From: Nitrospirota bacterium | Lineage (GTDB): Bacteria; Nitrospirota; Thermodesulfovibrionia; Thermodesulfovibrionales; BMS3Bbin05 | Assembly: GCA_020351835.1 (NCBI GenBank) | Contig: CP070669.1 | Location: 1,937,388-1,974,093, forward strand | Length of the DNA stretch: 36,706 bases | Reading direction: 5' to 3' | Notes under the pieces: generated by a model | Seen by the model: only the letters and a program-made list of their open reading frames with translations | Told to the model about the DNA's origin: nothing | The model's database searches: none | Program-made: the position numbers and the translations under genes | Shown: piece after piece, positions 1-36,706 of the stretch | How the letters are laid out: each line of letters begins with the position of its first letter | How positions within the stretch are numbered: the stretch's first letter is position 1

Positions 1-102
1 TGCTATAATCATAGAAAGCGAGATATATTTTCGAAAATGTGCTTTTGAATAATTTTATTGATTGTCGATGTTATATAACTTAATATGCTAAGTGGAGGGT
101 TA

Positions 103-735
103 ATGAAGAGCTCTAAATATTTAATTATCTTGTCTGTTCTTATTGTTATTTTAATAATTCCCTTTATGGCGAATGCTGTGGAGGATGATAATAGGTTCTA
201 TACGAATGTAAAAGCTGGTGTTTATATTCCTTTTGACAGACAGAGCAATGCTAGTTATGACACAGGAATTAGCACTGAGTTTTCTGCGGGATATCATATA
301 TTTCCGTCATTTACTGTCGAGGCAGGCGTCGGATATTTTAAAACACAGATTACAATCGATCAGAGCAACGCTGATGGAAGTGTTGATGTTTCGGTTATTC
401 CATTAACTCTAGCGGCAAAATGGATTAATAATTATGAGAGAAGTAGTTTTTATTTGGGTGGTGGGATAGGCGCGTATTATGAAATGATTGATGGTGAAGT
501 TGACATGTCATCTAGCGGAACATTTAAATTTGATGATCAAGTCGTGGACTTTGGAGTCCACGTGTTATTTGGATTTCTGTATAACCTGAGTCAAAATGTA
601 CAACTTGGATTAGAATGGAGGCCAATGTATATTATTGACACTGAATTTGAGTCAACGAATTCGTTTGGGACGGCCACTCTGAAACCCGACTTAGGTGGGC
701 GGTTGCTCAGCGGCGTTTTAAGTGTGCGGTTTTAA
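103..735 (+). CDS. Outer-membrane beta-barrel protein with signal peptide
   Basis: Predicted 210-residue exported protein. The N-terminus is a typical signal peptide: a short Lys-containing start, about 16 hydrophobic residues, then a cleavage-like A-N-A followed by VEDD. The mature part alternates short polar and aromatic stretches with glycine-rich turns and ends in V-R-F, a C-terminal Phe typical of proteins assembled by BAM. This is the pattern of the OmpW / OmpA-like small barrel family, probably eight strands. I chose the ATG at 103 rather than the in-frame ATG at 85 because GGAGGG lies just before it and the signal peptide begins there. The gene stands alone, with a non-coding stretch on each side. 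The exact substrate or role (small pore or structural barrel) cannot be read from the sequence. Confidence 0.75.
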   Translation: MKSSKYLIILSVLIVILIIPFMANAVEDDNRFYTNVKAGVYIPFDRQSNASYDTGISTEFSAGYHIFPSFTVEAGVGYFKTQITIDQSNADGSVDVSVIPLTLAAKWINNYERSSFYLGGGIGAYYEMIDGEVDMSSSGTFKFDDQVVDFGVHVLFGFLYNLSQNVQLGLEWRPMYIIDTEFESTNSFGTATLKPDLGGRLLSGVLSVRF

Positions 736-818
736 TGTGCAAGTCATCCTGTAGTTAAAGACCGAAGGATCAAACCATGACATTGGGCAATATGATAGTT
801 TCTTCCTGAATAATTGAT

Positions 819-1382
819 TCAATACGGCTTCCATATTTTATTACAATCCAGACATTTATAACGTTTGCCGAATATCATAAGGGGTAGGCCTATTAATAGA
901 GAAAAAGCACTGGCTTTGGTAGCCCGGTCATAATATTTAGTATTAGTAGAGTTGCATCTTGGGCATACGCTAATATCGTCAACAACTTTAACAGCTCGGC
1001 GATCTTCTGCTGTCTCACCTATAATATCTTTAAGTATTATTCTTGCATCATCAGCCTGTTCCTTGGGTACGGCAAGCTGAACTCCACCCAGAGCATTAGA
1101 ATATAGCCACTGTACCCCTATAGTGTGCTCGTTCTTAAGAAATACTGTTATTCCCTCCGATTCCAATATGCCCTTGGCTAAGTATGCGTCCTGCAGGTCT
1201 CTATAACCGGCGATATTGACCAGTGCTTCTTTCTCATCATGAATGATATCTTCCACTTCCGGGCGTTCACCGTGTTTTAATTCCGATCCACAATCTGAAC
1301 ATTTATCAATCTCGTCAAAATATTCAGCGTACTTATTTACCCTTATAAAATAAGGGCAATCTGGATTATCACAATATTTCAT
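819..1382 (-). CDS. DUF2007-type protein between two zinc ribbons
   Basis: 187 residues. Two cysteine pairs at the N-terminus (C4, C9, C28, C31) and two at the C-terminus (C140, C143, C177, C180) look like separate zinc-ribbon modules. Between them, about residues 52-120, is a ferredoxin-like segment with the hallmarks of DUF2007: an 'A-x-L-A-K-G-x-L-E-S-E-G-I' helix, then a strand, 'GGVQLAVP' and a closing helix. DUF2007 proteins are often labelled putative signal transducing proteins but have no proven function. The second zinc ribbon contains a short hydrophobic insert (about residues 159-172), which could touch the membrane or simply form the protein core. It is a single gene, convergent with the beta-barrel gene upstream. 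The family call is from memory of the motif pattern; function unknown. Confidence 0.65.
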   Translation of the reverse strand: MKYCDNPDCPYFIRVNKYAEYFDEIDKCSDCGSELKHGERPEVEDIIHDEKEALVNIAGYRDLQDAYLAKGILESEGITVFLKNEHTIGVQWLYSNALGGVQLAVPKEQADDARIILKDIIGETAEDRRAVKVVDDISVCPRCNSTNTKYYDRATKASAFSLLIGLPLMIFGKRYKCLDCNKIWKPY

Positions 1383-1455
1383 TCAATATTCTCACTCTAA
1401 TTTATGAGTTATGTAAGTTTAATAATTTTAGCAGATGTTAGCAAATATTAATGGC

Positions 1456-1484
1456 TTGGAGTGAATTAGAGAGTCTGATATAAT
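1456..1484 (+). promoter_or_regulatory. Sigma-70-like promoter, extended -10
   Basis: TTGGAG, a 17-base spacer, then TATAAT preceded by TG one base upstream (TGATATAAT). Transcription would start near 1491, about 300 bases ahead of the next plus-strand gene, so the transcript would have a long leader or be a separate small RNA. The same TGATATAAT string occurs upstream of the genes at 27108 and 36276. Confidence 0.5.
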
Positions 1485-1489
1485 AATGC

Positions 1490-1563
1490 ATAATTCTTCT
1501 TGAATTATACAATCTATCCTGATAGATCAAACTGCATTATTCTTTTTAAAAAAAAGAAATAAT
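1490..1563 (+). ncRNA. Candidate small RNA or structured leader
   Basis: Three successive stem-loops directly follow the promoter-like sequence. The first has a 7-bp stem at 1490-1496/1502-1508. The second has a 6-bp stem at 1512-1517/1522-1527. The third is a long A/T stem at 1536-1547/1551-1563 with one bulged A. No open reading frame is present. The pairing is read directly from the sequence; transcription is inference, and A/T-rich stems arise easily by chance in AT-rich DNA. Confidence 0.25.
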
Positions 1564-1798
1564 CCACAGACCACATAATTAATTTATAGTTAAACATGCA
1601 GCAGCTAAATGTACCTGACAAGTTATTTGATCGATAGCATTCCATTTCTAATATTAACCGACGCGTTATGATAGTCGTATCCGGTATTACAACTATACCA
1701 CTATAAAAGTATTATTTATTTTGTTAGACTATGCTTGTCCCATGATATACTCACTTGTTAACGGTAATAAAGTAGAAGGGTTTACAATTGGAGTCTGA

Positions 1799-2464
1799 AT
1801 GCGACAACTGTTGATACATCAACGATTGACCTTTATCTTGCAGGCAATTCTGGTTGTTGAGGCTATAATTGCTGTTTGGGAATATCAGTGGCTTACGGCT
1901 GTGATCACAATTGGGATTATTATAGTAACACTTGTTCCGTTCTTTCTGAGGAGGTTCCTCCACGTCTTTATTCCTCCAGAATTTGTACTACTCACGATTG
2001 CTTTTGTTTTTGCGTCGCTATTCCTGGGTGAGATCCATGGGTACTACACCCGATTCTGGTGGTGGGACATACTTCTTCACTCCAGCTCTGGTTTTTTACT
2101 CGGGATCATTGGTTTTCTATTGGTACATGTATTAAACGAAACAGAACACATTGACCTGCACATGAAGCCTGGCTTTGTTGCAATATTCGCCTTCATGTTT
2201 GCAGTTGGGATAGGTGCCCTTTGGGAAGTATTTGAGTTTAGTATGGATAGTTTCTTTGGCATGAACATGCAAAAAGAGATGCTCGGAGATACTTCTGGAT
2301 TGACTGACACTATGTGGGATCTAATTGTCGATTCTCTAGGGGCGCTAATAATCTCTGGGCTTGGATACGGTTACATCAAAACTGCCAAAAACACATCTTT
2401 TCTTGTACGGTGGATTAATGCATTCATTAAAAACAATCCAGGTTTATTTCATCGTAATCAATAG
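1799..2464 (+). CDS. Polytopic membrane protein, DUF2238/YjdF-like
   Basis: 221 residues with about six hydrophobic segments: residues roughly 10-27, 31-47, 61-77, 88-110, 124-146 and 174-192. The conserved-looking motif is W-W-D-I-L-L-H-S-S-S-G at about 88-98, followed by a 'GALWEVFEFSMD' segment near 139. This D-x-x-x-H-x-x-S-G plus later Glu-rich helix arrangement is what I know from the DUF2238 / YjdF inner-membrane family. The conserved His, Asp and Glu residues inside membrane helices suggest metal or proton handling, but no function is established. The ATG at 1799 is preceded by a weak GGAG. The gene is monocistronic and followed by a large inverted repeat. Confidence 0.6.
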   Translation: MRQLLIHQRLTFILQAILVVEAIIAVWEYQWLTAVITIGIIIVTLVPFFLRRFLHVFIPPEFVLLTIAFVFASLFLGEIHGYYTRFWWWDILLHSSSGFLLGIIGFLLVHVLNETEHIDLHMKPGFVAIFAFMFAVGIGALWEVFEFSMDSFFGMNMQKEMLGDTSGLTDTMWDLIVDSLGALIISGLGYGYIKTAKNTSFLVRWINAFIKNNPGLFHRNQ

Positions 2465-2500
2465 AATATCCTATGCAGAGAGTATAAATCTTTAAAGTTA

Positions 2501-2548
2501 TTAAGTTGCCTGTGAGGGAAGCGACCAACGTCGCGCCCCACAACTTAA
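2501..2548. repeat. Imperfect 48-base inverted repeat
   Basis: TTAAGTTG at 2501-2508 pairs with CAACTTAA at 2541-2548. GGG at 2516-2518 pairs with CCC at 2536-2538, and GCGAC at 2521-2525 with GTCGC at 2530-2534 around a CAAC loop. A second outer pairing is possible: TTATTAAGT (2498-2506) with ACTTAATAA (2557-2565). It lies between the membrane protein gene and the convergent NTF2-like gene. There is no T-run on either side, so it is not a textbook terminator. It could be a small palindromic repeat element or an RNA structure at the end of a transcript. Confidence 0.6.
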
Positions 2549-2647
2549 ACTATATGACTTAATAATGAGATACTGCTAATTTATTGTTATACATACAGAT
2601 TATCAGGCAATCTGCCAACTCTTAGATTGTAGATAGATCATGCAAGA

Positions 2648-3043
2648 TCAAGATTTGACCCCATCTTCAGGGATCTGCGAGGAGTGATGATGGAGAATTG
2701 GGCTTTCTTTTGAAGTGTCCAATATAAATGTAAACCTGGATGGGAACGTCAGCTGTTTATCATCCACCATAAAGCTGAACGAATATGTCCCTACCAGAGC
2801 GTACCTGTCTTTACTTAACTCATATTTTTTTAATGTTTCATTGTGTATGTTTACGCTGACATTTTTTCTTTTTGAAAAATTAGTGAAATACTCCTTTAGT
2901 TCTTCGGGCGTGGACAAGGGTTGGGACGAGAATGTAGGCAATAACGTGCATCCACTGCCATAGAGCTTAACTACATTCTCAACTTCCAGTTTGTTGATGT
3001 ACTCTGCCCATTGTTTGAGTATTATCTCAGGTGTTTTGATCAT
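2648..3043 (-). CDS. NTF2-like (SnoaL/CaMKII-association type) protein
   Basis: 131 residues, the normal size for a one-domain NTF2-fold protein. It opens with a helix ('ILKQWAEYINKLEVENVVKLY'-like), then 'L-L-P-T-F', a central 'KEYFTNF' helix, and ends in paired strands with H-H-H-S-S-Q-I-P. That ending is typical of the CaMKII association-domain-like SnoaL subfamily, often annotated as SgcJ/EcaC or DUF4440 relatives. Such proteins bind small hydrophobic ligands or act as oligomerisation modules; which applies here is unknown. A GGAG sits about 11 bases before the ATG. The last codons run into the string GGGGTCAAATCTTG, which overlaps the gene end. Single gene, convergent with the membrane protein gene. 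Confidence 0.65.
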   Translation of the reverse strand: MIKTPEIILKQWAEYINKLEVENVVKLYGSGCTLLPTFSSQPLSTPEELKEYFTNFSKRKNVSVNIHNETLKKYELSKDRYALVGTYSFSFMVDDKQLTFPSRFTFILDTSKESPILHHHSSQIPEDGVKS

Positions 3044-3134
3044 CTATCTTGTCTCCGATCACCTTAAATTTAATTTAAGTTTATTGTAGCAGAATTATAA
3101 TGAATTCAGAAGATAACTGATATATAATTTATTT

Positions 3135-3839
3135 GTGAGTATAAGCAGGATCAACCATAAATTAATATTAATAGCCTTACTGCTCTCTTTTGCAGGATCT
3201 CCGGATATCGCGGCTCTTGAAGATAGTGTTTGCTATGGAACTCCCGGTAACGGACGAATAGAGAATAGTGTTAAGCTTCAGGATAAAGGAAACAATTTTA
3301 TATCGTATGGAACTGTTCCGGAGCTGCTGGGACGAACGTACGTTCATAACAAAGTGCGTGATGTAGTAGTAGATGCTTATAGAATTCTCGAGAAAGAACT
3401 GCCTGACAAGGTATATAAGTTCGCTGAGACAGGGAAGAAAAAGGGAGGGGAGTTTAAGCCTCACAAGACTCATCAGAATGGCCTTTCGGTGGACTTTATC
3501 GTACCCGTGATCGATAAGACGGGACGGTCCGTTCAGCTGCCGACAAATATTTTCAATAAGTACGGCTACTCTGTTGAGTTCGATGATAAAGGAGTTAAGG
3601 GTATCTATCGTATCGATTTTGAGGCGATGGGGGCCCACATAGTAGCACTTCATAAGGCAGCAAAGAATAGCGGTATAGGTATTCAGCGTGTTCTGTTCGA
3701 TCCGGCGCTTCAGAGGTATATATATGCTTCATCATATGGTGCGTATATAAGAAGGAACATTAAGATGCCCGAAAAGAGGTCATGGGTAAGGCATGATGAC
3801 CACTATCATGTTGATTTCATTGTTAAGTGCGAGCCATAG
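3135..3839 (+). CDS. Penicillin-insensitive murein endopeptidase-like (M74) protein
   Basis: 234 residues starting at GTG, with an N-terminal signal peptide (hydrophobic core about 9-20, then A-A-L-E-D), so probably periplasmic. Family M74/MepA enzymes are zinc peptidases that cut the D-Ala-meso-DAP crosslink of peptidoglycan. The two metal motifs are visible: H110-K-T-H113-Q-N-G-L-S-V-D120, and H220-D-D-H223-Y-H225-V-D near the C-terminus. H113, D120 and H225 would hold zinc and H223 would be catalytic, by analogy with E. coli MepA and the related LAS enzymes. The protein is somewhat shorter than E. coli MepA, mainly at the ends. No strong ribosome binding site precedes the GTG, so the start is uncertain, but the signal peptide supports it. 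Confidence 0.75.
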   Translation: MSISRINHKLILIALLLSFAGSPDIAALEDSVCYGTPGNGRIENSVKLQDKGNNFISYGTVPELLGRTYVHNKVRDVVVDAYRILEKELPDKVYKFAETGKKKGGEFKPHKTHQNGLSVDFIVPVIDKTGRSVQLPTNIFNKYGYSVEFDDKGVKGIYRIDFEAMGAHIVALHKAAKNSGIGIQRVLFDPALQRYIYASSYGAYIRRNIKMPEKRSWVRHDDHYHVDFIVKCEP

Positions 3840-3858
3840 ATGCCGTTACTGATGTTTT

Positions 3859-3886
3859 TTGATAAGATATAGACATTGTATAGATA
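3859..3886 (+). promoter_or_regulatory. Candidate promoter of the selenoprotein gene
   Basis: TTGATA (3859-3864), a 16-base spacer and TAGATA (3881-3886) lie just upstream of the ribosome binding site GGAGG at 3895-3899. Both boxes deviate from consensus. It is placed in the only gap between the endopeptidase gene and the small selenoprotein gene. Confidence 0.3.
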
Positions 3887-3903
3887 AAATAAGCGGAGGT
3901 GTA

Positions 3904-4116
3904 ATGTCTGACAGGATAGTGATCTACGGAAAGGCCGGATGACCCTATACTAATGATGCCAGGTCGGCATACAGTGATGCAGAATATTTCGACGTAAAGC
4001 ATGATAAGGCAAAGATGGCCGAGATGCTCGAACTTTCAGGCGGCGTGAGGGAAGTCCCGGTTATCGTAAAGGAAGGGAAGGTAACTATAGGGTACGGAGG
4101 TACCTGAGGGGTATAG
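3904..4116 (+). CDS. Uxx-star type glutaredoxin-like selenoprotein, two Sec codons
   Basis: Read with UGA as selenocysteine, this frame gives 70 residues from ATG 3904 to TAG 4114-4116. The start has GGAGG four bases upstream. The fold is thioredoxin/glutaredoxin-like: strand 'RIVIYGKAG', redox site U-P-Y-T with the first UGA (codon 13, 3940-3942) in place of the first Cys of glutaredoxin CPYC, helix, 'YFDVKHD', then 'VREVPVIV' with the cis-Pro typical of the fold, and 'GYGGT'. The second UGA (codon 68, 4105-4107) is followed by just two codons and TAG, giving U-G-V-stop. This matches the Uxx-star family of glutaredoxin-like (seleno)proteins known from Desulfobacterota and relatives (family name from memory). 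Each UGA has a hairpin downstream at the right distance. Translation without Sec would stop after 12 residues. Partner and substrate are unknown; a thiol/selenol redox role is likely. Confidence 0.85.
3956..3970 (+). promoter_or_regulatory. SECIS-like hairpin for first UGA
   Basis: ATGCC (3956-3960) pairs with GGCAT (3966-3970) around the loop AGGTC. The stem begins 13 bases after the UGA at 3940-3942. The loop sequence matches the AGGUC core of the E. coli fdhF SECIS loop that SelB recognises, and the spacing is within the bacterial range. It lies inside the coding sequence, as bacterial SECIS elements do. Confidence 0.75.
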
Positions 4117-4117
4117 C

Positions 4118-4139
4118 GACCGGCAGTTGCCGGAAAGTC
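4118..4139 (+). promoter_or_regulatory. SECIS-like hairpin for second UGA
   Basis: CCGGC (4120-4124) pairs with GCCGG (4129-4133) around the loop AGTT, which contains the G-U expected in a bacterial SECIS loop. An alternative longer stem uses GAC 4118-4120 with GTC 4137-4139. The stem starts 12 bases after the UGA at 4105-4107 but beyond the final TAG, so it is not itself translated. It fills most of the 25-base gap between this gene and the convergent purL, so it may also help terminate transcription from both sides. Confidence 0.5.
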
Positions 4140-4141
4140 AG

Positions 4142-7100
4142 TTACCCGTTCTTTTCACACCAGGTCCGTGCGTTCTGAAACATCCTGAGCCACGGCGACG
4201 CCTTTAGCTCTTTCTTCCATTCTTCGGGCATCCATCCCCACTGCCATTTAAGGAATGTCCTTTCGGGATGAGGCATAAGAGCGAGATGGCGGCCGTCAGG
4301 TGAGCAAAGAGCCGTTATCCCGTGTGGCGAGCCGTTTGGATTAAATGGATATATCTCAGTAGGGCCATTGTCCTCATCAACGAACCTGACCGGGGCAAGA
4401 TCCTTATCAAGCACCTCGTCAAAGATATCACTGTCGGGGAAGTATGACCGCCCCTCCCCGTGAGCTACCCATACTCCAAGGACAGACCCTTCCATTCCTT
4501 GCAGCATTATTGAAGGGCTCTCGAATATTCTTACTGTTGAAAAGCGGGACTCGAACCGGCCGGAACTGTTGTGTATGAACCTAGGCTGTACATTATCATC
4601 CAGCCCTCTCCATGGCACCCATCCTAGCAGTGCCATCAGCTGGCAGCCGTTGCATATTCCGAGACTGAATGTGTCCTTTCTTTTGTAGAACTTATCGAAT
4701 TCCTTAAATACCCTTTCGTTGAACTTAATGACCCCCGCCCATCCTTTGGCAGAATCAAGCACGTCGGCATAACTGAAGCCCCCAACGAATGCAACCCCTC
4801 TGAAACTGTCAAGCGTGATGCGGCCCTCTGCAATATCCGTCATTGCAACGTCCCATACATCAAAACCAGCTGCGTAAAAAGCTGACGTCATCTCGCGGTC
4901 GCTGTTGCTTCCTTCTTCACGCACTATAGCTATCTTTAGTTTGTTCTTTGCCTTAAGGATATTTGCAGGTGTAGGCTCAGGATCGAAAGAAAGATGATAT
5001 GAAGGGCCTCTCTGATTATATATGGCATCCCTTTCTTCATCAACACATTCGGGATTTGCCTGCAATCTGTCCAGCCTGTAACTGGTCTCTTCCCAGATAT
5101 ACTTAAGGTCCAGCATGCGGTTGCGTATCACATCATTACCATCGATCTGAACGCTTATAAGGCTCTCATCAATGGTCCTGCCGATTATCTCAAAAGGAAC
5201 CCCTGCATCAGAAAGCATTTCGGCGATCTTCTCTGTTTTATTGGTAAGATATTCGAATACCAGTCCCAGTTCTTCGGCAAACAGGATGCTCATAGGATCC
5301 TTTCCCTCAGCCCCGATATTAATTGAGATCCCGCAGTTGCCTCCGAACGCCATCTCAAGAAGAGTTGTGACCAGGCCACCGTCGCTGATATCGTGGCCCG
5401 AGAGAACAAGACCCTCATCCATAAGCGACTGGACCACATTGAACGCGTTCTTAAGAAGACCGTGGTCATCAAGGTCCGGCGATTCATCCCCTATCTGACC
5501 GTAAACCTGAGCGAGGGCCGAACCTCCTAGTCTGTATTTGCCCTTTCCAATGTCTATGTACATAAGGCTGCTCTCTCCCGGTCTCTTTATGTCAGGAGTG
5601 ATCACTTTGTTTATATCAGGACATGTTACATACCCGGACATAACAAGGGTTCCGGGAGACTTGACCACTTCAGAGTCATCGCCATCCTGAACGAGGGCGG
5701 CCATGGAAAGTGAATCCTTCCCGCCATCTATAGCGGTACCCAGATTTTTAAGGATATCTCAGAGTGCCACCGCAGCTTCATACAGCTTGGCCCCTTCCCC
5801 CGGAAGTTTTGCCGCCCACATCCAGTTTCCAGAGAACTTGATATCCTCAAGTGCTGTGACAGGCGCCCATACCATATTAGTTAAAGCCTCTCCAACGCAC
5901 ATTCGAGCCATGGCAGAAGTATCAATAAGACCCTTTATCGGCTGTTCACCTATCGATATGGCAGCACCGGTCTTACCATAGTGGCTCTGGGCTATGACCG
6001 CTACGTCGGATATCGTCAGCTGAAGAGGCCCGGCGCACTGCTGCCTTGCTATAAGGCCGGTAACGCTCCTGTCCACTTTACTCGTCAGAAATCTCTTCGA
6101 TCCGACCGATAGTAACCTGAGAACTCGCTCAAGTGCTTCACGGATATCCGTTCCCTCCGGAATCATCAGGGGCTTAAGAAGGGTCTTTGTCGTTTCAAAG
6201 GTAAAGGTCTTCTGAGGCATCTTGCCCAGAACCTTGGAAAGATCAAGATTCTCGGCGGTGTCTCCGCTTTCTGAATCATAAAGTACTATATACCCTTCAC
6301 CGGTTATCTCTCCTATGACCGAGTAAGGTGATTTTTCTCTTTTACAGATAGAGTCGAACGTATCCAGGTCATCTGCACCAATAAGAAGGCAGTCGTTCTC
6401 CTGGTATTCGGCGCCCCATATCTCAAGCACGGACAGGGTGTCATCTCCTAAGAGTATCTTCCTGATATCTATCTTAGCTCCTGCCGGATAAATGATCTCC
6501 TTAACGACGTTAGAATTTCCGCCGGCCCCCTGATCATGTATGCTGACGATAGGGTTGTCATCCCCGAGCTCAACGCATGCGCGTATGACCCGGTTGGTCT
6601 TCTGTTCCATCTCTGCATCGCCTCTCTGCACCGCGCTGAAGTCCAGCTCCTCAATGTTCTCGCCCTGGATCATGCTGGAAGCCGCACCTCCGCCTATTCC
6701 AATACGGTAGGCGGGCCCGCCGAGCTTGACCACCAGCATCCCCTTTTCGGGAGCATCTTTTTCAATATGTCTGTCATCTATTTGTCCGACCCCGCCGGTG
6801 AACATTATGGGTTTTATCCACTCCCGCCTTTCACCATCGGGAAGTCGCAGTCCAAATGAGCGGGTATAACCCTGTATCATCGGTTCGCCGAACTTATTAC
6901 CGTAATCAGACGCACCGTTACTGGCCTCTATCTCTATCTGAAGCGGGCTTGCAAGGTTGGACGGGTAAATGAACCCACTGTCTTCCCAGGGCAGTTCATA
7001 CCCGGGGATATTGAGATTGCCTACACAGTATGCCGCCGTACCAGCCACGATCAGACTGCCCTTACCGGTCGCATGTACGTCACGAAGACGTCCTCCGGTG

Positions 7101-8080
7101 CCGGTCTCAGCACCGGGGAACGGTGCAACACCTGTCGGGAAGTTATGGGTCTCAGCAGTGAATATTATATGGTACTTCGATAGCTCACGTCCGAAACCGG
7201 AAGGTTTACCCGGCAGATCCGGAACTATTGTCTCAATATCAAACCCACGAATAGCACTCGAATTGTCATTGAATGCGATTATGCTGTTACCGGTGTTCCT
7301 CCTCAGTGGACGACCAAGGACCTCCATGAGATTTCTCTTCATATCCCTTCCGTCTATGATGATCTTTCCCTTAAAGAACCAGTGTCGTGAGTGCTCGCTG
7401 TTCGACTGGCCTAGATCAAAGCATTCAACATTGGTTGGATCCCTGCCGATATCATTAACGAAAAGGTCGTAATAGTAATCTATATCCCAGTCGTCAAGAC
7501 CGAGGCCCATCTCCCTGTTCATTTTGACCAGTGCATCCCTTCCTTCATTGATCAGAGGTACGTTGAAGACATGGTCAGGTGCGATCCCTGTCTCAAAGGT
7601 ACTTAGACGATCTGCGTATTCGCATTCGGTCATCCTGTCATGCACAAGAGGAAGAAAAGTTTCCTTTATCTTTGCGGTCGCCTCTGCCGCCAAGGAGTTA
7701 TCAAGTATTAGCTGATATCTTCTTGAGCGTTCGATACGTTTTATGCCTTTAATTCCACAAGCGTGACATATCGAAACGGCGTTAGTAGACCACGATGTAG
7801 AGAAGTTCATCCTGGGACCTACCTCTATCAATACAGAGTCGGGTCGGGTCTTAAGGAACGGGGCCTCGGCAAGATCATCGGGTTCGAATGTCTCTCGAAG
7901 TAGCCAGGCAAGCACTTTGTTCTCGCCCTTGCCAATGATGTCAGTTGACTCGATATAAAAACAGTTCTCGGATTCTATGTCTATAATATCTGAGGAAACT
8001 GACAGGCGTGCTCTTGCGAGCAACTCCCTCTTATGCGGGCCTGTCAGGCCCGGCCTTCTGTATCTGTAGATAAGAGGCAA
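4142..8080 (-). CDS. purL: FGAM synthase PurL, single chain, with in-frame UGA
   Basis: Phosphoribosylformylglycinamidine synthase converts FGAR, ATP and glutamine to FGAM in step four of purine synthesis. The frame from ATG 8080 to TAA 4142 gives 1312 residues, the size of the large PFAS/Ade6-type enzyme. In order: N-terminal PurS-like domain, linker with 'NSEHSRHW' and a first AIRS/PurM-like half ('ETHNFPTG', 'GAGTGGR'-like loop), second AIRS-like half ('DGGKDSLSM', 'SGHDISDGGL'), and a class I glutaminase domain ('GICNGCQ' nucleophile Cys, 'MPHPER' catalytic His). The frame is broken once by UGA at 5761-5759 (codon 774), inside the well-kept stretch between 'GEGAKLYEAAVAL' and 'DGGKDSL', with no frame shift. 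An ATG at 5704 would restart inside that motif and is unlikely to give a useful protein. Either UGA is read through, possibly as selenocysteine, or this is a nonsense mutation or sequencing error. It is the last gene of the long minus-strand string, 49 bases after purB. Confidence 0.9.
5759..5761 (-). other. purL: In-frame UGA codon 774 of purL
   Basis: The plus strand reads TCA here, giving UGA in the purL message between Leu (CTC) and Asp (GAT). Both flanks are in the same frame and align without a gap to single-chain PurL proteins as I remember them. In that recalled alignment the position is Gly in E. coli and Val in human, so it is not a known catalytic Cys. A hairpin further along the message is weak: CCGC and GCGG pair 22 bases after the UGA, but the loop lacks a clear GU. 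Confidence 0.85.
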
Positions 8081-8129
8081 TTTGTCTCTCCTTAGGTCTT
8101 TCTGCAGCTGATCTGATCGTTTAGAACTT

Positions 8130-9425
8130 CTATTTGCCGAACACTCTCTTGAAAACGAAATTTATGTTCCTTAAGAAGTGCTTAAGATCGAATATATCGT
8201 TCAGTTCCTTGCTTGTCAGATATCTCTTTATTTCTTTGTCCTTTGACAGTAGAGTCTTGAAGTCGACCTTCTGTTTCCAGCTCTTCATAGCGTTCTTCTG
8301 GACCAGCCTGTATGAGTCCTCTCTTGTAAGCCCTTTTTCCGTAAGAGCCAGAAGCACCCTCTGTGAGTTATAGAGACCGTAGCTTTTCTCCAGGTTCTCC
8401 TTCATCCTCTTAGGATATATATGCATATCCTTTATCATGTTAGTAAGGCGGGCCAGCATGTAATCGACCAGTATAAAACTGTCCGGCAGGATTATCCTCT
8501 CTACCGAAGAGTGGCTTATATCCCTTTCATGCCATAAAGCAATGTTCTCCATCGAGGCAAGCGCGTTGCTCCTGACCACCCTTGCAAGACCCGAAAGGTT
8601 CTCGCTGCCGACAGGGTTCCTTTTATGCGGCATCGCAGATGAACCCTTTTGTCCTTTGGTGAAGGGTTCTTCGGCCTCAAGGACCTCTGTACGCTGGAGG
8701 TGTCTGATCTCTACCGCGATTCGCTCAACAGAGGCCGCTACGATAGCAAGTGCTGACATTAGTTCTGCATGTCTGTCTCTCTGTACTACCTGTGTAGCGA
8801 CCGGTTCCGGGACCAGTTTAAGCTTTTTGCATACCTTCTCTTCTATCTGGACCGGTATGTTCGAAAAAGTCCCTACAGCTCCTGAAAGCTTGCCGACATT
8901 GATCGCCTTCCTGGCGTTCCTTATGCGGGCATGAGAACGCTTCATGTCTTCATACCAGAGGGCGAACTTAAGTCCGAATGTCATCGGTTCTGCATGTATT
9001 CCGTGGCTTCTTCCAATACAGGGTACTGACCTGTACTCAAGGGCCTTCTTCTTCAGCTCACCCATCAGGGCCTTTATGTCCTTTAATATGATATCTGCGC
9101 TGTCTCTCATAAGAAGCGCCTGTGCAGTATCTGTAACATCGGATGAGGTGAGCCCTTTATGTACGTACCTGGAGTCGGGGCCAATATGCTCGGCAACTGA
9201 TGTAAGGAATGCTATGACATCATGCTTGACCGTCTTCTCTATCTCATCGATCCTGTCCACATCAAAGCCGGCTTTCTTCTTTATATTGTTCAGGGCTCCC
9301 TTGGGGATCTTGTTCATCTCGGCCCATGCCTCACATGCTGCTATCTCAACCTTGAGCCATTTACCGTACTTGGAACCGAGACTCCATAGTTCGCCCATCT
9401 CAGGCCGCGTGTATCTGCTTATCAT
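8130..9425 (-). CDS. purB: Adenylosuccinate lyase
   Basis: 431 residues, normal for the family. PurB is a cytoplasmic enzyme of the fumarase/aspartase superfamily. It releases fumarate from SAICAR and from adenylosuccinate, acting twice in purine synthesis. Visible signatures are 'TSSDVTDTA' (about 93-101), 'GRSHGIHAEP' with the catalytic His at about 141, and the superfamily signature G-S-S-A-M-P-H-K-R-N-P at 261-271, the mobile loop with the catalytic Ser. The C-terminal domain 'GLTREDSYRLVQ' is also typical. It starts at ATG 9425 and is followed 49 bases later by purL, so the two purine genes sit together. The gap to the upstream metallophosphoesterase is 58 bases, consistent with one transcript. 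Confidence 0.95.
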   Translation of the reverse strand: MISRYTRPEMGELWSLGSKYGKWLKVEIAACEAWAEMNKIPKGALNNIKKKAGFDVDRIDEIEKTVKHDVIAFLTSVAEHIGPDSRYVHKGLTSSDVTDTAQALLMRDSADIILKDIKALMGELKKKALEYRSVPCIGRSHGIHAEPMTFGLKFALWYEDMKRSHARIRNARKAINVGKLSGAVGTFSNIPVQIEEKVCKKLKLVPEPVATQVVQRDRHAELMSALAIVAASVERIAVEIRHLQRTEVLEAEEPFTKGQKGSSAMPHKRNPVGSENLSGLARVVRSNALASMENIALWHERDISHSSVERIILPDSFILVDYMLARLTNMIKDMHIYPKRMKENLEKSYGLYNSQRVLLALTEKGLTREDSYRLVQKNAMKSWKQKVDFKTLLSKDKEIKRYLTSKELNDIFDLKHFLRNINFVFKRVFGK

Positions 9426-9483
9426 TATTCTCCCCCTTTGACCATTTTTTTTCAGAAAGAAATATTATAAGATCACCTGAGAC

Positions 9484-10212
9484 CTATACCCCCCTTGAAA
9501 GTCTCTCTATAAGAGGGGAGGGTAAATCTGCTTGTAACATTTTCTCCTGTGTTTTTTCAATCTTATACTTGACCCTTATGATCTGTATAGTATTGTTCTT
9601 TATAATTGTATAGCATGAGCGAGGATCGCCGTCCCTGGGCTGGCCGACACTTCCGACGTTCACAATATACCTGTTGTCAGAATTTATCTTCACGGAAGAC
9701 TTGTGAAGGACGATCTCCCCTGATGGCAATTGCTCGGCTATAAAAGGTATGTGGCTGTGACCGACCATGCATATCCTGTGGCTGAAATAATAGAAGTTCG
9801 TATCGACGTCATCCATGTTATAAAGATAGTTCCATGCCGAAGGGTCACGCGGAGTTGAATGCACCAGGAATATGCTGTCTTTTTTCAGCTGACCGGTCAT
9901 CTTGAAAGCTTTTAGCGAACGGAGTGAGGTGGGTGATATATTATCCTTTGTCCATATCGCTGCCTTACGTGCGAACTGATTGAAGTAATCGAGATGTCCC
10001 GGTTCTATAACTGCCATATCATGGTTGCCCATTAATGATACGCTTGACACCTTCCTTATCAGCTTTATGCACTCATCGGGATCGGGGCCGTATCCTACAG
10101 CATCACCGGTAAATACTATTTTCTCGATCTTTCTCCTGGCGATGTCCTTGAGAACGGATCCCAGGGCCTCCAGGTTAGAGTGCACATCCGATATGATCGC
10201 AAGCGGCCTCAA
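9484..10212 (-). CDS. Calcineurin-like metallophosphoesterase
   Basis: 242 residues. The five metal-binding blocks of the family are present in order: D9-x-H11 ('SDVHSN'), G-D37 ('FTGDAVGYGPDP'), G-N63-H64-D, H118 ('LVHSTPRD') and G-H152-S-H154. The shape, with 'GYGPDPDECI' and a late 'NVGSVGQPRDGD', places it with the YfcE/MJ0936-like group of small phosphodiesterases or phosphatases often labelled diadenosine tetraphosphatase or serine/threonine phosphatase-like. It uses a two-metal centre in the cytoplasm; the substrate cannot be told. Its start overlaps the end of nusB by 4 bases (ATGA-type), indicating translational coupling. The C-terminal 30 residues are unremarkable. Confidence 0.85.
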   Translation of the reverse strand: MRPLAIISDVHSNLEALGSVLKDIARRKIEKIVFTGDAVGYGPDPDECIKLIRKVSSVSLMGNHDMAVIEPGHLDYFNQFARKAAIWTKDNISPTSLRSLKAFKMTGQLKKDSIFLVHSTPRDPSAWNYLYNMDDVDTNFYYFSHRICMVGHSHIPFIAEQLPSGEIVLHKSSVKINSDNRYIVNVGSVGQPRDGDPRSCYTIIKNNTIQIIRVKYKIEKTQEKMLQADLPSPLIERLSRGV

Positions 10213-10622
10213 TTGGCAGCTCTCTGGTGTTTCCTTGATATCTTGTCAAGTATGCCGTTTATGAAAGACGAAGATTCCATCGATGAATATTTCTTTGCTA
10301 TCTCTATAGCCTCATCCATAGATACTGCAGGAGGAATATCATCCCTGTAAATTATCTCATATGCCGCCAGCCTGAGGATGTTCCTGTCCACAATGGCCAT
10401 TCTTTCTAAAACCCAGTGTTCGGCCGTTCCCTTTATGATATTATCTATGGCCTTAATGTTCTCAACGGTTCCCTTGAATATGCCGTTAGTGAACTCGATT
10501 ATATTGTTGTCGGCCTTCTTGCCCTCCCAGAACTCCGATATCAGGGCATCGGGGTCTCTGTGCGTAAAGTCGTATTGGAACAACAGTTGAAGTACGTATC
10601 CTCTGGCGAGCCTTCTCTTCAT
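10209..10622 (-). CDS. nusB: Transcription antitermination factor NusB
   Basis: 137 residues, all helical, the usual NusB length. NusB pairs with NusE (S10) and binds boxA RNA to keep RNA polymerase processive on rRNA operons. The N-terminal 'RRLARGYVLQLLFQYDF' and C-terminal 'DEAIEIAKKYSSMESSSFINGILDKI' blocks are the family hallmarks; the latter normally reads 'a-V-e-lak-f-s-f-v-NGvLd'. I take the ATG at 10622 as the start because AAGGA lies just ahead of it. A TTG eight codons upstream (10646) keeps the frame but has no ribosome binding site. ribH lies 57 bases upstream, a ribH-nusB order common in many bacteria, and the next gene overlaps by 4 bases. Confidence 0.92.
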   Translation of the reverse strand: MKRRLARGYVLQLLFQYDFTHRDPDALISEFWEGKKADNNIIEFTNGIFKGTVENIKAIDNIIKGTAEHWVLERMAIVDRNILRLAAYEIIYRDDIPPAVSMDEAIEIAKKYSSMESSSFINGILDKISRKHQRAAN

Positions 10623-10679
10623 AGGTCCTTTTAAGCGGATCTGCAATATGGCCTTAATAATGAAAGGCCCGCTTCAAGG

Positions 10680-11141
10680 TCAGATCTCTTTTATCAGATT
10701 AGCCATCTCAACAGCGGTCATTGCTGCGTCCCATCCCTTGTTGCCGCTCTTGCTGCCTGCCCTCTCGATAGCCTGTTCGACTGTGTCGGTGGTAAGAACA
10801 CCGAAAGCAATGGGAACCTCAGTTTCCATCGATGCAGTAGCTATTCCCTTGGAAGCCTCGGCAGCTACGTAGTCGAAGTGAGGGGTGGCTCCTCTTATTA
10901 TTGTTCCCAGAGCGATAACAGCACTGTACTTTTTCGATTTTGCGGTCTTTTTTGCGATCAGCGGTATCTCATATGCACCCGGAACCCTGACTATCTCGAT
11001 ATCATCTTCTTTGGCTCCATGGCGTACGAGCGCATCCATAGCTCCCTCAAGAAGCTTCGATGTAATGAAGTCATTAAATCGACTGACTATTATACAGAAC
11101 TTTAAACCCTTGGCGGATAACTGACCTTCAAAGACTTTCAT
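10680..11141 (-). CDS. ribH: Lumazine synthase (riboflavin synthase beta)
   Basis: 153 residues. RibH condenses the pyrimidine ArP with 3,4-dihydroxy-2-butanone 4-phosphate to 6,7-dimethyl-8-ribityllumazine, and usually assembles into a 60-mer or pentamer. Landmarks are '[10 protein letters not shown]' near residue 20, 'VPGAYEIPL', '[17 protein letters not shown]' for substrate binding with the catalytic His, and '[20 protein letters not shown]'. The ATG at 11141 is chosen over 11153 because the sequence between them (ATGGAGGAAAAA) is a strong ribosome binding site for the inner ATG. It lies 31 bases after ribBA, so it is probably co-transcribed. Confidence 0.95.
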
Positions 11142-11172
11142 TTTTTCCTCCATCGAAAAGAACAGATTTCAT

Positions 11173-12390
11173 TTATACTTTATCAAGAATATGGCCAAGT
11201 TTCTTCTTCTTGGTCTTAAGATACACAATGTTATTATCATGAGGTTTGGATTCAAGAGGCACCCTTTCCACGACTTTAAGACCGTAGCCCTCAAGGCCTA
11301 CAATCTTCCTTGGATTATTTGTCATGAGCCTTATCTTCTTTATCCCCAGATTCACAAGGATCTGTGCCCCGATCCCATAGTCCCTGAGGTCATCTTTGAA
11401 TCCCAGTTTCTTATTTGCTTCTACCGTATCCAGGCCCTGGTCCTGAAGTTCGTAGGCCTTGAGCTTGTTAGCAAGCCCTATGCCACGTCCCTCCTGTCTC
11501 ATATACAGGATAACCCCCTGGCCCTCTTTGTCTATAATTGCCATTGCCTTCTGAAGCTGGTCACCGCAATCGCATCTTTTCGACCCGAAGACATCTCCTG
11601 TAAGGCACTCCGAATGGACTCTGACAAGAACGTTATCGTTGTTCTTTATCTCGCCTTTTACAAGGGCCAGATGCAAGTGGCTGTCCACAGAGTTCTCAAA
11701 TGCTATAGCCTTGAAATCGCCACCGTATTCTGTCGGGATCGTTACCTCCGCGGCCCTTTTTACGAGAAGTTCCTTCCTCATTCTATACTCTATGAGGTCT
11801 TTGATAGTTACTATCTTTATCCTGTGTTTCTTGGCGAACTCCATGAGCTGGGGGACCCGGGCCATTGTCCCATCCTCATCCATTATCTCGCATATGACGC
11901 CTGATGGATACAGTCCTGCCAATCGTGAAAGATCTACAGAACCCTCTGTCTGGCCGGCTCTCTGAAGCACCCCTCCCGGTTTTGCTCTGAGAGGGAAAAT
12001 ATGTCCGGGCTTTGATATGTCCTGTGGGCCTGAATCGGGATCTATAGCCGTAAGTATTGTAGTTGCTCTGTCATGCGCCGATATGCCTGTGGTAACCCCT
12101 TTTCGTGCTTCTATTGATACAGTAAAGGCGGTTCCGAACTGGGATGTGTTCTCATTGGTCATCATAGGAAGCTGGAGCTCCTCTACCCGCTCAGGGGTGA
12201 GACTGAGACAGATAAGGCCCCGGCCGTGTTTTGCCATGAAGTTAATGACCTCAGGTGTGACCTTCTCGGAAGCTACACACAGGTCCCCTTCGTTCTCCCT
12301 GTCCTCGTCATCAACGAGGATAACCATCTTACCGTCTGAAATGTCCTTTACGGCATCTTCGATCGTATCGAATTTATATTTCTGCTTCAT
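11173..12390 (-). CDS. ribBA: Bifunctional DHBP synthase / GTP cyclohydrolase II
   Basis: 405 residues, the size of a fused RibBA. The N-terminal half (about 1-200) makes 3,4-dihydroxy-2-butanone 4-phosphate from ribulose 5-phosphate and shows the acidic loop '[11 protein letters not shown]' and 'GHIFPLRA'. The C-terminal half opens GTP to the first pyrimidine of the riboflavin pathway and shows the zinc site '[21 protein letters not shown]' in pieces (three Cys), then 'RQEGRGIGL' and '[12 protein letters not shown]'. Both halves look complete with their catalytic residues. It is 112 bases downstream of ribE, the largest gap in the string, so a second promoter could lie there. No FMN riboswitch motif was recognised in that gap. 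Confidence 0.95.
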
Positions 12391-12502
12391 ATCGGTCCCC
12401 TTATGAGAAATAGATCAACTATTCTATCATTAAGTGCTTATTTGGCTCAATAGTTATTATGAATCAATCACTTGCAAAGCGAAGGTGAGGACGGTAAGGG
12501 TA

Positions 12503-13144
12503 TCAGGTGCCCAGGAAACCCGATCTGTTCAACTTGTCCATAATGCCCTCCCCGTTTCCGGACGGCAGGAACTTCTTCACATACTTTCCGATAATGTCGG
12601 TCTCCAGGTTTACGGAGCTTCCGGACCCCTTGTCGCCAATATTGGTAACGTTCTCGGTATGGGGTATAATTACTAGCCTGAAGAAATCTTTGAAGACCTT
12701 CACAACGGTAAGGCTGATACCGTCAACGGCAACAGACCCCTTATCGACAAGCAGATCCATAATGAGGGGTGGGGCATCTATGTCTATCTCAATGGTCTCA
12801 CCTATCCTCTTTTTGGACCTGATTTTGCCAACGGCATCTACATGGCCGGTAACAAAATGCCCACCGAGCTTTCCATCCGCCCTGAGCGCAGGTTCGAGGT
12901 TTATCTTTTCCCCATGACGCATATCTCCCAGATTAGTTGAACGCAGCGTCTCATCAGATAGTTCAAAAGAGATGATCTTATCGGATATATCGACGACCGT
13001 CAGGCAAACCCCGTTAATTGCAATGCTATCACCGATAAGGGCATCCTTATAAAGTGTCTTTGTGGAGATAGAGAGTCTCGTGATACCTGAGGTCTTTTTT
13101 ATCGAAATGACCTCACCTGCCTCTATGATTATTCCCGTGAACAT
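12503..13144 (-). CDS. ribE: Riboflavin synthase alpha chain
   Basis: 213 residues made of two similar lumazine-binding barrels. The first opens with 'MFTGIIIEAGEV' and contains 'SIAINGVCLTV'; the second opens with 'FVTGHVDAVGKI' and contains 'SVAVDGISLTV'. The enzyme dismutates two molecules of 6,7-dimethyl-8-ribityllumazine to riboflavin and the ArP pyrimidine, working as a trimer. Its ATG directly follows the stop of the small membrane-anchored gene upstream (stop at 13145), which implies coupled translation. The window holds ribE, ribBA and ribH but not the deaminase/reductase ribD, which must be elsewhere. Confidence 0.95.
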   Translation of the reverse strand: MFTGIIIEAGEVISIKKTSGITRLSISTKTLYKDALIGDSIAINGVCLTVVDISDKIISFELSDETLRSTNLGDMRHGEKINLEPALRADGKLGGHFVTGHVDAVGKIRSKKRIGETIEIDIDAPPLIMDLLVDKGSVAVDGISLTVVKVFKDFFRLVIIPHTENVTNIGDKGSGSSVNLETDIIGKYVKKFLPSGNGEGIMDKLNRSGFLGT

Positions 13145-13492
13145 CTATTCAATAACGTCAATATCAAAATAAAGCCTTTTCTGGTAAAAACCTAAAATGT
13201 CAACTTCTTCGGACCATTGCATCCTGACATGCATCCCGGAGGCGGTCTTTGATATCCATATGCTGTCCTGGTTTATAGGTATTTTATATTCATCTATCGC
13301 TGCCATTATCATACTTCTAAGCTTATCCTCACGGCCGAGAGATATCCTAGCTACCTCTTTGGCTTCTGATTTCATTGCTGCATGTCTGTAATACGGCATT
13401 GCGAATTGAAAACCTGCATAAGCAAAGAATGCAAGAACCAGTATAATGAGTAACGGCTTGATAAAACCCTTTTCGTTCTTCAGAGCTTTCAT
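13145..13492 (-). CDS. Small membrane-anchored protein next to lepB
   Basis: 115 residues. The N-terminus reads like a type IV pilin or DUF4845-type leader: K-N-E-K-G-F-I-K-P, then a hydrophobic segment of about 17 residues (12-30), then a soluble domain of about 80 residues with mixed helix and strand. It could be a pseudopilin-like protein: a Gly before the Phe at the start of the hydrophobic stretch is the prepilin signature, though the usual Glu at +5 is missing. In many proteobacteria DUF4845 proteins lie right after lepA-lepB, which fits this place. It overlaps lepB by 4 bases and abuts ribE. No function is established. Confidence 0.6.
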   Translation of the reverse strand: MKALKNEKGFIKPLLIILVLAFFAYAGFQFAMPYYRHAAMKSEAKEVARISLGREDKLRSMIMAAIDEYKIPINQDSIWISKTASGMHVRMQWSEEVDILGFYQKRLYFDIDVIE

Positions 13493-14103
13493 TTAATAAG
13501 CCTCCCGATCCTGTTGAATCTTATCCAATGTTTTGTACGGTCCCACGACCAGTATAATATAAATGCTTTACCCAAGACATCCTTCTCCTCTACAAATCCC
13601 CAGTACCGGCTGTCATAGCTCTGGTCCCGGTTATCGCCCATCACAAAGATCTTGTCATCCGGGACCTTAATAGGCCCGAAACTATCCCTCCTGTCGAAGC
13701 GGATCGAACTGTCAGTGTGCTGAGTATATTCTTCTTCTATCGGGTCACCGTTAACGTAGATGACCTTGTTCTTGCCTTCTATGAAATCTCCTTCAGTAGC
13801 AATAACCCTTTTTATGAAATCTCTTTTAGGGTTCTCGGGATATTTAAAAACGATTATATCACCCTTCTTCGGTTCTTTAAATGCCAGGATCTTCTTATCT
13901 GTAAATGGTATCTTTGTACCGTATATGAACTTGTTAACAAGTATATGGTCCCCTACGACAAGGGTTGGGATCATCGATCCTGACGGGATCTTGAATGCCT
14001 GTACTACATATGCCCTGATTATTAGCGCAAGTACCAGGGCAGTGATGATAGCCTCTGTATATTCCCATATCTTCTTTTTTACTTTCTGTTTCTTATCGTT
14101 CAT
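13489..14103 (-). CDS. lepB: Signal peptidase I
   Basis: 204 residues. LepB removes signal peptides from exported proteins at the outer face of the inner membrane. One N-terminal hydrophobic anchor (about 17-36) is followed by '[10 protein letters not shown]' with the catalytic Ser43, 'DFIKRVIA' with the catalytic Lys98 of the Ser-Lys dyad, and the late '[18 protein letters not shown]' box. I start it at ATG 14103, where ATGA overlaps the lepA stop. The open frame continues 132 bases further upstream, but that part lies inside lepA and has charged low-complexity residues with no family match. Close lepA-lepB coupling is a common bacterial arrangement. Confidence 0.93.
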
Positions 14104-15896
14104 TTTTCCGTTTTCAGCACTGCCAGAAAGGCCTCCTGGGGTATCTCCACTTTCCCTATCTGCTTCATCTTCTTCTTTCCCTCTTTCTGCTTTTCGAGCA
14201 GTTTCCTCTTCCGGGTTATGTCGCCTCCATAGCATTTAGCAGTCACATCCTTTCTCATCGCCTTAATGGAATCCCTCGCTATGATCCTGCTGCCGATGGC
14301 TGCCTGGATAACAACTTCGAACATCTGTCTCGGGATGATCTTTCTCAGGTCTTCCACTATTTGCCTTCCCTTATAATAAGCCTTATCCTTGTGAGCAATC
14401 AAGGACAGAGCATCAACAGGTTCACCGTTAATAAGGATGTCAAGCTTGATAAGAGAGCCCTCTTTGTATCCAATGAACTCGTAATCAAGCGAGGCATATC
14501 CTTTGCTGAGGGATTTGAGCTTGTCATAGAAATCCCAAAGGATCTCACTCAGTGGAAGCTCATAAACTACCATTATCCTGGAGCTTCCCATGTACATGAA
14601 CTCGCTCTGGATCCCCCTTTTATCTTGACAGAGCGAAAGGATATTGCCTATGAACTGCTCAGGAACGAAGATCGTGGCCTTAACATATGGTTCCTCTATG
14701 GATTCGATCACCTTCGGAAGCTTTGCAGGATTGTCTATGAACATTGTTTCACCATTTGCGGTGTTCACTTTGTAGATGACAGTGGGTGCAGTACTGAGGA
14801 GTGACAGCCGGAACTCTCTCTCAAGGCGCTCCTTTATTATATCCATGTGCAGCAGTCCGAGAAAACCGCACCTGAAACCGAATCCGAGGGCTACAGATGT
14901 CTCCGGCTCGTAACTGAAGGATGAATCGTTAAGACGTAACTTCTCAAGAGCTTCTTTCAGCGACTCATATTGGTGGGTCTCTGTGGGGTAAAGGCCGCAG
15001 AACACCATAGGCTTTATCTCCTTGAACCCCGGGAGCGGTTCGGGCGATGGAGACATTGCCGAGGTAATAGTGTCGCCTATCTTTGTGTCGTTCACATTCT
15101 TGATAGATGCTGCCAGGAACCCTACTTCTCCGTGGCCGAGATGTCCTATAGTTACAGGCTTTGGAGTGAATATGCCCACCTCCGTGACCTCGAACTCTTT
15201 TTTATTTGACATTAACCTTATACGCTGGCCAGGAACGATCGTTCCGTCAAATACCCTTACAAGCACTATAACTCCCTTGTAGTTGTCGAACCAGGAATCA
15301 AAGATCAAAGCCCTGAGCGGGGCTGAATCGTCTCCGGAGGGGGGTGGAATATGCTTTACAATGGCCTCAAGAATATCCTCCGTGCCGATACCCTCTTTAG
15401 CAGAAGCAAGAATAGCATCTTCGCAGTCAATGCCTACGATGTCCTCTATTTGTCTCTTTACTTTGTCAGGATCGGCCTGGGGAAGGTCGATCTTATTGAT
15501 CACGGGTACGAGTTCAAGATCATGCTCAACCGCCAGATAAGCGTTTGCGAGGGTCTGTGCCTCAACTCCCTGCGTAGCGTCCACCACTAGCAGTGCGCCT
15601 TCACAAGACGCCAGGCTTCTTGATACCTCATACGAGAAGTCCACATGTCCGGGTGTATCGATAAGGTTAAGCAAGTATGTGTTGCCGTCCTTGGCACTGT
15701 ATTTAAGTGTCACAGCATGGGCCTTGATCGTTATACCCCTTTCCCTCTCAAGGTCCATTGAGTCCAGGATCTGCTTTTCCATCTCCCTTTCACTTACAGA
15801 TCCGGTATGTTCAAGAAGCCTGTCTGCAAGAGTGGACTTGCCGTGGTCTATATGGGCGATTATGGAAAAGTTCCTTATAGATTGTCCTTTTTTCAT
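14100..15896 (-). CDS. lepA: Elongation factor 4 (LepA)
   Basis: 598 residues, the standard LepA length. It is a ribosome-associated translational GTPase, implicated in translation initiation or back-translocation under stress. G-domain motifs are clear: G1 'AHIDHGKST' near residue 15, 'RERGITIKA' switch I, '[12 protein letters not shown]' G3 and 'NKIDLP' G4. The LepA-specific C-terminal domain is present, with '[15 protein letters not shown]' and a tail ending '[20 protein letters not shown]', rich in Lys. Its stop overlaps the lepB start. It follows the ROK kinase gene by 19 bases. Confidence 0.97.
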
Positions 15897-15915
15897 TATG
15901 TAAGAAGGTTACCTG

Positions 15916-16836
15916 TTATGAAGACCTGAGGCTGTGGAGTGCCGCACCGATCAGGCCTGCATCCTCCCTGATCTCCGACCTTATGACCATATCTTTATTG
16001 AAAAGTCCTCTGAGAGATCTTTTATCGGCCTCTTTGATGGCTTCTTCAACATAAATGTTCCATGCGTTGGTCAGACCCCCGGTAAGTATGAAGGCCTGGG
16101 GCTGAAAGATGTTTGTCAGGCTTGCAAGGCCTACGCCAAGGAAGCGGCCTGCTTCTCTGAGTATCTCCCGGGATAACCTGTCACCTTCCATTGCGTGCTC
16201 ATGAATGGTCTTTGGAGTTATTCTGTAGATATTGCCGTCACAGCAGTCCCTGAGTGAGCTCTGCTCTCCGCTCTCGAGAGCGTTTATCACCATGACCTTA
16301 ATGCCTTTTGCTGCAGCGTGCTCTTCAAGACAGCCGTGATTACCACAAGTACACTGCCTTCCATCATGGGTAACTGTAATATGGCCCAGCTCGGCAGGAA
16401 TGTTCAGCAGCTCCTTATCAATGACCACGCCGCCACCTATACCGGTCCCTAATGTCAGCAGGATGAAAGAGTCAAGTTCATTACCGGCTCCGGCATACTT
16501 TTCTCCAAGTGCGGCACAATTGGCATCATTGTCGACGATGACTGGTAAACCGAACTTGTCGCTTAGGATGCCTGTCAGGTCTGCACCTTCAACGACAGAC
16601 AGGTTCGGAGAGAACCTGACCATCTTACTTGTTCTGTCGATGATACCTGCTACCGCTATCCCGATCCCCTGCACATCGTCGTCATTCATATCACCTATAG
16701 CATCTGCTATATCCGCTATGAGGCTCTCATTGGTGGGCAATTGTACCCTTTCAAGCACTTCTCCATCACCGGAGACCAGTGCTACCCTGAGATTTGTCCC
16801 TCCGATATCAACACCTATGGCCTTTATTTTTCCCAT
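15916..16836 (-). CDS. ROK-family sugar kinase (glucokinase-like)
   Basis: 306 residues, typical of bacterial ROK kinases. The N-terminal phosphate-binding loop 'GVDIGGTNLRVAL' begins at about residue 8. 'VDNDANCAALGE' carries the catalytic Asp, and the ROK zinc motif H-x-G-x-x-C-x-C-G-x-x-G-C-L-E is complete ('HDGRQCTCGNHGCLEEHAA'). These enzymes phosphorylate glucose or related hexoses such as N-acetylmannosamine with ATP. There is no N-terminal winged helix, so it is a kinase and not a ROK repressor. Substrate cannot be fixed; glucokinase is the commonest annotation. It is the first gene of the minus-strand string, divergent from the PHP gene, with no clear ribosome binding site before ATG 16836. 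Confidence 0.85.
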   Translation of the reverse strand: MGKIKAIGVDIGGTNLRVALVSGDGEVLERVQLPTNESLIADIADAIGDMNDDDVQGIGIAVAGIIDRTSKMVRFSPNLSVVEGADLTGILSDKFGLPVIVDNDANCAALGEKYAGAGNELDSFILLTLGTGIGGGVVIDKELLNIPAELGHITVTHDGRQCTCGNHGCLEEHAAAKGIKVMVINALESGEQSSLRDCCDGNIYRITPKTIHEHAMEGDRLSREILREAGRFLGVGLASLTNIFQPQAFILTGGLTNAWNIYVEEAIKEADKRSLRGLFNKDMVIRSEIREDAGLIGAALHSLRSS

Positions 16837-16966
16837 AAATATAGCTCAGATCTGATCAAAGCCATAAATGATAACACACTGTTTGAACATTTATAAAGTT
16901 AAGCGGGTCAGCTCTAAAAGGCCATTATTCTTTACTTTTGAGCTTGATTTTAGGTATTTTTTCCTA

Positions 16967-17620
16967 ATGATAGATCTCCATACTCATACGATATTCAGTG
17001 ACGGTCAGCTTGTCCCTTCTGAGCTCGTAAGGCGGGCGGAGGTCAAGGGTTATAAGGCAATAGCCCTGACCGACCATGTTGATGCCTCTAATATTGACCT
17101 CATTGTTCCAAGGCTTGTGAAGGTCGCTAAGGAGCTTAACAGGACCTCCCCTGTATCGGTCATCCCGGGAGCTGAGATCACTCATGTGCCGTCAGGTTCG
17201 ATCAAAGATCTTGTAACAGAGGCAAGGGACCTTGGTGCCTTGATCGTCCTGGTACATGGAGAGACCATAGTAGAACCGGTAGAAAAGGGTACTAACATTG
17301 CTGCGATAGAGGCCGGTGCTGATATCCTTGCACATCCCGGGCAGATCACCGAGGAACAGGCCCTGGCCGCAAGGGATAAGGGGACATTATTGGAGATAAC
17401 ATCTCGAAAGGGGCACAGTCTGAGCAATGGTCATGTAGCACAGATGGCAGTAAAGCACGGAGCTGGGCTGATATTGAACACGGACAGTCATGGCCCGTCA
17501 GACCTTATATCGGCAGAGTTCGCTGAACGGGTCCTTATGTCGTCAGGACTTGATAGTAAAGGGGTCAGGGCTGCTGTAGATAATTCGGAGAAGGTCTTAC
17601 GTAAAGTTCTTGGCTTATAA
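16967..17620 (+). CDS. PHP-domain metal-dependent hydrolase
   Basis: 217 residues. The PHP fold is shown by its metal-binding blocks: 'DLHTHTIFSDGQ' at the start, 'ALTDHVDA' near 43, 'IPGAEITHV' (Glu), 'VLVHGE', 'ADILAHPG' near 118, and 'LNTDSHGPSD' near the end. Such single-domain proteins are usually called histidinol phosphatase-like phosphoesterases; the substrate is unproven. The open frame goes 99 bases further upstream, but the PHP domain begins right at ATG 16967, and the upstream part has no family features. An AGG lies about 15 bases ahead, a weak ribosome binding site. The stop is 26 bases before the TPR protein start, suggesting an operon. Confidence 0.85.
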   Translation: MIDLHTHTIFSDGQLVPSELVRRAEVKGYKAIALTDHVDASNIDLIVPRLVKVAKELNRTSPVSVIPGAEITHVPSGSIKDLVTEARDLGALIVLVHGETIVEPVEKGTNIAAIEAGADILAHPGQITEEQALAARDKGTLLEITSRKGHSLSNGHVAQMAVKHGAGLILNTDSHGPSDLISAEFAERVLMSSGLDSKGVRAAVDNSEKVLRKVLGL

Positions 17621-17645
17621 TCATGAAAAACGATCAGGAGATATT

Positions 17646-18383
17646 ATGCCGAAACCTATAAAAAAGAAAGTTATTAAGAAGGTATCCGCAGAAGACGAGG
17701 TAAGGAACACTTATGAGAAGTTCGTTAATTACTATGAGGAGAACTCGAAGAATATTAATTTTACGTTAATTATCGTTGCTATAGTGATAGTAGCCGCGGT
17801 CCTTATCTACTCATCGGTCCAGAGGTCATCAAAGACCGCTTCCGTGCTGCATGCCCAGGCGTACAGGGCATATATTGATGCGGTTACCCAGAATGACCCG
17901 GCACTTTATGAGCAGGCTTTTAATGTTATAGGTAAGTCTAATGGTATCAGGAGATCGGCAATTCTCACATATTACGAAAGTGATCTTTACGAGAAGAAAG
18001 GGGAAATAGACAGGGCTATAGAGGTGCTTGAAGGCCTTACCGCCGAGTTCAGATCAGATGAACTTGTTATGCCTCTTGCATATGCAAAACTTGGAATGCT
18101 TTACAGAAAGAAGGGAGATCTTGAGAGCGCATCGAAGACCCTGGAGATACTTGAGAAAAGCAGTTACCCGGTGCTAAGGGATTTTGCAATGTACATTAAG
18201 GCAGGGATTCAGAGGAGAATGGGCAATCAGGAAGAGGTAGAAGCTATTAACGCAAGGCTGATAGAGCTGTACCCCGGATCCCCCTACGCCAGAGAGGTTG
18301 CGGCAACGATCAAGGCCCGTGAAGAGGCCGAAAATAAGAAAGCTGAGAAGGGAGAGCAGGAGAACAGGAAAGAAGAGGAGTAA
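17646..18383 (+). CDS. Membrane-anchored TPR protein
   Basis: 245 residues. A basic N-terminus ('KPIKKKVIKKV') and a short helix precede one transmembrane segment at about 38-58 ('FTLIIVAIVIVAAVLIYSSV'). The C-terminal part consists of several TPR-like helix pairs ('YEKKGEIDRAIEVLEGL', 'YRKKGDLESASKTLEIL'). It ends in a very charged Glu/Lys tail. This is the layout of the YfgM / PF09976 family, inner-membrane proteins with a periplasmic TPR domain that assist chaperones and export. Start chosen at ATG 17646 with AGGAG six bases upstream; an ATG at 17610 lies inside the preceding gene. The following tRNA is on the other strand. Confidence 0.75.
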   Translation: MPKPIKKKVIKKVSAEDEVRNTYEKFVNYYEENSKNINFTLIIVAIVIVAAVLIYSSVQRSSKTASVLHAQAYRAYIDAVTQNDPALYEQAFNVIGKSNGIRRSAILTYYESDLYEKKGEIDRAIEVLEGLTAEFRSDELVMPLAYAKLGMLYRKKGDLESASKTLEILEKSSYPVLRDFAMYIKAGIQRRMGNQEEVEAINARLIELYPGSPYAREVAATIKAREEAENKKAEKGEQENRKEEE

Positions 18384-18394
18384 ACATCCTTTTT

Positions 18395-18481
18395 TGGTGC
18401 CGAAGGGGGGATTCGAACCCCCACGGAGTTGCCCCCACAAGACCCTGAACCTTGCGTGTCTGCCAGTTCCACCACTTCGGC
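18395..18481 (-). tRNA. tRNA-Leu (anticodon CAG)
   Basis: 87 bases including an encoded CCA. The acceptor GCCGAAG pairs with CTTCGGC. The anticodon stem CAAGG/TCTTG (one G-T pair) encloses loop TTCAGGG with anticodon CAG. A long variable arm (GTGGGGGCAACTCC region) marks a class II tRNA, and the T arm GGGGG-TTCGAAT-CCCCC is perfect. The order and arm lengths agree with E. coli tRNA-Leu(CAG). A promoter-like sequence lies upstream at 18505-18534. Confidence 0.97.
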
Positions 18482-18504
18482 ACAAAAGACCGCAACAGTT
18501 AAGT

Positions 18505-18534
18505 ATTATCCACCCAATGGCTTTTTATTGTCAA
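18505..18534 (-). promoter_or_regulatory. Promoter of tRNA-Leu
   Basis: On the minus strand: TTGACA (18534-18529), an 18-base spacer, GATAAT (18510-18505). Transcription would start near 18498, about 17 bases before the mature tRNA. The -35 box is perfect and the -10 matches 5 of 6 bases. Confidence 0.75.
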
Positions 18535-18542
18535 CCGTAGTA

Positions 18543-18587
18543 CATTGTCCCATTGATAGAGGACAGTGTTGTTGAGAAATTGTTCTC
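18543..18587 (+). other. Two stem-loops before hinT
   Basis: First: CATTGTCC (18543-18550) with GGACAGTG (18561-18568), 8 bp with one G-T pair and a 10-base loop. Second: GAGAA (18574-18578) with TTCTC (18583-18587) around ATTG. Both lie in the gap between the tRNA promoter and the hinT start, so they are probably in the hinT leader. Role unknown. Confidence 0.4.
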
Positions 18588-18640
18588 TCATGAAATATCA
18601 TATGGGCACTGTAGAAAATTATCATTTAACAGGAGGAAAC

Positions 18641-18982
18641 ATGGACTGTATCTTTTGCAAAATAGTAGATGGTCAGATACCAGCAAAGATAGTGTACGAA
18701 GATGACAAAGCGATAGCATTCGAGGACGTAAATCCACAGGCACCTGTTCATGTCCTGATCATTCCGAGGAAACACATATCTACAATACTTGATATAGAAG
18801 AGGAAGATAAGGGGCTTATCGGACATATGTATAGTGTCGGGAACGAGATAGCAAAGAGAAAGAATATCGATAGCAGGGGGTTCAGGTCAGTAATGAATTG
18901 CAATGAAGACGGAGGGCAGGCAGTATTCCATTTGCACCTTCACATTCTCGGCGGACGTTCCATGCAATGGCCTCCGGGTTAG
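18641..18982 (+). CDS. hinT: HIT-family nucleotide hydrolase (HinT-like)
   Basis: 113 residues, standard for HinT. It shows 'DCIFCKIVDGQIPAKIVYEDD' at the start, 'HVLIIPRKHI' in the middle, and the histidine triad H-L-H-L-H-I-L-G-G near the C-terminus, followed by the usual 'MQWPPG' ending. HinT hydrolyses AMP-lysine and other phosphoramidates, acting on purine nucleoside conjugates in the cytoplasm. Start set at ATG 18641 by AGGAGG five bases upstream; the open frame begins earlier at 18566 but nothing supports that. Stands between the tRNA gene and the MerR regulator, each on its own promoter as far as can be seen. Confidence 0.93.
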   Translation: MDCIFCKIVDGQIPAKIVYEDDKAIAFEDVNPQAPVHVLIIPRKHISTILDIEEEDKGLIGHMYSVGNEIAKRKNIDSRGFRSVMNCNEDGGQAVFHLHLHILGGRSMQWPPG

Positions 18983-19141
18983 ATATGATGCCCCAAAATA
19001 TACTTTGCTAAGGGGACGGCTTCATTTACACCTTCCGGTATCATTCATCAGTATATAGGGCTGGGTTGTACAAGTGCGGGATACAGCATGATAAACTGAG
19101 CTCTTTTAGCTTATACAGGTGATAATAATAAAAAACACTTG

Positions 19142-19159
19142 CTTTTTTGATTAAAAAAG
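19142..19159. repeat. A/T-only palindrome between hinT and merR-like gene
   Basis: CTTTTTT (19142-19148) pairs with AAAAAAG (19153-19159) around GATT, then a T-run follows. It could act as a weak terminator for hinT or as an UP-like element for the regulator; pairing is all A/T apart from one C-G. Confidence 0.3.
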
Positions 19160-19193
19160 TTTTTAATAATTGTAATTTATAATTTACTTAGTA

Positions 19194-19221
19194 GAGCATA
19201 AGAGAGTATAATATTATGCTC
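19194..19221. promoter_or_regulatory. Palindrome before MerR-family gene, possible operator
   Basis: GAGCATAA (19194-19201) and TTATGCTC (19214-19221) form perfect 8-bp arms with a 12-base spacer, 24 bases upstream of the regulator start. MerR-type regulators bind dyads between the -35 and -10 boxes, and autoregulation is common, so this is a candidate operator. A TATAAT sits within the spacer (19207-19212). Confidence 0.45.
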
Positions 19222-19244
19222 ACTCAGGATAGAAAAGGAAAATA

Positions 19245-19682
19245 ATGGCCAAGAACAGGAAAGCAGAATACACGGACGAAGAAAAGAAAGAGCTTCCGTT
19301 ATATCCGATCGGGATAGTAGCGGAACTTATTGGTACAACGGATCAAACCCTTAGGCTTTATGAGAAGCATGGCCTGATAAAGCCTGCCAGACGCAATAAG
19401 AACAGATACTATTCCGAGAACGATATCAAGTGGCTAAGGTGTATCAGGGCTCTGATCCACCAGAAGAAGATAAGCATTGAAGGCATAAAGAAACTTCTGG
19501 AATATGCGCCATGCTGGGAGATAACGGAGTGCAGTGAAGAAAGAAAATCCAAGTGTTCTGCCTTCATAGATAAGACAAAACCATGCTGGGAACTGAACAG
19601 GATGATCTGCAACAAAGAAAGCGGTAAAATATGTGAAGACTGTGTAGTATACATTTCAAAGAAGCTTGCCAAGAAGAATTAA
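19245..19682 (+). CDS. MerR-family regulator with Cys/Trp-rich tail
   Basis: 145 residues. Residues about 18-88 form a MerR DNA-binding domain: 'YPIGIVAELIGTTDQTLRLYEKHGLIKPAR' (winged helix-turn-helix and wing), then 'NRYYSENDIKWLRCIRALI'. No long dimerisation helix or ligand domain of the usual type follows. Instead there is a compact tail with seven Cys, including two P-C-W pairs ('APCWEI', 'KPCWEL') and 'CNKESGKICEDC'. That resembles a 'two-CW' domain known mainly from Desulfobacterota and relatives (from memory) and could bind a metal or an iron-sulfur cluster. AAGGA lies before ATG 19245, and an inverted repeat at 19194-19221 may be its operator. The genes it controls are unknown; the pilus genes start 253 bases downstream. 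Confidence 0.8.
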   Translation: MAKNRKAEYTDEEKKELPLYPIGIVAELIGTTDQTLRLYEKHGLIKPARRNKNRYYSENDIKWLRCIRALIHQKKISIEGIKKLLEYAPCWEITECSEERKSKCSAFIDKTKPCWELNRMICNKESGKICEDCVVYISKKLAKKN

Positions 19683-19899
19683 CTGCATATATACATGAAC
19701 CCATAAAGTACTTCGCGTTTGCTCATGACCAGTTCATTTTTTTTATTTCAGGACCCTCGGGGCGGTATGTGCAGTGCGGCTTGTCAGTATGCAGGACTGC
19801 TCCAGAGCGTTTACGAAAAAGGGGTCATATGCATCATAATATGTCACACTTTTGAGTAAAAAATGTCATAAATAGGACAGAGGAATTTATCTGTTATTG

Positions 19900-19926
19900 T
19901 TGACATAACCTATAATTTAATATAAA
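19900..19926 (+). promoter_or_regulatory. Candidate promoter of the pilB operon
   Basis: TTGACA (19900-19905), a 15-base spacer, TATAAA (19921-19926), only nine bases before the pilB ATG. The -35 is perfect but the spacer is short; a 16-base reading gives ATAAAT. ATGTCA occurs twice upstream (about 19842 and 19863), matching in reverse the TGACAT that overlaps the -35. Confidence 0.4.
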
Positions 19927-19935
19927 TTATTTACT

Positions 19936-21750
19936 ATGGCTGCTAAGTTAGGACAGTTACTTATAGCCTCAAATATAATAACGAACGAGCAATTGCAGCA
20001 GGCACTTAACCACCAGAAGTCAAAAGGTGGCAGGCTTGGGGCCAGCCTTATTGAGCTGGAGCTCATCACCGAAGAGAAGCTCGTCTCGTTCCTCAGTAAG
20101 CAGTACGGGGTCCCGTCGATCAATCTTGCCGAATATAAGATAGACCCGGCTGTTGTAAAGCTGATACCGCCGGATATGGCCAAGAAGTACCTTATCGCTC
20201 CTGTAGCGAGAGTGGGTGCGACACTCACTGTAGCGATGTCGGATCCCTCAAACATATTTGCCGTTGATGACGTGAAGTTCATGACCGGTTACAATGTTGA
20301 GGTGGTTGTGGCAAGCGAATCGGCGATTATCGATACTATAAGGCAGTATTACGGAGGAGGCTCGGGCCTGGTAGCGTCCGGAAAGAAGTCGAGCGGCAGC
20401 GGCATGATCCAGGCGAAGGACTATACGTTCAGCGACGATGATGAAGCCGGTGGTCCGGATGACCTGTTCGAAGACGAAGCTCCAACTGTTGATGTTGAAG
20501 AGTTCGATGAGATAGTAGGAAGCGCATTGGATGATATAGAGACCATTGAGGACTCGGAAGATTCCGAGGTGGTCAGGGAAGTAGAGGCGCCGATCGTCAA
20601 GCTGGTCAACGGTATATTCGTCAATGCGATCAAGGCGGGCGCCAGTGACATTCATGTCGAGCCATATGAGACGACTCTCAGAGTAAGGTACAGGGTGGAC
20701 GGTGTAATGTATACCGTTATGAACCTGCCTACCAAGATCAAGAACGCCATATCGTCAAGAATAAAGATCATGTCACGTCTCGATATCGCTGAAAGAAGGC
20801 TCCCCCAGGACGGCAGGATAAAGCTAAAACTGGGCCGTAAGAGAGAGATCGACTTCCGTGTGTCGGTACTTCCCTGTCTTTTTGGTGAGAAAACGGTCCT
20901 TAGGGTCCTTGATAAGGGCAATCTGCAGGTAGACCTGACCAAGCTCGGTTTTGACCAGGCACCTCTTGATGACTTCATGGAGGCCATTGAGAGTCCATAC
21001 GGGATGCTTCTTGTTACCGGACCTACCGGGAGCGGGAAGACCACTACATTGTACTCAGCGCTTAATCACCTGAACAAGCCTGATCTCAACATAATGACGG
21101 CTGAGGACCCTGTCGAGTATAATTTTATGGGGATAAATCAGGTACAGGTCAAGGAGGAGATCGGCCTTACGTTTGCAGCGGCACTCAGATCGTTCCTGAG
21201 GCAGGACCCTGACATCGTCATGGTAGGGGAGATCAGGGACTTTGAGACGGCCGAGATAGCCGTTAAGGCAGCTTTGACGGGTCATCTTGTCCTTTCTACC
21301 CTTCATACCAATGACGCACCAAGTACCGTTACCCGACTCCTTAATATGGGAATAGAGCCGTTCCTGGTCTCGTCATCTACCATTCTTATCCTTGCGCAGA
21401 GACTTGCAAGGCGTATATGTGAAAAGTGTAAAGATATAGAGAACGTTCCTGAGTCAGCTCTTGTAAAGGTGGGATTTACGGAGGCTGAGGTCAAGGAAGT
21501 TAAGGTTTACAAGGGTAAGGGATGCAACGCATGTAACAATACCGGGTACAAGGGCAGGGTAGCGCTCTATGAGGTAATGGTGATAACCGATGAGATCAAG
21601 GAGCTGATACTTGAGGGAGCCTCCTCACTGGATATAAAGAGAGAGGCCATTAAGGGTGGCATGAAGACACTTCGCATGAGCGGACTTACCAAAGTAAAGG
21701 AGAGTGTTACCACTATTGATGAAGTGCTAAGGGTAACTTTTGGAGACTAG
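19936..21750 (+). CDS. pilB: Type IV pilus assembly ATPase PilB (GspE family)
   Basis: 604 residues. This hexameric cytoplasmic ATPase drives pilus extension. Residues about 1-140 form an MshEN domain with the repeated G-x-L-L-x-x-x-x-[IL]-I-T-x-x-x-L pattern ('KLGQLLIASNIITNEQL', 'RLGASLIELELITEEKL') that in other bacteria binds cyclic di-GMP. An acidic linker of about 50 residues (about 160-215) leads to the ATPase core. Walker A 'GPTGSGKTT' is at about 362, the Asp box 'EDPVEY' near 396, and Walker B 'VGEIRDFETAE' follows. Four cysteines (495, 498, 530, 533) make the zinc site of the family. No ribosome binding site is visible before ATG 19936, and a -10-like TATAAA lies only nine bases ahead. 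First gene of pilB-pilT-pilC-pilS-pilR. Confidence 0.95.
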   Translation: MAAKLGQLLIASNIITNEQLQQALNHQKSKGGRLGASLIELELITEEKLVSFLSKQYGVPSINLAEYKIDPAVVKLIPPDMAKKYLIAPVARVGATLTVAMSDPSNIFAVDDVKFMTGYNVEVVVASESAIIDTIRQYYGGGSGLVASGKKSSGSGMIQAKDYTFSDDDEAGGPDDLFEDEAPTVDVEEFDEIVGSALDDIETIEDSEDSEVVREVEAPIVKLVNGIFVNAIKAGASDIHVEPYETTLRVRYRVDGVMYTVMNLPTKIKNAISSRIKIMSRLDIAERRLPQDGRIKLKLGRKREIDFRVSVLPCLFGEKTVLRVLDKGNLQVDLTKLGFDQAPLDDFMEAIESPYGMLLVTGPTGSGKTTTLYSALNHLNKPDLNIMTAEDPVEYNFMGINQVQVKEEIGLTFAAALRSFLRQDPDIVMVGEIRDFETAEIAVKAALTGHLVLSTLHTNDAPSTVTRLLNMGIEPFLVSSSTILILAQRLARRICEKCKDIENVPESALVKVGFTEAEVKEVKVYKGKGCNACNNTGYKGRVALYEVMVITDEIKELILEGASSLDIKREAIKGGMKTLRMSGLTKVKESVTTIDEVLRVTFGD

Positions 21751-21752
21751 AG

Positions 21753-22838
21753 ATGGCATCTTTATATGATTTCTTAAAAACGATGATAGAGAAGGGAGCA
21801 TCCGATCTTCACGTCACAACAGGGAGCCCTCCGAGACTCAGGGTCGATGGAAAACTTATCCCTATAGATCATCCTCCTCTTACCCCTGCTGATACAAAGG
21901 CGCTGTGTTACAGTGTCCTTACCGATGCTCAGAAACATAAGTTCGAGGAGAACAGTGAGCTCGACCTTTCGTTCGGTGTGAAGGGGCTGAGCCGGTTCAG
22001 GGCAAATATATTCATGCAGAGGGGTGCGACGGCAGGTGCTTTCAGGACCATCCCTTTCAGCATAAAGACATTTCAGGACCTTGGCCTTCCTGCCGTTGCC
22101 AGTGAACTGGTCAAGAAGCCAAGGGGATTGATCCTTGTTACCGGGCCTACCGGTAGCGGTAAGACAACCACACTGGCAGCCATGCTCGATGTTATCAACT
22201 CTGAAAGGTATGAGCATATAATAACTGTTGAGGACCCGATCGAATACCTCCATCCGCACAAGAAGTGTCTTGTTAATCAGAGAGAGGTAAATGCAGATAC
22301 GGCATCGTTCAGGGACGCTCTCAGATATATACTCAGGCAGGACCCCGATTGCGTGCTGATCGGTGAGATGAGAGACCTGGAGACCATAGAATCGGCATTG
22401 AGGGTTGCGGAAACAGGCCATCTAACCTTTGCTACTTTGCACACTAATTCAGCCGTTCAGACGATCAATCGTATTATTGATGTTTTTCCGCCTCATCAGC
22501 AGGAACAGGTGAGGGTCCAGCTGTCTTTCGTGCTTGAAGGTATCATGGCTCAACAGCTCTTGCCGAGAAAGACAGGAGCCGGGAGGTCACTAGCTATAGA
22601 GGTGCTGATTCCTACGGCAGCGATAAGGAACCTTATAAGAGAGGATAAGATACACCAGATGTACTCAATGATGCAGACAGGACAGGCAAAGTTCGGAATG
22701 CAGACTATGAACCAGTCACTCTTCGAACTATATACTAAAGGTCACATAGCTTATGAAGATGCTTTGGCGAGGTCTCCCGTTCCTGAAGAGATGCTTACGA
22801 TGCTCCAGAAAGCAAGTGCCGGAGCAAGGGGAAGATAG
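21753..22838 (+). CDS. pilT: Type IV pilus retraction ATPase PilT
   Basis: 361 residues, typical of PilT. The hexamer depolymerises the pilus and powers twitching motility. N-terminal PAS-like domain 'GASDLHVTTGSPPRLRVDG', Walker A 'GPTGSGKTTTLAAM' at about 131, Asp box 'EDPIEYLH', Walker B 'LIGEMRDLETIESALRVAETGHLTFATLHTN' in pieces, and the AIRNLIRE motif, diagnostic for PilT, all present. It lacks the MshEN domain and the Cys cluster that mark PilB. It starts two bases after the pilB stop, so the two opposing motors are co-translated. Confidence 0.96.
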   Translation: MASLYDFLKTMIEKGASDLHVTTGSPPRLRVDGKLIPIDHPPLTPADTKALCYSVLTDAQKHKFEENSELDLSFGVKGLSRFRANIFMQRGATAGAFRTIPFSIKTFQDLGLPAVASELVKKPRGLILVTGPTGSGKTTTLAAMLDVINSERYEHIITVEDPIEYLHPHKKCLVNQREVNADTASFRDALRYILRQDPDCVLIGEMRDLETIESALRVAETGHLTFATLHTNSAVQTINRIIDVFPPHQQEQVRVQLSFVLEGIMAQQLLPRKTGAGRSLAIEVLIPTAAIRNLIREDKIHQMYSMMQTGQAKFGMQTMNQSLFELYTKGHIAYEDALARSPVPEEMLTMLQKASAGARGR

Positions 22839-22841
22839 TAG

Positions 22842-24056
22842 ATGCCGGTTTTTCAATGGTCAGGTAAGGTCGGTACTGGAGAGATCCAGTCAGGAGAGAT
22901 CAACGCCAAGTCTAAAGAGGAAGTTCTTGCCCAGCTTAAACAGAGGAATATAGTTCCTACCGCAGTTTCTGAGAAAAAGAAGAGCAGTTTCTTCAGCTTA
23001 TCTTTAGGGGGCGGCGGACGTGTCAGCGACAAGGATATCGTCGTATTCACTCGGCAGTTCTCAACTATGATAGACGCCGGTCTTCCGCTGGTCCAGGCAC
23101 TTGAGATACTTTCGACACAGGTGGAGAACAAAGGCTTTGGTAAAGTGCTTGAACAGGTCAAGATAGATGTTGAGGGCGGTGCGACATTTGCTGACGCTTT
23201 GAAAAAGCATCCGAGGACCTTTACTGAACTTTATGTCAATATGGTCGCGGCCGGTGAGACAGGAGGTATCCTTGATACTATCCTTAACAGGCTCGCAAAT
23301 TACATTGAGAAGGCAATGAAGTTAAAGAAGAAGGTCAAGGGTGCGATGGTATACCCGGCTGTTGTTACCTCAGTTGCTGTTCTTGTTATAGCAGTTATAA
23401 TGATCTTTGTTGTCCCGACATTCTCAAAGATGTTCGCTACACTGGGGGGTACATTGCCTACCCCTACAAGGATAGTTCTTGGGATGAGTAATTTCATAGG
23501 CGGATGGGGCGGTGCAATAACAGCAGGGGCGATCATTGCTGTAATAGTGTTCATAGTTCAGGTCAGGCGAACTCCTAAAGGTTTATATGTAACAGATCAG
23601 ATATTGCTTAAGCTGCCTATATTCGGAGTGCTCCTGTTAAAGGTCGCTGTGGCAAAGTTCACTCGTACCCTAGGTACTCTGATAAGCAGTGGTGTTCCCA
23701 TCCTTGACGGGCTTGAGATCACAGCCAAGACTTCGGGTAATAAGGTGATGGAAAAAGCAATAATGAGGCTTCGTCTTGAGGTCTCAGAAGGTAAGACCAT
23801 TGCGGAGCCGCTTATGAAAGAAAAGATCTTCCCGCCCATGGTCAATCATATGATATCGGTAGGAGAAGCGACCGGTGCACTAGATGCAATGATGTCCAAG
23901 ATAGCCGATTTCTATGACGACGAAGTTGACAATGCTGTAAATAACCTGACGGCAATGATGGAGCCCATGCTTATGGTGTTCCTCGGTGGTGCCGTGGGCT
24001 TTATCGTTGTAGCGATGTACCTGCCTATATTCAAGCTTATTACCCTAATAGGGTAA
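22842..24056 (+). CDS. pilC: Type IV pilus inner-membrane platform protein PilC
   Basis: 404 residues, GspF/PilC family. Two repeated cytoplasmic helical domains, each with the F-domain signature: 'FTRQFSTMIDAGLPLVQALEIL' near 66 and 'FTRTLGTLISSGVPILDGLEI' near 272. Three membrane segments lie at about 170-190, 215-235 and 375-398. 'GETGGILDTILNRLANYIEK' and 'GEATGALDAMMSKIADFYDDEV' are the second conserved blocks. PilC couples PilB and PilT to the pilin fibre. It starts three bases after pilT. Confidence 0.95.
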   Translation: MPVFQWSGKVGTGEIQSGEINAKSKEEVLAQLKQRNIVPTAVSEKKKSSFFSLSLGGGGRVSDKDIVVFTRQFSTMIDAGLPLVQALEILSTQVENKGFGKVLEQVKIDVEGGATFADALKKHPRTFTELYVNMVAAGETGGILDTILNRLANYIEKAMKLKKKVKGAMVYPAVVTSVAVLVIAVIMIFVVPTFSKMFATLGGTLPTPTRIVLGMSNFIGGWGGAITAGAIIAVIVFIVQVRRTPKGLYVTDQILLKLPIFGVLLLKVAVAKFTRTLGTLISSGVPILDGLEITAKTSGNKVMEKAIMRLRLEVSEGKTIAEPLMKEKIFPPMVNHMISVGEATGALDAMMSKIADFYDDEVDNAVNNLTAMMEPMLMVFLGGAVGFIVVAMYLPIFKLITLIG

Positions 24057-24059
24057 TTA

Positions 24060-25661
24060 ATGAGGCCTGAAGGCATATATAACAAGCTCAAGATTCTTAC
24101 TACTTTCAGGGTCGTATTCGTTTCTATCCTTCTGGCAGCTTTTTATCTCCTACAGGTAGAGTACCGTATCTTCCCTTACCCCAGGCTCATACTTATCTTA
24201 ATATCGTTCATATTTATGCTCAATATCGTTTATCTCCTTCTGATAAGAAGGCAGAAGATAAATCCGGTGGTATTCGCATATGTCCAGCTTGTGATAGACG
24301 TCCTGGTCGTTAATGCACTGATCATGTCGACCGGAGGAATAGAGAGCTGGTTTACGGTAACGCTGCTTCTCACCGTAATAGCTTCTTCTATAGTTATAGA
24401 TAGAAAGGCCGGCTATGTTATGGCTGTCCTTGCCGGTCTGGTCTACGGATCGATGATCGATATGCAGTATTATCAGGTCTTTCCTGTTAAGTTCAGCAGT
24501 GGCCTTACAGAGAAAGATTTTCTTTACAATATCTCGATAATTCTACTTGCGGTTGGCATTACAGCATATCTTATAGGGCATCTTGCGTCCGGACTGCAGG
24601 AAACCAAGGAAACGCTCGCAAGGAGATCACTTGACCTTAGAGAACTTTCGCAGTTCCATTCAGATGTTATAGAGAATATTCCAAGCGGATTGCTCTCAGC
24701 TGATAAGGATGCTGTCTTAAGGTTACTGAATGTGGCAGGAGAGCAAATACTGGGAAGGGACAGGGATGAGGTAATAGGAACGAAGGTCACGGAGCTATTC
24801 AACTTCATCGACCTTCCGATAGTTCCTGGCAGATATGATGGTGAGGTCAGGACTCGGGAGGCTACCAAGACAATAGGTCTTAATATATCGGAGCATATGA
24901 ACCAGGATGGTAAGGTGGTCGGTTATATAGGGACATTCCAGGACCTCACTGATATAATCAGGCTGGAAAAAGAGATCAAAAAGAAAGAGAAGTTCGCAGC
25001 TATAGGAGAGCTTTCTGCTAACATAGCCCACGAGATAAGAAACCCTCTTGCATCCATAAAAGGTTCGATAGAGATGATAAAAGAGGGGAACATAGGGGAT
25101 GACAAGAGGGCGAAGCTTATGGACATTGCAATTCAGGAGATGGTCAGGCTTAACAATATAATAACTAATTTTCTTAGCTATTCAGACCCAAAACCTCTGA
25201 AGGAGGAAGATTGTGATATCAGTGACCTCATAAGGTCGACATTGCTGTTGATCAAATCATCGTTTGAGAACTCGGGAGATATTGAGATCATTGATGATAT
25301 ACAAAATGACATAAAGATCCGGTGTGATATGGATAAAATAAGGCAGGTATTATGGAACCTCATGACAAATGCTGTGGAGTCTCTTGGAAATAATGGCAAA
25401 GCCGAGGTAAGGGCTTGGATGGAGGAAGACAGCGCCTACATTGAGATACGCGATTCTGGTAGCGGCATTGCCAAGGACGACCTTGACCGGATCTTCTATC
25501 CTTTTTTCACTACGAAGAAAGATGGTACAGGACTGGGGCTTGCGATAGCATATAGAATCGTGGATGAGCATAATGGTAATATTGAGGTAATGAGCAACCA
25601 GGGCAGGGGAACAACGTTCATCATTACACTTCCGGTCTATCACAAAGGTGCAGGATCCTAA
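24060..25661 (+). CDS. pilS: Sensor histidine kinase PilS
   Basis: 533 residues. Six hydrophobic segments fill the first 175 residues, as in Pseudomonas PilS. A short coiled coil and a PAS domain (about 195-300, 'QFHSDVIENIPSGLLSADKDAVLRLLN' region) follow. The HisKA domain has 'NIAHEIRNPLASIKGS' with the phospho-acceptor His324. The HATPase domain has N-box 'LWNLMTNAVES', G1 'EIRDSGSGI', F-box 'FYPFFTTKKDGTGLGLAIA', and ends in 'GTTFIITLP'. It is the partner of the adjacent PilR, and in known systems the pair adjusts pilin gene transcription. It starts three bases after pilC and ends six bases before pilR. Confidence 0.9.
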   Translation: MRPEGIYNKLKILTTFRVVFVSILLAAFYLLQVEYRIFPYPRLILILISFIFMLNIVYLLLIRRQKINPVVFAYVQLVIDVLVVNALIMSTGGIESWFTVTLLLTVIASSIVIDRKAGYVMAVLAGLVYGSMIDMQYYQVFPVKFSSGLTEKDFLYNISIILLAVGITAYLIGHLASGLQETKETLARRSLDLRELSQFHSDVIENIPSGLLSADKDAVLRLLNVAGEQILGRDRDEVIGTKVTELFNFIDLPIVPGRYDGEVRTREATKTIGLNISEHMNQDGKVVGYIGTFQDLTDIIRLEKEIKKKEKFAAIGELSANIAHEIRNPLASIKGSIEMIKEGNIGDDKRAKLMDIAIQEMVRLNNIITNFLSYSDPKPLKEEDCDISDLIRSTLLLIKSSFENSGDIEIIDDIQNDIKIRCDMDKIRQVLWNLMTNAVESLGNNGKAEVRAWMEEDSAYIEIRDSGSGIAKDDLDRIFYPFFTTKKDGTGLGLAIAYRIVDEHNGNIEVMSNQGRGTTFIITLPVYHKGAGS

Positions 25662-25667
25662 AGAGCC

Positions 25668-27020
25668 ATGGAAAGAATACTGATAGTAGAAGATGAAAGG
25701 AACATGAACGAGGTACTTAAAATGCTCCTTGAAGGTGAAGGGTATGAAGTGGCCTCCGCTTATGATGGCAATGAAGGGATCGATATCCTTAACAAGGACA
25801 TATTCGATCTTGTGATCACCGATATAAACATGCCCGGCATAGATGGTTTCGGTGTTCTTAAGACAGTAAAGGAGATATCGCCTGATACGATAGTCGTTAT
25901 GATAACTGCTTTTGGTACCACGGAAAGAGCGATCGAGGCTATGAAGCTCGGAGCATATGATTACATAGATAAACCGTTCAAGATAGATGAGATAAGGCTG
26001 ATAGTCAAGAAGGCGCTTGAGAGAAAGAAGTTATCTACAGAGATCAGGATTCTCAAGGATAAAGTAAGCACAACTTATCAGTTCGATAATATAATAGGGA
26101 AAAGCGCAAAGATGCAGCAGATACTGCTCTCATTGCCTAAGATCGCAAAGGGAATGTCCAATGTACTGATATTGGGCGAGAGCGGTGCCGGAAAGGAGCT
26201 TATAGCCCATGCCATTCATAATCTCAGTGATCGTTCTGACAGGGAGTTCGTAGCGGTGAATTGCGCCGCATTTCCTGAAGGTCTACTGGAAAGTGAACTG
26301 TTCGGACACATGAAAGGCGCGTTCACGGGTGCAGTAAGCAATAAACAGGGGCTCTTTGAGGTCGCGGATAAAGGTAGTATCTTTCTTGATGAGATAGCCG
26401 AGATGCCGCTTTCACTGCAATCAAAGCTTTTAAGGGTGATCGAGGACAGTACTTTCAGAAGGGTCGGCGGCATTTCCGACATAAAGGTAGATGTAAGGGT
26501 CATATCTGCTACTAACAAGAACCTTGAGAAACAGGTAAAAGAGGGGAAGTTCAGAGAAGATCTATATTACAGGCTTAATGTGATACCGGTCCTTATCCCT
26601 CCTTTAAGGGAAAGAAAGGAAGATATACCATTATTGGTCGAGCATTTTCTTAAGAAGTTCGGTGTAACTAAAAGGAGGTTCGGGAACAGTGCCATGGCAG
26701 CCCTGGTAGAGCACGAATGGAAGGGTAATGTAAGGGAGCTTGAGAACATTATAGAGCGGGTGGTGACACTTTCTGAAGAGGAGGTTATCAAAAAGGATAT
26801 GCTCCCAATGGAGGTGTTAAGCAGAAAGGTGCCCGATTCAGGAGCACCGGCACTTAACGAGGATGGAGTAGACCTGGATTCGGTGCTGGAAGATATAGAG
26901 AGGTCATATCTCATAAAGGCCCTTGACGCGTCAAAAGGTGTTAAGAACGATGCCGCGAAGCTTCTTAATATATCGTTCAGATCTTTCAGGCACAGGTTAG
27001 ACAAATATGGAATAAAATGA
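25668..27020 (+). CDS. pilR: Sigma-54-dependent response regulator PilR
   Basis: 450 residues, NtrC type. Receiver domain 1-120 with 'VEDERNMNEVL' acidic pair, phospho-acceptor Asp52 in 'VITDINMPGIDG', and Lys in 'YIDKPFKIDEI'. The AAA+ domain has Walker A 'GESGAGKEL' at 170 and the sigma-54 contact loop 'GAFTGA' at 217-222, then 'GSIFLDEIAEMP' and the arginine finger region 'FREDLYYRLNVIPV'. The C-terminus carries a Fis-type helix-turn-helix ('DAAKLLNISFRSFRHRLDKYGIK'). Pairing with PilS points to control of pilin expression. pilA is not in the window, so the main target lies elsewhere. Confidence 0.93.
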   Translation: MERILIVEDERNMNEVLKMLLEGEGYEVASAYDGNEGIDILNKDIFDLVITDINMPGIDGFGVLKTVKEISPDTIVVMITAFGTTERAIEAMKLGAYDYIDKPFKIDEIRLIVKKALERKKLSTEIRILKDKVSTTYQFDNIIGKSAKMQQILLSLPKIAKGMSNVLILGESGAGKELIAHAIHNLSDRSDREFVAVNCAAFPEGLLESELFGHMKGAFTGAVSNKQGLFEVADKGSIFLDEIAEMPLSLQSKLLRVIEDSTFRRVGGISDIKVDVRVISATNKNLEKQVKEGKFREDLYYRLNVIPVLIPPLRERKEDIPLLVEHFLKKFGVTKRRFGNSAMAALVEHEWKGNVRELENIIERVVTLSEEEVIKKDMLPMEVLSRKVPDSGAPALNEDGVDLDSVLEDIERSYLIKALDASKGVKNDAAKLLNISFRSFRHRLDKYGIK

Positions 27021-27051
27021 CAAAAATTATCGCATGTTGACCATATTTTTA

Positions 27052-27060
27052 TGATATAAT
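27052..27060 (+). promoter_or_regulatory. Extended -10 promoter-like element
   Basis: TGATATAAT, an extended -10, about 48 bases before the MshEN protein start. TTGACC at 27037-27042 is only 12 bases upstream of the TATAAT and so too close to act as its -35. The gap after pilR is 87 bases, so this gene may have its own promoter. Confidence 0.4.
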
Positions 27061-27107
27061 TTCGAATAGCAGGCGCCAGCAGAGAATAAATAAATGAGGT
27101 TAAAATC

Positions 27108-28070
27108 ATGATGCTAAAGTTCGGGGAGGCCCTTGTTAAGGAGGGTCTGGTAACTCAGGACCAGCTAAGGCAGGTTCTGGAGCGGCAGGTCGTGTTCGGG
27201 GGCAGGATAGGGACCAATCTTGTCGAGATGGGCCTTGTTACAGAGAACGAGCTTACCAAGCTTCTCAGCAAGTACCTGAGGATAAAATCGGTTGACACGA
27301 AGGAGCTGCTGGAGGTGGACGAAGATACAATATTGTCCATTTCACCTGAGATCGCTAATCATTATAAGATAGTCCCTTTCAAGAAGGATAAGAAGAGGCT
27401 GCATGTGGCGATGGTCGATGTCAAGGACTTCGGCATGGTAGATGAGCTGAGGTTCAAGACAGGCTATGACATCATACCTTATATAGTGTCAGAGATAAGG
27501 TTACTGTTCGCACTGGAGAAATACTATGGGGTAAAGAGGGATCTCCGCTATATTAGTGTCTTCGACCTCGATGGTGATCCAAAGAAGAAGGATGAATCTC
27601 AGGAGATAAAGAGAGTAAAGGATGAGTTTCTTAAGGTCAAGGAACGTGGTGAGGTAGCCGCTATAGTCCTGAAGGAGTCAAAAAGGGTAGCCGCTCGCTC
27701 TGCATTATTCATAGTGAGAAAAGATGTCCTGCAGGGCTGGGCGTCTCATACCTTTGATGTTGATGATTTCAAGTGCAAGATAGAGACCCGTTCCGTCATA
27801 TCGGAGGTCCTTTCGAGGAGGAGCTATTACAGGGGGCCTGTTGTTGACATTCCGGGCAATAAGGAATTTCTGTCAGCTTTAGGAGGAGCTCCTGAGGACA
27901 CAATATTGCTTCCCATAGTAATAGGTGACAGGGTAGTAAGTATCTTGTACGCAGATAACGGGATGGGCAATGTGTTAAGCTCTAACGTGAACTATCTTGA
28001 GAAGATAATCTCCCTGGCCGAGCTCTCATTCGAAATGCTGATAGTAAGACAGAAGATAGCGGACCTATAA
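27108..28070 (+). CDS. Stand-alone MshEN protein with GAF-like C-terminal domain
   Basis: 320 residues and no ATPase domain. Residues 1-145 repeat the MshEN pattern of PilB: 'KFGEALVKEGLVTQDQLRQVLERQ' then 'GRIGTNLVEMGLVTENELTKLLSKY', followed by the strand 'HYKIVPFKKDKKRLHVAM' and 'FKTGYDIIPYIVSE'. This domain binds cyclic di-GMP in the MshE/PilB family. A charged linker (about 165-190) leads to a domain resembling a GAF/DUF4388-associated module: 'SALFIVRKDVLQGW', then 'YYRGPVVDIPGNKEFLSALGG', 'ILLPIVIGDRVVSILYADNG'. It may be a cyclic di-GMP receptor controlling pili or gliding, but that is inference from place and domains. A weak GAGG lies ahead of ATG 27108. Its end overlaps the end of the convergent fdhD by six bases. 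Confidence 0.75.
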   Translation: MMLKFGEALVKEGLVTQDQLRQVLERQVVFGGRIGTNLVEMGLVTENELTKLLSKYLRIKSVDTKELLEVDEDTILSISPEIANHYKIVPFKKDKKRLHVAMVDVKDFGMVDELRFKTGYDIIPYIVSEIRLLFALEKYYGVKRDLRYISVFDLDGDPKKKDESQEIKRVKDEFLKVKERGEVAAIVLKESKRVAARSALFIVRKDVLQGWASHTFDVDDFKCKIETRSVISEVLSRRSYYRGPVVDIPGNKEFLSALGGAPEDTILLPIVIGDRVVSILYADNGMGNVLSSNVNYLEKIISLAELSFEMLIVRQKIADL

Positions 28071-28823
28071 TATTCGTTCGGCTCCTGAATATATATTAAA
28101 TCTCTTTTCTCTTAGAAATCCTATCAAAGTTATACCCGACGCATCTGCTATTTCAATCGCCTTAAGCGTAGGTGCTGTTCTGCTTACCACGAACGGTATC
28201 TTCCAGAACGCACATTTATAGACCATCTCGGATGACAGGCGGCCGCTTACCAGCATTATCTTGTCATCAAGGGATATCTTTTCAAGTAAGCAGTAACCTA
28301 TTACCTTGTCAACGGCATTGTGCCTTCCTATGTCCTCGGAATGGATCACAACGGACGATCTGTCGGCAATGGCGGCATTATGAACACAACCGGTAAGCCG
28401 GTATGTCTCAGATGTACCCTGGAACATCTTATATAGCTCTATGAGCTCGTCAGGCTTAAGTGTGCCCTTATAATCGGCATGACCCAATGTGCCGCTCTTT
28501 TCATAGGAGATGCCCCCTACACATCCCGAGGTCCTTATCGCCCCTTTATCAGTGATCTCACCTTCGGCAGGGATGTCTACTACGATCTCTTCATTGTATT
28601 CTATGGACATCCGGTCTATGCAAAGTCTTCCTTCAATGATCTGCTCTGAAAGTAAAAGGCCTGTAACCAGCTCTCTTATCATTGAGGGCGAGCAGTAAAT
28701 GCTAAGCAGGTCCGAGCCGTTGATCCTGATCCGAAGCTGTGATTCGACCGCAATGTTGTCATCTACGGTCCTCTTGTCCGAACCCTTAAAGCTGCTTATG
28801 CTCTTTTTGCGGTAAAGATCCAT
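28065..28823 (-). CDS. fdhD: Formate dehydrogenase sulfurtransferase FdhD
   Basis: 252 residues. FdhD carries sulfur from IscS to the molybdenum/tungsten bis-MGD cofactor of formate dehydrogenases. Features: 'REL-V-T-G-LLL-SEQII' near 50 (family 'd-L-a-vGFLf-sEGII'), the redox loop with Cys in 'TSGCVGGIS', 'TGCVHNAAI', 'EDIGRHNAVDKVIG' (strongest family motif) and 'LVSGRLSSEMV'. E. coli FdhD has Cys-x-x-Cys in the loop; here only the first Cys is kept (C-V-G-G), as in many relatives. A promoter with TTGACC and TATAAT lies directly upstream. Formate dehydrogenases are often selenoproteins, which agrees with Sec decoding in this genome. Confidence 0.92.
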   Translation of the reverse strand: MDLYRKKSISSFKGSDKRTVDDNIAVESQLRIRINGSDLLSIYCSPSMIRELVTGLLLSEQIIEGRLCIDRMSIEYNEEIVVDIPAEGEITDKGAIRTSGCVGGISYEKSGTLGHADYKGTLKPDELIELYKMFQGTSETYRLTGCVHNAAIADRSSVVIHSEDIGRHNAVDKVIGYCLLEKISLDDKIMLVSGRLSSEMVYKCAFWKIPFVVSRTAPTLKAIEIADASGITLIGFLREKRFNIYSGAERIL

Positions 28824-28828
28824 AGAAA

Positions 28829-28858
28829 ATTATAATGTGAAAAAAAGCCATGGGTCAA
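28829..28858 (-). promoter_or_regulatory. Promoter of fdhD
   Basis: Minus strand: TTGACC (28858-28853), an 18-base spacer, TATAAT (28834-28829). The -10 ends just five bases before the fdhD ATG (28823), so the transcript would begin at or next to the start codon, with no room for a ribosome binding site. Confidence 0.6.
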
Positions 28859-28883
28859 TCTAAAACGTCATCTGTTAAAATAT

Positions 28884-30848
28884 ATGATGCGTAAATACCG
28901 TATAAAGAGAGCTTCGGGAGGGAAGGATATTACTTCAGCAATAGCGAATAACCTGAACCCTGAACAGGGAGCGGTTGTTGAACATAAAAGCGGCCCGATG
29001 CTTGTACTGGCCGGTGCGGGTACCGGCAAGACCACCACTGTTACATACAGAGTAGCAAAGCTTGTAAGCGAAGGAGTGCACCCTGAGGCGATACTACTTC
29101 TTACGTTCACGAACAAGGCCGCAGGGGATATGATGAAGAGGGTAGAGTGGCTTATAGGAGATAACATAAGAGGCATGTGGGGGGGGACGTTCCATCATCT
29201 CTGCAATATGGTCCTAAGGAAGCATGCCGATGAGATCGGATATTCCAGGTCCTATACGATAATGGACAGAGAGGACACGAAGCAGATGATAAAGGACTGT
29301 GTCGCGGAGCTAGGATCCGAAAGGATATTACCGAAGCCGGCTGTAATGACCGCTATAAGCGGGCTCTCGAAGAGCACAGAGCAGAGCGTAGAGGACATTA
29401 TCGAGACAAGGTTCTTTCCTCTTGCCGAGAACGGTCCGGATATAGGCAAGGTGCTGATAATGTATGAGGAGAAAAAAAGAAAGAATAACCTTATGGATTT
29501 TGATGATCTTCTTTTGAATGCCCGTACATTGCTCGATGAAAGAGAGGAGATCAGAGATATATACAGGGAAAGGTTCGTTCACATTCTGGTAGATGAATAT
29601 CAGGACACAAACCACATTCAGTCCTGTCTGGTAGATACACTATCTGAGTTTCACAGGAACCTTATGGTCGTAGGAGATGACGCTCAATCGATATATTCGT
29701 TCAGAGGAGCGGATTTTGAGAACATAATAAAGTTCCCTGACAGATATCATGATGTGAGCATATTCAAATTGACAACTAACTATAGAAGCACACCCGATAT
29801 ACTCGACCTCGCTAATGACTCTATCTCGCATAACTCTTGGCAGTTCAAGAAAGAGCTCAGGTCAGTAAAGGACAGGTATGAAAAGCCGGGTCTTATATCA
29901 CTTAACGATGTATATGAACAGTCTTCCTTTGTAGTATCTAAGATATATGATCTGATAGACGAGGGCAGTTCACTTAAAGAGATAGCTGTCCTTTACAGGT
30001 CTCATTACCAGTCGATGGAGCTTCAGATGGAACTTCAGCGAAGGGGGTTGCCATTTGAGGTGAGGAGCGGTCTGAGGTTCTTTGAGCAGGCCCATATCAA
30101 GGATATCATCTCATATTTGCGGATACTCATAAATCCTCATGATGAGCTTAGCTGGAAGAGAGTGCTTAATCTCATCCCAGGGATAGGTAATGCAACATCG
30201 GGAAAGATATTTCGTTCTATCAATAAGGCAGATGAAGTAATAGGAGAACTGGCAAATGTGACCTCAATAGTTCCCAGGAGGTCAATGGACCCTTTCCTGC
30301 TGATGGTCCACTGCTTTAATACCATCTCAGGGGATGAGGCTGCTTCTGACCCGTTCTCAATAATTGAGGAGATCATGATTAACGGATATGAGCAGTACTT
30401 GCATAACACATATCCTAATTCGGATAGCAGAGCAGAAGATATAGAACAGGTCAGGCAGTATGCAACTAGCTACAGTACCGTCGAGGAGTTCGTTTCTGAT
30501 CTGAGCCTCCAGGGTACGGGATTCGAACTGACGGCCGGTCCGGAACATAACGAGGACGCTATAACACTTTCTACTGTACATCAGGCAAAGGGGCTGGAGT
30601 GGGGAGCCGTATTTGTTATAGGTCTTAATGACGGAAGGTTCCCCTCTAGGATGGCACTGAAGGACGGGGATGAAGAGGAAGAAAGAAGGCTTTTCTATGT
30701 TGCCTCTACGCGGGCAAAACGGTATTTGTATTTGTGCTATACTCTTACCGGGGGTAATACGGGAGGTGTAGGGTTCCTGAAGCCTTCCCGCTTTATTGAA
30801 GAACTGGATACGGATCTTTATGAAAGGATTTACCTCGAGAGATACTGA
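28884..30848 (+). CDS. UvrD/PcrA/Rep-type DNA helicase
   Basis: 654 residues, superfamily 1A 3'-5' helicase. Motifs in order: Q-motif 'LNPEQGAVV' near 28, Walker A 'AGAGTGKTTT', 'LLLTFTNKAA' (Ia), 'MDFDDLL', Walker B 'ILVDEYQDTN' near 237, 'VVGDDAQSIYSFRGAD' (III), 'LTTNYRSTPDI' (IV), 'STVHQAKGLEWGAVFVIGL' (V) and 'EEERRLFYVASTRAK' (VI). It lacks the extended C-terminal tail that contacts RNA polymerase in PcrA/UvrD, so it is closer to a short Rep- or UvrD-like enzyme. Role in repair or replication restart is inferred. Start at ATG 28884 or 28887; neither has a ribosome binding site. Divergent from fdhD, and the next gene starts three bases after its stop. Confidence 0.9.
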   Translation: MMRKYRIKRASGGKDITSAIANNLNPEQGAVVEHKSGPMLVLAGAGTGKTTTVTYRVAKLVSEGVHPEAILLLTFTNKAAGDMMKRVEWLIGDNIRGMWGGTFHHLCNMVLRKHADEIGYSRSYTIMDREDTKQMIKDCVAELGSERILPKPAVMTAISGLSKSTEQSVEDIIETRFFPLAENGPDIGKVLIMYEEKKRKNNLMDFDDLLLNARTLLDEREEIRDIYRERFVHILVDEYQDTNHIQSCLVDTLSEFHRNLMVVGDDAQSIYSFRGADFENIIKFPDRYHDVSIFKLTTNYRSTPDILDLANDSISHNSWQFKKELRSVKDRYEKPGLISLNDVYEQSSFVVSKIYDLIDEGSSLKEIAVLYRSHYQSMELQMELQRRGLPFEVRSGLRFFEQAHIKDIISYLRILINPHDELSWKRVLNLIPGIGNATSGKIFRSINKADEVIGELANVTSIVPRRSMDPFLLMVHCFNTISGDEAASDPFSIIEEIMINGYEQYLHNTYPNSDSRAEDIEQVRQYATSYSTVEEFVSDLSLQGTGFELTAGPEHNEDAITLSTVHQAKGLEWGAVFVIGLNDGRFPSRMALKDGDEEEERRLFYVASTRAKRYLYLCYTLTGGNTGGVGFLKPSRFIEELDTDLYERIYLERY

Positions 30849-30850
30849 TA

Positions 30851-31822
30851 ATGACCTACAGATCAGCAATTAAGGAAGGATTCAGACTTATCAATAGTAA
30901 CTGGCAGCTGGTAGTTGTCAAGTTCGTTGCCATGATCATCAATGTATTGCTTCTATTTGTACTCTTCCTCTTACCGGTGATCATATCCGTGGCTGTGATA
31001 GGTATTGATACGGAGCCTTTCCAGGATATGAGGTCTATACCTGAGAATTTAAGCACTATCGTATCGAACTATCTTGTCCTTTTCATAATTGCGGCATTCT
31101 TCCTGTTAGTGTATCTTCTGGTAGCTTCGGTCATATCTATATATGTATATGGGGCATCCGCAGGGATCATCGCAGATAGTATCCGCTCTGCGTCGGAGAA
31201 GTTCAGTATGAGAAGGTTCTTCCGATCGGGGAAGGAACTGTTCATGCCGGTCTTCGGTTTTCTTGCGGTTGTCCTGCTGCTGGTGATCGTTGTAATGTTG
31301 ATCGTTTTGCTAATAACGATAGCATTGGCAGCATTTGTGGATTATCTTGGTCAGTTCGAATCCGGGATGTCCACATTCATAAGCATGTTCCTCATCCTTC
31401 TATCGATAGCTTTAATGCTCTTCCTTATAACTTTCAGCCTTGCAGTGATATTTTACGGCTCAGCTGTTCTCGTATTGGATCGAAAGGGGGCATTTGAGTC
31501 CACAAGGGAGGCTGTATCATACTTGTACAGAAGGCCGGCCGCGTACTGGCTTTACTGTATCTTGCTGGGATGTATCATATTGACATCAGTTGTACTGACA
31601 CTGATAGGATTTGCGTTCAGTGAGATCCCTGTTGTAGGAGCTATCATGTACATCCCGTTCCAGTTTTTTACGTCCGTCGCACAGAGTTATATCGGGCTTA
31701 TAGTATTAGCTGCAGTGTTCATCTATTACAGGTCTGAGAGGCTCAGCGCTGATCTGTCCAGTGGGTCGATGAATACTTCTTCTCCTGAAGTTCTCGGGCA
31801 AGATCGACCTCACTCTCAGTAA
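30851..31822 (+). CDS. Polytopic membrane protein, six helices
   Basis: 323 residues with about six long hydrophobic segments: roughly 17-42, 67-95, 127-152, 165-196, 233-258 and 265-288. The start is a short polar helix 'SAIKEGFRLINSNWQLVVVKF', typical of DUF4013 / glycerophosphodiester phosphodiesterase membrane-domain-like proteins that form six-helix bundles. There is no catalytic motif. The last ~30 residues after the sixth helix are Ser-rich and unconserved-looking, and 80 bases of that part overlap the convergent lipoate ligase gene. It begins three bases after the helicase stop, so is probably co-transcribed. Function unknown. Confidence 0.65.
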   Translation: MTYRSAIKEGFRLINSNWQLVVVKFVAMIINVLLLFVLFLLPVIISVAVIGIDTEPFQDMRSIPENLSTIVSNYLVLFIIAAFFLLVYLLVASVISIYVYGASAGIIADSIRSASEKFSMRRFFRSGKELFMPVFGFLAVVLLLVIVVMLIVLLITIALAAFVDYLGQFESGMSTFISMFLILLSIALMLFLITFSLAVIFYGSAVLVLDRKGAFESTREAVSYLYRRPAAYWLYCILLGCIILTSVVLTLIGFAFSEIPVVGAIMYIPFQFFTSVAQSYIGLIVLAAVFIYYRSERLSADLSSGSMNTSSPEVLGQDRPHSQ

Positions 31823-32522
31823 GTTCGCTATGTTTCAGCTCGACAGAGAAGAACGAACTTATTTCATGAAATATGGCGTTCTTCAGCCTTTCAATATCCA
31901 GACTTTCGGTAAGGGACAGGAGGCCGGGCATGGTACCATGCCGGCCGAAAACGGAAGAGCTAATATCTTTGTCGATAGACAGCGGAATACATCCCTGCTG
32001 TAAAAAACCGTTTCGGAACCTTTTTTGCGCGGAACCTATTATCTTTTGCCCGCTTAAGGTTATCTCACCCACGGATACAGCATCAAAACAGTTGGAAGCT
32101 TTAGAAAGCACTTTGCCTTTCTCTCTTTTGTCTCTAACCCGGGTTTCTATATCTAATCTTTTAAATGCTCCGTCGAATACCATGGAGAGGGCCGTATAAG
32201 AGCCTGAGAGGTCCCTGAAATGATCGGAACCGGAAATGCCTGAACAAAAGGAATAGGTGAGTTCCTCGCCATGTAAGATAGCTCTTCCCCCGGTAGGCCT
32301 CCTTACGATATTTATCATCATCCTTTTGCAGTACTCAATGTCGATGTCAGATCGCTTCTGAAACCTCCCCAGGCTAATGCAATGACCTTTCCAGCCGTAA
32401 AACCTGAGAGTAGGTGGAACTGTGCCGGCAAGAACATGTTGGGCTATTGCTTCATCTACGGCCATATTGAATGATGCTTCCCCGGGGCCGTCATCTATGT
32501 ATCGCCATTTATAGGTCATCAT
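31743..32522 (-). CDS. Lipoate-protein ligase / octanoyltransferase (LplA/LipM type)
   Basis: 259 residues. BPL/LplA/LipB superfamily enzymes attach lipoate or octanoate to E2 and GcvH lysines. Motifs: 'NMAVDEAIA' at the start, 'PTLRFYGWKGHCISLGRFQ', the R-R-P-T-G-G-R-A-I-L-H-G-E-E-L-T-Y-S loop (ligand binding), and 'SGQKIIGSAQKR'. A Cys stands in 'SNCFDAVSVGEI', the place of the catalytic Cys in Bacillus LipM, which favours octanoyltransferase; LplA ligases would use ATP and have an extra C-terminal domain, missing here. 'KKYSSTHWTDQR' at the end is the usual family ending. Starts at ATG 32522 or 32519. It is convergent with, and overlaps by 80 bases, the membrane protein gene. Confidence 0.85.
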   Translation of the reverse strand: MMTYKWRYIDDGPGEASFNMAVDEAIAQHVLAGTVPPTLRFYGWKGHCISLGRFQKRSDIDIEYCKRMMINIVRRPTGGRAILHGEELTYSFCSGISGSDHFRDLSGSYTALSMVFDGAFKRLDIETRVRDKREKGKVLSKASNCFDAVSVGEITLSGQKIIGSAQKRFRNGFLQQGCIPLSIDKDISSSVFGRHGTMPGLLSLTESLDIERLKNAIFHEISSFFSVELKHSELTESEVDLARELQEKKYSSTHWTDQR

Positions 32523-32571
32523 ATAAACTGATAGAGCACGTAAACCATGCAGATTTAGAATATTAAAACTT

Positions 32572-32627
32572 CATGTGATATTATATATTATCTCTCTTGA
32601 AGGATTGCGGCAATGCTTTATCACATG
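32572..32627. repeat. Perfect 9-bp inverted repeat in divergent gap
   Basis: CATGTGATA (32572-32580) and TATCACATG (32619-32627), 38 bases apart, between the lipoate ligase gene and the metallo-beta-lactamase-fold gene. The halves contain TGTGA/TCACA, like half-sites of CRP-type regulators but much too far apart for one dimer. Possible paired operator sites. Confidence 0.35.
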
Positions 32628-32661
32628 CTCTCGAAATATATTATAAAGGGGTGTGGTGTAA

Positions 32662-33351
32662 ATGAAAAGATCTGTTCTTCTATTGGGCGTATTCCTTTTT
32701 ATAACCAATCTGCATGCAAAGGAGGAGAACATGCTGGAAAATATATACTGGCTGGGTCATGATACGTTTAAGATAGCCGGGGAAAAGGTCATCTTTACTG
32801 ACCCGTTCAAGCTAAAGAAAGATGATAAAGCAGATATTATACTCATAACACATGAACATTACGATCATTGTTCACCGGAGGATATTGAGAGGATAACGCA
32901 TAAAGGTACAGTTATCGTGGCTACTCCTGACTGCGCGGGCAAATTAAAAGGAGATGTCAGAACAGTGAGGCCCGGTGATACGCTCGTAGTGGATGGCGTA
33001 AAAATAGAGGCGGTTCCTTCTTATAACACAAATAAGCAGTTCCATACTAAGGACAGGGGATGGGTAGGATATATATTCGAGACAAACGGTACAAGAATAT
33101 ACATAGCTGGTGATACCGACCATATCCCGGAGATGGGCTCGCTTAAGAACATCGATATAGCTTTGCTTCCAGTGTCCGGTACTTATGTGATGACTGCTGA
33201 AGAGGCTGCAAAGGCTGCACTGGACATAAATCCTGGTATCGCTATCCCGATGCATTATAACAGCATTGTGGGAGACACTACGGATGCAGAGCGATTCTCT
33301 GAACTTCTCCGTGGGAAGGTAAAGGTGGTCATCCTTGAAGAAGAGATATGA
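32662..33351 (+). CDS. UPF0173-like metallo-beta-lactamase-fold hydrolase
   Basis: 229 residues from ATG 32662. The metal site reads 'ITHEHYDHCSPED' (H-x-H-x-D-H), then 'IAGDTDHIPEM' and 'IPMHYNSIVGDT'. It is a short family member like YtkL/UPF0173, metal-dependent hydrolases of unknown substrate. The first ATG opens a signal-peptide-like segment (M-K-R, then 'SVLLLGVFLFITNLHA'). An in-frame ATG at 32731 has a near-perfect ribosome binding site (AAAGGAGG, five bases spacing) and begins right at the conserved domain 'MLENIYWLGHDTFKI'. So both a secreted and a cytoplasmic form of 206 residues are possible. birA starts inside its last codons. Confidence 0.8.
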   Translation: MKRSVLLLGVFLFITNLHAKEENMLENIYWLGHDTFKIAGEKVIFTDPFKLKKDDKADIILITHEHYDHCSPEDIERITHKGTVIVATPDCAGKLKGDVRTVRPGDTLVVDGVKIEAVPSYNTNKQFHTKDRGWVGYIFETNGTRIYIAGDTDHIPEMGSLKNIDIALLPVSGTYVMTAEEAAKAALDINPGIAIPMHYNSIVGDTTDAERFSELLRGKVKVVILEEEI

Positions 33352-34159
33352 CGAATCGTACTTTCTTGGAGAACTGGCCCAGGCCGGCTTTAGCAAGGTA
33401 ACTATCGTTGAAAGCACGACCTCTACTAACGATCTGGGGCTGTCGATGATCGACGATGGTCTGTCTGTCGGAGCTATGGTCATTGCAGATTCACAGTCAT
33501 CAGGCAGGGGGAGGCTGGGAAGGAAGTGGTATTCCCCGCCAGGAGCTAATTTATATATGAGCCTCGTCCTTCCCCATAAGGTAGAGATGTCCGACGCATC
33601 GCTGTTCATGGTCATCGCCGGAGTAGCAGTGTGTGATGGTGTAAATAGAATAAGCGGCCATGAAGTTAATTTGAAGTGGCCTAACGATATAGTAATGGGA
33701 GGTAGAAAGCTTGGGGGGATACTGATAGAGACAAGGACCGAACGTAACATCGTGCTGGCCGAGGTCATCGGCATCGGATTGAATGTGAACTATAAAGAGG
33801 AAGACCTGCCGCCAGAAATAAGGGGTATTGCGACCTCGCTTTTTATGGAGGGAGTGAGTGGCGTTGAAAGAGGTGCAATTGCGGTAGAGATAGCAAGTAG
33901 TTTCGCAAAGCAATATAGTGAGGTTTTCGAACATGGGGCAGGCGGGATAGATGTAGTAAATGAAACCGGAAGGGAGAGATTAATAGATAAGTGGAGGGAA
34001 TATGATATTACCATCGGGAAACTAATTACTGTAAGCTCGGCGGGTACGGAATTCAATGCCAGGGCCATAGGCCTGGATATAAAGGGAAGACTGGAAGTAG
34101 AAAGGGAGGATGGTAGCCGGGAGTTCATCCATTCCGGGGACGTAACAATAATTATATGA
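33335..34159 (+). CDS. birA: Biotin--[acetyl-CoA-carboxylase] ligase
   Basis: 274 residues from TTG 33335, with AAGGTGG ahead, overlapping the previous gene by 17 bases. It activates biotin as biotinyl-AMP and attaches it to the BCCP subunit of acetyl-CoA carboxylase. 'ESTTSTNDLG' near 26, the biotin loop 'SSGRGRLGRKWYSPPGANLYMS', 'LKWPNDI', 'KLGGILIET' and 'GIGLNVNY' are all present, plus a C-terminal SH3-like domain ending 'FIHSGDVTIII'. The N-terminal helix-turn-helix of E. coli BirA is missing, so this is a monofunctional (group I) ligase that should not repress transcription. coaX starts at the overlapping ATGA. Confidence 0.92.
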   Translation: MKKRYDESYFLGELAQAGFSKVTIVESTTSTNDLGLSMIDDGLSVGAMVIADSQSSGRGRLGRKWYSPPGANLYMSLVLPHKVEMSDASLFMVIAGVAVCDGVNRISGHEVNLKWPNDIVMGGRKLGGILIETRTERNIVLAEVIGIGLNVNYKEEDLPPEIRGIATSLFMEGVSGVERGAIAVEIASSFAKQYSEVFEHGAGGIDVVNETGRERLIDKWREYDITIGKLITVSSAGTEFNARAIGLDIKGRLEVEREDGSREFIHSGDVTIII

Positions 34160-34893
34160 TGCTTGTAGTTGACATAGGCAATACCAGAACAAAGGCAGCC
34201 GTAATGCGGGATGAAGATATAGAATGGATCGCGGTCAATACAGAGCCGAAGATAGATACAGGCTCTATCCTTAAAGAACTGGGCATAGAAGGAGGGTTAG
34301 AGCGGGTAATTATATCATCCGTTGTGAATGAAGTTAATGGTGTGTTTGAGAGATTTGCATTGGATGTTAGTGGAAAAGAGGGATTATTTGTCGATCACAG
34401 AACAAAAACTGGTCTGGGATTATTTTTGAACGATCCGGAAGATATAGGGCCTGACAGGATCGCTAATGCGGTAGGAGGATGGCATGTCGCAGGAGGGCCT
34501 GTGGCAGTAATAGATATGGGCAGTGCTATCACAGTGACCGTTGTGAATGACAATGCTGAGCTGGTAGGTGGAAGCATAATGCCGGGCGTTAACTTAATGG
34601 CCAGGTCATTGAGTGAGGGGACCTCCAGATTGCCACTGGTCGATCCCGGGATCCCGGAAGGTGTTATAGGCAGGGATACGCGGACGAGCATCATGGCAGG
34701 TATCGGTTACGGGGCCGCGGGTGCTGTAGAAAGATCGATAAGAGAAATAAAGGATATAATTAAATATGATATTAAAGTGATCATGACCGGAGGGACCAGT
34801 CAGGACCTTGCCGGCATGATCAGCGGTATTGATATAGTTGAGCCGCTGCTTACTCTGAAGGGTCTATTTCTCATCGGAGAGCTTAATATCTGA
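34156..34893 (+). CDS. coaX: Type III pantothenate kinase
   Basis: 245 residues. Catalyses the first step of coenzyme A synthesis, ATP-dependent phosphorylation of pantothenate, with a monovalent cation and without CoA feedback. The actin-like fold signatures are 'VVDIGNTRTKAAV' at the start, 'GPDRIANAVGGWHV' near 95, 'VIDMGSAITVTVV' near 119 with catalytic Asp, 'GGSIMPGVNLMARSL' and 'VIMTGGTSQDLA'. ATG 34156 overlaps the birA stop (ATGA); a second ATG follows at once (34159). Pairing birA-coaX is a widespread cofactor operon. Confidence 0.94.
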   Translation: MMLVVDIGNTRTKAAVMRDEDIEWIAVNTEPKIDTGSILKELGIEGGLERVIISSVVNEVNGVFERFALDVSGKEGLFVDHRTKTGLGLFLNDPEDIGPDRIANAVGGWHVAGGPVAVIDMGSAITVTVVNDNAELVGGSIMPGVNLMARSLSEGTSRLPLVDPGIPEGVIGRDTRTSIMAGIGYGAAGAVERSIREIKDIIKYDIKVIMTGGTSQDLAGMISGIDIVEPLLTLKGLFLIGELNI

Positions 34894-34934
34894 ACAACTG
34901 TCAATAAAAGTCAGGTTTAGAAGGAGGGCCGGAA

Positions 34935-35375
34935 ATGGATATCAAGACTATTTTATGTCCAACAGATTTTATGGAAGAATCGAGGCAGGCTGTGAGGCAT
35001 GCCGTTGATATTGCCAGGAAATATGGTTCGAAGATATATCTTCTCCATATTATGCATGATCTGGAGAAGATAACAGGATGGTATGTGCCGCACATAACTA
35101 TCGATGAGCTTTATAAGGATATCGAGAGTGGTGCACAGAAGGAGCTTGATAGCATAGTGGCTGAGGAGTTCAAGGGGTTCAGTGATGTAGAGAAGGTCAT
35201 ACTTAGGGGCATACCTTATACCGAGATAATTGATTTTGCAGAGGAGAAGGGTGCTGACCTTATAGTTATTGGAACACATGGCAGGAAAGGGCTGGAAAAG
35301 GTAATTTTCGGAAGCACGGCAGAACAGGTGGTAAAGAACTCTAAGTGCCCTGTCTTGACCGTAAGGATAAGGTAA
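34935..35375 (+). CDS. Universal stress protein, UspA family
   Basis: 146 residues. Single Usp domain: 'KTILCPTDFMEESRQAVRHAVDIARKYGSKIYLLH' split by the usual turn, then 'GADLIVIGTHGRKGLEKVIFGSTAEQVVKNSKCPVLTV', which contains the ATP-binding motif G-x-x-G-(x9)-G-S. Such proteins act as ATP-binding dimers under stress or starvation; the target is unknown. AAGGAGG lies 9-15 bases ahead of ATG 34935, a strong ribosome binding site. It follows coaX by 41 bases. Confidence 0.92.
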   Translation: MDIKTILCPTDFMEESRQAVRHAVDIARKYGSKIYLLHIMHDLEKITGWYVPHITIDELYKDIESGAQKELDSIVAEEFKGFSDVEKVILRGIPYTEIIDFAEEKGADLIVIGTHGRKGLEKVIFGSTAEQVVKNSKCPVLTVRIR

Positions 35376-35445
35376 CAATCGGTCCATCACAACGCCAGGT
35401 AGATAAAGGCTGCATTCGTTTATAAAGCAGGTCTGTTATCATATA

Positions 35446-35477
35446 ACTAAGGAGATCCGTTTTCTGGTTCTCTTAGT
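35446..35477 (+). other. Stem-loop in leader of TonB-like gene
   Basis: ACTAAG-G-AGA (35446-35455) pairs with TCTCTTAGT (35469-35477), nine base pairs with one bulged G and a loop of about 13 bases. It ends 30 bases before the TTG start. No T-run follows, so it may be a leader structure and not a terminator. Confidence 0.35.
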
Positions 35478-35506
35478 AAACTTGAGAAGCACAGGGTCAG
35501 TCCTAA

Positions 35507-36226
35507 TTGAGCATTAGATATTTCTATATAATCTCCGCAATATTTCACGTGGTCCTTATCTCTGTGTTACTGTCAATAACGGGCAGTGGAGATAGCCCTG
35601 TTCCTGAGAGATCTTTGATCGCCACCATAATCAGACCCGAGAACGTAACTAAAGTAATTATCCCCAGACAGTCACCGGAAGTTATCAGGGAGATGAAAGT
35701 TCGTGACGGTTCAAAGCCTCCCGAGACAATTGAAGGTAGCGGAGCGCCCGGTGACAGGGAGGACGGTGGTTCGAAAGACGTCAGAGATGACATGGTCGGT
35801 AAGGACCTAAGGACGGCAGAGAAAAAGGCCATAGAAAATGTGTTTTCCGGGCAGGAGAGTGTCGATGAGCTGGCGAAAAAAGGTAAAGAAGAGCATGAAA
35901 TGACCTTCAGCACGAAGGAGTATAAATACCTCGGTTACAAGGCAAGGCTCAAAGAGAGGATAGAGAGCATATGGCAATATCCACCCGAGGCTGTTGAAAG
36001 GGAGTTGTTCGCGGACCTTTACATAAGGTTCACTATTGAAAGGAACGGAGATCTGAAGGATGTTAAACTGATAAGGACATCGGGATATAAGATCCTTGAT
36101 GATGCTGCTCTTAAGGCCCTAAGGGATGCAGCCCCATACTGGCCGCTCCCGGAGGAGTGGGAGGATGAGACATTTACAATTACGGGTCACTTTATTTATA
36201 CGCTAAGTGGATATTATATAAGGTAA
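35507..36226 (+). CDS. TonB-family energy transducer protein
   Basis: 239 residues from TTG 35507; an in-frame stop directly precedes it, so this is the first possible start. One N-terminal membrane anchor (about 5-23, 'YIISAIFHVVLISVLLSI') is followed by a long charged, Gly-, Asp- and Lys-rich stretch to about 145. The C-terminal TonB domain follows (150-236): 'YKARLKERIESIWQYPPEAVERELFADLYIRFTIERNGDLKDVKLIRTSG' region, then 'LDDAALKALRDAAPYWPLP'. That gives 'G-x-L-x-x-V-x-x-x-x-S-G' and 'lD-x-A-x-x-a-i-r-x-a-x-P-f-p-P-lP', both hallmarks of the family. No ExbB/ExbD genes are near. The long linker lacks the Pro-Lys repeats of classical TonB. It may instead be a TolA-like component. Confidence 0.8.
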   Translation: MSIRYFYIISAIFHVVLISVLLSITGSGDSPVPERSLIATIIRPENVTKVIIPRQSPEVIREMKVRDGSKPPETIEGSGAPGDREDGGSKDVRDDMVGKDLRTAEKKAIENVFSGQESVDELAKKGKEEHEMTFSTKEYKYLGYKARLKERIESIWQYPPEAVERELFADLYIRFTIERNGDLKDVKLIRTSGYKILDDAALKALRDAAPYWPLPEEWEDETFTITGHFIYTLSGYYIR

Positions 36227-36248
36227 ATTTAGCTATATACGGTTGATA

Positions 36249-36257
36249 TGATATAAT
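36249..36257 (+). promoter_or_regulatory. Extended -10 promoter-like element
   Basis: TGATATAAT 19 bases before the DUF3553 gene start, the same string as at 27052-27060 and 1476-1484. No clear -35 box 16-18 bases upstream. Confidence 0.4.
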
Positions 36258-36275
36258 TTTCATAAGGAGTGTAAT

Positions 36276-36491
36276 ATGAGACCGCGCCTTTATCTTAAAA
36301 CAGGTGACAGAGTATCTCATTTGAGGTATTTTTACTGGGGTACGGGAAGGGTGGTCGAGGAGAAACACTCCACAGTCGACGGGGGATTTTGTATGGTGAA
36401 GGTCATTTTTGAGGACGGGAAGGAGAGGTTCTTTATAAATGATCTTGAGAACCACGGATGTTGCTACTATGCCGGCCTGCGTCTGATCTGA
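36276..36491 (+). CDS. DUF3553-like small protein
   Basis: 71 residues. The pattern 'GDRVSHLRYFYWGTGRVVEE', a middle 'VKVIFEDGKERFF', and the end 'ENHGCCYYAGLRLI' resemble the DUF3553 family: a small beta-rich domain, also seen fused to UvrD helicases, with the 'W-G-x-G-x-V' core. It is not known what it binds. AAGGAG lies eight bases before ATG 36276. It is followed by a short gap with GGAGG for the next gene. Confidence 0.7.
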   Translation: MRPRLYLKTGDRVSHLRYFYWGTGRVVEEKHSTVDGGFCMVKVIFEDGKERFFINDLENHGCCYYAGLRLI

Positions 36492-36550
36492 CGGCCGTTC
36501 CACTTCAGGCTGTATGGTAATAGATTAATTTGGGGGCAGGGTGGAGGTAT

Positions 36551-36706
36551 ATGAGAATGGGGTCAGACAATCAACCACCGGATAAGCTTAAATACCATGA
36601 CTGTATTAAAACGCCGGTCGGTGATATATATGTGGTCATATCCGGAGATGAACTTGTAAGTATATCCTTTAAGAGGCCCGTCAACAAAAGAGCTAAATGT
36701 CCTGCA
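36551..36706 (+). CDS. Ogt-type DNA alkyltransferase, truncated at window end
   Basis: At least 52 residues to the window edge, with no stop. ATG 36551 and a second in-frame ATG 36557 follow GGAGG at 36543-36547; spacing favours the second. The recognisable part, 'YHDCIKTPVGDIYVVISGDELVSISF', matches the start of the N-terminal domain of methylated-DNA-protein-cysteine methyltransferases. Family members take an alkyl group from O6-alkylguanine onto an active-site Cys in 'PCHR', which would lie outside this window. The call rests on a short piece only. Confidence 0.55.
   Translation, partial: MRMGSDNQPPDKLKYHDCIKTPVGDIYVVISGDELVSISFKRPVNKRAKCPA

Follow-up and report, generated by a model that had tools for sequence, protein, structure and literature searches.

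The window analysed here, a stretch of 36,706 nucleotides, carries a small gene that is best explained as a UXX-star family 1 selenoprotein, a UxxT redoxin with two selenocysteines (Sec) that have a SECIS hairpin each and together probably form a Sec13–Sec68 pair, and taken as a whole we consider this explanation very likely. Family identity and the decoding of both UGA codons as Sec, judged jointly from sequence comparison, appear nearly certain. The gene itself is no discovery, as the family and its two Sec have already been catalogued. What the analysis adds are the two separate SECIS elements, each individually supported, natural variants that have lost one Sec together with its hairpin while the other Sec is kept, and relatives in which two UGAs only 9 nt apart stand for Sec and for stop. 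A protein of 70 residues thereby offers a direct test of what the C-terminal Sec does and of how spacing governs UGA recoding.

Table 1: Features of the selenoprotein gene in the window.
Feature	Position	Strand	Details	Evidence
UXX-star family 1 selenoprotein gene	3904–4116	+	70 aa with two Sec codons, ending in TAG	Translation, family match, relatives
Shine-Dalgarno core	3895–3900	+	GGAGGT, 3 nt before ATG 3904	Read directly from sequence
UGA codon 13	3940–3942	+	Sec in glutaredoxin active-site motif UPYT	UGA in 67/69 distinct relatives, Cys in 2
UGA codon 68	4105–4107	+	C-terminal Sec (GGTUGV, then stop)	UGA in 69/69 distinct relatives
TAG stop codon	4114–4116	+		Read from sequence and translation
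SECIS 1	3956–3970	+	Stem AUGCC/GGCAU, loop AGGUC (3961–3965)	Covariation, conserved position and loop, centroid fold
SECIS 2	4109–4147	+		Fold z, hairpin in all 69 relatives, pair changes

Gene, family and selenocysteine machinery

The first-pass annotation had described a single frame with two internal UGA codons and a good ribosome binding site, and translation places the start, both UGAs and the stop exactly where it had put them; the Shine-Dalgarno core is indeed a good one, though its spacing is short (Table 1). With UGA read as U the protein is MSDRIVIYGKAGUPYTNDARSAYSDAEYFDVKHDKAKMAEMLELSGGVREVPVIVKEGKVTIGYGGTUGV, in which there is not a single Cys and which ends with U68-G-V-TAG, a C-terminal U-x-x-stop. 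Searched against the UXX-star family models with Cys in place of both Sec, it matched NF041114 (UXX-star selenoprotein family 1) with 112.3 bits against a cut-off of 72 and over model positions 1–70 of 70, so that the first-pass annotation had named the family correctly. This full-model score and the retention of both UGAs across many genomes show that the frame is not a product of chance. The parent subfamily NF041212 (Uxx_star) was matched at 80.3 bits (cut-off 66) and the Pfam glutaredoxin model PF00462 above its cut-off, whereas the scores for NF041211 and NF047338 (UXX-star families 2 and 3) and for NF045501 (HUGP/GUXX-star fusion) stayed below theirs.

In a 2026 review NF041114 appears under the name 'Distant Grx-like protein 1 (UXX-star selenoprotein family 1)' with a UxxT motif and two Sec, whereas family 2 is given one Sec (PMC13188914); the gene is therefore a further member of a known family. 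We found no substantial difference from NF041114, with which it shares the full-length match, the UxxT motif, the two Sec and the U-x-x-stop tail. The models NF041212, NF041211, NF047338 and NF045501 stand for related glutaredoxin-like sequences, whose names imply a C-terminal U-x-x-stop, and a 2008 marine survey, in its relevant passages, names Grx-like selenoproteins only in general terms. The family is thus already known, and the biochemical role assigned to it is a predicted one.

The source genome, a single contig of 2,294,726 bases, contains the complete set of Sec genes on which the earlier reading depended: SelA (612.6 bits), SelB (374.9 bits) and SelD (369.1 bits) all score above their curated cut-offs, and tRNA-Sec (selC), with 71.8 bits, exceeds its gathering score of 47. 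The selD gene (G000:C1:269046-269969, locus L023) has one in-frame UGA of its own, and the selenophosphate synthetase of this genome is therefore probably a selenoprotein as well.

Relatives of the gene

Family matches over the cut-off were obtained in 42 of the 177 genomes of the same order, and in the phylum, sampled with 396 genomes, there were 61. Public genomes, scanned separately, gave 11 loci, the bins being labelled Deltaproteobacteria/Desulfobacterales/Syntrophobacterales, NC10, Magnetominusculus and Planctomycetota. The viral contigs and plasmids searched contained no family member, the single plasmid match being an ordinary grxC. The counts out of 69 given below rest on distinct genes that were read out in full, and as the reading pattern required a U-x-x-stop tail, the finding that the tail is U-x-x-stop or one codon longer in all 69 has to be seen in this light; 8 further double-UGA genes, which the pattern had not caught, were read manually.

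UGA is found at both places in 67 of the 69, and the other two (L075/L103 and L094) have a Cys codon (TGT, TGC) at the first place and UGA at the second. Homologues had been expected to carry Cys or Sec at one at least of the two positions, and this is borne out: position 13 has its two Cys variants, and at position 68 all family-1 relatives examined have UGA and none has Cys. Behind UGA 68 follows a conserved x-V-stop, the stop codon being UGA in 29, UAA in 23 and UAG in 16 relatives and one gene being extended by a codon.

One genome (G175) has two copies of the gene, of which one (L028) has codon 13 changed to UAA and the other (L069) is divergent with both UGAs. Two observations weigh against the explanation preferred here. 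Another genome, 99% complete, encodes a double-UGA gene (G101:C7:40994-41185, locus L063) but gave no match for selA or selB, which could mean either a missing contig or a relic. In a genome of the same genus as the source (G001) the family gene is absent and selA is present. Within the order, selA occurs in 38 of the 42 genomes with the gene and in 115 of the 135 without it, and since selA is nearly universal there, this co-occurrence is uninformative.

Structure and proposed mechanism

An AlphaFold2 model built from 9 sequences (pLDDT 82.3, pTM 0.65) shows a beta-alpha-beta-alpha-beta-beta arrangement that ends where ordinary glutaredoxins begin their last helix. The solved structures nearest to it are glutaredoxins including cGrx2, with a best E-value of only 1.3e-3, and a sequence search of the PDB with the protein returned spurious repeat-protein matches only. 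Of the complete glutaredoxin-like fold proposed in the first-pass annotation, the glutaredoxin-like part is borne out by prediction, but 'complete' was slightly generous as the model lacks the last helix. With glutaredoxin 3 and other glutaredoxins (PF00462, TIGR02181) and with cGrx2 (PDB 4tr0/4tr1) the protein has the fold, the (C/U)PY(C/T) motif, the VP loop and the GG loop in common. In contrast to the glutaredoxins and to cGrx2, a Sec-Grx from Clostridium, it has Thr for the second Cys, no last helix and a second Sec at the C-terminus. We infer a stand-alone thiol/selenol redoxin of the monothiol type (UxxT) with a glutaredoxin fold shortened before the last helix.

A dithiol glutaredoxin (CxxC) was rejected as an assignment, the second active-site Cys being replaced by Thr in the window protein. 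The same Thr occupies the usual place of the resolving Cys in all 69 relatives, never Cys, and in 60 of them no other Cys follows from residue 13 on, which leaves the C-terminal Sec as the only general resolving candidate. The GG loop of glutaredoxins adjoins the glutathione site, and Sec68 is located just after this loop. For these reasons a Sec13–Sec68 diselenide is the mechanism we prefer, with about an even chance of being correct. Sec13 would attack the substrate, be it a disulfide, a glutathionylated thiol or a selenenyl bond, and Sec68, sitting on a flexible tail beside the GG loop, would resolve the product via the diselenide and so stand in for the second Cys of the CxxC motif. A resolving selenol at the C-terminus had been proposed in the first-pass annotation, a hypothesis that fits the sequence. 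If Sec68 has this role, mammalian thioredoxin reductase is comparable in that the Sec of its flexible Gly-Cys-Sec-Gly tail is likewise C-terminal and redox-active, but it is an unrelated large flavoenzyme and its Sec pairs with the adjacent Cys.

The main rival to the diselenide is a small chaperone for metals or metalloids, in which both Sec bind a soft metal (e.g., Hg, Cu, As or another thiophilic species) and form no redox pair. The 2026 review suggests a possible role as metal ligands for the Sec of UXX-star families (PMC13188914), and two-coordinate binding would also suit a UxxT centre that is joined by a second, invariant selenol but by no other Cys. We nevertheless consider this function rather unlikely, as the protein is closely akin to the glutaredoxins with their UPYT motif and VP loop, and as neither a conserved neighbour nor a recurrent metal-resistance gene was found around the 68 loci whose surroundings were compared (see below).

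Two SECIS elements

In the published model of bacterial SECIS elements the loop has a G among its first two positions and the spacing is 16–37 nt (PMC13188914), and both hairpins of the gene conform to it. The comparative evidence shows both UGAs as Sec codons, each with a SECIS hairpin whose apical loop lies 17–18 nt downstream.

The stem of SECIS 1 comprises 5 bp and its loop lies 18 nt from the first UGA. Among 61 distinct sequences, 93% of the pair cells are standard pairs and both sides are changed in 27 cells, compared to a mean of 7.5 in shuffles. The covariation score is 0.373 versus 0.214 for shuffled data, a value that no shuffle out of 500 reached, and the signal is destroyed when the pairing partners are slid by 1–3 columns. 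At the loop-adjoining pair 21–27 we counted CG 45 times, UA 12 times and AU three times, and because this pair joins third codon positions many of its changes are synonymous. For example, Ala GCC paired with Ser TCG is replaced by Ala GCT paired with Ser TCA, leaving the amino acids unchanged. Such synonymous paired changes are the hallmark of a constraint that acts on the RNA within coding sequence. On the other side, the stability of SECIS 1 in the window sequence is no better than that of shuffles (z +0.2), and it is poorly paired in some relatives. Both relatives with Cys13 have no hairpin at the place of SECIS 1 and have kept SECIS 2.

SECIS 2 has an apical stem CCGGC/GCCGG (4120–4124 with 4129–4133) closed by the loop AGUU (4125–4128), which lies 17 nt after the second UGA, and an outer stem (4109–4113 with 4143–4147) that straddles the stop and extends as far as the end of purL, the convergent gene. 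Its fold z is about −2.6 to −3.0 in the window. A hairpin follows UGA 68 in all 69 relatives, its loop most often 16–18 nt from the UGA, and 67 of the 69 have a G within the first two loop positions. The stem pairs change in step (CG/UA/AU/GC) with a pair score of 15.2 against a shuffled mean of 4.5, a comparison that is descriptive only, as the pairs were chosen by best hairpin.

A hairpin at the 3' end of a gene and between convergent genes could also be a transcription terminator instead of a SECIS. This is very improbable, as there is no terminator-like site within 3700–4300, just 7 of 66 distinct hairpins are followed by a T-rich tail, and both the clustering of the spacing to UGA 68 and the conserved loop G are those of a SECIS.

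Still less credible is an ordinary stop at UGA 68, with only the first UGA read as Sec, although the resulting protein of 67 aa, ending at GGT, would have an unchanged fold. Neither the invariant UGA with a conserved x-V-stop behind it nor a second SECIS-type hairpin in all relatives, mostly at the right distance, agrees with such a stop, and the UAA or UAG that follows two codons on in 39 of the 69 would be needless after a true one. Both Cys13 relatives, moreover, still keep UGA 68. That both UGAs are sequencing errors or signs of a decayed gene, as might be thought because a lone UGA in the neighbouring purL is very probably an error or lesion, has a negligible probability and is already refuted by conservation: independent genomes throughout the phylum, and others outside it, have both UGAs at these places, with covarying hairpins.

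In those relatives that end with UGA (29 of 69; L009–L013, L017, L035 and others) the stop lies 9 nt after the Sec-UGA. In the usual arrangement it is about 8 nt from the SECIS loop and thus outside the range of 16–37 nt, a spacing that would account for its being read as stop and not as Sec. If this is true, the mRNA of these relatives carries two UGAs 9 nt apart, one for Sec and one for stop, separated solely by their distance from the hairpin. The combined picture of a Cys-free minimal redoxin with an encoded intramolecular diselenide, linking the active-site Sec to one located three codons before the stop, and of UGAs in its relatives that are told apart only by this distance (17 versus 8 nt), is put forward tentatively, as we would rate it slightly below an even chance.

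Genomic neighbourhood and other in-frame UGA codons

The upstream neighbour of the gene is a weak relative of M74 peptidases, and downstream follows the convergent purL. When ORFs up to 5 kb on either side of 68 loci were clustered, no recurrent partner emerged, the largest cluster being an antisense artefact and the next ones reaching 9 loci. The gene therefore appears to act alone, and its surroundings give no clue to a pathway. An Rfam search of the window returned a single match, to a tRNA.

The purL gene (TIGR01735 type) on the minus strand, from about 8080 to 4142, is split by a single in-frame UGA at 5759–5761 into ORFs at 8080–5759 and 5704–4142. We also considered this UGA as a Sec codon and rejected it, as 29 aligned relatives have Arg (27) or Lys (2) in its place; it is most likely a lesion or a sequence error.

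Five other loci of the phylum (L115, L116, L117, L119 and L120) encode glutaredoxin-like proteins with an active-site UGA and a Cys three residues on, their motifs being UIFC, USDC, UADC, UMFC and UHDC, respectively. These are apparently single-Sec glutaredoxins with a normal C-terminus.
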